A stretch of 64,000 nt of DNA from contig NZ_JAUOEK010000131.1 of NCBI RefSeq assembly GCF_030540835.1, forward strand, positions 1-64,000, in the 5' to 3' direction. Within the stretch, counting starts at the first letter, position 1. Every line of letters begins with the position of its first letter. Source of the stretch: Flavivirga aquimarina. GTDB taxonomy: Bacteria > Bacteroidota > Bacteroidia > Flavobacteriales > Flavobacteriaceae. The position numbers and the translations under genes are program-made. This document shows positions 1 to 64,000 of the stretch, piece by piece. Under the pieces are notes generated by a model. The model saw nothing but the letters and a program-made list of their open reading frames with translations, was not told the origin of the DNA and searched no databases.

Positions 1-768
1 TTCTACCCACTGGCGTTCTTGCTCTGATAGTTTTTCCCAGTATTTGGTACTGATCAGTAAGACATCGGGAACGGCTGAGTGTTCGTCTATTGTATAATAC
101 TTGCTTACTTCGTAATGGTTTGAGGAGACAAACGAGGGCGGATTGTTCTCGGCTCCGTCCACTACGCCTTGTTGGATTGCGGTGTATAGTTCTCCATAGG
201 CCATGGGGGTGGCAGAGCCTCCCATCGCATTGACCATGTTGATCGCCATTTGGTTGTTCATCACTCTTATCTTCAGTCCTTTTAGGTCGTCGGGGGTACG
301 GATTGCTTTGGAACTGGTATAAAAACTTCTACTCCCTGCATCGTAATAACAGAGTCCCCGCAACCAAAATTTACTCCCTTTTTCTAATATCGACTTCCCT
401 ACTGGGCCTTCTAGTACGTCAAATTGATGCTCCTTGTTTTTAAATAGGTAGGGGATTCCCAGTACATGGTATTCGGGTACAAAATTAGAGAGGGTTGCGG
501 CACTTACTTTGGTTATCGCTACACTTCCTATTTGTAACAGTTCCAATACTTCGCGCTCGGAGCCCAGCTGACCGTCTGGAAATACTTTTATTTTCAATGT
601 GTTTCCTGACTTTTTTGCTAATACTTCTTGGAACTTTAAAATCCCTTTGTGTACTGGGTGCGTCTGGGGCAAGGTATGGGCCAGATATAGCACCTTCTCG
701 CCGGATTCTTCTTTACAGGATAACAGTGTCAATACTATTAATAGTAATGTTATGGGTTTGTTGTACAT
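1..768 (-). CDS. TRAP transporter substrate-binding protein, DctP family (3' end outside window)
   Basis: I found this gene by translating the minus strand from 768; it stays open for 256 codons to the window edge, so the C-terminus is missing. It starts with a lipoprotein signal (LTLLSC lipobox, Cys near residue 17). It then shows DctP features: AHTLPQTHPVHKG, a FPDGQLGSEREVLELLQIG block, RTPDDLKGLKIRV and AYGELYTAIQQGVVDGAENNP. DctP proteins capture organic or sugar acids for a Na-driven DctQM permease, which should lie beyond the left edge. The ATG overlaps the uxaC stop (TAATG), so it is the distal gene of the uxuB-uxuA-uxaC operon and probably carries a hexuronate. Its DNA is much richer in G+C than uxaC (34 of 60 bases at 121-180 against 13 of 60 at 781-840), which suggests separate ancestry. 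Family assignment is firm; the ligand is inferred. Confidence 0.9.
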   Translation of the reverse strand, partial: MYNKPITLLLIVLTLLSCKEESGEKVLYLAHTLPQTHPVHKGILKFQEVLAKKSGNTLKIKVFPDGQLGSEREVLELLQIGSVAITKVSAATLSNFVPEYHVLGIPYLFKNKEHQFDVLEGPVGKSILEKGSKFWLRGLCYYDAGSRSFYTSSKAIRTPDDLKGLKIRVMNNQMAINMVNAMGGSATPMAYGELYTAIQQGVVDGAENNPPSFVSSNHYEVSKYYTIDEHSAVPDVLLISTKYWEKLSEQERQWVE

Positions 769-2186
769 TAAGATGGCGTGTTGAATTTAAAATAATTAAC
801 TGCGTTATTATAACAAATATCTTGAATCATATTTCCAAGGAAATTAACATCGTTTGGCACTAAGCCTTTATTTATATCTTCTGCAATTAAATCGCATAAA
901 ATACGTCTAAAATATTCATGTCTTGGGAACGATAAAAAGCTACGACTATCTGTTAACATTCCAACAAATCTACTTAGCAGCCCCATGTTAGAAAGGGCAT
1001 TCATTTGTTTTTCCATACCATCTTTTTGATCTAAAAACCACCATCCGGAACCCCACTGCATTTTCCCGGGAATCTCACTGGTGTTATAGTTACCCATCAT
1101 AGTGGCAAATACTTCGTTTTGTGACGGGTTTAAATTGTAACTAATTGTTTTAGCAAGTATGTTTTCATGATCTAATCTGCCAAAAAACTTAGACATTGCT
1201 TTAGCATGTGTTAAGTCTCCCATAGAATCGCAACCGGAATCGGCCCCTATTTCATCTAACAAACGCAAATTATTATTTCTAATGGCTCCTAAATGAAATT
1301 GCTGTACCCAATTTTTCTCATGGTACATTTTACTTAAATGGTATTGAATACAAGCTCCATAAGTATTAGCTTCAGAATCTGAAAGGCTTACTCCAGATAT
1401 TCGTTTCTTTAAAACGATATCGGCTTCTTTATCTGTAAAATCGTAAGCATAAACTTGTTCTAATCCGAAATCTGATAAACGACATCCATTCTCATTAAAA
1501 AAGTCAACTCTACTCGCAATAGCTTTTAAAAGATCTGTTAAATTTTCAATGGAAAAACCGACACAGGCTTCTAACTTTTTTAAATAATCTTTGAATGAGT
1601 TCTTGTTGATTAAGAATAATTCATCTGGTCTAAATGTAGGATATACTTTTGTGAAAAAATTCTGTTTCGAAATATGCTGATGATATTCAAGACTATCTGT
1701 AGGGTCATCTGTAGTACAAATCACCTCAACATTCATTTGTTCCAACAATTGTGCAGGTGTTTTATCTGCTAAAATAGCATTAGCCTTCTCGTAAATATGA
1801 GACGCTGTATTAGCTTGTAGAATGTCGTCTATATCAAAATAACGTTTCAATTCTAAATGTGTCCAATGAAACAGTGGATTTCTTAATGTATAAGGTACTG
1901 TTTCTGCCCATTTTATAAACTTGTCTTTTAAAGAAGCTTCGCCTGTAATAAAAGTTTCGTCTATACCATTAGCCCTCATAGCTCGCCATTTATAGTGGTC
2001 ACCATGCAACCACGCCTTCGTTATATTTTCTATTGGCTTGTTTTCGGCAATTTGCTTTGGTGATAAATGGTTATGATAATCTATAATAGGCATATCTTTA
2101 GCAAACTCATGATAGAGTGTTACTGCTACTTCAGAGTTTAGTAAAAAATTATCTGTAATAAAATTTTTTGACGCTATTTGAGCCAT
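768..2186 (-). CDS. uxaC: Glucuronate isomerase (uronate isomerase)
   Basis: This 472-residue protein matches the length and pattern of uronate isomerases (UxaC). These amidohydrolase-fold enzymes convert D-glucuronate to D-fructuronate, or galacturonate to tagaturonate. The N-terminal metal-binding motif DYHNHLSP (about residues 36-43) and the following ITKAWLHGDHYKWRAMR block are typical, as is the C-terminal MLTDSRSFLSFPRHEYFRRILC stretch. It is the third gene of a tight minus-strand operon, two bases after uxuA, and its stop overlaps the start of the TRAP receptor gene. The first step of the Ashwell pathway therefore lies beside the later steps. It would also receive glucuronate made by the myo-inositol oxygenase at 38079-38957. 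It has no signal peptide and should be cytoplasmic. Confidence 0.96.
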   Translation of the reverse strand: MAQIASKNFITDNFLLNSEVAVTLYHEFAKDMPIIDYHNHLSPKQIAENKPIENITKAWLHGDHYKWRAMRANGIDETFITGEASLKDKFIKWAETVPYTLRNPLFHWTHLELKRYFDIDDILQANTASHIYEKANAILADKTPAQLLEQMNVEVICTTDDPTDSLEYHQHISKQNFFTKVYPTFRPDELFLINKNSFKDYLKKLEACVGFSIENLTDLLKAIASRVDFFNENGCRLSDFGLEQVYAYDFTDKEADIVLKKRISGVSLSDSEANTYGACIQYHLSKMYHEKNWVQQFHLGAIRNNNLRLLDEIGADSGCDSMGDLTHAKAMSKFFGRLDHENILAKTISYNLNPSQNEVFATMMGNYNTSEIPGKMQWGSGWWFLDQKDGMEKQMNALSNMGLLSRFVGMLTDSRSFLSFPRHEYFRRILCDLIAEDINKGLVPNDVNFLGNMIQDICYNNAVNYFKFNTPS

Positions 2187-2188
2187 AC

Positions 2189-3364
2189 CTATAAACTTTT
2201 AGAAATACCAAGTTCTAATCCTCTTAATTCTGCTAAACCACGCAGTCTTCCTATTCCAGAATATCCCGGGTTTGTTTTTTTATGCAAATCATCAAGCATT
2301 TGATGTCCGTGATCCGGTCTCATAGGAATAAGGGCATCTCCCCTTCCTTCTTCTGCTCTTCTTTTTTGCTCTATTAATACTTCTTTTACAATACTATACA
2401 TATCTACATCGCCTTCTAAATGATTTGCTTCGTAGAAATTTCCTTTGGCATCTCTTTTTGTACTTCTCAAATGTAAAAAGTGAACTCTATCTGCAAAACG
2501 TTTAAATATTTGCACTAAATTATTATCGGCACGTACCCCTAAGGAACCAGTACAATAGGTTATACCGTTAGCTCTATCGGGAACTTGTTCAAATAAATAA
2601 GCATAATCTGTTTCTGTACTTACAACCCTTGGTAAACCCAATATAGGATATGGAGGATCGTCTGGATGGATACACATAAGTACATTATTTTGAGCCGCCA
2701 CAGGAATAATCTCCTTTAAGAAAGCTACTAAATTTTCTCGCAATGTATCTGCATCTATAGCACTATACGTATTCAGTACCTCTTGAAACTGTTCTAAGGT
2801 GTATCCTTCTTCTGCACCAGGTAAACCTGCTATAATATTATTAATGAGTTGTGTTTTGTCTGTTTCCGAAAGACTTTCAATATAAGCCTTAGCCTCTATT
2901 TTTTGCTCTTCGGAATAACTATCTTCTGCCCCTGGTCTTTTTAATAAATACAATTCAAATGCTGCAAAAGCAATGACATCAAAGCGTAAAGCTCTAGATC
3001 CATCTTCCACTTTGTAGTCTAACGATGTTCTTGTCCAGTCTAATACAGGCATAAAGTTATAGCAAACAATATGAACACCACAAGCAGCTAAATTTTCAAT
3101 ACTTTTTTTATAATTTTCAATATAAACTTGAAAGTCACCTGATCGTGTTTTAATAGCCTCATGTACAGGAATACTTTCTACAACGCTCCATGTTAAACCT
3201 GCTTCTTCAATGATTGTTTTACGTTCTTTTATAGCATCTATTTCCCATATTTGTCCATTAGGAATTTGATGTAATGCAGAAACAATTCCTGTAGCTCCTG
3301 CTTGTTTTATATCTGATAATTGTACGGGGTCATTTGGTCCGTACCAACGCCATGTTTGTTCCAT
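2189..3364 (-). CDS. uxuA: Mannonate dehydratase
   Basis: This 391-residue cytoplasmic protein is a UxuA-type mannonate dehydratase, a TIM-barrel enzyme that converts D-mannonate to 2-keto-3-deoxy-D-gluconate. It begins [31 protein letters not shown], the family's N-terminal signature. It also has the metal-site region [17 protein letters not shown], the [12 protein letters not shown] segment, HLRSTKRD and the C-terminal [10 protein letters not shown] block. It lies 26 bp after the SDR reductase and two bases before uxaC, so the three are almost certainly cotranscribed from the operator-bearing promoter near 4300. The KDG kinase and aldolase that would complete the route to pyruvate and glyceraldehyde-3-phosphate are not in this window. 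Confidence 0.96.
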
Positions 3365-3390
3365 TATTCTCTTTCTTTTATCAATTACAA

Positions 3391-4206
3391 TTATACGCCA
3401 CTAAAAGCGCTAAATCCACCATCTATTGGCACTACAACACCTGTTACAAATTTTGAGGCTTCACAGCATAAATAATGAATGGTTCCATTTAATTCTTCGG
3501 CTTCTCCAAATCGTTTCATCGGTGTGTTTTTTATAATGGTATCACCGCGATCTGTATAGGCTCCGGTTTCTTTATTAATTAACAAATCTCTGTTTTGATT
3601 GCCTATAAAAAATCCTGGTGCTATAGCATTTACACGTAAGCCTTCACCAAATTTTAATGCTAATTCTACCGATAACCATTTTGTAAAATTGTCAATCGCA
3701 GCTTTAGAAGCCGAATACCCTACAACTCTGGTGATAGCACTTTGAGCTGTCATAGAAGAAATATTTATTATTATACCCTTTTTATGCTTTGCCATTTCTT
3801 TTCCAAAAACTAAAGCTGGTAAAATACTTCCAAACAAGTTTAAATCGACTACTTTTTTAAAATGATCAATATTAACATCAAAAATCGTTTGATCTACACC
3901 AATAGTAGCTCCCGGCATATTACCTCCTGCAGCATTTATAAGTACATCTATTTTATGATGTTTTTCAATGATTTTATCAGATACTTCTTTTAAGCTTGTT
4001 TCTTCTAAAGCATTACATACATAGCCAGAAACAGTATCGCTTATCTTTTTTAAGTTAGCAATAGCTGCATCAACAATGTCTTGCTTATAATCTAAAATAA
4101 CAACTGTTGCGTCATTAGCTAATAAATAGCCTGCCATTTGACCACCTAAAACACCGCCTCCACCTGTTATGAGTACTACTTTATTTTCAATATCAAATAA
4201 ATTCAT
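3391..4206 (-). CDS. uxuB: SDR-family fructuronate reductase (D-mannonate oxidoreductase)
   Basis: This 271-residue short-chain dehydrogenase has the Rossmann glycine motif [10 protein letters not shown] (residues 14-23), the NAAGG motif, an active-site ISS followed by the catalytic YSASK, and the C-terminal GGFSAFSGV ending. Several bacteria replace the long-chain UxuB with an SDR that reduces D-fructuronate to D-mannonate with NAD(P)H (the YjmF type of Bacillus). Being first in an operon with uxuA and uxaC makes that role very likely here. The start lies 207 bp from the divergent lacI gene, and the shared intergenic region has two identical operator-like sites. The SDR fold is certain; the substrate rests on context. 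Confidence 0.88.
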
Positions 4207-4304
4207 TTTTTATAATTTTTAAATATTTATGACCTGTTTCTCTACACTATTGAAATTATTCCTTATTAAATATTGAACTTATAATTAGGATTTATTGTTA
4301 ACTT

Positions 4305-4318
4305 CGTGTGCGTACACG
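4305..4318. promoter_or_regulatory. LacI-type operator, copy 1
   Basis: The sequence CGTGTGCGTACACG is an inverted repeat with arms CGTGT and ACACG around a GCGT centre. The 13-mer GTGTGCGTACACG recurs exactly 61 bp further on. Its length and shape fit the palindromes bound by LacI-family dimers. It lies about 100 bp upstream of both divergent genes, so the adjacent LacI protein probably controls the uxu operon and itself. Confidence 0.72.
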
Positions 4319-4366
4319 CAAATGTAAAAATAAAAATTTATTATTTCGTTATATTTACAAAATTTT

Positions 4367-4379
4367 GTGTGCGTACACG
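4367..4379. promoter_or_regulatory. LacI-type operator, copy 2
   Basis: This is an exact second copy of GTGTGCGTACACG, 61 bp from copy 1 and 34 bp upstream of the lacI start. The position suggests autoregulation. The distance is close to six helical turns, so two bound dimers would face the same side of the DNA and could form a loop. Confidence 0.72.
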
Positions 4380-4413
4380 GTAACTTTTTAAACAATATGA
4401 ATAAGTCCTATAA

Positions 4414-5466
4414 ATGATTACTATAAATGATATTGCAAAAGAGGCTGGTGTTTCTATAGGAACAATTGATAGAGTCATTCATAACAGAGGCGGTGTTTCT
4501 AAAAAGACAGAAGCCAAAGTAAATGCCATTATAAAAAAACATGATTTCAAGATTAATGTTATTGCTAGTTCTCTAGCGTCGAACAAAAAATTTGAGATAG
4601 CTACATTGATACCAGAGTTCGACTCTAAAAACACATTTTGGAAATCACCTATGATGGGTATTTCTAAGGCTAAAGAAGATATTGAAAAGTTTGGTGTAAA
4701 AGTAAATAGCTATACATTTAATCAGTTTGAAGTGTCTTCTTATGTAAGCCAGTTTAAAAAAATAATAGCTTCGAAACCTGATGCTGTAATATTTACACCA
4801 TTATTTGGAACGGAAACGCAATTACTTGCTGAAGCATTAGACAATAAAAAGATCCCCTATATCTTTTTAAATGTAAACCTTGACGGGTTCGACAACATGT
4901 CTTTTATAGGTCAAGACTCATATATGAGTGGTGTCTTAGCAGGAAAATTAATGCATCTTTCTATAAATGATGATGCTTCTATAGCCATTATGCAAACAAG
5001 AATTAATGTTGATAATAATCATGCTATTTATAATAGAATAAGTGGCTTTGATGACTATTTTACAGATAATAATATTTCAATAAATCGTACTAAGGTGACT
5101 ATTTTTAATCTAGATGATACTGACGAATTAAAAGAAAAGTTGCATGATATGTTTAACGCTAATCCAACAATTAAAGGAATTTTTGTACCTAGTAGTAGGG
5201 TGTTTAGTTTTGCAAATTGTATTGATAATTCAAAAATAAAAGACCTGGCCTTAATTGGTTTTGATGGTACGGAACAAAATATTAAATGCTTAGAAGATGG
5301 AAGAGTCTCTTTTTTAATTTCTCAAAAGCCCTTTAAGGAAGGTTATGAATCCATTAAATTAATGGTTGATTACCTTATTGAGAAAAAACGACCTGTTTCT
5401 AAAATATATTCTCCTATCGAAATTCTTACTAAAGAAAATGTAAAATTTAGTATGGAACTAAAATAA
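4414..5466 (+). CDS. LacI-family transcriptional regulator of the hexuronate operon
   Basis: The 350-residue protein starts with a classic LacI helix-turn-helix (INDIAKEAGVSIGTIDRVIHNRGGVSKKTEAKV, residues 3-35). A periplasmic-binding-protein-like effector domain follows, with motifs such as DAVIFTPLF, GQDSYMSGVLAGKLM and LALIGFDGTEQNIKCLEDGRV. It is divergent from uxuB-uxuA-uxaC-dctP and flanked by two copies of a palindromic site, so it probably represses that operon and itself. The inducer is unknown; a uronate or pathway intermediate is likely. The ATG at 4414 gives the expected short N-terminus before the HTH. No clear terminator follows; the 97 bp before the convergent GH78-like gene hold only a distant TGAATTTTG/CAAAATTCA pair. 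Confidence 0.92.
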   Translation: MITINDIAKEAGVSIGTIDRVIHNRGGVSKKTEAKVNAIIKKHDFKINVIASSLASNKKFEIATLIPEFDSKNTFWKSPMMGISKAKEDIEKFGVKVNSYTFNQFEVSSYVSQFKKIIASKPDAVIFTPLFGTETQLLAEALDNKKIPYIFLNVNLDGFDNMSFIGQDSYMSGVLAGKLMHLSINDDASIAIMQTRINVDNNHAIYNRISGFDDYFTDNNISINRTKVTIFNLDDTDELKEKLHDMFNANPTIKGIFVPSSRVFSFANCIDNSKIKDLALIGFDGTEQNIKCLEDGRVSFLISQKPFKEGYESIKLMVDYLIEKKRPVSKIYSPIEILTKENVKFSMELK

Positions 5467-5563
5467 CATGAATTTTGGATAAGAAAACTTCTTGACTGTT
5501 CACTGAAGGTAGCCGAAGTGCTAAATTCTTAAACAAAATTCACGTTAAAACAATATTTCTTCT

Positions 5564-7402
5564 TTAATATTTTAGTTTGATAATATTCGTGCCACTTTTA
5601 AGAGCTAAACTTGTTTTACGCTTCTTTATTTTCTTATTGTTAAGCACGACTTTAGAAGCTCCATCTGGCAAAACAAATTCTGCTTCCATATTATCTGGTA
5701 GTTCTATTTTATAGATAGCGTCTTTCTTTTCATCTATTTTATATTCGGCGTATATAGCACCGTTAAGGGTTGGAACTTTTATTTTAGAAAAGGTTAAATC
5801 ACCAAGTTGTGGTTTTATTTCTGCAACTTTAAAACCAGGTGTTTTAGGCTTAATGCCCCACATGTAACGTGTAACAATATTTAATGGTGCTGTACCCCAA
5901 GCATGGTTCCAATCAGAATTTGGTTTGTATTTCATATCCCAGGCTTCCATAGCCATAGTCGAACCTACTTTTATCATATTCCACCAATTACGGTCTCCTA
6001 TAGTATCGGTTATTAATTGTGATGCGTATAGGGCTTCATTGTTTTTATATAAGCCTTCCAATAAATATTGTGAGCCATAAACGCTACATGCCATTCCTCT
6101 GGATTTAATAAACTTTGTAACTGTTTTTAGATGCTCTTTAGGAACCAAATCAAAAGCCAAAGGAAGCATGTTTCCATGCAATGATGAATGACTAGATCCT
6201 ACTCCATCTATATATATACCTTTTGATTTATCAAGAAATTTTTCGTTGATAGCTTTCTTAGTATTAGCTGCTTTATTTTGAAAAAATACAACATCTTCTT
6301 TATAGTTAAGAAACCCTGCGATTTCTGCCATTAACTTTAAATTGTGATAATAAAAAGCGTTAACGACTGTGTTTGTGGCAACTATCTCATAACCATCACG
6401 TTCGCCTTCTGGAGTAGCTACTTTCCAACCCGTGTCTTTCCGTGCTCCAGGCCAATCAATAATATCTCTAATTCTAGTACCTGTCTTTTTAAAACCTAGC
6501 CTTTTTACTAAATCTTTATTTAAATTGGGAGATTTTGAACTTATTAAACCATCGGCACCCTCTAATTCCATAAGTGTTTTTAACTTCAAGTTTTCGTAAT
6601 GCCTTTTTAGCGGTTCTAAATCGCCAGTATACATATAGTCTACATAAAACATTAATACTGTATGTAATAACCATTCTGTTGGCCAAGTGGGATTTTCTAT
6701 AAAATACTCATTGGTTCTTCTGGCCATAGTATACTCATTATCTACACTATAATGACTCAGTTGATTAATATAAGCATCAGCCTCATAGGGAATACGTTCT
6801 CTATCTCCATCTACATAATAACCGGTAAAACTAGTAGCTTTTATGGTATGCTTACATAAATCTAAAATAGAATCTAATACCGCATTTGAAGATGAAAAGG
6901 AACTCGCATCATCATTAAACTTGTAATGAACTGCTTTTTGCCAAATTTCAATAGCTTCAATAGGGATTTTTAGATTTTCAATTTCGCAATATCTAAAAGG
7001 TATAATCGTTCCTACATTCTCTGGTAGCAATATAGCAGCACCCGTAGTATTTCTTTTATCTGGAACAAGGCTTACAGTAGTTAATTCACCTTCACTTAAA
7101 GTTTCTAAAACAGCATTGCTGTACCTAATGGTCCCACCTGGATTTCTATCTATCTTATTGGGATTTTCTAATTTCTCTCCTAAATGAAAACTAATAGGCT
7201 CACTTTGCGATTTTTTGGATTTTATCTGTACAGTCCCAAAAAAAGCTCTTCCAAAATCTATTAGATAATGACCTTCACTTATTTTAATAACCTCATGGGG
7301 TTTCATCAAAGAGGTTTTTAATGATACTTGTTCAATATTATTTTGAGCATGTATTAATGCACTATATACTATTAAAATCGCTAAACACAGATACTTTTTC
7401 AT
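5564..7402 (-). CDS. Secreted GH78-like alpha-L-rhamnosidase family protein
   Basis: This 612-residue protein has a Sec signal peptide (cleavage near IHAQ, residue 20). Its (alpha/alpha)6-barrel resembles bacterial alpha-L-rhamnosidases: the DGDRERIPYEAD segment at residues 198-209 corresponds to the family's general-acid loop, and the C-terminus has the usual beta-sandwich (AWGTAPLNIVTRYMWGIKP, then a PTLNGAIYAEY strand). It is much shorter than typical GH78 enzymes because the N-terminal sandwich and CBM-like domains are reduced. It is last in the DUF1080 / Gfo-Idh / Gfo-Idh / GH78 operon, 42 bp after the preceding gene. The sugar removed is not certain: rhamnose is the family's usual substrate, but short distant members have others. 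It probably acts in the periplasm. Confidence 0.78.
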   Translation of the reverse strand: MKKYLCLAILIVYSALIHAQNNIEQVSLKTSLMKPHEVIKISEGHYLIDFGRAFFGTVQIKSKKSQSEPISFHLGEKLENPNKIDRNPGGTIRYSNAVLETLSEGELTTVSLVPDKRNTTGAAILLPENVGTIIPFRYCEIENLKIPIEAIEIWQKAVHYKFNDDASSFSSSNAVLDSILDLCKHTIKATSFTGYYVDGDRERIPYEADAYINQLSHYSVDNEYTMARRTNEYFIENPTWPTEWLLHTVLMFYVDYMYTGDLEPLKRHYENLKLKTLMELEGADGLISSKSPNLNKDLVKRLGFKKTGTRIRDIIDWPGARKDTGWKVATPEGERDGYEIVATNTVVNAFYYHNLKLMAEIAGFLNYKEDVVFFQNKAANTKKAINEKFLDKSKGIYIDGVGSSHSSLHGNMLPLAFDLVPKEHLKTVTKFIKSRGMACSVYGSQYLLEGLYKNNEALYASQLITDTIGDRNWWNMIKVGSTMAMEAWDMKYKPNSDWNHAWGTAPLNIVTRYMWGIKPKTPGFKVAEIKPQLGDLTFSKIKVPTLNGAIYAEYKIDEKKDAIYKIELPDNMEAEFVLPDGASKVVLNNKKIKKRKTSLALKSGTNIIKLKY

Positions 7403-7444
7403 AAAGATTCTTTTATTATTTACATTTTATTTATTATACTCTCA

Positions 7445-8629
7445 TTACAATACTGGTTTGGCAACAACCTTATTATTGTACATAGCGTCAAGTCCCATTT
7501 GAATACAAATAGCAGCATTAGCACCTGTTGTAACATCAGAAATTGGCTTTTTATTATATATGATATTGTCTTTAAAATCTATTAAAGCTTGTTTGCTGGG
7601 TTCTTTATGCTCGAATTCAATAGGAATACCTGAATTTTTATCCCATTTAGTCGTTGCTCCAGAAACACCATCTACAATCCCTAGTTCTTTTTTACCCTTT
7701 CCTTCAGGGAAAAACCACGCTTTTGCATAATCTAATAGAATGGTACCTTTATCTCCCATAACTTTTATTTTATAATCATCTTTAGCGTTGCTTGTTAAGC
7801 AGGTAAATGTTGCTTTAACACCACTAGGGTAATTATAAATAAGATGAATATTATCGTAAGTTTCTCTTCCATCTTTCCAGTAATCTACACCACCAGTACC
7901 CATAGCTTGGTATGGTGTTTCACCTAATACCCAATTAGCAAAATCTATTTGATGGGAACAAAGCTCGGCAAGTAACCCTCCTGAATATTCGTGGTACATG
8001 CGCCAATTTATAATACGCTCTAATTCAGGTTCGGGAACTGGCCGCCTCCAATTTCCATGTCGGTTCCATTGACACTCAAAAGCAGCTATTTTTCCTATTT
8101 TCCCGTCTTTGATTAAATCAACTACATGAGAATATAATCGTGAACTATGATATTGATGTCCGGCTTGAAATGTGGTCTTAGATTCGTTTACTTTTTTTAC
8201 TAAATTCCGAATACCATCATAACCTTTTGCCATTGTTTTTTCACAATATACATGTTTACCGGCATCTAAAGCATCTATAGCTATTTTAGAATGTGTATTA
8301 AATGGTGTTGTTACTAATATTGCATCTATATCTTTATTATCCAATAATTTACGATAGTCTGCATACCCCTTAGCTTTTCCATCTACAGTATTCACCCCTT
8401 TTTCTAATCTAAAAGGCAAAATATCGGCACAAGCAATAACATTAAAATTTTTAATCTTGTTAATATTAGAAATAAGACCTCGCCCCCTATCTCCTGTTCC
8501 TATTACACCTATATTTAAAACATCATTGGCTCCTTTATAACCAAATGCACTTTCCATAGCAAATGCTGAAGTTGTTAAAATGGCAGATGATGCTAAGGAT
8601 CCTTTAACTATAAACGCTCTTCTTTTCAT
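7445..8629 (-). CDS. Exported Gfo/Idh/MocA-family oxidoreductase
   Basis: The 394-residue protein begins MKRRAFIVKGSLASSAILTTSAFA, a Tat-like signal, which suggests export with its NAD(P) cofactor bound. A Rossmann domain follows (IGVIGTGDRGRGL, residues about 41-53), then the family's CEKTMAKG (EKP-like) segment and a C-terminal alpha/beta domain with SGGLLAELCSHQIDFANWVLGE. Such proteins include sugar dehydrogenases, GH109-type glycosidases that work through transient C3 oxidation, and glycoside 3-dehydrogenases. It lies 49 bp after a second Gfo/Idh gene, and a double DUF1080 protein is encoded further upstream, so a 3-keto-glycoside route is the best reading. The true substrate cannot be told from sequence. 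Confidence 0.85.
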   Translation of the reverse strand: MKRRAFIVKGSLASSAILTTSAFAMESAFGYKGANDVLNIGVIGTGDRGRGLISNINKIKNFNVIACADILPFRLEKGVNTVDGKAKGYADYRKLLDNKDIDAILVTTPFNTHSKIAIDALDAGKHVYCEKTMAKGYDGIRNLVKKVNESKTTFQAGHQYHSSRLYSHVVDLIKDGKIGKIAAFECQWNRHGNWRRPVPEPELERIINWRMYHEYSGGLLAELCSHQIDFANWVLGETPYQAMGTGGVDYWKDGRETYDNIHLIYNYPSGVKATFTCLTSNAKDDYKIKVMGDKGTILLDYAKAWFFPEGKGKKELGIVDGVSGATTKWDKNSGIPIEFEHKEPSKQALIDFKDNIIYNKKPISDVTTGANAAICIQMGLDAMYNNKVVAKPVL

Positions 8630-8678
8630 ATATTTATTCTGTAAGATTTGAAGCTACTAAGATACTGATTATCTTTAT

Positions 8679-10028
8679 CTATACTGGTTTAATTTCCCAA
8701 CCGGGTTCGTATGTTCTTGACCATAATTTCATGGCTTCTCTATTAAAAATACGCCCTGTTTTTTCATCAACATCAAAAGAGTCATCAATACGAGAAGCAA
8801 TATTTGCATAATGTGTTAATAACTGGCTTGTTGCTCCTTGATCAATAGGTGATGTTAATTCAGCTTTTCCTCTAATGGCATCAAAAAAGTTTAAAGTGTG
8901 GAATGTTGAAAGTTTACCACCACCGCCAAGTGAATTTCCTGATTCAATTCCAGACACGATGTTTTCTTTAATGAGTTCACCTTTTATATCATATAGTTTA
9001 TATCCATCACGGTCTATAAAAACAGAGCCATTAGAACCATAAATAATAGTACCTCTACCTGCTCCATATTTATCATAACCATTTCTACTTCGTCCATCCC
9101 ATTGTATAGTTCTATTTCCTGCAAATTTAAATGTAGCTTCCATAGTATCGTACATCTCCCAGCCATCATCTTTATAATGGTATTTGCCTGATTTTACTTC
9201 TACGTGTTCAGGGTGTTTCACATCTAAGGCCCACCGAGCTATATCTAATTCGTGAGTAGCATTATTTCCCATTTCGGCAGTACCATAATCCCAGCCATAC
9301 CAATGCCAATTATAATCCCAAGTATTATGAGTATAATCCCTTCTAGGAGCTGGTCCTTGGAAAAGTTCCCAATCTAAACCTTCAGGCGGATTTGCTTTTT
9401 CTTGATTTGGCACACGCCCTCTTTTACTTGTGTAAAAAGCAATGGCATTGTACACATCTCCAATAACACCATTATGAATTTCTTTTATGATTTCTTGAGA
9501 TTGCAATGACGAACGTTGTTGATTCCCCATCTGCACTACCTTATTGTATTTTTTTTGATATGCGACTAACAATTCGCCTTCTTCTGGATTATGACTACAA
9601 GGCTTTTCTAAATACACATGTTTTCCAGCTTGCATCGCCATACAAGCTCCTGGTGCGTGCCAATGATCGGGAGTTGCCATAAAAATAGCATCTACTTTTT
9701 TATCATTAATTATTTTTCTGATATCATTTTCTAAAATAGGTTTATTAGATAATACTTTTGAAACGGCTTTTCCTGCTTTATCTCTCTGGCTTTTCATAAC
9801 ATCGCATAAATAAAGTAATTCTACATTACTTTTTTTAGCTGCAATAGCTCCCAGATAAGCATTGTATCTTCTTCCTAAACCTTGAATGGCTACATGCAAT
9901 CTATCGTTCGCACCTATTATTTTCGAATAACTTTTAGCCGACATCGCGTTAACACTATTAGAACCTAATGTTACGCCTACAGCTCCTATAGCTGCTTTTT
10001 TAATGAAATCTCTTCTATTTGAACTCAT
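8679..10028 (-). CDS. Exported Gfo/Idh/MocA-family oxidoreductase
   Basis: The 449-residue protein carries a clear Tat signal (NRRDFIKKAAIGAVGVTLG). It has a Rossmann domain (VAIQGLGRRYNAYL), the ATPDHWHAPGACMAMQAGKHVYLEKP block with the conserved EKP, and the NWHWYGWDYGTAEMGNNATHELDIARWAL region of a large Bacteroidota subgroup. It differs from its neighbour at 7445-8629 in subfamily, so the two are unlikely to be a recent duplication. The start is 6 bp after the stop of the double DUF1080 gene, so they are translationally close. Together they could oxidise a glycoside at C3 and then process the 3-keto sugar in the periplasm; this is inference from family knowledge. Confidence 0.86.
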   Translation of the reverse strand: MSSNRRDFIKKAAIGAVGVTLGSNSVNAMSAKSYSKIIGANDRLHVAIQGLGRRYNAYLGAIAAKKSNVELLYLCDVMKSQRDKAGKAVSKVLSNKPILENDIRKIINDKKVDAIFMATPDHWHAPGACMAMQAGKHVYLEKPCSHNPEEGELLVAYQKKYNKVVQMGNQQRSSLQSQEIIKEIHNGVIGDVYNAIAFYTSKRGRVPNQEKANPPEGLDWELFQGPAPRRDYTHNTWDYNWHWYGWDYGTAEMGNNATHELDIARWALDVKHPEHVEVKSGKYHYKDDGWEMYDTMEATFKFAGNRTIQWDGRSRNGYDKYGAGRGTIIYGSNGSVFIDRDGYKLYDIKGELIKENIVSGIESGNSLGGGGKLSTFHTLNFFDAIRGKAELTSPIDQGATSQLLTHYANIASRIDDSFDVDEKTGRIFNREAMKLWSRTYEPGWEIKPV

Positions 10029-10034
10029 AGTAAT

Positions 10035-11426
10035 TTATTCTTTAGTATTATTAATAGGACGAATTTTTACATTTTTAAACGATATAAGATCTCCATGGTC
10101 TTGTAATAAAATTTGACCTTCATCCAATTCGCCAAAATTTGGCCATTTTTCATATTTACTTTCTGATACTAGTTTTCTATAATCATCACTCTTTCTTTCG
10201 TATTCTAAAACTTTAGTACCATTTAGCCAATGCTCTACATGATTATCTTTAGATATTATGTAAGCTGTATTCCATTCACCAACAGGGTTTATTGGTTTAT
10301 TTACATCAGCCTGAATTAAATCGTATAAAGAACTTACTGTTCTGCTTCCTTCGTGGTTTCCTAGTTTAGCATCAGGATGTAAATCGTCATCTAAAATTTG
10401 ATATTCTAAGCCAATCGACGATCCCGCACCTTTATTTATATTGGTATCTACATAATATTTTATACCACTATTACCACCCGGAGTTACTTTAAAATCAACT
10501 TTTAATTCAAAGTCACTATATAATTCTTTTGTAACAATATCACCACCGGCAGTAGATTCACCTCCTCCAGAAGCTAACACTGTTAATTCTCCGTTTTCAA
10601 TTTTCCAGCCACTTTCCGGAAATTCTTCTAGTTTAGCACCGCGCCAACCATTGGTTGTTTTACCGTCCCATAATAATTTCCAGCCTTTTTTCTTTTCGTC
10701 AATTGTTAATTGATTTTTCGTTATAATTGGCTTAATAGTCGACTTTTTTGAATACAATGATACGCTATCTGTAATTATTTTTATATTCTTCCAAACAATT
10801 TCTGTGCCATCTTGTTTATCTTCTTTAATACTATGCACTTGTAAACAAATAAATCCACTTGCTGTTTTTTCATCAATTAAATGCGTTGCCGGAATACCAT
10901 TTACCCATGTTTTTATTGTATCTCCTATTGCTTCTATACGATAATGGTTCCATTCGTTTTGTTTAAATGCCTTTTGGGCTTCTGGATTATCTGCTAACGG
11001 GTTTAACCAACCACGTCTAGATTCATCATAAATACCACCACTCCAAGCTCGGTCTGATGGGTCTATCTCTACTTGATATCCATGTACGCGACCATCTCTA
11101 TAATGAGGAAAGCTATTACTACGTATTTGAATACCTGAGTTCATTGTAGGATCTACCTTATACTCTAATTCTAAAATAAAATCATCATACATTTTATCTG
11201 TAGTTAAAAAAGAGTTCGGTGTATTGTGAACTGTCGTTCCAACAATAGCATTATCTCTCACAGTATATTTTGCTTCTCCCCCTTTTTGGTGCCATCCGTT
11301 AAGGGTTTTGCCATCAAATAAATTTACCCAAGGAATATCTTCTTTAGTGTTTTTCGCACAGTTTAAAATTAAAAATGCCATAAATAGCATTAATATACTT
11401 CTGTAATAGTTTGTTGATATTTTCAT
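10035..11426 (-). CDS. Lipoprotein with two DUF1080 (3-keto-disaccharide hydrolase) domains
   Basis: The 463-residue protein has a lipoprotein signal (FLILNC, Cys 23) and two tandem DUF1080 (PF06439) domains. The first runs from about residue 33 (WVNLFDGKTLNGWHQKGG) to 218, with MNSGIQIRSN and GYQVEIDPSDR. The second runs from about 247 (GWKLLWDGKTTNGWRG) to 458, with GGNSGIKYYVD and GLEYQILDDD. These concanavalin-like folds are now linked to hydrolysis of 3-keto-glycosides. The two halves resemble each other only in the usual family motifs, so the fusion is old. It is the first gene of the minus-strand operon, divergent from susC, and its promoter region carries the proposed HTCS repeat pair. 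It probably sits in the outer membrane or periplasm. Confidence 0.88.
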   Translation of the reverse strand: MKISTNYYRSILMLFMAFLILNCAKNTKEDIPWVNLFDGKTLNGWHQKGGEAKYTVRDNAIVGTTVHNTPNSFLTTDKMYDDFILELEYKVDPTMNSGIQIRSNSFPHYRDGRVHGYQVEIDPSDRAWSGGIYDESRRGWLNPLADNPEAQKAFKQNEWNHYRIEAIGDTIKTWVNGIPATHLIDEKTASGFICLQVHSIKEDKQDGTEIVWKNIKIITDSVSLYSKKSTIKPIITKNQLTIDEKKKGWKLLWDGKTTNGWRGAKLEEFPESGWKIENGELTVLASGGGESTAGGDIVTKELYSDFELKVDFKVTPGGNSGIKYYVDTNINKGAGSSIGLEYQILDDDLHPDAKLGNHEGSRTVSSLYDLIQADVNKPINPVGEWNTAYIISKDNHVEHWLNGTKVLEYERKSDDYRKLVSESKYEKWPNFGELDEGQILLQDHGDLISFKNVKIRPINNTKE

Positions 11427-11480
11427 TTTAAGTTTAAATTTTTATAATCCACTAAATTACTTTTTTACGCAAGTTTCTTA

Positions 11481-11512
11481 ATGGACAAATCAATCCAAGC
11501 CATGGACAAATC
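11481..11512 (-). promoter_or_regulatory. Direct repeat pair, probable HTCS operator for the DUF1080 operon
   Basis: ATGGACAAATC occurs at 11481-11491 and again at 11502-11512, exactly 21 bp apart. Read in the direction of the minus-strand operon it is GATTTGTCCAT twice. AraC-type output domains of hybrid two-component regulators bind direct repeats about two helical turns apart, so this is a likely site for the HTCS encoded at 33882-37916. Confidence 0.68.
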
Positions 11513-11658
11513 GGGTTAATAAGTTTTTAAATTTATAAAAAATTGTTTTAAAACAAACAGATTAACAAAATCTTTTGTTTTCAACCGTATCCCTTTTGTT
11601 TAAACAAAAAACAAAAACTATACCCAAGGTACTCACATATTGATTTTTGCAATTAATT

Positions 11659-11690
11659 AATATGTCCATATATCAGAATAATATGTCCAT
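11659..11690 (+). promoter_or_regulatory. Direct repeat pair, probable HTCS operator for susC
   Basis: AATATGTCCAT occurs at 11659-11669 and 11680-11690, again exactly 21 bp apart. It matches the repeat on the other side of the region at 9 of 11 positions in the same orientation relative to transcription. The downstream edge is 57 bp from the susC start, almost the same distance as on the other side (54 bp). This mirror symmetry strongly supports shared control of both operons. Confidence 0.72.
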
Positions 11691-11747
11691 TTATTAACAA
11701 GTCTTTAACATTAAATTGCAGAACTATTTTAACTAAACAATTATAAA

Positions 11748-14684
11748 ATGGAAAAACTTAAACTCTTATTTATTGCCTTATTAATAGGCTTAACAAGTAC
11801 TTCATGGGCACAAACACAGGTGTCTGGTGTAGTAACTGATGGACAAAATATTCCTATTCCAGGAGTAAATGTCATAATTAAAGGCAGCTCTACTGGTGCT
11901 GCTACAGACTTTGATGGTCATTATAGTATTAATGCCAATAGTGGAGATATTCTTGTATTCTCTTACCTTGGTTTTCAAACATTGGAAGCTACTTATACAG
12001 GGCAATCGTCATTAGATGTTCAATTGCAAGAAGATACTTCTCAACTTGAAGAAGTAGTTGTAATTGGTTATGGAGGCGTAAAATCAAAAGATTTAACAGG
12101 TTCTGTTAAAGTGATTGGCCCCAAAGATTTTAACAAAGGTATTTCGAATTCACCAGGCCAATTACTGCAAGGTAAAATGGCTGGTGTTAATGTAACTACA
12201 GGTTCTGGAGAACCAGGAAGCGCTGTAGACATCAATATTCGTGGAGTTAATTCAATAGGTAGTTCTAGTAACCCCCTCTTTGTGGTTGATGGTGTTCCTT
12301 TGGATGGAGGGTCATCTAATGATAATGGTCTTACAGGTGTTGGAGGAACTTCAAGATCTAAAAGTCCTTTAAACTTTTTAAATCCACAGGATATAGAGAG
12401 TATTACCGTTTTAAAAGATGCTTCTGCTACAGCAATTTATGGTACAAGAGGATCTAATGGAGTTGTGCTTATACAAACCAAAAAAGGAAAAGTAGGCAAA
12501 ACAAGAGTTACCTTCGGTGCATCAACTGGTTTTTCTACAGTAGCTAGAGATGTAGATGTGTTAAGTGCTAGCGAATATCGCGAACAAACGGCTCGTTTGG
12601 CTCCTGTAATAGGTAGAGATCCTAGTGACTATATTGATCCAGCAAATGCTAATACCGACTGGCAAGATGAGATTTATCAAACAGCCCAAACAAACAATTA
12701 CAATTTAGGGATTTCTGGCGGAGCAGGTACAACGACATATAATGTATCATTGGGTTATCTAGATCAAGAAGGTTTAGTGAGAACTACGGGACATGAAAAA
12801 GTAACTGGAAGATTTAGTATAAGTACTTCATTATTCGATGACCGTTTAAAATTCCAGACTAACTTAACAGTGGCTGATCTTACAGACGAAAGTCAGGCTT
12901 TAGGGAATTTAATTACTGGATCACTTAGAGCTAATCCAACAGGTGCCGTTTATGATGCTAATGGAGTAGTAACTACATTGGCGGGCGCTACGGACAACCC
13001 TGTGGCTCTTTTTGACTTATATCGTGATAGAGCTGAAAGCAAAAAAGTTTTAGCTAACTTTACTACTACGTATACTATTATTGAAGGCTTAGATTACAAA
13101 CTTAACTTGGCTTACGAAAATTCAGATACAGATCGTATAATACGGATATTCAATAATGCTAATGATGGAGGCTCCTATGATACCGATCAGATTGTTCAGA
13201 ATACAAATGAAGATTCAAACGTATTAATAGAGAATTTTCTAACATACAGAAAGAGTTATAAGAAGTGGAATTTTGATGTGCTTGCAGGGCATTCCTATCA
13301 GACTTTCAATAATGAAAGTTTAAGATTTGAAGGGGAGGATTTTTCTACGACTGAAATAGATCCTATTTATAATTTAGGGATAGTAGAAGGAACTACTACA
13401 ATAGAATCAGGTGATTCTGAAAGAAAATTACAATCGTTCTTTGGAAGGATTAATGCTAATTTCTTAGATAAATATCTGGTAACAGCATCGTTTAGGGCAG
13501 ATGGATCTTCTGTTTTTGGTGAGAACAATAAATATGGTTATTTCCCTGCAGTAGGATTAGGATGGAAAATAAATGAGGAAGAGTTTCTTGCAAATTCAGA
13601 TGTGTTTTCTAATTTAAAATTAAGATTAGGTTGGGGGCAAACAGGTAATCAGGCAGTACCAGTAAGGGTTACGCAAGCTTCCTTTGAGACTAGCGTTAAT
13701 AATAGCTTTACATTTAATGGTACAACGGTTATTAATGGTGTGACTTCAACACGAACACCTAACCCAGACTTAAAATGGGAGGTTACAGAACAGTACAATA
13801 TTGGGATGGATTGGGCTATATTAAATGGTAAAGTTAGCGGTACATTTGACTATTTTAATAAAAGCACCACCGATCTCTTCTTGCTAGTTTCTGCCCCTGT
13901 TCCTTCCTTGACTAGTAATATTTATGTGAACTCTGATGCAGAAATTATTAATAAAGGGTTTGAGTTTGCGTTAAATGTAAATGCTATAAGAACAGATGAT
14001 TTTTCACTTGATTTTTCTGGTAACATATCATTTTTGGATAATAATATTACGGGACTTGCTACAGATGTGTTTGTTGGAGAGATTTCTGGTCCTGGGACAT
14101 CCGGGGAGACGAGTAGCATTTTTACGAATGGGGAATCTGCGGGATCGTTTTATTTACCTAGATTTCAAGGATATGATAGCGATGGCGTAGAAATACTATC
14201 AGCAGATTCTGAAATAGTAGGAGATGCACTACCTACTACTATTTATGGATTTAATATTAATGCATCATACAAAAGCTTTGATTTAGCATTGAATTTTAAT
14301 GGTGTAGGTGGAGTAGATATTTTTAATAATACGGCAAGAGCCTATTCAAGTGCTGCTTCTTTGGGACAAAACGGGAATAATATTTTTAGCGAATATCTTG
14401 ATGTTGACGAAAGCCCACTTGCCGCACCTGTTTCTTCATCTAGATTTATTGAAGACGGTTCATTCTTTAGATTGAACAATGCCACGTTGGCCTGGAATGT
14501 TAAAAACAATAGTTTTCTGGATAATTTAAGAGTATATCTTACAGGACAAAATCTTTTTGTAATAACAGACTATTCAGGATATGATCCCGAAGTTAATACA
14601 GGCGGTGGTAATGTATATGGTGTAGATTTTGGTGCTTATCCTCGTCCTAGAACCATCATTTTAGGCGTTGACCTTTCTTTCTAA
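11748..14684 (+). CDS. susC: SusC/RagA-family TonB-dependent outer membrane transporter
   Basis: The 978-residue protein has a signal peptide (cleavage after TSWAQ, residue 22) and a carboxypeptidase-like regulatory domain (VSGVVTDGQNIPIPGVNVIIKG through LDVQLQED, residues about 25-95). The TonB-box-like EEVVVIGYG and a plug domain with FVVDGVPLDGG and VLKDASATAIYGTRGSNGVVLIQTKKG follow. The long C-terminal part is a 22-strand barrel ending in LGVDLSF. With the SusD next to it, it imports oligosaccharides or glycoconjugate fragments across the outer membrane. It is the first gene of the plus-strand PUL and has its own probable HTCS sites. The cargo cannot be read from the sequence. Confidence 0.96.
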   Translation: MEKLKLLFIALLIGLTSTSWAQTQVSGVVTDGQNIPIPGVNVIIKGSSTGAATDFDGHYSINANSGDILVFSYLGFQTLEATYTGQSSLDVQLQEDTSQLEEVVVIGYGGVKSKDLTGSVKVIGPKDFNKGISNSPGQLLQGKMAGVNVTTGSGEPGSAVDINIRGVNSIGSSSNPLFVVDGVPLDGGSSNDNGLTGVGGTSRSKSPLNFLNPQDIESITVLKDASATAIYGTRGSNGVVLIQTKKGKVGKTRVTFGASTGFSTVARDVDVLSASEYREQTARLAPVIGRDPSDYIDPANANTDWQDEIYQTAQTNNYNLGISGGAGTTTYNVSLGYLDQEGLVRTTGHEKVTGRFSISTSLFDDRLKFQTNLTVADLTDESQALGNLITGSLRANPTGAVYDANGVVTTLAGATDNPVALFDLYRDRAESKKVLANFTTTYTIIEGLDYKLNLAYENSDTDRIIRIFNNANDGGSYDTDQIVQNTNEDSNVLIENFLTYRKSYKKWNFDVLAGHSYQTFNNESLRFEGEDFSTTEIDPIYNLGIVEGTTTIESGDSERKLQSFFGRINANFLDKYLVTASFRADGSSVFGENNKYGYFPAVGLGWKINEEEFLANSDVFSNLKLRLGWGQTGNQAVPVRVTQASFETSVNNSFTFNGTTVINGVTSTRTPNPDLKWEVTEQYNIGMDWAILNGKVSGTFDYFNKSTTDLFLLVSAPVPSLTSNIYVNSDAEIINKGFEFALNVNAIRTDDFSLDFSGNISFLDNNITGLATDVFVGEISGPGTSGETSSIFTNGESAGSFYLPRFQGYDSDGVEILSADSEIVGDALPTTIYGFNINASYKSFDLALNFNGVGGVDIFNNTARAYSSAASLGQNGNNIFSEYLDVDESPLAAPVSSSRFIEDGSFFRLNNATLAWNVKNNSFLDNLRVYLTGQNLFVITDYSGYDPEVNTGGGNVYGVDFGAYPRPRTIILGVDLSF

Positions 14685-14718
14685 TTTAAAAAAATAAAAT
14701 ATAATATAATATAAGATT

Positions 14719-16350
14719 ATGAAAAAACAATCTATTATTTTTAGCATCATATTGGCTGTCTTCTTTGGATTTCAGTCATGTGACATCGATGAGAAAATTA
14801 TTGACGAAGCCCGTGGAGAAGATTTATTAATTAATGCTGACCCGTTAGACCTTTTAGCTCCAGCTTATAATAATATGAGAAGGGTTTATGGACACCGATG
14901 GTTTTTCGCCCTACAAACTTTTTCAGCAGATGAAGGTATGTTACCAACTAGAGGAACCGATTGGTTTGACGGAGGTGTTTTTCAGGAACTGCATAAACAC
15001 GAGTATACTCCTGAGAATCGTTATACCACGGAAACATGGGGTCATATTACAACCGGGATGGCTTTTGCTTTTCAAGCAATTTCTTATTTAGAGGAAGGTA
15101 CACAAGAGCATGCAGAGGCTGTAGGTCTATTGTCACATTATATGTGGGTTTGCTTAGATGCTTATGGCCAAGTACCATATCGCGGTATTACCGAAATTAA
15201 TTTTAGTACAGACCCTCAAATCCTTACAGGAACTGAGGCGGTAAACACCATCATTGCCAACTTGGAATCTGTTATGTCGAACCTTCCTACTGGAAAAAAT
15301 ACGGTACGTTTTAATCAAGATGCTGCAAAATCGCTTATGGCAAGGGTGTATTTGAACAAAGCAGTTTATGAAGATCGTTATGCTTCGAACTTCTCTTTCT
15401 CTGCTGAAGACATGCAAAAGGTCATTGATCTTACCACAGAAGTAATTAGTAGTGGTACACACACTTTGGAAACCGATGATTATTTTAGCATGTTCGATCC
15501 TGACAATGAAAACCATCCTGAGATTATATGGTCAGCAAAGAATGAATTAACGTCTATACGTATTGGTGGTAGAAGTGTTACGAGAAATACTACTAATGGG
15601 TTATCTAGAGGTCTTATTTATTTTGCAAACGATGGCACTACTAATTTAACGGGTTCTGATGCTGGATGTACATTACCTGGGTTTTTAGATACATGGGACG
15701 CAGTTAATGACCCTAGGTACTATAAGGAAAACTATCCTAATGAAGCAGGTACTATACAATTTTCTGATTATAAAATGAACAGAGGCTTTCTTGAAGGGCA
15801 GTTATATGGTATTAACAACGATGCTGGAACGCCTATTTTTAATGGTGACGGCACCATTGATATTGTTGCGGTACAGCTTTGGAATAAAGATGAAACTTTT
15901 GCCAATCATACACGAGAAGTGAGTTTGATTGCAGAAAACCAATCTGTAGGAGTACGAGTTTCCAAATGGAGTATAGATGATATAGGTACAAATAGAGATG
16001 ACACTGGTGTTGACATAGTGATATTTAGGTTAGCCGATTTATATTTAATGCGGGCAGAAGCTAAATTAAGATTAGGATCGGGTGATGCCTTAGCCGATGT
16101 AAATGCCGTTAGGGTTGCACGTGGTGGTGATAGTTTTGCAATAGGTAGTGCTGCTCTGGAAGATGTGTACAATGAACGAGGTTTCGAATTCTATTGGGAG
16201 TACCATAGAAGAACAGACCAAATTCGATTTGGCACTTGGGAAGACACTTGGACAGATAAAACGGACACAGATACGAATATGAGAATATTCCCAATACCTT
16301 CTGGGCCTATAGCAGAAACACCTGGTCTAGAACAAAATCCAGGATTTTGA
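14719..16350 (+). CDS. susD: SusD/RagB-family glycan-binding outer membrane lipoprotein
   Basis: The 543-residue lipoprotein (FGFQSC lipobox, Cys 21) is a RagB/SusD protein. It has an N-terminal TPR-like helical region (LLAPAYNNMRRVYGHRWFFALQTFSADEG), the DAYGQVPYRGI loop, and the C-terminal DIVIFRLADLYLMRAEAKLRLG and ERGFEFYWEYHRRTDQIRFG blocks that close the fold. It forms the lid of the adjacent SusC, 34 bp upstream, and binds the incoming glycan at the cell surface. A strong hairpin terminator begins 47 bp after its stop, so susCD may be transcribed at higher level than the enzyme genes that follow. Confidence 0.95.
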   Translation: MKKQSIIFSIILAVFFGFQSCDIDEKIIDEARGEDLLINADPLDLLAPAYNNMRRVYGHRWFFALQTFSADEGMLPTRGTDWFDGGVFQELHKHEYTPENRYTTETWGHITTGMAFAFQAISYLEEGTQEHAEAVGLLSHYMWVCLDAYGQVPYRGITEINFSTDPQILTGTEAVNTIIANLESVMSNLPTGKNTVRFNQDAAKSLMARVYLNKAVYEDRYASNFSFSAEDMQKVIDLTTEVISSGTHTLETDDYFSMFDPDNENHPEIIWSAKNELTSIRIGGRSVTRNTTNGLSRGLIYFANDGTTNLTGSDAGCTLPGFLDTWDAVNDPRYYKENYPNEAGTIQFSDYKMNRGFLEGQLYGINNDAGTPIFNGDGTIDIVAVQLWNKDETFANHTREVSLIAENQSVGVRVSKWSIDDIGTNRDDTGVDIVIFRLADLYLMRAEAKLRLGSGDALADVNAVRVARGGDSFAIGSAALEDVYNERGFEFYWEYHRRTDQIRFGTWEDTWTDKTDTDTNMRIFPIPSGPIAETPGLEQNPGF

Positions 16351-16397
16351 TTAATAGCAAATAAAGTATAGTTTTTGAGTTAGTTTTTAGTTTAATT

Positions 16398-16435
16398 TAT
16401 AGGCAGGTAAATATTTTGCCTGCCTATATCTTTTT
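16398..16435 (+). terminator. Rho-independent terminator after susD
   Basis: TATAGGCAGG at 16398-16407 pairs perfectly with CCTGCCTATA at 16419-16428 across an 11-base AT-rich loop, and TCTTTTT follows. It would end susCD transcription or let only part of it continue to the enzyme genes. The rest of the gap up to 16571 holds no other gene. Confidence 0.82.
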
Positions 16436-16571
16436 ACTTCAATAATGTTAGTTTAATCAAAACAGCCAGCCTCAATACATTTTATCAGAATTTATTTTAA
16501 CTCATAAATTCTTTATAAACCAATAGAGATAAACCATAGTTCTAATAACGTCTGTGTTCAATAAATATAAT

Positions 16572-18629
16572 ATGATAAAAATCTTAAATAGAAAATGTAA
16601 TTATTTACACGTCTTAATCTTAAGTGTTTTTATATTCTCTGCATGTTCAAACAATAATGTTATAAATTATTATTTAATCATTGGAGAGTCTGCAACTAAC
16701 ACTGAGTTAAGTACTATTAACGATTTAAAAAACGATTTATCTAAAGTTGTTGATGAAACTATTTATATTATTTCCGAAACTGACAAACTCCCTGAAAATG
16801 GGATCTTTTTTGTTGTAGGAACTCCAGAAACAAACAAATTCATTAAAGAACTAGCGGTACAGAAAAAAATAAACCTTTCGAGTGAAATACCTGGTTCTAG
16901 AGGTGGCATTTGGTCTAAAACAACACTATCAAATGAAAAAGAAGCAATTGTAATTGGAGGTTCAGATGTTCAAGGGTTTCAATATGCTGTTTACGATTAT
17001 TCTCAAAAAGTTTTAGGCATAGATCCTTTAGAATATTGGACAGGAAAAACACCAATAAAAATATCAAATACAGACATCTATAATTTTGAAGATAAAACTA
17101 TAGCACCACCTAAAGTGCCAATTCTGTGCTATTTTGAAAATGATGTGGACGAATTGGCAAATTACAGAGGAAAGTTATTAGAATACGACTGGGAAAGTTA
17201 TACTGAAATGATTAACTCTCTAGTGCGCCTACGTTATAATGCCATTCAATTTTTTGATATGCTGGGGCGCCCAGAATTTTTTATGCGCCCGGAATATAAA
17301 ACGCTTGCACCAAATTACCAATTAGATATTGATTATTTAGAAAAGATGATTGATTATGCCCAAGAAAAAGGCATGAAAGTTCAAATAGATTTTGCTTTAG
17401 GGTACCAAATTAAATCCTTTTCTGAGGAAAAGGCCGCTTGTTGGAAGTTATATAAAGATGATTGGATTGCGGCTTGGAAATATTATTTAGAAGAAACACC
17501 ATTAGCAAAAACCGATATATTTATATTAAGATCAAGAAATCAAGTTTGGGACTGGGAATACAAAAGTAGCTGTGGAGAAGACAAAATAGAAGTATTCAAC
17601 GAAGTTTACAAAGTATTTAGTGATCTAGTAGACCAATACAAGCCCAATGCACAAAAAGTACTTATCTGTTATTCCGACGGCATGGAAATGTTTAATGAAG
17701 GGTTTGATCCTCCAAAAGATTGGATTGTAGCCTGGTCTGATCATGGTTTTGGAGATTTTAAATTTTTGCCAAAAAGTACCAAAGGGCATGATTTTGGAAC
17801 TTATATGCATGCTGGATTTTGGTTAAACCATACAGTTCATAATCCATATCCAGAAAAAGTAGAAACAGTAATGAAACACATGTTTCAAAACTATGATGCA
17901 GATAAATATTGCATGATTAATGGGCAAAATTTCAGACCATTTTTATTAAACCTTGAAGCCTATAGCGCAGTTTGTAATAACCCAGATGAATTTACAGGTG
18001 ACCGTTTTTATAAATCATGGACAGAACGTTATTTCGATAAAAAAACAGCCAAACATGCTGTTACTTCTATGAAACTTTTACATGAAGCACAAGAAAACAG
18101 AAAAGGCTATGTAGAGCATTTATGGGAAATACGTGAAGCAATATCATATCTGTCCAATGCACCAATAAGACGGCCCGGAAAAACACCTATCCCCTACGAT
18201 TATAAAAGAGTTGAAAACGACTTAGAGTCAACTGCACGTTGTAAATATTATGTACAAAAAGCATTAAAAGAAGCAGAAATAGGGTTAGAAAATGATCCTT
18301 TAAAAGACACCTTTTATCATTCGTACATCTACCTTCCTACACTATTATATTCAAATTTAATCTCTTTTGAAAGCACATTGCATAATATGGCAATCTTAAA
18401 AAGAAAGTTTGAAACCAGTAATGATTCTAAATTTTTAGAAGAAATAAAAAAATTAATACCAGAGGCTAGAAAAGAACTTGAAACTATTTTTAAGCATAGA
18501 GCTTCTGGCGATTTGGATAAAAAGTGGAATAACTGGTATTCTATTAAAATTCGCAGACAAAATAATGGCTTCCCAACAATGAAAATGTTAGAAGATATTG
18601 AAACTAATATAAATAATTTGACACTTTAA
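16572..18629 (+). CDS. Divergent GH115-like lipoprotein, possible glycoside hydrolase
   Basis: I start this at ATG 16572; an in-frame GTG lies 18 bp upstream, but the ATG gives a compact lipoprotein signal (FIFSAC lipobox). The 685-residue protein resembles GH115 alpha-glucuronidase in layout. An N-terminal deacetylase-like domain ends in AIVIGGSDVQGFQYAVYDYSQKVLGIDPLEYWTGKTP, comparable with VVIGSDRRGTAYGILELSRMIGISPWEWWADVTP in the GH115 at 29015. A TIM-barrel-like part follows (LVRLRYNAIQFFDMLGRPEFF, PNYQLDIDYLEKMIDYAQEKGMKVQIDF, IVAWSDHGFGDFKFLP). It lacks the C-terminal domains of GH115 and is about 300 residues shorter. It is first in the enzyme row after susCD. A glucuronidase-like role is plausible; its catalytic residues cannot be assigned by eye. 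Confidence 0.7.
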   Translation: MIKILNRKCNYLHVLILSVFIFSACSNNNVINYYLIIGESATNTELSTINDLKNDLSKVVDETIYIISETDKLPENGIFFVVGTPETNKFIKELAVQKKINLSSEIPGSRGGIWSKTTLSNEKEAIVIGGSDVQGFQYAVYDYSQKVLGIDPLEYWTGKTPIKISNTDIYNFEDKTIAPPKVPILCYFENDVDELANYRGKLLEYDWESYTEMINSLVRLRYNAIQFFDMLGRPEFFMRPEYKTLAPNYQLDIDYLEKMIDYAQEKGMKVQIDFALGYQIKSFSEEKAACWKLYKDDWIAAWKYYLEETPLAKTDIFILRSRNQVWDWEYKSSCGEDKIEVFNEVYKVFSDLVDQYKPNAQKVLICYSDGMEMFNEGFDPPKDWIVAWSDHGFGDFKFLPKSTKGHDFGTYMHAGFWLNHTVHNPYPEKVETVMKHMFQNYDADKYCMINGQNFRPFLLNLEAYSAVCNNPDEFTGDRFYKSWTERYFDKKTAKHAVTSMKLLHEAQENRKGYVEHLWEIREAISYLSNAPIRRPGKTPIPYDYKRVENDLESTARCKYYVQKALKEAEIGLENDPLKDTFYHSYIYLPTLLYSNLISFESTLHNMAILKRKFETSNDSKFLEEIKKLIPEARKELETIFKHRASGDLDKKWNNWYSIKIRRQNNGFPTMKMLEDIETNINNLTL

Positions 18630-18640
18630 ACAGAAAATAA

Positions 18641-20983
18641 ATGAAATCAAGCCAAATTCTTAAAAGTGGCATTTTTATAATAAGCTTTACACTTATTCTC
18701 CTGGTATCCTGTAAAAAGGAACAAGAAATAATATTACCTACCGTAAAAGATCAATTAGTAGATAAGGTCTACCCCTTACTCGATACCGAAAATTCAAGAT
18801 GGTTTTTCTTTTCTTCTGCCAGCCGTCCGTTTGGCATGGTAAACTTAAGCCCAGATACAGAGATTGATGGTGCTTGGGGCAGTGGTTATCGTTATAAAAC
18901 AGATACAATAAAAGGGTTTAGCCATATTCATGCATGGCAAATGTCTGGTATTTCAATAATGCCGGTAACAATTTCTGAAACTAATAAAAAAAGCATTTAC
19001 AAAGATTTTTATTCAAAATTCAGTCATAAAACAGAAAAAATAACACCAGGGTATCATTATGTTGAACTCGACAGATATCAAATAACTTCAGAGCTAACAA
19101 GTACAAAACGAGTTGGTTTCCATCAATATGCCTTTCCAAAAAATGAGCAAGCATCTATATTGTTTAACCTTAATACCATGTTGGGTCCCTGTAAAAACAG
19201 TGATGGAACCTTAGAAAAAAATAGCGATAAAGAACTTTCGGGTAAAGTTGTTATGGAACCTACTCACAGGCGTCCAAAACCGTTAACAGTATTCTTCAAA
19301 ATAAAACTAAATACAGCAATTACAGCTATACAACAAGATGAAAATACGGGGAATTATTTAGTTACCTTGAATGAGCCAAAAGAAAAGGTCCTTGTAAAAG
19401 TTGGCATTTCATATACATCTGTAGAGAATGCTAACAATAATATTAATGTAGAATTACCACATTGGAATTTTGATGATGCTGTATCTCAATCTAAAACAGA
19501 ATGGAATGATTTATTAGGTAGAATTGAAGTAGAAGGCGGTACGAAAACCGATCAAAGAAGATTTTATACAGATTTATGGCATGCACTACAAGGACGAAGA
19601 ATTATAAGCGATACCAATGGAGCATACCCAGATAACACAGGAGACCAATTTAGAATAGGTCAATTACCTCTTAACGAAAATGGGAAACCTAAATTCAATC
19701 ATTATAATTCCGATTCATTTTGGGGCGCACAATGGACTATCAACACACTTTGGGGCTTAGTTTATCCAGAAATCATGGAAGAATTTGTGCATTCTTTAAT
19801 GCAATATTATAAAGATGGCGGTATAATTCCTAGAGGGCCATCAGGAGGGAATTACACCTATGTTATGACAGGCGCATCCTCTACCCCATTTATTGTGAGT
19901 GCCATTCAAAAAGGTATTATAAAAGATGATTTAGAAGGCATTTATCAAGCTTTAAAGAAAAATCATATGCCAAATGGCATTATGGCAAAAGCAGGGTATG
20001 AACATACTACAGATTTAGGGGGTGGTTTAAAATATTATATAAAAAATGGTTTTGTACCATATCCCATTCCGGAAGGGAATTTTGGCGGACATCAAGATGG
20101 AGCAAGCCTCACGATGGAATATGCTTACCAAGATTGGACCTTAGCACAATTAGCAAAAAAATTGGAACTTGAAGATGATTATAACTATTTTTTAAACAGG
20201 TCTAAAAACTATAAAAATGTATTTGATACAAGCGTAAATTGGATGCGACCTAAGAATGTAGACGGTATATGGAACACCCATTTTGACCCTTATCAAGTAG
20301 AACATGGTTTTATAGAATCTAATGGTGCGCAATCTACTTGGTTTGTACCACACGATTTAAATGGGTTGGCAACGCTAATTGGAGGAAATGAAAAAGCAAT
20401 TGAAAAATTGAATGCGCAATTTAAAACTGCTGAAAAATTAAATTTTACAGCAGGCACATCACATGCCGTTGAAGGTCATCCAGAATATAGTAGAATACCA
20501 GTTAATTTTGGAAACCAACCATCTATTCAAACATCCTTTATTTTTAATAAACTGGGAAGACCAGACCTGACGCAGTATTGGTCACGAAATGTAGTTAAAA
20601 AGACATTTAGTGGGCTATCACCTGCCACAGGATATAGTGGTGACGAAGATCAAGGTTTAATGGGAAGCTTAAATGTTCTTATGAAAATAGGTTTGTTTCA
20701 AATGAATGGCGGCACAGAAGCTAACACAGAATACCAAATTGGGAGCCCTATATTTGATAAAATAATGATTAAATTAAACAAAAATTATTACCCTGGTGAT
20801 GTGTTTGAAATTCAAACAATAAATAATAGCCCGGAGAATGTATATGTAAATAGTATTATGTTTAATAACACAGATTTAAAAAATTATGCTATTAATCACA
20901 ATGATTTAATTGGGGGCGGACGCCTTCAACTTAACATGAATGCCAATAAGTACTCTAACCATCTTATAACTTCGAAAAAATAA
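18641..20983 (+). CDS. GH92 family alpha-mannosidase (lipoprotein)
   Basis: The 780-residue protein has a lipoprotein signal (LILLVSC, Cys 24) and the two-domain GH92 layout: an N-terminal beta-sandwich (PFGMVNLSPDTEID, GFSHIHAWQMSG) and an (alpha/alpha)6 barrel (NSDSFWGAQWTINTLWGLVYPE, GGNYTYVMTGASS, ASLTMEYAYQDWTLAQLA). The acidic GYSGDEDQGLMGSLNVLMKIGLFQM region carries the family's catalytic-base carboxylates. GH92 enzymes are Ca-dependent exo-alpha-mannosidases with inverting mechanism. It starts 11 bp after the GH115-like gene. Within the PUL it probably removes terminal alpha-mannose, perhaps from mannosyl-glucuronosyl units; the linkage is not predictable. Confidence 0.93.
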   Translation: MKSSQILKSGIFIISFTLILLVSCKKEQEIILPTVKDQLVDKVYPLLDTENSRWFFFSSASRPFGMVNLSPDTEIDGAWGSGYRYKTDTIKGFSHIHAWQMSGISIMPVTISETNKKSIYKDFYSKFSHKTEKITPGYHYVELDRYQITSELTSTKRVGFHQYAFPKNEQASILFNLNTMLGPCKNSDGTLEKNSDKELSGKVVMEPTHRRPKPLTVFFKIKLNTAITAIQQDENTGNYLVTLNEPKEKVLVKVGISYTSVENANNNINVELPHWNFDDAVSQSKTEWNDLLGRIEVEGGTKTDQRRFYTDLWHALQGRRIISDTNGAYPDNTGDQFRIGQLPLNENGKPKFNHYNSDSFWGAQWTINTLWGLVYPEIMEEFVHSLMQYYKDGGIIPRGPSGGNYTYVMTGASSTPFIVSAIQKGIIKDDLEGIYQALKKNHMPNGIMAKAGYEHTTDLGGGLKYYIKNGFVPYPIPEGNFGGHQDGASLTMEYAYQDWTLAQLAKKLELEDDYNYFLNRSKNYKNVFDTSVNWMRPKNVDGIWNTHFDPYQVEHGFIESNGAQSTWFVPHDLNGLATLIGGNEKAIEKLNAQFKTAEKLNFTAGTSHAVEGHPEYSRIPVNFGNQPSIQTSFIFNKLGRPDLTQYWSRNVVKKTFSGLSPATGYSGDEDQGLMGSLNVLMKIGLFQMNGGTEANTEYQIGSPIFDKIMIKLNKNYYPGDVFEIQTINNSPENVYVNSIMFNNTDLKNYAINHNDLIGGGRLQLNMNANKYSNHLITSKK

Positions 20984-20992
20984 AGGTAGCAT

Positions 20993-22294
20993 ATGAAATC
21001 TATATATCTATTTGTAGTATTAGGTTTTACTTATTTTTATTCGTTCGGACAGCTTAAAAATAATCCAAAACTCATTGAAAATTATATGGATATGGGTTTT
21101 GGAATATTTGTGCATTGGAGCATCGATTCTCAATTAGGTAGTGTTATAAGTCATTCCATGGTTGGCGCATCAGAAGCGTATTTAGATAAATACATAAATG
21201 AGCTTCCTAAAACATTTTTCCCAAATAAGTTCGACCCAGACGAATGGGCGCGATTATTTAAATTGACAGGGGCCGAATATGTTGTTTTTACAACCAAGCA
21301 CCATAATGGTTTTTGTATGTGGGATACAAAAACAACCGAATTCAATATTATGAATACGCCTTATGGAAAAGATATTACAAAGATGCTTTTTAAAGCCTTA
21401 CGTAATCAGGGATTAAAAGTAGGTGTATATTTTTCACCTGAAGATTTTTATTTTTTAAATCAACAAGGAACGCTTATCTCTAGAAAACGAGAGAAAAGTC
21501 AAATTACCGATAATGCTGAATTATTAGAATATGATAAAGCACAGGTTAAAGAGTTGGTTACAAATTATGGCCCTATAGATGTTATGTTTTTTGATGCTTT
21601 TAAGACAGGGCCTTTGGTTCAATATGTGCACTCAATTGATCCCAATATTATTGTTACCAGAGGTGAAATGAAAACACCTGAGCAGAAAATTCCAGATACG
21701 CCCATGTTAGGACCTTGGGAGACCTGCATGACTATGGGTACACAGTGGCAATACAAACCTACCAATGAAGATTATAAGGGTGGCGGGGAATTAATAGAAA
21801 AATTAATAGAAATTAGAGCAAAAGGAGGTAATTTCCTTATGAATGTAGGCCCAAAACCAAATGGTAAAATTCCTATTGAACAAGAAGAACGCCTACGCGA
21901 AATAGCACTTTGGATGTTTGTAAATAATGAAGGGATAAAGAATACTAGACCACTACCTACTATTATAAAAGATGGTGATATGTGGTTTACTAAAAATAAA
22001 GATGAAAATACCGCATATGTATTTATAACAGGTCAAAAAAATTGGGTTAAAGGATTCAGAAGAAATTTTCTTTTGAAGAATATAAAAGCAACATCTAGTA
22101 CAGCTATTTCAGTGCTAGGTCAAAATGACTTAGTTGTAGAATATTGGCCCGAAAACACGCCTACATCTAGATTTATTCAGCATGAAGGATTATTAGAAAT
22201 CTCTATAAGCCGGGCACAGCGTCTTTATAACAATAAAGCTTGGCCTAATCCTATTGTAGTTAAATTAACTAATGTAGAATTTATAAAGAAATAA
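20993..22294 (+). CDS. GH29 alpha-L-fucosidase
   Basis: The 433-residue protein has a signal peptide (cleavage near YSFGQ) and a GH29 catalytic barrel. FGIFVHWSIDSQ opens the barrel, then come VVFTTKHHNGFCMWDTKTTEFN with the paired His substrate ligands, and IDVMFFDAFKTG with the nucleophile Asp201. GPWETCMTMGTQWQY and KGGNFLMNVGPKPNGKI complete the signature. It releases alpha-L-fucose, or related 6-deoxy or galactose residues in some members, from glycans in the periplasm. It starts 9 bp after GH92 and is followed 44 bp later by a second, clearly different GH29 gene, so the two may attack different linkages. Confidence 0.93.
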   Translation: MKSIYLFVVLGFTYFYSFGQLKNNPKLIENYMDMGFGIFVHWSIDSQLGSVISHSMVGASEAYLDKYINELPKTFFPNKFDPDEWARLFKLTGAEYVVFTTKHHNGFCMWDTKTTEFNIMNTPYGKDITKMLFKALRNQGLKVGVYFSPEDFYFLNQQGTLISRKREKSQITDNAELLEYDKAQVKELVTNYGPIDVMFFDAFKTGPLVQYVHSIDPNIIVTRGEMKTPEQKIPDTPMLGPWETCMTMGTQWQYKPTNEDYKGGGELIEKLIEIRAKGGNFLMNVGPKPNGKIPIEQEERLREIALWMFVNNEGIKNTRPLPTIIKDGDMWFTKNKDENTAYVFITGQKNWVKGFRRNFLLKNIKATSSTAISVLGQNDLVVEYWPENTPTSRFIQHEGLLEISISRAQRLYNNKAWPNPIVVKLTNVEFIKK

Positions 22295-22338
22295 GTAGAC
22301 ACATTTATTTAAACCCCTTAATAGAACATAACACTAGC

Positions 22339-23751
22339 ATGAAAAATAATTCTAATATAATCATTTTTTGTTCACTAATTTTTTTGATGCTTTCTGGAAG
22401 TATAAGAGCGCAAACACCCGATAAAATGGACTGGTGGAAAGATGCCAAATTTGGCATGTTCATGCATTGGGGGTTATACTCAAAAACAGCAGGATATTGG
22501 AATGGTCATATAGCAAAAGGGAATGAACATTTTATGATTCATGAGAAAATCTCTTTAAAGGAATATGGCACAATTGCAGATGATTTTAACCCTGTTAATT
22601 ACGATGCCGAAAAATGGGTACTTACAGCTAAAAATGCAGGAATGAAGTACATTATTATTACTTCAAAGCATCATGATGGATTCGCCATGTTCGATTCTCC
22701 TTCAAACGACTATAACATAAAAACGCGTACACCTTATGGCAAAGATCCTATGAAAGAATTGGTGGACGCTTGCCATAAACACGATATGAAATTTGGGTTT
22801 TATTATTCTCTAGGACGCGATTGGGAAGATCCAGATGTGGCAACCAATTGGCCACATAAAGGAGGAAGAAGTAATTTGGTTGATTACCCCGATGAAGACA
22901 TAAAAGTATTCAGCAGATATTTTAAAAGAAAAGTAAAACCACAAATAAAAGAATTACTCACGCAATACGGAAAGATTGATGTTATTTGGTTTGATACCCC
23001 AGAATTAATAAGTCCAGAAGAAAGTAAAGAATTACGAGAACTTATATTAGGGATACAACCCCATTGTATTATTAATAGTCGTATTAAACATGGGTTTGGT
23101 GATTATAAAGTAACCGAGCAGAAAATTGTAGAAGGCTTAGAAGTTGAACCTTGGGAAGCCTGTATTACCATGGGAAAAAACTGGGGATATATTGAATATG
23201 ACACCATTTATAAATCTTCAGAATTAATGACGCGTCAATTACTTGAAATAGTAAGTAAAGGTGGGAATTTATTACTAAATAATGGTCCTACGGCAAAAGG
23301 TGAAATCACAGATTTAGCGCAAGAACGATTGGCGCAAATGGGTATCTGGATAAAACAAAATTCAGAAGGCATCTATGGGTCTAAACCATGGAAAGTGCAA
23401 AACGAACGTCTTGCAGAAGTTCCAAAAAACACAAAAAAAATTAAAGATTCTGCGGAAGAAAACACCATGAAGGATAACTTACATGACGCTACTTCAAAAG
23501 TTATTTTTCCAGAAGTCCGCTTTACTTCAAAGGACGATAACATATATGCTTATGTTAGTAGCTTTTTAGAAAAACAGGTTGTAATAAAATCGTTTTCAAA
23601 AAACAATAACGCTATTGTAAAAGAGGTTCATTTGTTGGGAAGTGATAAAAAAGTAAAATGGACTCAAAATAATGAAGGTCTACAAATAGAGATGCCTAAT
23701 TATAACAGTGGCGAAATACCAATATCTGGTTTTAAAATTATAACAAAATAA
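22339..23751 (+). CDS. GH29 alpha-L-fucosidase, second paralogue
   Basis: The 470-residue protein has a signal peptide (GSIRAQ cleavage) and strong GH29 motifs: FGMFMHWGLYSKTAGYW, IIITSKHHDGFAMFDS, FYYSLGRDWEDPD, and IDVIWFDTPEL with the nucleophile Asp219. EPWEACITMGKNWGY and KGGNLLLNNGPTAKGE follow. It differs from its neighbour at 20993 in loops and in having a longer C-terminal tail (about residues 355-470, with a charged KNTKKIKDSAEENTMKD stretch). The stop is only 2 bp from the GH3 start, so the two are probably coupled. Substrate probably alpha-L-fucose; the linkage is unknown. Confidence 0.93.
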   Translation: MKNNSNIIIFCSLIFLMLSGSIRAQTPDKMDWWKDAKFGMFMHWGLYSKTAGYWNGHIAKGNEHFMIHEKISLKEYGTIADDFNPVNYDAEKWVLTAKNAGMKYIIITSKHHDGFAMFDSPSNDYNIKTRTPYGKDPMKELVDACHKHDMKFGFYYSLGRDWEDPDVATNWPHKGGRSNLVDYPDEDIKVFSRYFKRKVKPQIKELLTQYGKIDVIWFDTPELISPEESKELRELILGIQPHCIINSRIKHGFGDYKVTEQKIVEGLEVEPWEACITMGKNWGYIEYDTIYKSSELMTRQLLEIVSKGGNLLLNNGPTAKGEITDLAQERLAQMGIWIKQNSEGIYGSKPWKVQNERLAEVPKNTKKIKDSAEENTMKDNLHDATSKVIFPEVRFTSKDDNIYAYVSSFLEKQVVIKSFSKNNNAIVKEVHLLGSDKKVKWTQNNEGLQIEMPNYNSGEIPISGFKIITK

Positions 23752-23753
23752 AA

Positions 23754-26312
23754 ATGATACTAAAAAAGTCCCTTATATATTTATTCGGTTTATGCGCTGT
23801 TTTAGTATCGGCACAAAACAAGCTTCCTTATCAAAACCCAAACCTACCCATAGAAACTAGAGTAAACGATTTACTTGACAGATTAACTATTGAAGAAAAA
23901 GTATCGCTACTAATAGCAACAGCAGAAGCCATTCCCAGATTGGATGTAGATAAATATTACCATGGTAACGAAGCTTTGCATGGCGTAGTAAAAGGCGGCA
24001 GGTTTACCGTTTTTCCTCAAGCCATTGCTCTTTCGGCAACTTGGAATCCAGATTTAATTTACGACGTCGCTTCTGCCATTTCAGATGAAGCACGGGCAAA
24101 ATGGAATTTTTACAACCAAGGCAAAGACCAAAAAAATGGATTTAGCGATATGCTTACATTTTGGTCGCCCACCATTAATATGGCCAGAGATCCTAGATGG
24201 GGAAGAACTCCAGAAACCTATGGTGAAGACCCATATTTAACGAGTAGAATTGGTGTTTCTTTCGTAAAAGGTTTACAAGGAAACGATAAAAAGTATTTAA
24301 AAGTAGTTTCAACACCCAAACATTTTGTAGCAAATAATCAAGAGAATAATCGATTTGGCTATAACGCGAATATTTCCGAAAAAGCACTTCGTGAATATTA
24401 TTTTCCTGCCTACAAAGCAGCTATTCAAGAAGCGAATGCCCAATCTATTATGAGTGCTTATAATGCCGTTAATAATGTGCCAAGCACAGCAAACAATTGG
24501 CTTTTAAATTCTGTTTTAAGAGAAGAATGGGGATTTAAAGGCTATGTTGTAAGCGATTGCGGCGCTCCAACGCATTTAGTAAAATCACACAAATTTATCG
24601 ATACTAAAGAGCGAGCAGCAAAAGCAGCAATAGAAGCGGGCTTAGATTTAGAATGTGGCGATGATATTTACAATAATCATTTGCTTCCTGCATATCAAAA
24701 CGGACTCATCTCTCAAGGAAGTATTGATAAATCTGCAGCTAGAATTCTAACATCCCGCTTCAAATTGGGGGTTTTTGATAGTGTAGAAAACAACCCTTAT
24801 ACCAAAATATCTCCAGAAGTTATTGGCTCAAAAAAGCATCAAGAATTGGCTCTTGAAACCTCCAGACAATCCATCGTATTGCTTAAAAACAAAAATAACA
24901 CATTGCCATTAGATGCTAGCAAGATTAAAAAGATTGCTGTTGTTGGGTTTAATGCCAACCAAGTAGTTTTTGGAGATTACAGTGGCTTACCCGTTATAAA
25001 ACCTATTTCACCTCTTGATGGTATAAAGAATAAAGTGGGCAACAACATAGAAGTTACCTATGTTAAATGGAAAACAGCTGCTAGAAATTTAAACTTTATT
25101 GATTCGGAATATCTAAGAAATGACTTTAATGACGAACCTGGCTTGTATGCCGAATATTTTGATGATAAATTTCTTGAGGGCACACCACAAACCCGAGTGG
25201 ATAAAGGAGTTAATTTCGACCCAGTGAACAATCCTCCAGACCCATATACCGCCTACCTACATAAATCCATCCGATGGACAGGTTACATAACACCCAATGT
25301 TTCTGGAACATATAAAATAGGCGTTAACTCAGATGATGGTATACGTTTATGGTTGAATAATGAATTAGTAGTCGACGCATGGCATAACCGAGGAGCCACA
25401 ACAGATCAAGTCGAAATAACCATGCAAGCGAATAAGAAATATGCTATTAAGCTCGAATATTTCGATAATGGTGGAGATGCTATATGTCAATTACTATGGA
25501 AAGTACCAGGTGATACAAATGGTGATTTATACGATGAGGATATTCAAGCAGCAAAAACAAGCGATTACGTTATTGCAGTAATGGGTATTAACAAGACCAT
25601 TGAAAAAGAAGGAAAAGACAGAAAGTCATTAGAACTTCCAAAAGACCAAATTGATTATTTAAAAACCATCTATGCTATAAATAAAAATACTATTGTAGTA
25701 TTAGTAGCAGGAAGTTCTTTAGCCATAAATTGGGTGGATGAAAATATTCCTGCCATAGTTGACGCTTGGTACCCTGGTGAAGCTGGTGGCACCGCTATAG
25801 CCGATGTGCTATTTGGAGATTACAATCCAGCAGGCAGACTCCCTTTTACATGTTACAAATCGGTATCAGACTTACCTCCTATGGATGATTATGAAATATC
25901 TAACGGAAGAACCTATATGTATTTTGAAGGGGATGCATTATATCCTTTTGGTTATGGTTTAAGTTATACGAAATTCGAATATAACCGTATGAAAATTAAA
26001 AAGAAAGATGAAAAATTATTAATTTCTAGTACCATTAAGAATATTGGTAATTATGATGGTGATGAGGTTGTTCAACTGTATTATAGAGCAAAAGAATCAT
26101 CACATAAACGTCCATTAAAGAAGCTTATAGGATTTAAAAGAATCTCTTCAAAAATAGAGGAATCAAAAACCGTTCAATTTGAGGTTTCCAAAAAAGACTT
26201 ACAATACTGGGATGAAAAAACAAAAAAATGGGTGTTTGATAGTGGCATGTATGAATTTATGATTGGGGCTTCATCAAAAGATATTAAATTGCAAAAAACA
26301 ATGTCACTTTAA
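23754..26312 (+). CDS. GH3 family beta-glycosidase with inserted PA14 domain (beta-xylosidase or beta-glucosidase)
   Basis: The 852-residue secreted protein has a signal peptide (VLVSAQ). Its GH3 barrel contains HGNEALHG, NMARDPRWGRTPETYGEDPYLTSRIG, STPKHFVANNQENNR, and the nucleophile Asp268 in YVVSDCGAP. The (alpha/beta)6 sandwich is interrupted by a PA14 domain at about residues 461-585 (GLYAEYFDDKFLEGTPQ to CQLLWKVPG), then resumes with VIAVMGINKTIEKEGKDRKSLELP. A fibronectin-like C-terminal domain ends the protein. The SDC form of the nucleophile motif is common among xylosidase-type GH3 enzymes, and the locus also has xylA and xylB downstream, so beta-xylosidase is the first guess. Confidence 0.92.
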   Translation: MILKKSLIYLFGLCAVLVSAQNKLPYQNPNLPIETRVNDLLDRLTIEEKVSLLIATAEAIPRLDVDKYYHGNEALHGVVKGGRFTVFPQAIALSATWNPDLIYDVASAISDEARAKWNFYNQGKDQKNGFSDMLTFWSPTINMARDPRWGRTPETYGEDPYLTSRIGVSFVKGLQGNDKKYLKVVSTPKHFVANNQENNRFGYNANISEKALREYYFPAYKAAIQEANAQSIMSAYNAVNNVPSTANNWLLNSVLREEWGFKGYVVSDCGAPTHLVKSHKFIDTKERAAKAAIEAGLDLECGDDIYNNHLLPAYQNGLISQGSIDKSAARILTSRFKLGVFDSVENNPYTKISPEVIGSKKHQELALETSRQSIVLLKNKNNTLPLDASKIKKIAVVGFNANQVVFGDYSGLPVIKPISPLDGIKNKVGNNIEVTYVKWKTAARNLNFIDSEYLRNDFNDEPGLYAEYFDDKFLEGTPQTRVDKGVNFDPVNNPPDPYTAYLHKSIRWTGYITPNVSGTYKIGVNSDDGIRLWLNNELVVDAWHNRGATTDQVEITMQANKKYAIKLEYFDNGGDAICQLLWKVPGDTNGDLYDEDIQAAKTSDYVIAVMGINKTIEKEGKDRKSLELPKDQIDYLKTIYAINKNTIVVLVAGSSLAINWVDENIPAIVDAWYPGEAGGTAIADVLFGDYNPAGRLPFTCYKSVSDLPPMDDYEISNGRTYMYFEGDALYPFGYGLSYTKFEYNRMKIKKKDEKLLISSTIKNIGNYDGDEVVQLYYRAKESSHKRPLKKLIGFKRISSKIEESKTVQFEVSKKDLQYWDEKTKKWVFDSGMYEFMIGASSKDIKLQKTMSL

Positions 26313-26323
26313 CCACTCCCATT

Positions 26324-27955
26324 ATGAAGCCTATTTTTATAGTTATAAGTATCTTTTTTTCTTGTTTAATTTCAGCACAAACCAAAGAGGTTCTTTTTTT
26401 ATGGCCAAATGAAGTGCCTGGAGAAACGGAACCTAAACATGAACCTGTTCAAACAGATAACACAAGTGGAGATGTTATAAGGCTAACCAATATTACCAAT
26501 CCGTCATTAACCGTTTTTAAACCAGAAAAACCTAATAATTCTAAGGCAGCAGTCATAGTATCTCCTGGAGGTGGGTATAGTATTTTGGCTGTAAATAAAG
26601 AAGGATATGAAATAGCAGAATGGCTTAATACTTTAGGATATACAGCTTTTGTATTACAATATCGTGTGCCAAAAAAACGAAAAGGCGCATTGCAAGATAT
26701 ACAACGTGCTATTCGAACAGTACGAAGCAAAGCATCTGTTTATAATCTGAACCCTCAAAAAATAGGTGTTTTGGGGTTTTCAGCAGGAGGTCACTTATCT
26801 GCTCTAGCCTCAACAAGCTATAAAAAAGACGCTTACCCCAAAATAGACGCTATTGATGAATTATCAAGTCGTCCAAATTTTTCAATGCTTGTTTATCCAG
26901 CATACCTTGATAAAGGTGAAAATAAAAGTATAAGTCCAGAATTAGAGATTAACCAAAATACACCACCATTTTTTATTTTCGGGACAATGGATGACCGCTA
27001 TGGAAACAGTCCTTTAGTAATGGCAACCGCTTTAAGAAATAAAAAAGTACCTGTTGCATTACACATGCTATCTGAAGGTGGACATGGTTATGGCTTACGA
27101 AAAGGAAATATAGCTGCTAAAACATGGCTAGATTTAGCCGAAATATGGTTGAATAAGATGGTTAAATCCAGAGCACTAGCCAAGTATGAAAGAACTATTA
27201 ATTTCCCACAAGTTATTGAGTTTCCTAAAAGAATTCCAAAAAAGAAAGATGTTTGGGTTTTTATGATGGCAGGGCAATCTAATATGGCTGGTCGTGGATT
27301 TGTAGAACCGCAAGACACCATTCCATCTGAGCGTATTTTAACAATAAATAAAGAGAATGATATTATTCTAGCCAAAGAACCACTCCATTTTTACGAACCA
27401 AAAATGGGCGGATTAGATAGTGGTTTGTCATTTGCAAAAAGCCTTTTAAAAGACATTCCAAAAAACGTATCCATATTACTAATTCCTACGGCAGTTGGAG
27501 GTAGTTCGATAAATAAATGGGTTAACGATTCTGTACATCGCGATGTGAAGTTATTATCAAATTTTAAAGAGAAAGTCGTTTTAGCTAAAAAATATGGAAC
27601 AGTAAAAGGCATATTATGGCACCAAGGAGAAAGTGATGCAAATAAAAAAAAGATTCCGAAATACAATAAAAACTTAGCGATTCTATTTAAAACATTTAGA
27701 AAATCTGTTGGAAATAAAACCTTACCCATTTTAATGGGCGAACTTGGTTCTTACTCAAAAAAGAAAGAATCTTGGATAGCAATAAATAACGCTATAAATA
27801 AATATGCTTCAAAAGACAGGTACATTTCTGTTGTTAAAACATCTGATTTAAAAGATAAAGGTGATAAACTACATTTTAACTCAGAAGGTCAAAGAATGAT
27901 GGGAAAACGATTTGCAGAAGCATATATTGAACTCATAAAACCAAAAAACAAATGA
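26324..27955 (+). CDS. Two-domain carbohydrate esterase: alpha/beta hydrolase plus SGNH (sialate O-acetylesterase/CE6-like)
   Basis: The 543-residue secreted protein (signal peptide cleaved near LISAQ) joins two esterase folds. Residues about 30-275 are an alpha/beta hydrolase with an oxyanion GGGYS motif, nucleophile Ser153 in GFSAGGH, an acid in GTMDDRYG and a His in EGGHGYG. Residues about 305-540 are an SGNH hydrolase: Ser319 in AGQSNMAG, WHQGESDA, and Asp514/His517 in DKLH, as in sialate O-acetylesterases and CE6 acetylxylan esterases. It probably removes O-acetyl or other acyl groups so that the glycosidases can proceed. Its stop overlaps the next start (ATGA), so translation of the PI-PLC is coupled to it. 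Confidence 0.9.
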   Translation: MKPIFIVISIFFSCLISAQTKEVLFLWPNEVPGETEPKHEPVQTDNTSGDVIRLTNITNPSLTVFKPEKPNNSKAAVIVSPGGGYSILAVNKEGYEIAEWLNTLGYTAFVLQYRVPKKRKGALQDIQRAIRTVRSKASVYNLNPQKIGVLGFSAGGHLSALASTSYKKDAYPKIDAIDELSSRPNFSMLVYPAYLDKGENKSISPELEINQNTPPFFIFGTMDDRYGNSPLVMATALRNKKVPVALHMLSEGGHGYGLRKGNIAAKTWLDLAEIWLNKMVKSRALAKYERTINFPQVIEFPKRIPKKKDVWVFMMAGQSNMAGRGFVEPQDTIPSERILTINKENDIILAKEPLHFYEPKMGGLDSGLSFAKSLLKDIPKNVSILLIPTAVGGSSINKWVNDSVHRDVKLLSNFKEKVVLAKKYGTVKGILWHQGESDANKKKIPKYNKNLAILFKTFRKSVGNKTLPILMGELGSYSKKKESWIAINNAINKYASKDRYISVVKTSDLKDKGDKLHFNSEGQRMMGKRFAEAYIELIKPKNK

Positions 27956-29031
27956 GCATGTTTAAAATCAATACTAGCATCTGTTTTATATTTATATTTT
28001 CTTTTATCGCATGCCATAACAGTGATATTCGACTTAATGATATTCAAGTTATTGGCAGCCATAATTCCTATAAAATTCCTATTGAAGAACCACTTTGGAA
28101 CTATTTACATAGTGTAGATTCTTCACAGGCAAAAGCCTTACAGTATGGTCATATAACATTAGAGGAACAGTTAAATTTAGGGTTGCGCAACTTGGAATTA
28201 GATGTGTTTCACGACCCAAAAGGGGGCTATTATTCGACCCCAAAAGGTTTGGAAATTGTAAGAACCATGGGAGCAACCCCTTTAGCATTTGATAAAGCGG
28301 AAAAGCTAAAACATCCTGGGCTTAAAATGTTCCATGTTCAAGATGTGGATTTTAGAAGTCATTATTTATTATTTAAAGAAGGATTGCAAGCACTAAAAAA
28401 TTGGTCTGATAACAATCCAAGCCATACCCCTATTTTCATATTAATAAATGCCAAAGACCAAAAAATACCTGGTACTAAAGAACCGCTAACGTTTACAAAA
28501 GAGGCATTAGATAGTATTGATATCGAAATTAAGAGTGTTTTTTCTAACGATAAATTAATAACACCAGATTTGGTTCGGGGTGATTTTGAAACTTTAGAAG
28601 CCGCTATTTTAACAAAAGGATGGCCAGAGTTAGAAGCATTAAAAGGACGGTTTATTTTTGTTTTAGATGAAAAAGAGGATAAAATAAATAGGTATTTAGA
28701 AAATCATCTGTCTTTAAAAAACAGAGCCTTATTTGTGAACAGTAAAGAAGGAAATCCTGAAGCTGCATTTAGAATTGTAAACAATCCTGTTACAGATTTC
28801 CACTATATAAAAGAATTAGTTAAAAAAGGCTATTTAGTACGCACACGAGCAGACGCAGGGACTAAAGAAGCTCGTGAAAATAATTATAACCGATTCGAAA
28901 AAGCAAAAGAGTCAGGAGCGCAAATTATTTCGACAGATTATTACGTGCCTTCAACATTATTCTCTTCAACTTTTAAAGTGAGTTTTGAAAACAATAAATA
29001 TGAACGACTAAAAAATGAGACTCATGATTAA
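27952..29031 (+). CDS. Calcium-dependent phosphoinositide phospholipase C-like lipoprotein (PI-PLC-C1 family)
   Basis: The 359-residue lipoprotein (FSFIAC, Cys 21) matches the Ca-dependent PI-PLC family known from Streptomyces (PI-PLC-C1). The opening VIGSHNSYK (catalytic His37), EQLNLGLRNLELDVFHDPKGG with the acidic Ca ligands at 82 and 84, and FHVQDVDFRS with a second His at 128 are characteristic. VRTRADAGTKEARENN and GAQIISTDYYVP complete the TIM barrel. Such enzymes cut the phosphodiester of phosphatidylinositol-type lipids, releasing inositol phosphate or its cyclic form. Finding one inside a glycoside hydrolase operon is unusual and links the PUL to myo-inositol oxygenase at 38079. It overlaps the esterase gene by 4 bp and the GH115 gene by 17 bp (8 bp if the second ATG of that gene is used). 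Confidence 0.85.
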   Translation: MSMFKINTSICFIFIFSFIACHNSDIRLNDIQVIGSHNSYKIPIEEPLWNYLHSVDSSQAKALQYGHITLEEQLNLGLRNLELDVFHDPKGGYYSTPKGLEIVRTMGATPLAFDKAEKLKHPGLKMFHVQDVDFRSHYLLFKEGLQALKNWSDNNPSHTPIFILINAKDQKIPGTKEPLTFTKEALDSIDIEIKSVFSNDKLITPDLVRGDFETLEAAILTKGWPELEALKGRFIFVLDEKEDKINRYLENHLSLKNRALFVNSKEGNPEAAFRIVNNPVTDFHYIKELVKKGYLVRTRADAGTKEARENNYNRFEKAKESGAQIISTDYYVPSTLFSSTFKVSFENNKYERLKNETHD

Positions 29032-31990
29032 AAAAATAATTATAATAATTATTTGTTGTCAATTTGGAATTTTAAATGCGCAACAAGGTCTTTCAGAATT
29101 CACAATTGTAGATAATACGACATCGACTTCTATTTTAATAGATAAAAAAGATGCTAAAGTTGTTGAAATTGCTTCGCAAATCTTTGCTGAAGATGTATTT
29201 AAAATTTCAGACAAAAAAGTATCAGTCATTACAAAAAAAACAAATCAATCCTATGTAATTATTGCAGGAACGATTGGTAAAAGTAAATTTATTGATGCGC
29301 TTATATCAAATGGAAAAATTAACGTTACAGAGTTTAAAGGACAATGGGAACGTTATGCTATTCAAGTAGTAAATAACCCTTTAAAAGGTATTGATAAAGC
29401 ATTGGTTGTTATTGGAAGCGATAGAAGAGGAACCGCTTATGGTATCTTAGAATTATCTAGAATGATTGGAATTTCGCCATGGGAATGGTGGGCAGATGTA
29501 ACCCCGGAAAAGAAGCATGAAATTAGTTTATCTGTTGAGAACATAGTGTCTAAAGGGCCTTCTGTTAAATACAGAGGTGTCTTTTTAAATGACGAAGATT
29601 GGGGTTTACAACGTTGGGCAGCTCTAAATTATGAACCTGAAACTGGTGATATTGGTCCTAAAACATACGCTAAAATATTTGAATTGTTATTGCGTTTGCG
29701 CGCTAATACCATTTGGCCTGCGATGCATTCTAGCACAAAACCTTTCTATTCATATCCAAAAAACAAAGAAGTTGCCGATAATTATGCGATAGTTATAGGT
29801 ACCTCACATGCAGAGCCTATGTTGAGTAACATAAATACCGAATGGCGTCATGCCACCATGGGTGAATACCGTTACGATACTAATTCCGACGTCATAAAAG
29901 ATTTGTTTACCAAGCGCGTAAAAGAAACCTCAAAATATGAAGGTATTTATACAACAGGTATGCGAGGCGAACATGATTCCCCTATGATTGTTGGAGAAGA
30001 TGATACCGATTCGCAAGTACAATTATTGGAAAAAGTTATTACAGACCAGCGTAATATTTTAAAAACAGAGACAAAAAAGAATCCAAATACAATTCCACAA
30101 GCGTTTGTACCTTATAAAGAAGTGTTGAAATATTACCAAAGCGGACTAAAACTACCTGAGGACATCACTTTAGTTTGGACCGATGATAATTATGGCTACA
30201 TCCGCCAGTTAAGCAACCCAGAAGAGCAAAAACGTACTGGTGGTGCAGGTGTGTATTACCACACATCCTATTGGGGGCGTCCGCACGATTATTTATGGTT
30301 AAACTCCACCAATCCGGTATTAATGTGGGAAGAAATGTCTAAAGCTTACGAGTTTCAATCGCGTGATATTTGGATTTTAAATTGTGGCGATATTAAACCA
30401 CATGAGTATAATATCGAATTGTTTTTAGATATGGGATGGGATATGACTCATTTCGAAAAAAGCAGTGCTGTAAAAGACCACACAACAAAGTGGGCAGCTC
30501 GAGAATTTGGAAAAAACACCTCGGAAGAAATAACCGATTTATTAACAGAAAATAACAGATTAGCATTTATAAGGCGTCCAGAATTTATGGCATGGAGTCA
30601 AGTAGAACCTGTTACCAAAGAAGGCGAAACAGAACTCACACAGTTTCATTATGGCGATGAAGTAAATACCAGAATAAAAAGCTATCAAAATTTAATTGAA
30701 GCAACAGAAAGCATTTACAAAAACATTAATAAAAACCGTAAAGATGCTTTTTATCAACTGGTGTATTATCCTGTTATTGGAGCTTCAAAATTAAACTTGA
30801 AATGGCTGTATAGTTTCAAAAATAAGTTTACAGCAAAACAAGGTCGGGAAAGTGCCAATGTTTTTGGACAAAAATCGATAGACGCTTATACAAGGATTCA
30901 ACAAGAAACAGACTATTATAATACCAAACTGCAAAATGGTAAGTGGCATCATATTATGACTATGTCTCCCAGGTTTTTACCCGTGTTCTCACAACCAGCA
31001 CTATCACATGTTAAAAATCAAAAAGCCTCTATCGGTTTAGCTTTAGAGGGCTATCAAATGGAAGTTAATCAAGATATTATAAACAGCTATGCCGATGTAT
31101 TACCTGTTTTTAATAGTTATACTAATAGCAACTATTTTATTGACGTATTTTTAAAAGGACAAGGCACTGTTGCGTGGGAAGCTAAGCCTAAAGCAGACTG
31201 GATTAAAATTTCGGAAACTAAAGGCACTTTAAATAATAACGCAGGTAATGAAGAAAAACGGCTGTGGGTAAGCATAGATTGGGCTAAAGTGCCCAAAGGC
31301 GAAAATAAAAAAGAAGCACCACTGGGGCATGATTTCCAATTAATTCCACCAAGTTATAAAGTAAATAGTGCTATCGATTTTGTATCGGGAGATAAAATAA
31401 TTACCATAGGCATTTCTGTTTATAACCCCGAATATGATATACTAAAAGACTACTCTGGTTTTATTGAAGATAAAGGGTTTATTTCTATAAACGCAGAAAA
31501 TTTTAGCAGAAAAAAGAGTGGCACACAAGCCAATTGGGAAATTTTTGAAGGTATCGGCTATACCAATAATGTGATTACAGCTTTACCAAGAACCGCAAAA
31601 TCTGAAGTCGATTTAAAATCAATTGAACAAAATAGCCCCGCATTAGAATATGACTTTTATGCTTTTAATTTTGGCGAGGTTGACGTAAGACTACAAGCAA
31701 TTCCAACCCATGCTCCTCATACAGGAAGGGGGGTACGATGCGCTGTTGCCATTGATGATGCAGAACCTGTTATTGTAGATTTTCAAACCTTTGGAAGAAG
31801 TGATACATGGAAGCAAAATGTACTTAAAAATGCATCGGTAAAATCTGTGAAGCAAATTGTAAATAAGGCTGGAAAACATACACTTAAAATCTGGATGGTA
31901 GACCCTGGAGTCATGTTAGATCAAATTTTAATAGATTTAGGGGGTTGGAAATCTAGTTATGCGTTTCCTAATGAAACATTTAAAAAATAA
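29015..31990 (+). CDS. GH115 alpha-glucuronidase
   Basis: The 991-residue secreted protein is a full GH115 enzyme. The signal peptide ends near ILNAQ; a second in-frame ATG at 29024 is an equally good start. The N-terminal domain ends with VIGSDRRGTAYGILELSRMIGISPWEWWADV. The catalytic part shows FLNDEDWGLQRWA, LLLRLRANTIWPAMH, IGTSHAEPML, EGIYTTGMRGEHDSPM, LVWTDDNYGYIRQL and GAGVYYHTSYWGRPHDYLWLN. Two C-terminal beta-rich domains follow. GH115 enzymes remove (4-O-methyl-)glucuronic acid from inner or terminal positions, classically from xylan and sometimes from arabinogalactan. Here it would supply glucuronate for UxaC and could also open a glucuronosyl-inositol bond, which is inference. Confidence 0.95.
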   Translation: MRLMIKKIIIIIICCQFGILNAQQGLSEFTIVDNTTSTSILIDKKDAKVVEIASQIFAEDVFKISDKKVSVITKKTNQSYVIIAGTIGKSKFIDALISNGKINVTEFKGQWERYAIQVVNNPLKGIDKALVVIGSDRRGTAYGILELSRMIGISPWEWWADVTPEKKHEISLSVENIVSKGPSVKYRGVFLNDEDWGLQRWAALNYEPETGDIGPKTYAKIFELLLRLRANTIWPAMHSSTKPFYSYPKNKEVADNYAIVIGTSHAEPMLSNINTEWRHATMGEYRYDTNSDVIKDLFTKRVKETSKYEGIYTTGMRGEHDSPMIVGEDDTDSQVQLLEKVITDQRNILKTETKKNPNTIPQAFVPYKEVLKYYQSGLKLPEDITLVWTDDNYGYIRQLSNPEEQKRTGGAGVYYHTSYWGRPHDYLWLNSTNPVLMWEEMSKAYEFQSRDIWILNCGDIKPHEYNIELFLDMGWDMTHFEKSSAVKDHTTKWAAREFGKNTSEEITDLLTENNRLAFIRRPEFMAWSQVEPVTKEGETELTQFHYGDEVNTRIKSYQNLIEATESIYKNINKNRKDAFYQLVYYPVIGASKLNLKWLYSFKNKFTAKQGRESANVFGQKSIDAYTRIQQETDYYNTKLQNGKWHHIMTMSPRFLPVFSQPALSHVKNQKASIGLALEGYQMEVNQDIINSYADVLPVFNSYTNSNYFIDVFLKGQGTVAWEAKPKADWIKISETKGTLNNNAGNEEKRLWVSIDWAKVPKGENKKEAPLGHDFQLIPPSYKVNSAIDFVSGDKIITIGISVYNPEYDILKDYSGFIEDKGFISINAENFSRKKSGTQANWEIFEGIGYTNNVITALPRTAKSEVDLKSIEQNSPALEYDFYAFNFGEVDVRLQAIPTHAPHTGRGVRCAVAIDDAEPVIVDFQTFGRSDTWKQNVLKNASVKSVKQIVNKAGKHTLKIWMVDPGVMLDQILIDLGGWKSSYAFPNETFKK

Positions 31991-32010
31991 TTTTTAGTTT
32001 TTACATATAA

Positions 32011-33849
32011 ATGCAAATTTTAAAAACCATAGTATCTCTCTTCTTTTTGGTTGTAGTAATATCTTGTAAAAAAAATCAAGATTTACCACCAGAAAATATT
32101 CAGATAGCGTTTTTAGCAGATGTGCATTTTCAAGATATTTATGGCACGTTTCAAGACGCTAATTACAAAGGCATAAAAAATCCGGTAACAGGTGAGTTCG
32201 TTAATATAAGAACCATGAATTCACAATTAAAATCTACCAGAATTTTCAATGAAAATTACTTTGCTTTTTTAGCTGCTTTAGATGATATTTCTAAAAGAGG
32301 TATTAAAATAGTTGTACTTCCTGGAGATTTTAGTGATGATGGCCAACCAATACATGTTAAGGGGTTGAGACGTGTTCTAGACAAGTATTCAGAGAAATAC
32401 AATATCTCATTTTTTGCCACAACAGGTAACCATGATCCTGTTAGGCCTTTTTCCAAAGAAGCCTTAAAAAAAGACTTTTTGGGTGAAGGCGGTAAAGAAC
32501 AAATTATCGCGAGTTCAGAAAGCAAATTAAAACCATTACAAGATGGTCAATTAAAACCAATCATAACATCAGGAATAAAAAACTGGGGGTATAAAGACAT
32601 TTTAAATGAAATGTCCGATTTTGGATTTTATCCAAAACAAGACTATCTCTATTGGGAAACCCCATTTTCAAACTATACTTATACAAACTATAGTTTTAAA
32701 GAAGCACGTGAGGCATCTCCCTTAGAGAAAAGAGTATATCCCATTCAACATAATACTGCATTTCTTCCAGATGCAAGTTATTTAGTAGAACCCGTAGAAG
32801 ATATTTGGCTTTTAGCAATAGATGCGAATGTATATATTCCAAAGGAAAAAACATTAGGCTTAGAATCTAATCCAGATGACTATACAGGAGCAAGTATTGG
32901 TTATAATAATGTGTTATCTCATAAAAACCATCTCGTAGATTGGGTTAAAAATGTATCAGCAGAGGCTAAAGCACATGGTAAAACATTAATTGCTTTTAGT
33001 CATTATCCTATGGTTGATTTTAATGACGATGCCTCTTTAGAAATGAAAGCATTTTTTGGTTCGAACAAAATGCAATTACATCGTGTCCCGAACGAAGATG
33101 TTTCTAAAACATTTGCAAATGCAGGTATTCAAATACATTTTGGCGGACACATGCATATAAACGATACAGGTGTTAGAACGGCTGCAAAAGGGACATTATT
33201 CAATATACAAACACCATCATTAGCAGCATATATACCGGCCTATAAAATATTAACCGTACATTCAGATTATGAATTTGATATAGAAACTGTGGTTACAGAT
33301 TCTGTTTATAATTTCAATAAGCTGTTTCCACTTTATGAGCAAGAACATACACACTTAGAAAGCATAGAGAAGATTAATATTTGGAATAAAGATATTCTTA
33401 AAACCGAAAACTATAAGGAGTTTACTAAATGGCATTTAAAAGAGTTAACGCGGCTTCGGTTTATACCGAAAGATTGGCCTAAAACATTTACCGATGCTGT
33501 TTTAAAATCTTCAGGAAAAGATTTGTTATTAATGGGTCAAAATAATAAACAAATAATCAATCAACAATTAGCATCAAAAAAATGGCTTTTAAACGATTTT
33601 GAAAACTGGACAGGTTTCGATATGGTTTTTGATTTTTACAGATTAAGAAGTGCAGACGAGTTAGCCATAGCCGATATTGGATTAAAACGATTGGAGCAAT
33701 ATCAATTTGTATGTGATCAATTAGCAAAATCTGGAGATGAAACATTTGCATTGTGGCAAAGTATATTGATGAAGACAGTAAACGGATACCCTTCTAATCA
33801 TTTCAAAATCAACTTAAAAACGGGTTCAATAGAACGAATAAATCCATAA
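32011..33849 (+). CDS. Calcineurin-like metallophosphoesterase lipoprotein
   Basis: The 612-residue lipoprotein (VVVISC lipobox, Cys 19) has all five metallophosphoesterase blocks: FLADVHF (Asp37/His39), LPGDFSDDG, TTGNHD, AFSHYP, and HFGGHMHIND. These two-metal enzymes hydrolyse phosphomonoesters or phosphodiesters. The catalytic domain reaches about residue 410; the remaining 200 residues are helical and unassigned. It starts 20 bp after GH115 and is the last enzyme before the regulator. Beside a PI-PLC it could remove phosphate from inositol phosphates, giving free inositol for import and oxidation; the sequence alone does not fix the substrate. It should act in the periplasm or on the surface. 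Confidence 0.88.
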   Translation: MQILKTIVSLFFLVVVISCKKNQDLPPENIQIAFLADVHFQDIYGTFQDANYKGIKNPVTGEFVNIRTMNSQLKSTRIFNENYFAFLAALDDISKRGIKIVVLPGDFSDDGQPIHVKGLRRVLDKYSEKYNISFFATTGNHDPVRPFSKEALKKDFLGEGGKEQIIASSESKLKPLQDGQLKPIITSGIKNWGYKDILNEMSDFGFYPKQDYLYWETPFSNYTYTNYSFKEAREASPLEKRVYPIQHNTAFLPDASYLVEPVEDIWLLAIDANVYIPKEKTLGLESNPDDYTGASIGYNNVLSHKNHLVDWVKNVSAEAKAHGKTLIAFSHYPMVDFNDDASLEMKAFFGSNKMQLHRVPNEDVSKTFANAGIQIHFGGHMHINDTGVRTAAKGTLFNIQTPSLAAYIPAYKILTVHSDYEFDIETVVTDSVYNFNKLFPLYEQEHTHLESIEKINIWNKDILKTENYKEFTKWHLKELTRLRFIPKDWPKTFTDAVLKSSGKDLLLMGQNNKQIINQQLASKKWLLNDFENWTGFDMVFDFYRLRSADELAIADIGLKRLEQYQFVCDQLAKSGDETFALWQSILMKTVNGYPSNHFKINLKTGSIERINP

Positions 33850-33881
33850 ATAATTATTAAATTGTATACATAATTTACCTT

Positions 33882-36800
33882 ATGAGACACCATTTTATTA
33901 TAATATGTTTGTGCATTTTTTCTTTTTTTAGTTCGAATTCTCAGAATATAAAATTCGAGCATTATAATGACAATAGCGGATTGTCTCATAACTCCGTACG
34001 CCATATTGTTCAAGATAAACATGGCTTTTTATGGCTAGGAACATTTTCAGGTCTTAACCGTTTTGATGGCTATGAGTTTAAGTCATATTTAAGTTCTTCA
34101 CTAGAAGAAAATAAAATTTATAACGACGATATTACAGATCTGGAACTTGATGAAACATCAAATAATCTCTGGATAGGTACAAGAAAAGGGTTGACTCTTT
34201 TTAAAACTGACACGCATGAATTTACAACATTTTTACCTCAACCCAATAACCCAAATAGCCTACCAGATGAAGAAATTCGATCTGTATATGTAGATAAATT
34301 TAAACGTGTTTGGGTTGGTACCAAAACAAAAGGTGTCTATCTGTTTTTTTTAGAAGAAAATCGATTCGAAAAAATAGAAATAAAAGATTTTGAATATATA
34401 AAAGCTTTTTTTGAGGATAGAAAAGGCAATATTTGGGTGGGAAGTTATGGTGCAGGTGCTGTAGCTAAAATCACGTTAGACACCAATGGAGATGTCGCTC
34501 AAATTATTAATTACACACTAGATATCCCTAATTCAAACGATAAGAACCCCTATCTTAATTTTATATATGAAGACATTAAGTCCGATATATTTGTTGGTAC
34601 CAGAGAAGGCTTGTACAAACTCAACAAAACTATCAATAAGTTTGTAAATATTTATATAGAAGACGATACTATTAGAGATAATTTAGGCCCCTACTTTTTA
34701 TCGGTGGCTCTGGCTCCAGATGGAAAATATTGGGTTGGAACTTTAGGAGGATTATTGGTATGCAACCGGCTAGAAGATATAGCAAAAGGTGATTTTCAAT
34801 GGCATTATGCCGTATTATCAGATAACACGTCTTTAGTTGACAACTTAATTTCTGCATTGTATTTTGATGCTTCTGGAGTTCTTTGGATTGGAACGGAGGA
34901 TGGGTTAGACAAATACGATCCTTACGAAAACCAATTTAATCTCAATAAAGATATTTCTAAGTTTATTGGTAATAAAGCACCTCGAATAAGAGGGTTTTCT
35001 AAAACAAATGATGATAAATTAATTGTTGCAACACGACATAATGGACTTTTTATTTCTACAAAAGACAATTTTAAACCTTTATATAATAATCAAAAAGATA
35101 TTGCCAGTATCTATTCAGTAAATGGAACAACTTTTTATTGCGGTTTGTGGAATGGCAAAATATTGGTTTACGATTATATAAATAATACTTCTAAAGAGAT
35201 TGACATAGGTTTTGACCAATCACCCGTTTTTGCTTTCGAAAACATAGGAGATAATATGCTTATGCTTGGTTCTTTTGGAGAAGGCGCTATTGTTTTAAAT
35301 ACTAAAACATTAAAAGTAGAAAACTTTATAGGTGTGTTATTACCAGAGTTTCAAATAAATGAAATTGTTAAAGATAACAACGAAAATATATGGTTTGCCA
35401 CTGAAACCGGTGTTGTAAAATATAACATGAAATCTGAATTAATTAAGTCTTACAAAGAACTTTCTAACGAAAATTATGGCCTTCCCCATGATAATGTAAG
35501 TGATATTTTGTTTGACGAAAAAGGACAACTATGGGCAGCAACACGTATGGGGTTAAGTTTATACGACACTTTAATAGATAATTTTAAGCCTTTAAAACAA
35601 CCTAATGAACTTGCCGGGAAATGGGTTACAGATATATTAACAGACACAAATGGTGATTTATGGTTAAACATGAATAATAATAGTGTTGCCAGACTTAAAA
35701 CGAATCTTGAAGATTTTAATATTTACCATGTAAATAGTGGAAATAGATTAGATGTTTTTAGCTCCAGCGGCTTTTATAACTTCGGTAATTCTAACATTTA
35801 CTTAGGAGGTAAAAATGGGATTATCTATTTCTCGCCTTATACTATTAATGAAAACAAATGGTCTCCAACACCAATGATTACTGAGTTTAAAATTCAGAAT
35901 GAAGAAGTAATTCCTGGTATAGAAATTAACAATCAAGTTCCTTTAGTTACAGATTTAAACCATTCTAAAAGTGTAACACTTAATTATAAAAACAGAAATT
36001 TTTCATTTCACTTTTCAGCACCATCTTATGCCAACGAAAAATTAAATAAGTTTGAGTATATGTTAGAGGGGTTTGATGAAAGTTGGGTTCCTGCGAGTAG
36101 CAATTCCAGAACAATACAGTACACAAATCTATTTCCAGGAGATTACATATTTAAAATAAAATCTGCAAATAGTGATGGCCATTGGAGCAAAACTACATCA
36201 TATAAAATAAAAATTACACCGCCTTTCTGGTTAACATACCAAGCCTTTATATTATTTCTATTAACCTTTTTAATTGTCTCTTATTTTATAAGAAGAGAGG
36301 CTAAAAATCGTATTAGGCTAAAACAAGAACTCGTTACAGAAAAAGTAAACAGAGAACGAGACATAAAATTAAATAATGAAAAACTACGGTTTTTCACTAA
36401 TATCTCGCATGAATTAAGAACGCCTTTAACCCTTATTTTAGGTCCCGTAAAACAATTAATTGAAGAAGGGAAAGAAAATGGCAGTACGTACCAAAAAAGT
36501 AGATTCAACCTCATCCATCAAAATGCAAGTAGATTATTAAATTTAGTAAACCAAGTCCTTGATTTTAGAAAAGCACAAACAGGAGAACTAAAACTTAAAG
36601 TTACAAAAACAGATATTCTTGCCTATTCTAAAAATATTTTCGATTCTTTTAAAGAACTGGCTTATAATAAACAAATCACGTTAAATTTTATTTCAGAGAA
36701 TGATACTTTAATTGGTTGGGTAGACAATGATAAATATGATAAAATTCTTTATAATCTTTTATCCAATGCGATAAAATTTACTAACAAATATGGAAACATC

Positions 36801-37916
36801 GATTTGTTTATAAAATTAAAAGATGGCATGAAAGGCTTTTTGGTAATTGAAGTTAGCGATGATGGTATTGGTATTCCGCTAAAAAGTCAAGAAAAGATTT
36901 TTACACGATTTTATCAAGCAACTAACAGCAAGGAGCACAATACAGGCTCTGGAATTGGATTATCCTTAGTTAAATCTTTAGTAAATTTACACAAAGGCTT
37001 CATAAAAGTACAAAGTAAACCTAACAAAGGAAGTGTCTTTACTGTAGAAATCCCTATAAATCGGAAATTTTATAATAAGGAAGATATTTTCGAATTTGTT
37101 TCGAATAAAAATATGCTAGAGTCTTTACAATACATTCCTGCAAAAAAAGTAATCAGTAATACCGATATAAAAGAAAAAATATTAGTTATTGAAGATAATA
37201 TTGAACTTAGAAAGTATTTGATTGATTATTTATCTGATTATTATAAAGTATATGAAGCAGATAATGGAAAAAAAGGGCTTCAAATTTGTCGCCAAATTAA
37301 ACCCATTTTATGTGTAGCAGATGTAATGATGCCTGTTATGAATGGGATTCAGTTTTGTGAAGAATTAAAAAATGATGAATTTATAAGTCATATACCAGTC
37401 ATATTATTAACAGCACTTTCAGAAAATGAAGATAAAGTAAAAGGCTATGGCGTTGGAGCAGATGGCTACTTAGTAAAACCTTTCGATCCTTCTTTACTTA
37501 AAACAGTTATAGTAAATATTATTAAAACACGATTAGAATTAAAGGTTAAATTCTCAGATGAAGTAGAAAGTGAAATAAGTTTACTTACGCACTCACCTAT
37601 TGACGAAGCTTTAATGAAAAAAATAACCGATTTACTTGAAAAGAATTTAAATAAAGTAGATTTAACAACTAGCTTTCTATGTAAAGAATTAGGTATGAGT
37701 TCTTCTAAATTATATAGAAAAATTAAAGAGCTAACAGATTTGTCTCCCAATGAGTTTATTAGAACCATTAGATTGAAAAAATCGGCGCAACTTTTAAAAT
37801 CAAAAAAATATAATGTATCAGAAGTAACCAACCTAATAGGCTTTAACGATCCGTTATATTTTAGCAGATGTTTTAAAAAACAGTTTGGCTTCCCTCCTAG
37901 TAAATTGTTAAAATAA
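33882..37916 (+). CDS. Hybrid two-component system regulator (HTCS) of the PUL
   Basis: This 1344-residue protein has the full HTCS layout. A signal peptide precedes repeats of periplasmic beta-propeller sensor blades ([25 protein letters not shown] and many WIGT/WVGT/WFAT repeats, residues about 20-690) and a Y_Y_Y domain (about 690-780). A single membrane helix lies at about 784-805. The HisKA domain has His843 in [12 protein letters not shown], and the HATPase has [15 protein letters not shown] and [11 protein letters not shown]. The receiver domain has phospho-acceptor Asp1147 in [12 protein letters not shown], and an AraC-type DNA-binding domain ends the protein. A glycan fragment in the periplasm should trigger it to activate the PUL. 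The 21-bp direct repeats before susC, DUF1080 and possibly the inositol oxygenase gene are its probable targets. Confidence 0.96.
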   Translation: [1344 protein letters not shown]

Positions 37917-37945
37917 CGTACTATTTATTTAAGTTGTTCATATTA

Positions 37946-37977
37946 AATTCATCCATATTTTTGATGTATTAATCCAT
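37946..37977 (+). promoter_or_regulatory. Weaker direct repeat pair upstream of the inositol oxygenase gene
   Basis: TCCAT occurs at 37952-37956 and 37973-37977, exactly 21 bp apart, in the sense direction and about 100 bp before the inositol oxygenase start. The surrounding 11-mers match the susC repeat AATATGTCCAT at 8 and 7 of 11 positions. The spacing is the strongest evidence. If real, it would place myo-inositol oxygenase under the same HTCS as the PUL. Confidence 0.42.
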
Positions 37978-38078
37978 TTCGTTCTCTACCAGATATTATA
38001 ATTTAGTTTTTATAATTTTTGTTACATGTGCTTTGTAGCAAATAGTTTATTAAATTTATAACAAACAGATTACTAAAA

Positions 38079-38957
38079 ATGAAAGAATCATTAGACAAAG
38101 ATCAATCTAATCCTATGGGTAACGTTGATGATTGGGAAGAGAATATATTAGAAAGATATCCAGATCCTTCTCAAGTTAAGAAAGAAAAGGAAGACTTTAG
38201 AAATTATGTAGACTCAGAACGGTTAGATACAGTGAAGGAGTTTTATAGATTGAATCACGAATATCAAACTTATGATTTTGTGTGCTTTAAAGAAGACGAG
38301 TTCTTAAAATTTGACAAAAAAGAAATGTCTATTTGGGAAGCTGTAGATTTTTTAAATACGTTGGTTGATGATAGTGATCCAGATATCGATTTAGATCAAC
38401 TACAACATTTATTACAAACATCAGAAGCTATTAGAGCAGATGGACACCCAGACTGGTTTGTTCTTACAGGATTTTTACATGATTTAGGAAAAATTTTATG
38501 TTTATTTGGAGAACCACAATGGGCGGTAGTAGGTGATACATTTCCTGTAGGTTGTGCTTTTTCAGATAAAATTGTGTATTCCGATTTCTTTAAGAAAAAC
38601 CCAGATTATACAGATAACCGTTATAATACTAAATATGGTATCTACAAACCTAATTGTGGCTTAGATAATGTAAAGATGAGTTGGGGTCATGATGAATACT
38701 TATATCATATAATGAAAGATTATTTACCAGATCCGGCCTTATATATTATTAGGTATCATTCATTTTATTCGCAACATAGAGAAAATGATTATTTGCATTT
38801 AATGAATGAAAAAGATATAGAAATGTTCGAATGGGTTAAAAAATTTAACCCTTACGATTTATATTCAAAAGCACCTGTACCACCAGATGCTAATGAATTA
38901 CTTCCATATTATAAAGAATTAGTCGCGAAATATTTGCCAGAAAAATTAAAATTCTAA
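38079..38957 (+). CDS. miox: Myo-inositol oxygenase
   Basis: The 292-residue cytoplasmic protein is a clear homologue of animal and plant myo-inositol oxygenase, a di-iron HD-domain enzyme that cleaves myo-inositol with O2 to D-glucuronate. All six iron ligands are present: His110, His134 and Asp135 (LHDLGK), His204 (WGHDEY), His227 (RYHSFY) and Asp260 (NPYDLY). The conserved [16 protein letters not shown] segment is also intact. The protein matches the usual length. Its product is the substrate of UxaC at 768-2186. A PI-PLC and a phosphatase lie just upstream in the PUL, and an SSS symporter that could import inositol follows 100 bp later. No iol-type dehydrogenase pathway is in the window. 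Confidence 0.96.
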
Positions 38958-39057
38958 ATTTAAAAACACAACGATATTTTTTTTTGAATATGAATTATCA
39001 TTAATTCATTAAGGCATTTTTTGCTTTTATTTTAACTAAACTAGCTAACCATTATTT

Positions 39058-40635
39058 ATGTATACTGTTCTTACTTTTTTTGCTTTCACAGCATTTGTTG
39101 CTATCTATTCTTGGTATAAACTAAGAAAAGAAAAATTAGACTCTCAAGATGGTTATTTTCTTGGAGGTAGAAGTTTAACAGGTGTTGTAATTGCAGGGTC
39201 TATGTTGCTTACTAATATTTCAACAGAACACCTTATTGGAATGAATGGATCCTCTTATAAAAACGGATTTATCATTATAGCTTGGGAAGTTACATCGGCA
39301 TTAGCTTTAGTGGCTGCAGCCATTTATTTTGTACCTAAATATTTAAAAATGGGACTTACTACGATTCCTCAATATTTAGAAAACAGATTTGATAGTACTA
39401 CCAGAACTTTAGTCGCATTATTTTTAATGATTTCATTTATAGCAACTTTATTACCAATTGTACTTTACACAGGAGCAATAAATATTGAAAGTATTTTTAA
39501 CCTATCTGAAGTTCTGGAAGTTTCAAAAAAAGAAGGTCTTTGGATTACCGTCATTGCCATTGGCGTTTTAGGGTCTGTTTATGCTATCTTTGGAGGTCTA
39601 AAAGCCGTTGCTGTATCTGATACGATAAACGGCTATGGACTTCTAATTGGAGGGTTAGCAATTCCATTGATAGCCCTGGTAAGTATTGGCGATGGCAATC
39701 CACTAACAGGTTTAAGCAAAGTATACGCACACAGTCCAGAAAAATTTAATGTTATAGGAGCTAAAGACTCTGTATTACCTTTCGGAGTTCTCTTTACAGG
39801 TTTAATTATAAACCAACTTTATTTCTGGAGTATGAATCAAACTATAATTCAACGTGCATTAGGTGCTAAGAATTTAGCAGAAGCTCAAAAAGGTTTATTA
39901 TTTACAGGCGTTTTAAAAATACTAGTTCCTATTATAATTATACTACCCGGAGTTATTGGGTTTTACTATTATGGAGATTCACTTTATGACAATCAGGATA
40001 TGATATACCCCGAACTAATAAAGAAAATATTACCAGTTGGTTTAGTAGGTATTTTTGCAGCCATTGTTTTAGGAGCTGTATTAAGTACTTTTAACAGTGT
40101 TTTAAACAGTGCAGCAACCATTTTTAGTATCGATGTATATAAAAGACATTTAGGTAAGAATAGTAGCGATACAAAATTAGTTAAGGTAGGAAAGTTAACC
40201 TCTACCGTTTTGGCAATATTCGCAATTCTAGTAGCACCAATGGTGGCAGAAGCACCAGATGGCTTATATCAATTACTACAACAATTAAATGGGATATTTT
40301 TTATTCCAATAGCCTCAATCATGTTAGCAGGCTTTTTTCTTAATAAAATATCAGCAATGGGTGCCAAAGCGGCGCTATTTGTTGGGTTAGCCTTTTACAT
40401 ACTTACTACGTTTGTTTTTAAAGTAGACATCCATTTTGTGCATATATGGGGGATCGAATTCTTACTAAATTTAGCAGTTATGTTTATAGTTTCCTATTTT
40501 TATCCATTAGACAAAGCTTTTAAGCCAAAAGATTTACACATAGTAACCTTGAAAGAATGGAAATATACTAAACAGATGTCTATCTTTTTATGCCTAACAA
40601 CCATAATCATTTATATCATGTTAGGAAGAAATTAA
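39058..40635 (+). CDS. Sodium:solute symporter (SSS family), candidate inositol or glucuronate importer
   Basis: The 525-residue protein is a polytopic SSS/SLC5 transporter with about 14 membrane helices. It shows DGYFLGGRSLTGVVIAGSMLLTNISTEHLIGMNG near the N-terminus (first Na-site region), EVTSALALVAAAIYFVPKYLKMGLTTIPQYLENRFD, and VLGAVLSTFNSVLNSAATIFSIDVYKR at helix 9. Members of this group move sugars or inositol with Na. It directly follows the inositol oxygenase gene in the same direction, so myo-inositol is the most likely cargo, with glucuronate as the alternative. It is only distantly similar to the second SSS protein at 44783. A 300 bp gap with possible regulator sites separates it from the xylose genes. 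Confidence 0.9.
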   Translation: MYTVLTFFAFTAFVAIYSWYKLRKEKLDSQDGYFLGGRSLTGVVIAGSMLLTNISTEHLIGMNGSSYKNGFIIIAWEVTSALALVAAAIYFVPKYLKMGLTTIPQYLENRFDSTTRTLVALFLMISFIATLLPIVLYTGAINIESIFNLSEVLEVSKKEGLWITVIAIGVLGSVYAIFGGLKAVAVSDTINGYGLLIGGLAIPLIALVSIGDGNPLTGLSKVYAHSPEKFNVIGAKDSVLPFGVLFTGLIINQLYFWSMNQTIIQRALGAKNLAEAQKGLLFTGVLKILVPIIIILPGVIGFYYYGDSLYDNQDMIYPELIKKILPVGLVGIFAAIVLGAVLSTFNSVLNSAATIFSIDVYKRHLGKNSSDTKLVKVGKLTSTVLAIFAILVAPMVAEAPDGLYQLLQQLNGIFFIPIASIMLAGFFLNKISAMGAKAALFVGLAFYILTTFVFKVDIHFVHIWGIEFLLNLAVMFIVSYFYPLDKAFKPKDLHIVTLKEWKYTKQMSIFLCLTTIIIYIMLGRN

Positions 40636-40935
40636 ACATTGGAACTGTTTTACAAAAGAAATCGTTGAATCATATAGTTTGACCGTTTTCCTTATAACAC
40701 GAAACAAACCTTATATCAATAAAAAAATAGTTCTTTTGTTTCCATTTTTGTCTTTTTTTACTCCAAATCATTGGAGTACTCCCTATTGAACACCTACTTC
40801 TCCATTACAAATAAGGTATACTTAAATAATAAAGTGCATTAAATCCCAGAAAAATATGTGTGAAATACACAAAATTAAAAACAGTTTTTTTATATATTTA
40901 CAAACCAGAACAGAACAGAACAGTTTGCGATTAAA
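40636..40935. promoter_or_regulatory. Promoter region of the xylose operon with short palindromes and a tandem repeat
   Basis: This 300 bp gap has no gene. It contains a perfect hairpin ACTCCAAATCATTGGAGT (40760-40777), but only A runs lie on its far side, so it is not a normal terminator. It also has TGTGTGAAATACACA (40857-40871), a palindrome with 5-base arms, and a tandem repeat of CAGAA, three units plus CAG (40906-40923), 12 bp before the GntR start. The last two are candidate sites for the GntR regulator. Confidence 0.45.
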
Positions 40936-41934
40936 ATGAAGAACAAATTTATTTTCAATATTAACCTTAATAGTGATGTTCCAAAATATCAACAATTAGT
41001 TAACGCTATAAATGATGCTCTGGCAAATAACACTATGCTTGTTGGCGACATGCTTCCTTCTGTAAATAGTATTTGTAAAGAATACAAACTATCAAGAGAC
41101 ACCGTTTTTAAATCGTATACCATATTAAAAGAACAAAACGTAATAGACTCTGTTCCTAACAAAGGGTATTATGTTGCAAATGTTACCAGGAAAGTGCTTT
41201 TAGTCTTAGATACATTTAAAGCCTATAAAGAAGTTTTATACCATTCTTTTATAAATAATTTACCGGATAATATCATCACAGATGTGCAATTCCATCATTA
41301 TAATATTGAAAATTTCAAAACGATTTTAAACAATAGCAAAGGAAAATATTATAAATATGTCGTTATGGGATTCGATAATGATGCTATTCCTCAAGTCTTA
41401 GATAGTTTTAGAAACGAAAAACTACTTTTAATAGATTGGAATATCCATTCTAGAAAAGACAGCAATTACGTTTGTCAGGATTTTGGTGATTCATTTTTTA
41501 AAGTATTAAAAGAAGCTCATAAATCATTCAAAAAATATAAAGAAATTCAATTTGTCTACCCAGAATACACATATCATCCAGTAGAAGCAATAACTTATTT
41601 CGAGAAATATTGTAATGATTTTCAGTTTAAGTATAAAATAATCACCAAACTAAAAAACTTAGACATTGAAAAAGGGGTAGCCTATATAAGTGTAAGTGAT
41701 CGTTTTTTAGGAACATTTTTAGAACAATGTCGAAATAACGATTTAGAACCCGGTGTTGATGTTGGTTTTTTATCATACAACGAGACACCTATGAAAAAAT
41801 TTATTTATAAAGGAATCTCTGTTATTTCAACCGATTTTAAAGCATTAGGTGAAAAAGCAGCAGAATTTATTTATAAAGACGAATCCATGCAGGTATTTAT
41901 ACCTACAAGTCTAACATTAAGAGAATCTTTGTAA
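40936..41934 (+). CDS. GntR-family regulator with LacI-like effector domain, probable xylose regulator
   Basis: The 332-residue protein has an N-terminal GntR winged helix (KYQQLVNAINDALANNTMLVGDMLPSVNSICKEYKLSRDTVFKSYTILKEQNVI, residues about 15-69). A periplasmic-binding-protein-like domain follows (KYVVMGFDNDAIPQVLDSF, GVAYISVSDRFLGTFLEQCRNNDLEPGVDVGFLSYNETPMKKF, ending in SLTLRESL). This fusion resembles AraR-type sugar regulators. It is the first gene of the xylose operon, 2 bp before xylB, so it probably represses xylB-xylA-symporter in the absence of xylose. Candidate operators are the CAGAA tandem repeat and the TGTGT/ACACA palindrome just upstream. Confidence 0.88.
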   Translation: MKNKFIFNINLNSDVPKYQQLVNAINDALANNTMLVGDMLPSVNSICKEYKLSRDTVFKSYTILKEQNVIDSVPNKGYYVANVTRKVLLVLDTFKAYKEVLYHSFINNLPDNIITDVQFHHYNIENFKTILNNSKGKYYKYVVMGFDNDAIPQVLDSFRNEKLLLIDWNIHSRKDSNYVCQDFGDSFFKVLKEAHKSFKKYKEIQFVYPEYTYHPVEAITYFEKYCNDFQFKYKIITKLKNLDIEKGVAYISVSDRFLGTFLEQCRNNDLEPGVDVGFLSYNETPMKKFIYKGISVISTDFKALGEKAAEFIYKDESMQVFIPTSLTLRESL

Positions 41935-41936
41935 CT

Positions 41937-43421
41937 ATGTATTATATAGGATATGACCTAGGAAGTTCTTCTGTAAAAGTTGCCATTGTAAATGCAGAGA
42001 CAGGAGAAAAATTATCGGCATTACACGAACCTCAAAATGAAATGGAAATTATTGCCATTCATTCAGATTGGGCAGAACAAGACCCAAACCTATGGTGGAC
42101 ATATGTTTGTATGGCTACAAAAAGAGCCATTAAAGATGCAAATATCGATGCTTCCTTAATTTCCGGAATTGGAATTTCTTACCAAATGCACGGATTAGTT
42201 GTTGTTGATAAGCAAGGAGATCCCTTGCGACATTCTATTATTTGGTGTGATAGTAGAGCTGTAGAAATTGGAAACGAAGCATTAAATGCGTTGGGGCATG
42301 ATACCTGCACTGGAAAGCTCTTAAATTCTCCGGGAAACTTTACAGCTTCTAAATTAAAATGGGTTCTCGACAATGAACCAGAGTTGTACTCACAAATTCA
42401 CAAATACATGCTACCGGGAGATTTTATTGCTTACAAGCTTACCGGAGTAATAAATACTACCAAAAATGGTTTGTCTGAAGGCATACTTTGGGATTATGAG
42501 AATGATGCTTTAGCAAGTTTCTTATTAGAACATTATGGAATTGACCCTTCTCTAACTCCCGATATTGTAGATAATTTTACAAATCAAGGAACAGTTAACG
42601 AAAAAGGAGCTGCAGAAACCGGATTACCAATTGGAGCCTCTGTAAATTATAGAGCTGGTGATCAACCAAATAATGCCTTATCTCTAAATGTGTTCAATCA
42701 TGGTGATGTTGCAGCAACTGGAGGCACTTCTGGAGTTATTTATGCTGTTACAAATACATTAAAATCAAAAGAAGCTTCAAGAATTAACCATTTTGCACAT
42801 GTAAACTACACAAAAGAGAATCCTGTTCTGGGAAAATTGTTATGTATTAACGGTGCAGGCATCCAATACCGTTGGTTAAAAGACAATCTCGCTTGTAATT
42901 CATACGAAGAAATGAACAACAAAGCCAGTGAAGTACCTGTAGGATCAGAAGAAGTTTGTGTGATTCCTTTTGGAAACGGAGCAGAAAGAATGTTAAACAG
43001 TAAAAATATTGGAACACATTATTGCAACTTAAACTTTAATAAACACCATGACGGACATTTATACCGCGCTGCTTTAGAAGGTATTGCTTTTTCTTTTGTT
43101 TATGGCATGGAAATTTTAAAAGATGATAATGCCGCAATTAATGTTATTAGAGCCGGAAATGATAATTTGTTCCGTTCAGAAATATTCTCAAATACAGTAG
43201 CTACCTTAATTGGACATGAAATAGAAATTTATAATACTACAGGTGCAGTAGGAGCTGCAAGAGCTGCCGGTTTAACCGATGGTGATTTTGAAAAATTTGG
43301 TACAAACATTACAAAAAACGATCATGTAATGACCTTTGTACCTATAAAAAATAATGCCCCATACATAAAGGCTTATCAAAATTGGAAAAAAGAATTAGAA
43401 ATTATATTAAACAATAAATAA
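41937..43421 (+). CDS. xylB: Xylulokinase
   Basis: The 494-residue FGGY-family sugar kinase starts with the phosphate-binding [20 protein letters not shown]. It contains the xylulokinase-typical [16 protein letters not shown] (Met-His-Gly substrate loop), [15 protein letters not shown] and [41 protein letters not shown] blocks, then the second ATPase domain with [16 protein letters not shown] and [21 protein letters not shown]. It phosphorylates D-xylulose to D-xylulose-5-phosphate for the pentose phosphate pathway. The gene lies 2 bp after the GntR gene and 17 bp before xylA, in one operon. No signal peptide; cytoplasmic. Confidence 0.95.
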
Positions 43422-43438
43422 AATATTTAAAAAAGAAC

Positions 43439-44764
43439 ATGGCAACAATAGGTAATAAAGAATACTACAAAGGTATAGGAGACATTAAATTTGAAGGAAA
43501 AGAGTCCGACAACCCCTTAGCATTTAAATACTACAACCCAGAGCAAGTAGTTGCAGGAAAAACAATGCGCGAACATTTTAAATTCTCTGTAGCGTATTGG
43601 CATACATTCTGTGGGGAAGGATCCGATCCTTTTGGACCTGGAACACAAAATTTTGAATGGGATCAATCATCAGACCCCGTTCAAGCTGCTAAAGATAAAG
43701 CAGATGCTGCTTTTGAATTTATCACTAAAATGGGATTTGGATACTACTGTTTCCATGATTTCGATTTAATTGAAGAAGGATCCACTTTTTCAGAGTCTGA
43801 AAAAAGATTGTTAACGATTACAGATTACTTAAAAGAAAAACAAGCGGCTTCTGGAGCAAAATTACTTTGGGGTACAGCAAACTGTTTTTCGAATCCACGC
43901 TATATGAACGGTGCTTCGACAAACCCTGATTTTGATGTAGTAGCCAGAGCCGGAGGTCAAATTAAACTAGCTTTAGATGCAACAATCGCTTTAGGCGGTG
44001 AAAACTATGTGTTTTGGGGTGGTCGCGAAGGTTATATGTCTTTATTAAATACAGATATGGGACGTGAGTTAGACCATATGGGACGTTTCTTAAATATGTG
44101 CAAAGATTACGCACGTGCACAAGGGTTTAAAGGCAACTTCTTTATTGAGCCTAAACCAATGGAGCCTTCTAAACACCAATATGATTTCGATTCTGCTACA
44201 GCCATTGGATTCTTAAAAGAATATGGGTTAGATAAAGATTTCAAAATAAACATCGAAGTAAACCATGCGACCTTAGCACAACATACCTTCCAGCACGAAC
44301 TAGAAGTTGCTGCCAAAGCCGGTATGCTAGGAAGTTTGGATGCAAACCGTGGCGATTACCAAAACGGGTGGGATACAGACCAATTTCCAAATAATATTCA
44401 AGAAACGACAGAAGCCATGTTGGTTTTCTTAAAAGCTGGCGGATTACAAGGTGGTGGCGTTAATTTTGATGCCAAAATAAGAAGAAATTCAACAGACTTA
44501 GAAGATGTTTTTCATGCACATATTGGCGGAGCAGATACATTTGCTAGAGCTCTATTAATTGCAGATAAAATCATCACATCTTCTCCTTACGAAAAATTAA
44601 GAAAAGAACGATACAGCTCTTTCGATTCTGGTAAAGGATTGGAGTTTGAAAAAGGCAACTTGAATCTCGAGGACCTTTATAAAATAGCTCAGGAAAATGG
44701 TGAATTAAATTTAAAAAGTGGAAAACAAGAATTGTTCGAAAACATTATTAATCAATATATTTAA
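43439..44764 (+). CDS. xylA: Xylose isomerase
   Basis: The 441-residue class II xylose isomerase has all the expected landmarks: [22 protein letters not shown], the active-site HDFD ([13 protein letters not shown]), [58 protein letters not shown], the metal-ligand [16 protein letters not shown], and [17 protein letters not shown]. It converts D-xylose to D-xylulose, which xylB next door phosphorylates. Its presence argues that the PUL substrate releases xylose, although a xylose cluster could also serve other loci. Confidence 0.97.
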
Positions 44765-44782
44765 CCAACAAAATTATAAATT

Positions 44783-46456
44783 ATGAAGAATAATTTTTTA
44801 GTTGCGCAATCAGTATTGGAAAACTTGGACTGGGTAGTCTTAGGAATTTATTTTCTAGCTCTTGTGGCGGTAGCCGTATGGGTAGTACTCCAGAAAAACA
44901 AGAATACTGAAGATTATTTTTTGGCAGGACGAAATGTAGGCTGGTTTGTTATTGGAGCTTCAATCTTTGCTTCTAATATTGGGTCTGAACATGTAGTGGG
45001 TCTTGCAGGAACAGGTTTCGAGTCTGGAACACCTATGGCACATTACGAACTCCATGCTTGGATTGTATTATTATTAGGCTGGTTGTTCTTACCATTTTAT
45101 ATAAGAAGTGGTGCCTTTACAATGCCTGAATTTTTAGAAAAACGTTTCGATTCACGATCCAGATGGTTTTTATCCTTATTCTCTTTAGTGGCTTACGTAC
45201 TTACTAAAGTATCTGTAACCATTTATGCCGGAGGTATTGTTGTTTCAGAATTATTAGGAATTCCTTTTTGGTATGGAGCCATAGGCATTGTAATCTTTAC
45301 CGGAATTTATACCGTTATTGGAGGTATGAAAGCCGTAATATATACAGAAACATTACAGACCGTTATCTTAATCTTAGGCTCTATAATTATTACATACTTA
45401 GGGTTACAGGAAGTTGGCGGATGGTCACAACTTAGAGAAACGGTTACAACAGTAAGTCCAGACCATTTTAATATGTGGCGTCCCATGAGCGATCCTAATT
45501 TCCCATGGACAGGGTTATTAATAGGTGGTACCATTGTGGGTATTTGGTACTGGTGTACAGATCAATATATCGTACAAAGAACCTTAGCAGCAAATAATAT
45601 TAAGATAGGCCGTAGAGGTGCCATTTTTGGAGCCTACTTAAAATTATTACCTATTTTAATCTTTTTAGTACCAGGAATTATTGCTTTTGCATTATCAATA
45701 CAAAACCCGGAAGTATTTTCTGTTGAAAAGGCAGATAGAGCATTTCCTATGTTAGTAAAAACATTATTACCTGTAGGTTTAAAAGGATTAGTAGCCGGAG
45801 GTTTAATGGCAGCATTAATGAGTTCTCTAGCATCTGTATTTAACTCGTGTTCTACTATTTTCACCATTGATATTTATAAAAAACTAAAACCTAATAAATC
45901 TGAAAAATCTTTACTTACTACAGGTAAGATTGCAACAGGTTTTATAGTGGTACTAGGAATTATTTGGATTCCTATTATGGAAAAAATTGGAGGAGGTGTC
46001 ATGTATCAATACCTTCAAAACGTACAATCGTATATAGCACCACCAGTTACTGCAGTGTTTTTACTTGGTATAATATGGAAGCGTGTAAACTCTTCAGCCG
46101 CAATTACAACTTTGTTAGCGGGATTAGGATTATTAATTATACGTTTGAGTTCCGAAATTTATTATCAACCGCAAATAGCAGCCGGAGAAAATATAGATGG
46201 TTTTATTTATAGTTTTGCGACTATTAATTTTGCTCACATGGCAATATTTATGTTTATTTTTTCTGTAATACTTTGTATCTCTGTAAGTTTAGCCACTACA
46301 GCGCCAGACTATAGCCTTATTAAAGGTCTTTCGTTCGGTACACTTACCGAAGAACAACGAGCTGCTAATAAAAATAGCTATGACCGAATAGATGTTGTTC
46401 TCTCGGTAATTCTTGTTCTATTAGTAATTGGAGTTTTAAGTTACTTTACAGGTTAA
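44783..46456 (+). CDS. Sodium:sugar symporter (SSS/SGLT family), probable xylose importer
   Basis: The 557-residue membrane protein belongs to the vSGLT-like branch of SSS transporters. It has TEDYFLAGRNVGWFVIGASIFASNIGSEHVVGLAGTGFESG, then PFYIRSGAFTMPEFLEKRFDSRSRW, WYWCTDQYIVQRTLAANN and GGLMAALMSSLASVFNSCSTIFTIDIYKKL with the Na-site serines. It lies 18 bp after xylA as the last gene of the operon and is followed by a strong terminator, so xylose is the most likely cargo. The N-terminal MKNNFLVAQSVLENLDWVV leads directly into the first helix, with no cleavable signal. Confidence 0.92.
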   Translation: MKNNFLVAQSVLENLDWVVLGIYFLALVAVAVWVVLQKNKNTEDYFLAGRNVGWFVIGASIFASNIGSEHVVGLAGTGFESGTPMAHYELHAWIVLLLGWLFLPFYIRSGAFTMPEFLEKRFDSRSRWFLSLFSLVAYVLTKVSVTIYAGGIVVSELLGIPFWYGAIGIVIFTGIYTVIGGMKAVIYTETLQTVILILGSIIITYLGLQEVGGWSQLRETVTTVSPDHFNMWRPMSDPNFPWTGLLIGGTIVGIWYWCTDQYIVQRTLAANNIKIGRRGAIFGAYLKLLPILIFLVPGIIAFALSIQNPEVFSVEKADRAFPMLVKTLLPVGLKGLVAGGLMAALMSSLASVFNSCSTIFTIDIYKKLKPNKSEKSLLTTGKIATGFIVVLGIIWIPIMEKIGGGVMYQYLQNVQSYIAPPVTAVFLLGIIWKRVNSSAAITTLLAGLGLLIIRLSSEIYYQPQIAAGENIDGFIYSFATINFAHMAIFMFIFSVILCISVSLATTAPDYSLIKGLSFGTLTEEQRAANKNSYDRIDVVLSVILVLLVIGVLSYFTG

Positions 46457-46500
46457 TTAACCGTAACGCTATTTCAGGACGAGACAAACTTTTCAATAAA

Positions 46501-46538
46501 AAAAACCTTTTGAATATATTCAAAAGGTTTTTTTTATT
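46501..46538. terminator. Strong bidirectional terminator after the xylose operon
   Basis: AAAAACCTTTTGAATA at 46501-46516 is followed at once by its exact reverse complement at 46517-46532 and then more T. The RNA hairpin has a stem of about 14 bp and a U tract on either strand. It ends the plus-strand xylose operon and the minus-strand gene at 46557-46826, which converges on it. Confidence 0.92.
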
Positions 46539-46556
46539 ACGAGTGGTACTTTTTAA

Positions 46557-46826
46557 TTAACCTGCTTTTTGCTTTTCTTTCATTTTTTCTAACAACATAA
46601 GCTCATGCTGAATTTCCTCTTTTCGTTTATTAAACTTTCGGAATTTCTCATCTCTAATCTCTTGCTTTTTAATACGCTCCTGTCGCCTTAACTCATCTTT
46701 CAGTATTTCTCTTTTCTTTTCTCTTTTAATTCTAAATTTCTCCATAGCTACCGACATATACGAGTAACCATACATACTTAGAAATAATAGTGCAATTATA
46801 CCTAATATCACATAACCATTTTCCAT
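46557..46826 (-). CDS. Small membrane protein with charged coiled-coil tail, unknown function
   Basis: I do not recognise this 89-residue protein. It has one N-terminal membrane helix (YVILGIIALLFLSMYGYSYMSVAM, residues 4-27) and a very charged Lys/Arg/Glu tail (about 30-85) that should form one long helix or coiled coil. It faces the shared terminator at 46501 from the other side. The start ATG is preceded by an A-rich leader on the coding strand. The 189 bp between it and the next upstream gene hold nothing I can name. Being short with biased composition it could be questioned, but the clear architecture supports a real gene. Confidence 0.7.
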   Translation of the reverse strand: MENGYVILGIIALLFLSMYGYSYMSVAMEKFRIKREKKREILKDELRRQERIKKQEIRDEKFRKFNKRKEEIQHELMLLEKMKEKQKAG

Positions 46827-47015
46827 CTTTTTAAATAATAGTTTTAGTTAAAACCTTTAAAAGAAGCTATTTATATTTAAAACAGCAAACTTTTCTATAA
46901 AGATAGAAAAAAATGGTTTCTCTCTTAAAAATAAAAAGGTAAAGTACTCAAAAAGTAGTTGAATGATATTAATTTAGATAAAAATAGCGTATTAGCAGTA
47001 TAAATTCTATAGTCT

Positions 47016-47420
47016 TTACTCAATCGTGATTTCAAACCCTTCTTCTTTCCATCTGGTAATTCCTCCTGTTAAGTCATAAATCTCGGTAAAGCCGATATCG
47101 AGTAATTTTCTGCTACTTTTGGCACTACGTCCGCCAGATTTACAATACAAAATAACAGGCTTGGTTTTATCTAATTTTTTAATATCTGAATTAAAAGTAG
47201 CAGACAAATAATTTATATTCTGGGCGCCTTCAATATATCCTTGCTCAAACTCTTCAGGAGTTCTAACATCTATAAGTTGTATTGAATCTTTAGCTAAAAG
47301 TGTTTGCATAACTTTTGGAGAAACTACTTTTATAGTTTCTTTAAATGATGAGTCCTTGCCTTTACAATTCGTCGCACTTAAGCTAAATAGCGTACATAAA
47401 AATAATATGAGCCGCTTCAT
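47016..47420 (-). CDS. Rhodanese-like lipoprotein
   Basis: The 134-residue protein has a lipoprotein signal (FSLSATNC, Cys 19) and one rhodanese domain: IQLIDVRTPEEFEQGYIEGAQNINY and the active-site loop LYCKSGGRSAKS with Cys93. It should carry persulfide sulfur in the periplasm. It lies 9 bp after a cytoplasmic rhodanese gene in the same direction, so the two form a small operon with one exported and one cytoplasmic enzyme. The physiological partner is unknown. Confidence 0.9.
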   Translation of the reverse strand: MKRLILFLCTLFSLSATNCKGKDSSFKETIKVVSPKVMQTLLAKDSIQLIDVRTPEEFEQGYIEGAQNINYLSATFNSDIKKLDKTKPVILYCKSGGRSAKSSRKLLDIGFTEIYDLTGGITRWKEEGFEITIE

Positions 47421-47429
47421 TCTAAAAAA

Positions 47430-47747
47430 TTAATCTAAATCAACTAAATCGCCTTCCCACTCCAAAATACCACCTTCAAGGTTATATGCATTTTCAAAAC
47501 CTAGTTCGTCCATAATAGCACATGCTTGACCACTTCTGTTCCCAGAGCGACAATAAACATAATAATTTTTGCTTTTATCTAAATCTTCAATTTCAGAGAC
47601 AAATGCTTCGCCTTTGTATATATCTATATGTATCGCATTTGGTATTATACCATCTGCAACCTCAGCATCAGTTCTTACATCCAATACGATTGCATTACTA
47701 TCATCAGCTAATTGTGATGCCCATTCTTCTTGTGTTAAATCTTCCAT
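47430..47747 (-). CDS. Cytoplasmic rhodanese-like protein
   Basis: I start this at ATG 47747 (MEDLTQEEWASQL), giving 105 residues; the upstream in-frame ATG at 47774 would only add nine residues rich in Ile, Tyr and Lys that look like leader DNA. The rhodanese fold shows IVLDVRTDAEVADGIIPNAIHIDI and the active loop VYCRSGNRSGQA with Cys66. It has no signal peptide. It is followed by the exported rhodanese 9 bp downstream. Its substrate is probably a sulfane-sulfur donor. Confidence 0.9.
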   Translation of the reverse strand: MEDLTQEEWASQLADDSNAIVLDVRTDAEVADGIIPNAIHIDIYKGEAFVSEIEDLDKSKNYYVYCRSGNRSGQACAIMDELGFENAYNLEGGILEWEGDLVDLD

Positions 47748-47805
47748 TTTTTTAATATAAATAAATATGTACAAAATTAATACATCTAAAACTATAGACG
47801 AAAAA

Positions 47806-47836
47806 AAACTTGAAGTATTATGCTTCAGGTTTTTAC
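47806..47836. terminator. Hairpin terminator between rhodaneses and methyltransferase remnant
   Basis: AAACTTGAAG at 47806-47815 pairs with CTTCAGGTTT (47823-47832) with one G-U pair, around a TATTATG loop, and T follows. The A-run on the other side would serve the minus strand. It separates the pseudogene remnant from the rhodanese pair. Confidence 0.7.
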
Positions 47837-47865
47837 AAATATTTAACTAACGTAAATCTTCTATG

Positions 47866-48579
47866 TTAAAAACCAAAATGATCTTTAAAGTCTGCTTTGT
47901 TATCTAATAAATGTTGCACCCAAGAATCATTTCTTTTAAGAAATTCAATAATTAAATACTTAGAGAATGAAGCAAAAAATGATGCCGACATATGAAAAGT
48001 TATGTTACCTGATAAGGACATGTGATGAATTAATGCCAAAGCCAAAGTAATATCTGGGGCATAATTCTTAAGTCTATTTATAAAAGAATCCCGCTCTGTG
48101 TTTTTAAATCCAATAGCTGCAGATGGATCTAAAACATCTAAAACAAAAGGAATGATATGTGTCTCGTTTTTATTTTTAATTGTTCTATAATTAATATCTA
48201 CACTGTTATTATCAATATCACAAACCAAAGCCTGCTTTAATTTCGCATTTATTTTTCTAACGAAAGTACCATCGTTCCCACCAACATCAATAAGTGTGTC
48301 TACATTTAGATTAGAAATCCATTTATTTATTATATCAGATTTCTGTATGAAAGCATCATCACTATAATTGATTTTGTTATAGTAATTCCCCCATTCACTA
48401 TCTTCTTTTAACTCTTAATTTTTAATATAGTTGTATAAACTTTCAACAATATCTAATTGTCCTTTTTTAGATAATTTTGAAATTTTCAACTTACCTTTAA
48501 AACCTTCATTATGTTTGCTTTCAAACTTAGCCAGTAAATGGATATTAGAATAATGTGTGATAAGAATTTCATTCTTTAC
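47866..48579 (-). pseudogene. Decayed class I SAM-dependent methyltransferase
   Basis: Reading the minus strand from 48579, one frame stays open except for a TAA at 48415-48417. Before the stop come ILITHYSNIHLLAKF and LSKKGQLDIVESLYNYIKN. After it come EWGNYYNKINYSDDAFIQKSDII, the SAM-binding LIDVGGNDGTFVRKI, an ALVCDID acidic loop, PFVLDVLDPSAAIGF, ALALIHHMSLSGNI and LIIEFLKRNDSWVQHLLDNKADF. This is a methyltransferase family common in Bacteroidota, normally well over 400 residues. The N-terminal part is lost, there is no usable start, the internal stop breaks it, and the C-terminus ends early after DHFGF. The largest intact piece, 47866-48228, is only its 3' half. It is very probably inactive. 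Confidence 0.85.
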
Positions 48580-48613
48580 TTAAAACTATGGATTTTCAAT
48601 CCATAGGAGTGGT

Positions 48614-51600
48614 TTATTTTTTATTTCTAACAATAAAAATTGGTAAATAAAAAAATATACCTATTAACGAGAATATTAATCCACCAATAGATCCAACTGC
48701 AAATGAAAACCAAAAAGCTTCATTTTGCCCATTCCAAACAAAAGGGACTAGACCAACAATTGTTGATATTATAGTTAGAGTTACAGGAATTATTTTATAG
48801 TTAAATGCTTTAAAAAAAAGTGATTGGATATTTCTTTTTTGGTGTTGTTTTCTTAAATTATTATAGTCGTTAATAATGTATAATGCCGAGTTCACACTAA
48901 TTCCACAAAGCAAAATAAAAGCAGCATAACCCCCTTGGTCAAAATTAAATTCAAACAAATAAAAAGTTAAGAATACACCAATAAAAGAAATAGGAATCAT
49001 GCTTATAATCGCTAAAGGTTGTTTTAACGATTCTAAAAGGATACTACATATGAAGAAAACAATAACAATAACTATTAATATATAGAAATACTGTTTACTG
49101 TCTTCTTTATTCCATCTATTAAATAATTGATTAAAGGTTCTATACCCCATAGGTAACTTGTTTTTTAATTTTTCTATATTGTTTTCTTTTACTTTATTTG
49201 CTAATTGATAAGAACCAATAAAATTATAGGAAACAATTAAGCGATACTGTTGATTTGTTTTTGAAATAGAATTTCCTGTTTTTCTCTTTTCAATAGCTGC
49301 CAATTGGTCTAATTTATATTGTTTATTTTGAATAGAAATTGGAGTATGTTTTAAATCCCATACATTAAATTTTTTATAATTATCAGACACCAACTTTACT
49401 TGTTGTAATTCATTGTCTTGAACTATAGATGTTAATATTCCTGTATACACTTGGTTTTTTAAATAACTATAAACTTGCGTTTGAGAAACATCTGCTATGG
49501 CTAGTTTTTCTATATCAAAATCTAAATAATACTCATTAAGGACATTATTTCCCCTACGGCTGCCACTAATCTCAACATCTTTTATCCTGCCAAAAGAATT
49601 TTTAATAAGTTGCTTTTTTAAAAATTCTGCATAACCATATAATTTGTCATAATTATAACCTTCTATCTCAATTATGTTACTTTTATACCCTGTGCCTAAA
49701 GCATTAGAAAAACCTCTACCAACGCCACTAACAGACCAATCTAAACCACCTAGACTATTAACTTTAGATTCTAATAGACTTTTTAATGTATGCGGGAAGG
49801 AACCTCGTTCAAATTCATCTTTAAAATAAATCGAAATACTAGAACTTTTATGACTATTAATTCGGGTCTCATAAAGCTCTACTTCTTCAAAAAGTCCTAT
49901 ATAGTTTTCCATTTTAATAATAACATCATTAAGCTGTTCTATAGTACAGCCGTCAGGCATACTACCTGTTATCCTGAGTGTAGTCCGTTCTGGTTCGTTG
50001 TAATAAGAGTTTTTAAAGACATCTTCTGTAAACAATCTTAAAGAACCTCCCAAAATGGTTTCTAAAGTAGGACGCATTTCTGTATTAAACCATTCATTTC
50101 CGAGGATTTTATTATAGGTACTTGCTAAATGACCTTCCCCTTCTATAAATTTTGGTAGTAAATGTAAAGGCAAGCCAAAACCTAAAACAACAAGGATTAT
50201 AAATATCCATTTAAATTTTGGTTTCCGCATCCATGTTATTATGTTCGTGTATTTTCTGGTAAATTTATATACACGGCGTTTTCGTTTTCTGGAGAATTTA
50301 ACACGCTTATGTTCTAAATTAATTTTTTCTAATAATGCAGGAACATAATACAGAGATATTAATAAAGACACACCAATATTGATAGCTATAACTAAAGCAA
50401 AATCCCATAAATTATTACGCTGACTTTCCTCCAATAAAAATACAACCATTAAAGCTCCAATGGTTGTTAATGTTGCTGCTAAAATGGCTAAAAACACCTT
50501 TTTATCACCTTTGTTTCGTAAGTGATCAATCATAATGATACTATTATCTATGATAATTCCAAACGAAATAGTAATACCTGCAAAAGAATATAGTTGGAGT
50601 TCTACCTTAAATAGATAATAAAAAACAACAGCTATTAAAAGGTTTGTTATAATACTTAAGAATAATACAGCTAAATATTTAAAACTTCTATTTATCAGAA
50701 TAATTAAGACTAACAAAATTAAAAAAGAAAAAAAGGTTCTCAATCCTATTTTTCGCAGTTCTTCAACAATATAGTCAGTCGTGTCTTGTGTTAGTTTTAT
50801 GGAATAACCTATTGGAATATCCTTTTTTATCACCTCTACAAGATTTCTAACTTCTTTTACTAGTGCTATGGTATTAACATCTTTTTCTGCAGAAACAACC
50901 AGATTAACCGTGTTTAAACCATTAACTCTATAAAAGTTACGCATTGCTCCTTCTTTAAACCTTACTTTTGCTAAATTTTTTAAATAAATAATTTTGTTAT
51001 TTTTTTTTATGGGGATTTCTTTCCAAATAATAGCATCATCTTCAAGTTTATGTTTTAAAACTACAGCTATTTCCTGTATTGTTTCACTGTATTTTGAAGT
51101 TATAATACCATTTCCTAATGCTTTTGTTTGCAAATATTCGTTTATGGCTGAGTTAATATCATTTACGGTGATGTTGAGTTGTATTAATTTTTGGCTATCA
51201 TATTCTATAACCCATTCAAAAGGAGCAGCTCCATATACATTAATTTGATTAATTCCTTTAATATTTGATAATTTCGGAACAATATAATTTTCGGCATATT
51301 TTTTAATATGGTATGGGCTTTCATTAGCGTTAACACTATAAGAAATAATAGGGGCATTATTTTCGTTTGCACTACTTAACGACAGTTGAGGGTAACTTAC
51401 ACCTTCAGGAAGTTCAGAATAACTTTGTCGGATTAAGTTTGCTATTTCAAAACGAACCACATCTATATCAATATTTTTCTTAAAATTGATAGAAATAGAA
51501 CCTCTTCCTTTATTAGAATATGAACTTATTTTTTTAACGCCTTTTATGGTATTAAAAACACCTTCTAATTTAGAGGTTACCTCTTGTTCCAGAACTTTAG

Positions 51601-51778
51601 AGGAGGCATCTCGCCAACTAAAAGACACACTTAAAGTTGGTGACTTTTTTGAAGGTATTAACTGGACACTTAATAAGGGTATTAAGCTGGCACCAATAAT
51701 GGAAAGGCAAACAAAAATTAGAATAATAGAAAAGGAGGACGGGTTACGTTTCATATTATAATTATTGTTTTGTGGCAT
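48614..51778 (-). CDS. RND efflux permease (second pump of the operon)
   Basis: The 1054-residue protein is an inner-membrane RND transporter. It shows the N-terminal helix, porter-domain segments (SFSWRDASSKVLEQEVTSKLEGVF, GINQINVYGAAPFEWVIEYDSQKL), helix 4 with FGIIIDNSIIMIDHLRNKG, a second half starting near RKPKFKWIFIILVVLGFGLPL, and the closing GGLIFSLIGIFFYLPIFIV. It lies 129 bp after the TolC gene in a HlyD/RND/TolC/RND set. It is clearly different from the first RND (53428-56499), so the pair may form a mixed trimer, as seen with MdtBC-like pumps, or serve different cargo; this is inference. Confidence 0.92.
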   Translation of the reverse strand: MPQNNNYNMKRNPSSFSIILIFVCLSIIGASLIPLLSVQLIPSKKSPTLSVSFSWRDASSKVLEQEVTSKLEGVFNTIKGVKKISSYSNKGRGSISINFKKNIDIDVVRFEIANLIRQSYSELPEGVSYPQLSLSSANENNAPIISYSVNANESPYHIKKYAENYIVPKLSNIKGINQINVYGAAPFEWVIEYDSQKLIQLNITVNDINSAINEYLQTKALGNGIITSKYSETIQEIAVVLKHKLEDDAIIWKEIPIKKNNKIIYLKNLAKVRFKEGAMRNFYRVNGLNTVNLVVSAEKDVNTIALVKEVRNLVEVIKKDIPIGYSIKLTQDTTDYIVEELRKIGLRTFFSFLILLVLIILINRSFKYLAVLFLSIITNLLIAVVFYYLFKVELQLYSFAGITISFGIIIDNSIIMIDHLRNKGDKKVFLAILAATLTTIGALMVVFLLEESQRNNLWDFALVIAINIGVSLLISLYYVPALLEKINLEHKRVKFSRKRKRRVYKFTRKYTNIITWMRKPKFKWIFIILVVLGFGLPLHLLPKFIEGEGHLASTYNKILGNEWFNTEMRPTLETILGGSLRLFTEDVFKNSYYNEPERTTLRITGSMPDGCTIEQLNDVIIKMENYIGLFEEVELYETRINSHKSSSISIYFKDEFERGSFPHTLKSLLESKVNSLGGLDWSVSGVGRGFSNALGTGYKSNIIEIEGYNYDKLYGYAEFLKKQLIKNSFGRIKDVEISGSRRGNNVLNEYYLDFDIEKLAIADVSQTQVYSYLKNQVYTGILTSIVQDNELQQVKLVSDNYKKFNVWDLKHTPISIQNKQYKLDQLAAIEKRKTGNSISKTNQQYRLIVSYNFIGSYQLANKVKENNIEKLKNKLPMGYRTFNQLFNRWNKEDSKQYFYILIVIVIVFFICSILLESLKQPLAIISMIPISFIGVFLTFYLFEFNFDQGGYAAFILLCGISVNSALYIINDYNNLRKQHQKRNIQSLFFKAFNYKIIPVTLTIISTIVGLVPFVWNGQNEAFWFSFAVGSIGGLIFSLIGIFFYLPIFIVRNKK

Positions 51779-51907
51779 TACTAATTAAGACTTTTAAATA
51801 GTTCATTTTTTTCTAAATACATTTTCAATTAGACATCTATAGTTTAATTTTAAACCAATAATCGATAATTTTATAAAACTCCGTAGTTTTCTGAATTCTA
51901 ATTATTT

Positions 51908-53422
51908 TTAATCATCTAAAATAGTATTGAAATCTTGTTTTAAATTATTACCACTCATAAAATTAAATAATGTTAATTGTTGTACTCCATAGTAGAGCGT
52001 CCAATAGCTTTGTAAGCTTTGTATATAATTTTCAGTTGCTAATTGCCATGCCTGTCTAGAGCTACTTAGGTTCAATAAATCTACCTGCCCAGACAAAAAC
52101 CTTTTTTCTGTTATTTTATAAGATTCTTTAGAAATTTCGCTGGTTCTCAATGTACCCAATACCAATTCTCTTTGAAGGTTAAAATCGTTAACCTTTATGG
52201 TAATATTTTGTTTATAGGTATCTTCATCTTGCTGCAGTTCAATATCGATAACTTCTTTGTTCATTTTTGCTGTTTTAATATTGCCTTTTCGTTCTCCCCA
52301 ATCTAGAATGGGAATATTTAATTGAATAGCAACCATTTCCTGTTCTAAAAAATTACCATATACCGCATTAAATGTATTTCCTTGTTGATTTAGTCCATAA
52401 CTAGCTGTTACAAACAAATCGAAACGGTTATTTTTAATAGCTTGGTCTAAATCTCTTAGCGCTTTTACTTTGCGCAATTTTAAATTTAAAATATCCGGAT
52501 TATTAGTATTGGCATACCTAATAGCATCATCAACGTTTATTTGTAAATTTGAAATTAATTCAGGTAATTCTGGAACCATTTTAGAAGGGAGATCAACTCT
52601 TAAAAATAATATTAATTCTGCTTCTGCTTTTTCTAAAACTTGTTCGTTTTGGGTTAGTTTTGTATTGGCATTATACACATCTAACTCTAGATTAAGTAAA
52701 TCGTCCTTTTCTATAGATCCAATATCGTAGCGCTGTTTACCTATTTTAAACAGCTTTTCGGATGACACTTTATTTTCTTGTGCTATTTCAAGTTTTTTAC
52801 TAGCTAATGCCCAACTAAAAAATAAATTAACTGTTTTTAAATTAATAGCTTGCATCTCATAGATAAAATCTTGTTTTGCTTTTTCGTACTCAAGAGGCGC
52901 TATTTTATGTTGCCATTTAAATTCGTTAAATGCCATTAATGGTTGTATAAGACCTACACTAATAGGTGTTGCGTTATAACTTTCATTAGCCAAAGCGCCG
53001 TAATTTTCTAATCTATTAAAAGTAGAGTTTATATATAAATTGGTTCCTGTGGCTCTTATATTTTGAGTAACAGAAAGATTAGCATAGCTATTTAAGTTTT
53101 GTTGTGATCTATAAACATCTATGTTTAACTCTGAGTCATAACGTTGTATTACCGATCTATTATACGTTAATGGCTGCAGGGTAAAATCTACTTTCGGCAG
53201 TAAGCTAGACTTGAATGATTTAAATCCCCAATAGCTTACACCATATTCACGTTTGGCTTTAAAAGCATCAAGGGATTTTTTATTGGCTAAATTTAAGACA
53301 TCATTAAGTGTCAATATTTGTTTTGGATAATCAATAATACCCTTGTTTTGAGCATTTGTTATCGAACTAAACAGAACACAACAAATAAGAAGGATAAAAT
53401 GCCTTGATATATTTTTTAACAT
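51908..53422 (-). CDS. TolC-family outer membrane efflux protein
   Basis: The 504-residue protein has a signal peptide (SITNAQ cleavage) and TolC-type coiled-coil helices in two repeats (LNDVLNLANKKSLDAFKAKREYGVSYWGFKSFKSSLLPKVDF; later YANTNNPDILNLKLRKVKALRDLDQAIKNNRFDLFVTASYGLNQ). VAIQLNIPILDWGERKGNIKTAKM and the C-terminal RFLSGQVDLLNLSSSRQAWQLATENYIQSLQSYW match the family. It begins 5 bp after the first RND gene, so it supplies the outer membrane channel for that pump, with the HlyD protein at 61429. Confidence 0.93.
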   Translation of the reverse strand: MLKNISRHFILLICCVLFSSITNAQNKGIIDYPKQILTLNDVLNLANKKSLDAFKAKREYGVSYWGFKSFKSSLLPKVDFTLQPLTYNRSVIQRYDSELNIDVYRSQQNLNSYANLSVTQNIRATGTNLYINSTFNRLENYGALANESYNATPISVGLIQPLMAFNEFKWQHKIAPLEYEKAKQDFIYEMQAINLKTVNLFFSWALASKKLEIAQENKVSSEKLFKIGKQRYDIGSIEKDDLLNLELDVYNANTKLTQNEQVLEKAEAELILFLRVDLPSKMVPELPELISNLQINVDDAIRYANTNNPDILNLKLRKVKALRDLDQAIKNNRFDLFVTASYGLNQQGNTFNAVYGNFLEQEMVAIQLNIPILDWGERKGNIKTAKMNKEVIDIELQQDEDTYKQNITIKVNDFNLQRELVLGTLRTSEISKESYKITEKRFLSGQVDLLNLSSSRQAWQLATENYIQSLQSYWTLYYGVQQLTLFNFMSGNNLKQDFNTILDD

Positions 53423-53427
53423 ACAAT

Positions 53428-56400
53428 TTATTTTTTAACTAGATAATAATAACAAAGAGGAATAAAATATAAACTTACTAGTGTACCTAATAGCATACCT
53501 CCTATTAAGCTTATTGCCAAAGGCGCTTGTAATTCTGCTCCCAAACCACTAGAAAATAGTAAAGGGATTAATGCTAGAATAGTTGTTAAACTCGTCATAA
53601 GTATTGGTTTTAATCGCCTTTCCCCTGCAACTAATAGTGCTTTCATTAAAGAGCTGCCTTTTCTTTGTAATTGAATAATAGTATCTACTTTTAAGATGGA
53701 ATCGTTAATGATAATTCCACACATAACGACAATGCCAATCATGGACATTAAATTAATGCTCATACCAAATAGTTTTAGAAACAAAAAAGCACCTGCTAAA
53801 TCTAATGGAACTTCAATTAGTATAATAAGGGGCATTAAAAAGGATTCAAATTGAGAAGCTAAAATGAAATAAAGTAATACTAAAGAAATAAGTAAGACAA
53901 TTTTTAATTCGTCAATGAGTTCTTGATTGGAAAAAAAGCTTCCACTAAAACTAACATCATACCATTTGTTCTTTGACACAATGTCTTTTACACTGCTTAT
54001 AGTAGACTCCATATCATTATCTTTTATTTGCAGTTCCAAAGGGAAGTATTCTCCTTCCTTTCCTCCGCTAATTGTTTTTAAACCTTTAGAAGTCGTCACT
54101 TTAACAAAGTCTTGCAGATGAAACTCGGCATCACCTTCAGAGGTTATCATGGTTTCGCTTAATACGGCTTCAATATTTTTTTTTGTACTCCCTAAAATAA
54201 CGGGCACAAAATTCTGATTGTCTATAATAGATAGTATTTCTCGTTCGTTAAATGCACTTTTTAGGGTATTAAATAATGTATTAGCATTTACACCATAAGT
54301 CATAAGTTTCTCCTTATCTACAACTAAAGCCATATAGTCTTGCCAAGCTATAGGTTTTAACTCTAAATTATTAAGATGCTGTTGCACATTATACCATATA
54401 TTTTGAAGTTGGGTGTTTTGATAACTTCCTATGTTTGTAACATGCCTAAGATGTGCGACTAACGGGGCTTCATCGTCAGAAAATATTAAATTAAAAATAT
54501 TATCAACAGCTTTATATTCATAAAGCGCTGTTGGATGCTTATTAAGTATAAAATGACTTATCTCTTTTTTAACTTTAGCTAATAATTCAGGGGCTTTACA
54601 TTGTAAATAAATGGTTGTTTCTGAGGTTCTTGCTTCTGTTTCTTTATTTAATACAAATTGTTGGGTTCCTACAAGAGCAGTATTATCAATTATATTGTCG
54701 TCAACAAATTCTAATAGCTCTAAAACTCTGCGTTTATTCTCTTCTACATTTATTTGATTATTCCAATCTATTTTTAGCAAGGTTTCGGAAGTTGAAAAAT
54801 TAGGCATTGTCGTTTTTGGTAATGTCATAAACAAACCTATGGCAACTATTAATAAAAGCAAACAAAGGCTCCAAGACATACGTTGTTTACGCATCACCCA
54901 TCTAAACCCCTTTTCATACAAAACAGCATAATCTAGCGTATTCTTGTTAGCCAGAAAACGACTTATTCTATCAATTTTATTGGTGTCTTTAAAATGAAAC
55001 AAACGATATAATACAGGTAATAAAGTAACCGAAACAAGTAAAGATGCGAATAGACCGGTAGTTACTGCCATAGCCTGATCGTAAAATAAAGCACCACTAA
55101 TACCGCTTAAAAAAACTAATGGTAAAAATACGGCACAGGTTGTAAGCGCAGAACTAAGCAAAGGTTTTAAAACTTCATTAGTACCCAAAATACAAGCTTT
55201 TGAGAGGGATTCTCCCTGCTCCCTAAATTGTGTAATATTATCAATAACAATAATGGAGTTATCTATCATCAAACCAATACCCAAAACCAAACCAGAGAGT
55301 GAGATAATATTAATAGAAATACCAAACAATTGAAAACAGAGTAAACTAATAATTATAGAAATAGGTATAGTAACCCCAATTAACAAAGGCGATTTAACAT
55401 TTTTTAAAAATAAAAACATAATCCCAAATGCTAAAAAGATTCCCCACAGTAAACTTTGAAGCAAATTATTAATGGCATAGTCTAACAGTTTTGTTTGATC
55501 TCTAGTAATGGAAAAACCTATATTGGGATAATCTTCTTCTAAATAATTTAAAAGCGTATTTAAGGCTATTTTTAAATCGCCCATGCGAGCATCACTTTGC
55601 TTTATAATAGCCATAGTAATAGCTTCATGACTATTAGAAAGTGCCAAACCCGTTCTACTTTGCGGATGCTCTAATACTTGTGCTAAATCTTTAAGCTGAA
55701 AAAGTCTGTTGTTTTTATTTATATAAATATTTTCAATTTCTTGAATATTATTTAACGACATTCCTAATCGCACGTCGTATTGATATTGGTTATCTTTAAT
55801 TAATAAACTCCCAATCTTTAAATCGTATTTTTTAATGGCAGATTCTAATTCATCTAAGCTTATATTTAAAGCACTTAGTTTATCATAGTTAGGGATTATT
55901 AAAATTTCAGGAGCTACCAAACCACTAACATCGACCATAGCCACTTCACCAATTTGTTCGATACGTTTACGAATAACATGATTTGCAAATCTGTTAAAAT
56001 CAACAAACTTTTGTGTTACTGGGTATAAATCGTTTTGAGCAGGTTCTTTTACTTTTTTAGAAGCTGACTTTAGGTACATATTCAAATAAAATACAGGCAC
56101 ATCGGTAGCACTAGCTTTAATAACTTTTGGGCGTTTCATAGTTTTAGGGAAACTGCCCATAGCTCGATCTATTTTCTCATTAACTTCTATAAAGGAATAA
56201 TCTATTTTAGTACCGTGATTAAAACTTAACCTTAAAATGGCTTTTTCACTACTGGTTTCTGTTGTAATGTCTTTTAAATGGCTTACCTGCATTAAGTTTC
56301 GACGTAACTGCTTAACCACTGCATCTTCTAATTGTCTAGCCGACATGTTTTCTGCAGAAACTTGCACCGTAATTTCTGGAATATCAATATCTGGCATTAA

Positions 56401-56499
56401 AGACACGGGTATAAGTCCAAAGGCGTAGATACCCAAAATAAGGATGCCTAAGGTGCTCATTAAAACAGCTATGGGCTTATCAATTAGAAATTTTACCAT
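53428..56499 (-). CDS. RND efflux permease (first pump of the operon)
   Basis: The 1023-residue RND protein starts MVKFLIDKPIAVLMSTLGILILGIYAFGLIPVSLMPDIDIPEI. It has LVLGIGLMIDNSIIVIDNITQFREQGESL at helix 4 and the matching GIVVMCGIIINDSILKVDTI in the second half, both typical of HAE/CzcA-like transporters. A copy of its first part lies as a scar at 59192-59407. Three genes (thioredoxin-like protein, propeller, NVEAL-like peptide) sit between it and that scar. The pump could export the product or peptide linked to the inserted cassettes; this is not proven. Confidence 0.93.
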   Translation of the reverse strand: MVKFLIDKPIAVLMSTLGILILGIYAFGLIPVSLMPDIDIPEITVQVSAENMSARQLEDAVVKQLRRNLMQVSHLKDITTETSSEKAILRLSFNHGTKIDYSFIEVNEKIDRAMGSFPKTMKRPKVIKASATDVPVFYLNMYLKSASKKVKEPAQNDLYPVTQKFVDFNRFANHVIRKRIEQIGEVAMVDVSGLVAPEILIIPNYDKLSALNISLDELESAIKKYDLKIGSLLIKDNQYQYDVRLGMSLNNIQEIENIYINKNNRLFQLKDLAQVLEHPQSRTGLALSNSHEAITMAIIKQSDARMGDLKIALNTLLNYLEEDYPNIGFSITRDQTKLLDYAINNLLQSLLWGIFLAFGIMFLFLKNVKSPLLIGVTIPISIIISLLCFQLFGISINIISLSGLVLGIGLMIDNSIIVIDNITQFREQGESLSKACILGTNEVLKPLLSSALTTCAVFLPLVFLSGISGALFYDQAMAVTTGLFASLLVSVTLLPVLYRLFHFKDTNKIDRISRFLANKNTLDYAVLYEKGFRWVMRKQRMSWSLCLLLLIVAIGLFMTLPKTTMPNFSTSETLLKIDWNNQINVEENKRRVLELLEFVDDNIIDNTALVGTQQFVLNKETEARTSETTIYLQCKAPELLAKVKKEISHFILNKHPTALYEYKAVDNIFNLIFSDDEAPLVAHLRHVTNIGSYQNTQLQNIWYNVQQHLNNLELKPIAWQDYMALVVDKEKLMTYGVNANTLFNTLKSAFNEREILSIIDNQNFVPVILGSTKKNIEAVLSETMITSEGDAEFHLQDFVKVTTSKGLKTISGGKEGEYFPLELQIKDNDMESTISSVKDIVSKNKWYDVSFSGSFFSNQELIDELKIVLLISLVLLYFILASQFESFLMPLIILIEVPLDLAGAFLFLKLFGMSINLMSMIGIVVMCGIIINDSILKVDTIIQLQRKGSSLMKALLVAGERRLKPILMTSLTTILALIPLLFSSGLGAELQAPLAISLIGGMLLGTLVSLYFIPLCYYYLVKK

Positions 56500-56570
56500 A
56501 GTACTCTTTTCTTTTTATAAATTATTTATAATGATTCAATATTTTTTATTTGGTAAAATGAAAAAAATCA

Positions 56571-57128
56571 TTAATCATTAAATCGCTTTTTTATATATTC
56601 AAAAAAAGATTTGTTTTCATTTTTTTTATGCATTTTAAAAACATAAGAACTAGAAATATTCATCTTTGGTGTCATAGTAAAAAATAGAGCCAAATTATTT
56701 TTAATCTCTAAAGCATACTTATCCCATATATTTTGAGTTCCAGAAATAAAAATCAAGTACCCGTCATATCTTCTAAAAAGTAAATTATTTTGCTTCTCAT
56801 CTAACCCTGGTGTAATTATTATTATTTTGGAGTCATTAGCTTTTTTTGCTAATTCATAAATATCAGTCAAAGCATTATCTATGCATGTAGTACATTCATC
56901 TTTAGAATAGAAAAAAAATAGTTTCTCTTCTTGTATACATAAATTATTGACTTTTGTCAATAAATTTTTATTATGATTTAACATATTGGTTATAGTTAAT
57001 TCTAATGCTTTATTTGAAAAAACATTATTATCCTTAACCAAATCTTGGTTGATATCGGTATTCAATTTAGTTATACAGCTAAGCGATATAATGCAAAGAG
57101 AGACAATTATTACATGATTTATTCTCAT
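56571..57128 (-). CDS. Thioredoxin-like lipoprotein with CTTC motif
   Basis: The 185-residue protein has a lipoprotein signal (CIISLSC, Cys 18). Its core resembles a thioredoxin fold: EEKLFFFYSKDECTTCIDNALTDIYELAKK with Cys79 and Cys82, then KIIIITPGLDEKQNN and GYLIFISGTQNIWDKYALEIKNNLALFFTMTPKMNISSSYVFKMHKK. The CTTC pair sits where a redox CXXC would be. It starts one base after the propeller stop, so it belongs to that cassette, which also encodes a six-cysteine secreted peptide. A role in making or breaking that peptide's disulfides is a reasonable guess. The other cassette has no such gene. Confidence 0.72.
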   Translation of the reverse strand: MRINHVIIVSLCIISLSCITKLNTDINQDLVKDNNVFSNKALELTITNMLNHNKNLLTKVNNLCIQEEKLFFFYSKDECTTCIDNALTDIYELAKKANDSKIIIITPGLDEKQNNLLFRRYDGYLIFISGTQNIWDKYALEIKNNLALFFTMTPKMNISSSYVFKMHKKNENKSFFEYIKKRFND

Positions 57129-58376
57129 TTACTTTAATGGTTTATATTGAAGGATATATGGGTTAGCATCAACATTACCATCATATTCAAAATAGGACGT
57201 AAGTTCATGCCTTCTCTTTTTTTCATCTTCATAATGGTTCAATCTTGAATCATTAATATAGTTGTCTATATCAACAGGGTAGATATAACAGGAAGGGGTA
57301 CCGTTCATAGAAAAATCAGGAAGAAGTTCTGGTGTATTTATATTTAGCCTTCTCGATAAAGGAACCATGGATCTATTTTGGATTATTTTTTTATTAATTT
57401 TATCATATATAAATCTATAAACATATTCTTTTTTGTTTTTTATTTTAGTATACTTACCAGTAATGTAACTGTCATATTCTTGAAAATTAGATATAGAGGG
57501 TATTTTTAGTTCTTTTGCCTTTTTCATCTGATTTCCATATTTTTCACTATCATATAAAAAATTATCAGGTTTATTATCTTCATATCCTACAAAATTTATT
57601 TTATACAAGGGTGTAAAAGTTTCTGAATTTATTTTATAAACAGTATCATTATATTTTTCAACGAATCGATACTCACCTTTCTTTCTTTTTGAGAAGCCAT
57701 ACAAATAATGAGAACCCGCTTCGGGGTTTTTAGAAACTAAATATGGCAAGTATTTTTTTATATCTTTCCCCGTATAATTGGTGCTATAAACCCTGAAATT
57801 GGTGTTTTCGTTTTCACTTTGTTCAACATATCCTTTATAAAAATATCTCTTACTTTTTAAACTACAGAAACTCTTTGCTGTATAAGGCAATTTTGTTCTC
57901 TCCTTAAAATTTCCTAGTGAATCATAAACTATAAAATCACGCCCCATATTAGCAATAATTTCTATATCTCCATTGTAATCATTTACAGCTCCATAAACAA
58001 TTTTAGTATACTCGTGTGGGCCTCTGCCAATTTTTTTTAATTTAAATTTAAACGTTCCTTTACTATCAAAACATGTTACACTATAGTCTGTACCTGAGTC
58101 TATTATGTAAATATTATTGTTGTAATAATCTACTCTATAAACATTTGTGATTAGTGAAATAGGTTTAGTCTCTAGCTTAATAAGTTTTTCTTTTTTGAAT
58201 ATAGAATCAAAACTTGTTATAAAGATATTTTTATTAATTTCAAAATTTAGTGTTTTCGCATTATTACTTAATGCTACTGTTTTGTGCGTATTCCTGCTAT
58301 CTATTTTGCATTTAAAAAAAGAAATGGATATTAAAAGGAATAATAAATATTTTTTTAGTTTAAAGTTTTTATACAT
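57129..58376 (-). CDS. Six-bladed beta-propeller lipoprotein (cassette A)
   Basis: The 415-residue protein has a lipoprotein signal (SFFKC, Cys 23) and repeated blade patterns typical of the Bacteroidota six-bladed beta-propeller group (DUF4934-like): LITNVYRVDYYNNNIYIIDSGTDYSVTCFDSKGTFKFKL, GRGPHEY at residues 117-123, and YNGDIEIIANMGRDFIVYDSLGNF. Genes of this group often neighbour NVEAL peptides. It follows the peptide gene at 58485 by 108 bp. It is only weakly similar to the cassette B propeller outside the shared GRGPxEY block. A binding or protective partner role for the peptide is possible but unproven. Confidence 0.85.
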   Translation of the reverse strand: MYKNFKLKKYLLFLLISISFFKCKIDSRNTHKTVALSNNAKTLNFEINKNIFITSFDSIFKKEKLIKLETKPISLITNVYRVDYYNNNIYIIDSGTDYSVTCFDSKGTFKFKLKKIGRGPHEYTKIVYGAVNDYNGDIEIIANMGRDFIVYDSLGNFKERTKLPYTAKSFCSLKSKRYFYKGYVEQSENENTNFRVYSTNYTGKDIKKYLPYLVSKNPEAGSHYLYGFSKRKKGEYRFVEKYNDTVYKINSETFTPLYKINFVGYEDNKPDNFLYDSEKYGNQMKKAKELKIPSISNFQEYDSYITGKYTKIKNKKEYVYRFIYDKINKKIIQNRSMVPLSRRLNINTPELLPDFSMNGTPSCYIYPVDIDNYINDSRLNHYEDEKKRRHELTSYFEYDGNVDANPYILQYKPLK

Positions 58377-58484
58377 TAATTGTTTGTTTTAATTTTTTTT
58401 AAAATAATGCCATTAAGTATAATAATACTCATAATTGAATCTTAAAAACTATCGTATATAATAATTAATGGCATTAAATATTAA

Positions 58485-58913
58485 TTAATTTCTATTCTCG
58501 CATGATAGATCATTCCATAAACAAAGTCCGAACCCACTAGAACATACTCTTTGTGTTTTATTTTGCGTCTCCCATTCAAACTCACATGCATGGAAACCAG
58601 GAATCCCATTAAAAGTAAAAGCACCACAGTAAACTTCGTTAGGAAGCATATTAATTCCATTACGAATCCATCTCATTTTTCCAGTCAGGACTTTAACTTC
58701 TTCTGTCCCACATATCGGGTAATTTGATTTCCAACCACCTCCAGCACTAGAACCACCATCACTACTACTTACATCATCTGAGCCTGAAGCCATAGCTTGT
58801 TCACTCACCATTACAAAAGGATCCTCTAAAGTTACTTTTACATTTATGGCTAATGCCAATAAAAACAAACCAGCTGCGGCTAGCTTTACTATTTTATTTA
58901 CTTTTGTATTCAT
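58485..58913 (-). CDS. NVEAL-like secreted peptide precursor, six-cysteine mature part (cassette A)
   Basis: The 142-residue protein has a 43-residue leader with one hydrophobic helix (KIVKLAAAGLFLLALAINV) followed by TLEDPFVMVSEQAMAS, like the NVEAL-type leaders of Bacteroidota. A Ser/Gly/Asp linker follows (GSDDVSSSDGGSSAGGG). The mature part has six cysteines (68, 96, 110, 124, 131, 138), enough for three disulfides. The leader is identical, except at residue 34, to that of the peptide at 60751-61191, while the mature parts share almost nothing. It is probably exported, and the neighbouring CTTC lipoprotein may help it fold. No function is known. Confidence 0.82.
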   Translation of the reverse strand: MNTKVNKIVKLAAAGLFLLALAINVKVTLEDPFVMVSEQAMASGSDDVSSSDGGSSAGGGWKSNYPICGTEEVKVLTGKMRWIRNGINMLPNEVYCGAFTFNGIPGFHACEFEWETQNKTQRVCSSGFGLCLWNDLSCENRN

Positions 58914-59182
58914 AATTAAATATTTAATTTATTAAATGTTTGGCACGGTTTAGTAAGTGCTATTTACTAGGTCGTGCTTTTTTTGTTAAAGGTTACGTAT
59001 ACTAATTTACTATTACACACGCCTTATGTTTCCGTTAATAAGTTATACGCAAACACAAGTATTTTCTTTTCTTAATTTATTTAATTAAAACATTGCGGCC
59101 CTCCTTTCTTGTTTTATTATATTTATTGTAACTCTGTTTTATCGTATTATTTTGCATAGGATTCTTTTATACTTTTAATGTC
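58786..59182. repeat. Duplicated leader and upstream region, copy A
   Basis: This 397 bp stretch matches 61064-61464 at over 90 percent by eye. It covers the 5' end of the peptide gene (leader codons), its upstream region with a hairpin, and a fragment of the 3' end of the hlyD gene. The match starts sharply at GAAGCC, within the mature-peptide boundary, and ends at TAATGTC, where copy A changes into RND sequence. Confidence 0.9.
58943..58984. other. Conserved hairpin plus T tract upstream of the cassette A peptide
   Basis: On the plus strand, 58943-58957 (GCACGGTTTAGTAAG) pairs with 58963-58977 over 15 positions, four of them G-U, around a TGCTA loop, and is followed by seven T. In the minus direction, that of the peptide gene, the G-U pairs become A-C mismatches. 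It could end an antisense RNA or act as a leader element. Confidence 0.45.
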
Positions 59183-59191
59183 TTACTTGCA

Positions 59192-59407
59192 TTAAATTTC
59201 GACGTAACTTCTTAACCACTTAACTACTGCATCTTCTAATTGTCTAGCCGACATGTTTTCTGCAGAAACTTGTACTGTAATTTCTGGAACATCAATATCT
59301 GGCATTAAAGACACGGGTATAAATCCAAAGGCGTAGATACCCAAAATAAGGATACCTAAACTGGTCATTAAAACAGCTATGGGCTTATGAATTAAAAATT
59401 TTACCAT
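59192..59407 (-). pseudogene. Truncated duplicate of the RND gene 5' end
   Basis: The 71-codon frame starts MVKFLIHKPIAVLMTSLGILILG and matches the first 63 residues of the RND pump at 53428-56499 with six changes. The homology then shifts frame because of an 8 bp insertion near 59216 (CTTAACCACT repeated in part). It ends at 59182, where the sequence becomes the 3' end of hlyD (59150-59182). It has no use as a pump. It marks the joint of a tandem duplication. Confidence 0.9.
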
Positions 59408-59584
59408 ATTTTTATAAAAAAGATTTATTTATTTTAATATTGTGCTCAAATTCTACTAAATCTCAAGCTTCTTACTCCATTATACAGCCTAACAAAGCAA
59501 AACAAAAAATTAGATGATTCTTAGATTTAATTCTTTATTGAAAGGGTTCAGTATCACAGGCTGTGACATCTCCAAATATTTTAA

Positions 59585-60682
59585 TCAATTTTTAAATTTG
59601 TAAAAGAATAAAGTAGAATTATCAGAAATTAATATATTATTAATTTGCTCTCTTAAGTTTTTACTAATTAAATTGTCTTGTTGAATGTTTTTAATCATGG
59701 ATAATAGATGGCTATCTACTGTAGCCACAAAATAATCATTGTAAATAGTTTTTGGTGTTCCTAAAGAAAAAAGACCTATATCATTTTTTATTGATTCCAT
59801 AGAAACATTATTCTTTTTATCATAAACAACTCGGTTTATTCTATTTTCATCATTGAATTCAAAAAAAACATAAGATTTTGTCTCTAAAAAATCACTAAAT
59901 AAACTAAATTTTTCACTGTATTTAGAAGAAGATTCGCTAATATCAACTTGTTCTTTATCTTTATAAAAATTAAATAGTGTATACCCTTCTACCTGAAGTC
60001 CCTTTGTAAAAGCATATGCCGTATTTCTCTGTTTTGGTGTATAAATAATTCTTTCTCCGTTTTTTGTTAAATGGTTCAATTTTGAACCTTTAGCATGTTT
60101 TTCTGAATTCTTAAAAAATTTTCTTATTTTTTTTGTTTTTATATTAAATGAAATTATTTCGTAATCATAATTAGACGTATTTCTTTTTTGTCCAGCATGA
60201 AAAATTATTTCGTCACCTATTTTTTCTATTTCATCAGCAAAAAATGGTATTACTATAGAGTTCTTATAAAGACCTGTGTTTTTATCGTAAAGAAAGATTT
60301 TTCTTCCACTAACGTCATATATATAAATGTATGTCTCATCAATAACAAAATCTTGTAATGTTACATATTCATTTGGTCCTCTCCCCATTTTACTAATTCG
60401 ATTTACAAACCCCCCTTTTAAATCGTAACAATTTATTGAGGTATCATCTGAGACAAACACCTGTTTCCCCTTGATAACAACCTTTTTAATCACATCAAGA
60501 AGGTTGCTAGGAGCGGTTTCTAATGGAACATAATAGCATGTATCTATAAGCTTAGAAATCAAATATGTTTTATCTTTTATAAATGGTATTTTTAATTGAT
60601 AATTCATAGCTACTTTTTGTTCTTTTTTGCATGCAATAAAAACAAAAAAAGAAACTAAAACATAATATTTTATTTTACTCAT
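59585..60682 (-). CDS. Six-bladed beta-propeller lipoprotein (cassette B)
   Basis: I start at ATG 60682 (MSKIKYYVLVSFFVFIACKK, lipobox Cys 18), which gives 365 residues. The longer frame from 60838 would run backwards over the peptide gene and lacks a signal. Blade repeats include VIKKVVIKGKQVFVSDDTSINCYDLKGGFVNRIS, GRGPNEY (residues 100-106), and VIDETYIYIYDVSGRKIFLYDKNTG. It belongs to the same DUF4934-like group as the cassette A propeller, but the two are strongly diverged. It lies 68 bp after the peptide gene at 60751-61191. A specific partner role with that peptide is inferred from the pairing in both cassettes. Confidence 0.85.
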   Translation of the reverse strand: MSKIKYYVLVSFFVFIACKKEQKVAMNYQLKIPFIKDKTYLISKLIDTCYYVPLETAPSNLLDVIKKVVIKGKQVFVSDDTSINCYDLKGGFVNRISKMGRGPNEYVTLQDFVIDETYIYIYDVSGRKIFLYDKNTGLYKNSIVIPFFADEIEKIGDEIIFHAGQKRNTSNYDYEIISFNIKTKKIRKFFKNSEKHAKGSKLNHLTKNGERIIYTPKQRNTAYAFTKGLQVEGYTLFNFYKDKEQVDISESSSKYSEKFSLFSDFLETKSYVFFEFNDENRINRVVYDKKNNVSMESIKNDIGLFSLGTPKTIYNDYFVATVDSHLLSMIKNIQQDNLISKNLREQINNILISDNSTLFFYKFKN

Positions 60683-60750
60683 AATAACTATATTTTTGTT
60701 AAGAGAATGCCAAACTAAAATTAGTTTGGCATCTCTTAGTTTATTAAAAT

Positions 60751-61191
60751 TTAATTGGTTGGGCATCCTCCACTTGCGCATGTTTCCCAATCTTGTTGTA
60801 GACATTCTACCTCTTGAACTACTGACGTACCAAGACAAACAATTTTATATTGATCTGCCGGGCCATATTCTATTGAGACTCCTGAACCTAATTCTATACT
60901 TGAATCAAATATATCCCCAACTTTTATGGTTATACCTCCACTTAGAGTACCACTTATTGAAGTTATAATATTTACAGAACGTGTACGTATATCTTTGATT
61001 TTATAAAAATTTGCAGAAACACCATCATCAGTATCATCACTAGAATCACTACCACCACCATCAGAAGCCATAGCCTGTTCACTCACCATTGCAAAAGGAT
61101 CCTCTAAAGTTACTTTTACATTTATGGCTAATGCCAATAAAAACAAACCAGCTGCGGCTAGCTTTACTATTTTATTTACTTTTGTATTCAT
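60751..61191 (-). CDS. NVEAL-like secreted peptide precursor, four-cysteine mature part (cassette B)
   Basis: The 146-residue protein has the same leader as cassette A (residues 1-43, differing only by Ala34 for Val34). An acidic linker follows (SDGGGSDSSDDTDDG), then a different mature part of about 85 residues with four cysteines at 119, 130, 138 and 143, all in the last 28 residues. The middle section is rich in beta-forming residues (TRSVNIITSISGTLSGGITIKVG). It is the first gene after hlyD. It is probably exported. Function unknown. Confidence 0.82.
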   Translation of the reverse strand: MNTKVNKIVKLAAAGLFLLALAINVKVTLEDPFAMVSEQAMASDGGGSDSSDDTDDGVSANFYKIKDIRTRSVNIITSISGTLSGGITIKVGDIFDSSIELGSGVSIEYGPADQYKIVCLGTSVVQEVECLQQDWETCASGGCPTN

Positions 61192-61464
61192 AATTAAATA
61201 TTTAATTTATTAAATGTATGGCACGGTTTAGTAAGTGCTATTTACTAGGTTGTGCTTTTTTTGTTAAACGTTTATCGTATACTATAATTTTTGATATTGT
61301 ACACGCCTTATGTTTCCGTTAATGGGTTATACAAACACAAGTATTTTCTTTTCTTAATTTATTTAATTAAAACATTGCGACCCTCCTTTCTTGTTTTATT
61401 ATATTTATTGTAACTCTGTTTTATCTTATTATTTTGCATCGTATTCTTTTATGCCTTTAATGTC
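61064..61464. repeat. Duplicated leader and upstream region, copy B
   Basis: This is the partner of 58786-59182. Here the region is in its original setting: the right end lies within the 3' end of an intact hlyD, and the left end within the leader of the cassette B peptide. The distance between the two TAATGTC ends is 2282 bp. Confidence 0.9.
61221..61263. other. Conserved hairpin plus T tract upstream of the cassette B peptide
   Basis: This is the same hairpin as at 58943-58984. One C in the right arm is changed to T, which turns a G-C pair into a G-U pair on the plus strand but would break the pair on the minus strand. Eight T follow. The preserved pairing favours a plus-strand RNA, but only one informative change is available. 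Confidence 0.42.
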
Positions 61465-62535
61465 AACATCGGTATCATTCGCTAAGTTTAAATTACCAGA
61501 AACAATAATGGTATCTCCTGGTTTTAAGGAGGCACTACTTTTATCGGGATGTGGTATTACTGTATATTCATTACTGTTTTCATTAGTGGTTTGTACATAA
61601 GTCCAATAGGTTTTTTTAGATTTAAATGCGAATAACACTTCTTGATTTTGTCTTAAAATAACGGCTTCTTTTGGGACGATAAATTGATTAGGAACGTCTT
61701 TTTGAATAAATACTTTGACATTCATCCCTTCTAACAAATTCCCATCATTTTTCACTTTCGCCTTTACCAAAATAGTACCGTCTTCTTCAACTATTGGGTT
61801 AATGGTAACGATATGGCCCTCATATTTTTTATTGAGCGCAAAAGGCAGCATTTGAATTTTAGTATTTATAGATATTTCACTAATTTCTGACTCTATTAAA
61901 TAAAACTCAACCTCAAAAGCCGTATCATTTATAAGTGTCATAACAACTTCTCCTGTAGAAATTTTATCATATTGTTTCATTTCTATATTGGCAACTTTAC
62001 CATTAAAAGGCGCTTTTAATTTTACAGCTTTTAAATTAAATTTGGCATTTTCTAACTCATGTAATGCATTTTTATAGCCAGAACGAATAGCTAACATATT
62101 GTACTCCTTTTTAGGGATGCTGTCTTCATGAAATGATTCGTATCCTCGACCAATAAGTTTATCTTGAAATTCTAATTCGCTTTTTTTTAAATTGATTTCA
62201 GTTTTTGTAAGAGCCTGTTGGTAGACGAAGGACTTTAAAGTTGCCAGTGTTTGTCCCTTTTTAACATAATCGCCATTATTTACAAATAATTTTTCAAGGG
62301 TTTCTGTAACGTCAAACTTTAAATTGTTTTTTTGAAAAGCAACCAATTTACCATTACTTACTATTTCCTTTTTAAAAACTCTTTTTTGAAGAATCATAAC
62401 GTCAACTTCATTCTTTTCTGGAAGAAATTGCTTTTTTTCTATAATATCTGCTTCGGGCATCTGTTTTTCCTCTTTACAGTTATAAACCGAAAAAAAACAT
62501 ATGCTAACTATAATAAACTTCTTAAACCTATCCAT
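61429..62535 (-). CDS. HlyD-family periplasmic adaptor lipoprotein of the RND system
   Basis: The 368-residue lipoprotein (FSVYNC lipobox, Cys 20) is a membrane fusion protein. It has a lipoyl-type half (FDVTETLEKLFVNNGDYVKKGQTLATL), a short alpha-hairpin (QALTKTEINLKKSELEFQDKLIGRGYES), the second lipoyl half (KLKAPFNGKVANIEMKQYDKISTGEVVMTL) and the beta-barrel domain (GHIVTINPIVEEDGTILVKAKV). It joins an RND pump to TolC. Its natural neighbours, RND and TolC, lie 5 kb away past the two peptide cassettes, and its 3' end was copied in the duplication. It starts 29 bp after the GT39-like gene. Confidence 0.92.
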   Translation of the reverse strand: MDRFKKFIIVSICFFSVYNCKEEKQMPEADIIEKKQFLPEKNEVDVMILQKRVFKKEIVSNGKLVAFQKNNLKFDVTETLEKLFVNNGDYVKKGQTLATLKSFVYQQALTKTEINLKKSELEFQDKLIGRGYESFHEDSIPKKEYNMLAIRSGYKNALHELENAKFNLKAVKLKAPFNGKVANIEMKQYDKISTGEVVMTLINDTAFEVEFYLIESEISEISINTKIQMLPFALNKKYEGHIVTINPIVEEDGTILVKAKVKNDGNLLEGMNVKVFIQKDVPNQFIVPKEAVILRQNQEVLFAFKSKKTYWTYVQTTNENSNEYTVIPHPDKSSASLKPGDTIIVSGNLNLANDTDVDIKGIKEYDAK

Positions 62536-62564
62536 TATTTCTTGTTTTCAATATTTTAGAACCC

Positions 62565-64000
62565 TTAATTGTCTTCAATTTTATAAATATTAAATTTGCT
62601 ATTGGAAAACATGTTTTTAAACCTATTGTCTGTAACATATCTATTTTCTATTGGTACTTGTAAATAAGTCCCCATACCCTTTGTTTCAACATAATAAGCT
62701 GTTTTTTCTATAATTTCATCACGATTTATCGATAATGCCAACGACACTCTATCTGTATAAAAATGCATAACTCTTGGTTTAAAAAAAGCTATAATATCCT
62801 GTTCTTGAGTGTTCGTTTTTATAAAAGCAAACATCTCTTTACTTTCTATACTTTCAGGTCCAAAAACTACATTATTAGAATTCGATTGAGATTTATAAGT
62901 CGCCGAAAATGTTTTTATGATATTTGTACTTAAGCATATCCATAAAATAAATAATGCCATATACTTTACAAAAAAGTTTTGCTTACTGCACTTGGTTATA
63001 AAAAGTAATCCATGTATTAAAAAATAAAGAATAAAAGGATATACAGTATAGAGAAATCGTAAAGGGGTAAAAGGCCAGATTGAGAATAAAGCGACTAAAA
63101 AAAGAAGGTATGTAACAAAAATGATGTCTTTTTTTAATCTAGATATAAGGCCAACAACAGCAATCCATAAAATAAAATGGATGATGTACGGAATCACAAG
63201 ATTACCAAACATCTTTTCTTTTAATAAATTAAAATAAATTTCTAAGTTTAGAGCAGGCGTACCCCAACTTATCAATTCTTCATAACTAAAATGAGATGTA
63301 AAGCCCATTGGAAGTTTTAATCCTAAAATAAAATATAGGATGGTTGCTGTAATATAGGGCAATATAAAGGGGAGGTGCTTATTTTGTAACACGCTATCTC
63401 CACGTTTATATACAAAAAACAAGTATTGTATTTGCCCAACGAGTAAAGCAAAGAAAAGCCCAATGCCTTCTGTTCGTATAGAAAAACTAAAAAATAAAAT
63501 AAAACCTAAAAAAACGGCTTGTAGCCAAGCGTTTTTATTAGGGGTTTTTAAAAATTTTAATATGTAATATAAGCTAATAAAAGAAAATAGTAAAAAAGGG
63601 ATGTCTGAAAGTACGTTATTAGTGGCTTTAAGATATTCAATATTAAAACCTGTAATAGTAATAAAAAATAGATTATACTTTAAACTAAGCAGGTTATTTG
63701 CCTTTATAATTAAAAATATGATATATAATGCACTAACTAGAAAAATTACTTCTAATAATTTAAACACAAAAAAGTTTAGACCAAAAATGGCATAAGCAGG
63801 TGTAAGTAAAATAGGAAAACTCCAAGGGTATAATACTGGGCTTAATCCCTTAAATGAAGAATTCTCGACTGTAAATTTATTTTTTAAGGCAAGATCGTTA
63901 CTGGTTCCTTCTAGAATACTTTCTGCCTGATGGATATATAATGAAAAATCCCCTCCCCAATTATGGCCTTTATGCAGATTTAATAGACATAAAATAAATA
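62565..64000 (-). CDS. GT39-like integral membrane glycosyltransferase (5' end outside window)
   Basis: The frame is open from the right edge to 62565; a GTG at 63767 is not the real start, because the protein continues upstream without a stop. The edge part reads NWGGDFSLYIHQAESILEG and LSPVLYPWSFPILLTPAYAIFGLN, typical of polyprenyl-phosphate-sugar glycosyltransferases of the GT39/ArnT type with the acidic loop. At least eight membrane helices follow, then a soluble tail (ESKEMFAFIKTNTQEQDIIAFFKPRVMHFYTDR). Such enzymes move a sugar from a lipid carrier to a protein or lipid outside the membrane. It lies 29 bp upstream of hlyD and may be in the same transcript; no functional link is known. 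Confidence 0.85.
   Translation of the reverse strand, partial: FILCLLNLHKGHNWGGDFSLYIHQAESILEGTSNDLALKNKFTVENSSFKGLSPVLYPWSFPILLTPAYAIFGLNFFVFKLLEVIFLVSALYIIFLIIKANNLLSLKYNLFFITITGFNIEYLKATNNVLSDIPFLLFSFISLYYILKFLKTPNKNAWLQAVFLGFILFFSFSIRTEGIGLFFALLVGQIQYLFFVYKRGDSVLQNKHLPFILPYITATILYFILGLKLPMGFTSHFSYEELISWGTPALNLEIYFNLLKEKMFGNLVIPYIIHFILWIAVVGLISRLKKDIIFVTYLLFLVALFSIWPFTPLRFLYTVYPFILYFLIHGLLFITKCSKQNFFVKYMALFILWICLSTNIIKTFSATYKSQSNSNNVVFGPESIESKEMFAFIKTNTQEQDIIAFFKPRVMHFYTDRVSLALSINRDEIIEKTAYYVETKGMGTYLQVPIENRYVTDNRFKNMFSNSKFNIYKIEDN

Follow-up and report, generated by a model that had tools for sequence, protein, structure and literature searches.

A recurrent locus of pump, signal peptidase and exchangeable peptide-propeller cassettes in Flavivirga aquimarina, a candidate secretion system for small disulfide-bonded peptides

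The window is the whole stretch of DNA analysed, 64,000 nucleotides of the marine flavobacterium Flavivirga aquimarina (GCF_030540835.1, contig NZ_JAUOEK010000131.1, positions 1 to 64,000, forward strand). On the minus strand, the gene order is hlyD, peptide 1, propeller 1, broken RND1 start, peptide 2, propeller 2, CxxC lipoprotein, RND1, TolC and RND2. Past the window, a glycosyltransferase-like membrane protein, LepB, a third propeller and a third peptide gene are encoded on the same contig; LepB and the third cassette (contig 65443-67043) lie 0.1–3 kb past the window edge. The features are as follows.

48614-51778, minus strand: RND2 permease (PF00873, 340 bits); in relatives usually adjoins LepB
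51908-53422, minus strand: TolC-type outer membrane channel (PF02321)
53428-56499, minus strand: RND1 permease (PF00873, 572 bits)
56571-57128, minus strand: CxxC thioredoxin-like lipoprotein, third gene of cassette 2 (Redoxin, E=0.013, below cut-off)
57129-58376, minus strand: propeller 2, DUF5128 lipoprotein of 415 aa (PF17170, 118.3 bits; fold match 4raa)
58485-58913, minus strand: peptide 2, 142 aa, with leader as in peptide 1 and a 100-aa mature part containing 6 Cys
58786-58994, minus strand: constant leader and 5' region, copy 2 (98% to 61064-61272)
59050-59182, minus strand: hlyD 3' tail with the region upstream of the cassette, second copy, a duplication scar (95% to 61332-61464)
59173-59408, minus strand: broken copy of RND1 5' end, a duplication scar of 236 nt (90% to own RND1)
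59585-60682, minus strand: propeller 1, DUF5128 six-bladed beta-propeller lipoprotein of 365 aa (PF17170, 101.2 bits)
60751-61191, minus strand: peptide 1, 146 aa, with a 42-residue leader ending AMA and a 104-aa mature part containing 4 Cys
61064-61272, minus strand: constant leader and 5' region, copy 1 (98% to 58786-58994)
61429-62535, minus strand: hlyD, RND periplasmic adaptor lipoprotein (TIGR01730, 139 bits, cut-off 94.9)
Contig 64085-65233: LepB, type I signal peptidase (S26, PF10502, 127 bits)
Contig 65443-66690: third propeller, DUF5128 (160.7 bits)
Contig 66699-67043 (L004:4699-5043): third peptide gene, with leader as in peptides 1 and 2

RND permease, periplasmic adaptor and TolC channel are encoded together, as in an RND tripartite pump. 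No ABC gene of the MacAB permease/ATPase type is present among the locus ORFs, and no C39 peptidase-ABC gene at the window locus. The gene coordinates confirm that two peptide and propeller cassettes lie between hlyD and the RND pump, as the first-pass annotation had stated. LepB retains SME with the catalytic Ser, KRCIG with the Lys, and GDN, the motifs of a type I signal peptidase. At least two further S26 genes are found elsewhere in the genome. The DUF5128 genes of the genome number three, all at this locus. The third cassette may be silent, since its peptide gene has ATA where both sister genes have an ATG start.

The leader of the peptide, the region upstream of it and the final ~36 nt of hlyD are covered by direct repeats of 209 nt (98% identity) and 133 nt (95%); when joined, they match at 93.3% over 403 nt, gaps included. 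Chance origin of repeats this long is excluded. Leaders of peptides 1 and 2 are nearly the same (0.98 of self), and their mature parts reach only z=2.0 against shuffles, the similarity ending just past the A-M-A of the leader. Propellers 1 and 2 are likewise dissimilar (0.09 of self). Leader DNA and upstream region had been described earlier as over 90 percent identical, and mature peptides and propellers as having little in common; both statements are borne out. The further idea of a constant leader with variable cargo holds within this genome and fails across species, where the leader differs.

In the constant 5' region (window 58940-59110 and 61220-61390), a Shine-Dalgarno-like AGAAAGGAGGG precedes an ORF of two codons (ATG TTT TAA); a little ahead of the peptide start lies a hairpin (GCACG...CGTGC). 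No Rfam match was obtained for this region. Pfam and NCBIfam searches of the peptides gave only weak or chance matches. The peptides had been called NVEAL-like; the resemblance stands, but the NVEAL model (PF14055, cut-off 27 bits) matches neither window peptide, none of 27 aligned peptides and nothing in the own genome. The leader ends AMA-S, not GG, and is not of the double-glycine type. A-x-A was one of the selection criteria for peptides, and its universality is no independent evidence. Toxin families were not matched by locus proteins in profile searches, nor known defence models in PADLOC. Of 44 mature peptides, 42 have an even Cys count, as do 21 of 22 clusters; among control ORFs from these loci, 96 counts are even and 67 odd. 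Judged from these counts, the mature peptides are probably disulfide-bonded. Two peptides are short and truncated-looking, one with 0 Cys (L055:14411-14605) and one with 1 Cys (L050:3913-4101), the latter being one of the two exceptions to even Cys.

Propellers 1 and 2 belong to DUF5128, well above the PF17170 cut-off of 22.9 bits. Propeller 2 is nearest to a propeller of a G008 cassette (50% identity, 0.48 of self, versus 0.09-0.13 to neighbouring propellers). Specific homology between peptide 2 and the peptide of that G008 cassette was considered and is not convincing (p=0.014, not best match). The propeller model (pTM 0.63) is closest in fold to BF0058 (PDB 4raa) and DUF4221 (PDB 3s9j), followed by the ligand-binding Bacteroides propeller lipoproteins BT1954, BT2095 and XusB. 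In the CxxC lipoprotein, both Cys of the motif are invariant in 8 homologues; the protein is absent from some cassettes. Its fold model is too poor for use (pLDDT 49).

Whole peptide 1, used as an orthologue query against 60 relatives, found no match outside its own genome, because leader and cargo both change; hlyD was used in its place as the anchor for the locus search. Homologues of hlyD occur in 8 of 12 genomes of the genus and, patchily, in about 5% of sampled family genomes (21/395). At 56–81% identity they adjoin cassettes in other flavobacteria; named matches include Seonamhaeicola, Hyunsoonleella, Arenibacter and an uncultured Flaviramulus. Across many flavobacterial genera, hlyD, RND1, TolC, LepB and RND2 are co-located with cassettes, usually one to five. 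The usual cassette order is peptide, propeller lipoprotein and often CxxC lipoprotein. Cassettes lie upstream of hlyD, in the hlyD-RND1 gap (also in G164 and G228), after TolC or beside LepB. Two Bacteroidales genomes have NVEAL peptide loci with the same partners. Within the genus, strong DUF5128 matches are restricted to pump-bearing genomes. DUF4221 propellers are also present in relatives' loci; in G011, such a propeller accompanies pump and LepB, yet no peptide was detected.

Several loci have additional neighbours. In L017, L018, L020 and other loci, the pump is accompanied by a TPR-containing Wzy_C O-antigen-ligase protein and by a lipoprotein of transglutaminase/F5-F8 type; neither was recognised at the window locus. 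These proteins might modify the peptides. L053 (G514:C18:7500-27400) has a related hlyD-RND1-TolC-RND2 set with two propellers; its immediate neighbours are a C39 peptidase-ABC exporter, HlyD, a LanC-like protein and a glycosyltransferase, which may indicate a RiPP connection. G044 and G057, small 1.7-Mb genomes of another family, have 7-9 DUF5128 propeller matches.

Mature peptide and propeller are inherited together, in agreement with the pairing noted in the first-pass annotation. Their similarities correlate across 44 cassettes (Mantel r=0.50, p=0.0002) and between genomes with peptides permuted only within genomes (r=0.515, p=0.0002). Removal of leader similarity changes the correlation little (0.494). 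Cassettes are modular, as had been supposed: in the sister species G005 and G011, flanks on both sides are 96-97% identical, and a site that spans 48 bp in G011 is occupied in G005 by one additional cassette of 2.7 kb (peptide, propeller, CxxC). The leader follows LepB rather than the pump. Partial correlation of leader with LepB given hlyD is r=0.51 (p=0.0004), and 0.42 (p=0.0006) with Arenibacter left out. The window LepB is 61% identical to that of Arenibacter and 27-41% to the rest, and the INVKVTL-type leader of the window is shared by Arenibacter alone; the nearest homologues of the window hlyD (79-81%) come from genomes whose leader and LepB are of another type. The correlation and the types shared with Arenibacter point to a peptidase matched to its leader.

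With somewhat better than even confidence, the locus is read as a system dedicated to the secretion of small disulfide-bonded peptides, in which cargo cassettes can be exchanged and the propeller is the cognate partner. The peptide with its membrane-spanning leader would cross the inner membrane by Sec export, and the leader would be cut after A-x-A by LepB, the locus's own type I signal peptidase. Disulfides would form in the periplasm, perhaps aided by the CxxC lipoprotein. The mature peptide would then leave the periplasm via a HlyD-RND1/RND2-TolC conduit. Cleavage by LepB, oxidation and export are proposed by analogy with MacAB-TolC and MdtBC. The propeller would be the binding partner of the peptide, as receptor, chaperone or immunity protein, and the biological role could be antagonism or signalling. 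Counted against dedicated secretion is that co-inheritance could result from linkage alone; RND pumps are also better known for small molecules. The unpaired propellers, G011 with its lack of a detected peptide, and the cassettes devoid of a CxxC lipoprotein weigh in the same direction. Read most cautiously, pump, peptidase and peptide cassettes make up a conserved locus whose function is a hypothesis. The broadest reading is Bacteroidota-wide secretion of disulfide-bonded peptide families by a dedicated signal peptidase and a heteromeric RND conduit, with mature part and cognate propeller swapped between strains as cassettes, leaders matched to the local peptidase, and strain-specific antagonism or signalling as outcome; it is offered tentatively, as slightly less probable than its opposite.

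Polymorphic antagonism, with mature peptides as bacteriocins or contact-free toxins and propeller lipoproteins as cognate immunity proteins, is possible but rather unlikely. It agrees with a diverse mature part co-inherited with the propeller, with several cassettes per genome, patchy presence (21/395 family genomes), gain and loss of whole cassettes, and the C39 peptidase-ABC exporter and LanC-like gene beside the related pump of L053; neither defence models nor toxin families were matched, and the propellers are large for immunity proteins. Unpaired peptides or propellers in relatives had been named beforehand as evidence against cognate pairs and were found in part: 7 of 49 propeller-HMM matches have no upstream peptide, and tandem related peptides share one propeller. 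Since some propellers are unpaired, a strict effector/immunity reading is not established. Alternatively, the peptides may be released signals or ligand-capture peptides, retrieved alone or with bound ligand by the propeller as a surface receptor. One-to-one peptide-propeller pairing in most cassettes and the fold matches to BT1954, BT2095 and XusB accord with this; such matches are generic for propellers, however, and among the cassette genes none was recognised as a TonB-dependent receptor. This alternative is considered unlikely. Linkage only, in which neighbours evolve jointly without physical partnership beside what is by accident a drug pump, draws on the default co-inheritance of adjacent genes and on the unpaired propellers. 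It is judged improbable: the leader is a neighbour as well, yet correlates less than the mature part (0.32 vs 0.52), and pump, LepB, RND2 and cassettes recur jointly in many genera and two orders.

For the window layout, the scars, namely copies of hlyD tail and RND1 head, would be explained if one hlyD-to-RND1 segment had simply been duplicated in tandem and had then diverged, with no exchange of cargo. This is very improbable; divergence alone would spare no leader, whereas leader DNA is 98% identical and mature parts and propellers are unrelated, and propeller 2 is closest to the G008 cassette rather than to its neighbours. A short stretch common to both joins the copied RND1 start to the copied hlyD tail, and the layout goes back either to tandem duplication of the hlyD-to-RND1 segment or to integration of a second allele of it. 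Because leader DNA is near-identical while cargo is not, recombination within the leader region probably swapped the cargo. The placement of cassettes between hlyD and RND is a product of recombination and does not define the system. The earlier picture of cassettes interrupting an ordinary efflux operon is to be replaced: pump, LepB and cassettes recur together as a single locus, in which cassette positions differ among relatives.

Peptide, propeller, peptidase and pump are here joined into one system, so that a role can be tested for each of them in flavobacteria as well as in Bacteroidales. Should export be confirmed, it would establish Sec-then-RND as a route taken by ribosomal peptides and would supply strain-specific ones. 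The first-pass annotation knew of no described system with this layout, and in open-licence PMC papers no description of such a peptide-secretion system was found, nor any paper on NVEAL/NVEALA, DUF5128 or DUF4221 by family name.

Among known systems, Bacteroidales NVEAL (PF14055) loci likewise have short Cys-bearing peptides, propellers and LepB, with a leader ending EALA; in one locus hlyD is 36% and RND1 42% identical. They also contain Wzy_C-TPR and transglutaminase-type genes, and differ from the window locus, whose peptides do not match the NVEAL model. BF0058 and DUF4221 are alike in fold to the propeller, and their entry titles state no function. C39-peptidase ABC exporters with double-glycine leaders share HlyD and a leader with variable mature peptide; the window locus differs in lacking a C39 ABC gene and in its A-x-A leader end. 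MdtBC is an RND heterotrimer (PMC8277102). MdtABC has one adaptor and two different RND permeases, as at the window locus, where the permeases are far below the MdtB/MdtC equivalog cut-offs and are linked to peptide cassettes and LepB. Export of Escherichia coli heat-stable enterotoxin II by MacAB-TolC is Sec-dependent, and leader cleavage and disulfide formation precede periplasmic pick-up (PMC8277102). This system and Aat/Cex export of dispersin and CexE resemble the present proposal in small protein, Sec stage and tripartite pump acting from the periplasm. Both use an ABC pump; the window locus, for which export is only predicted, combines RND permeases with a dedicated signal peptidase and adds a propeller lipoprotein and cassettes that can be exchanged.
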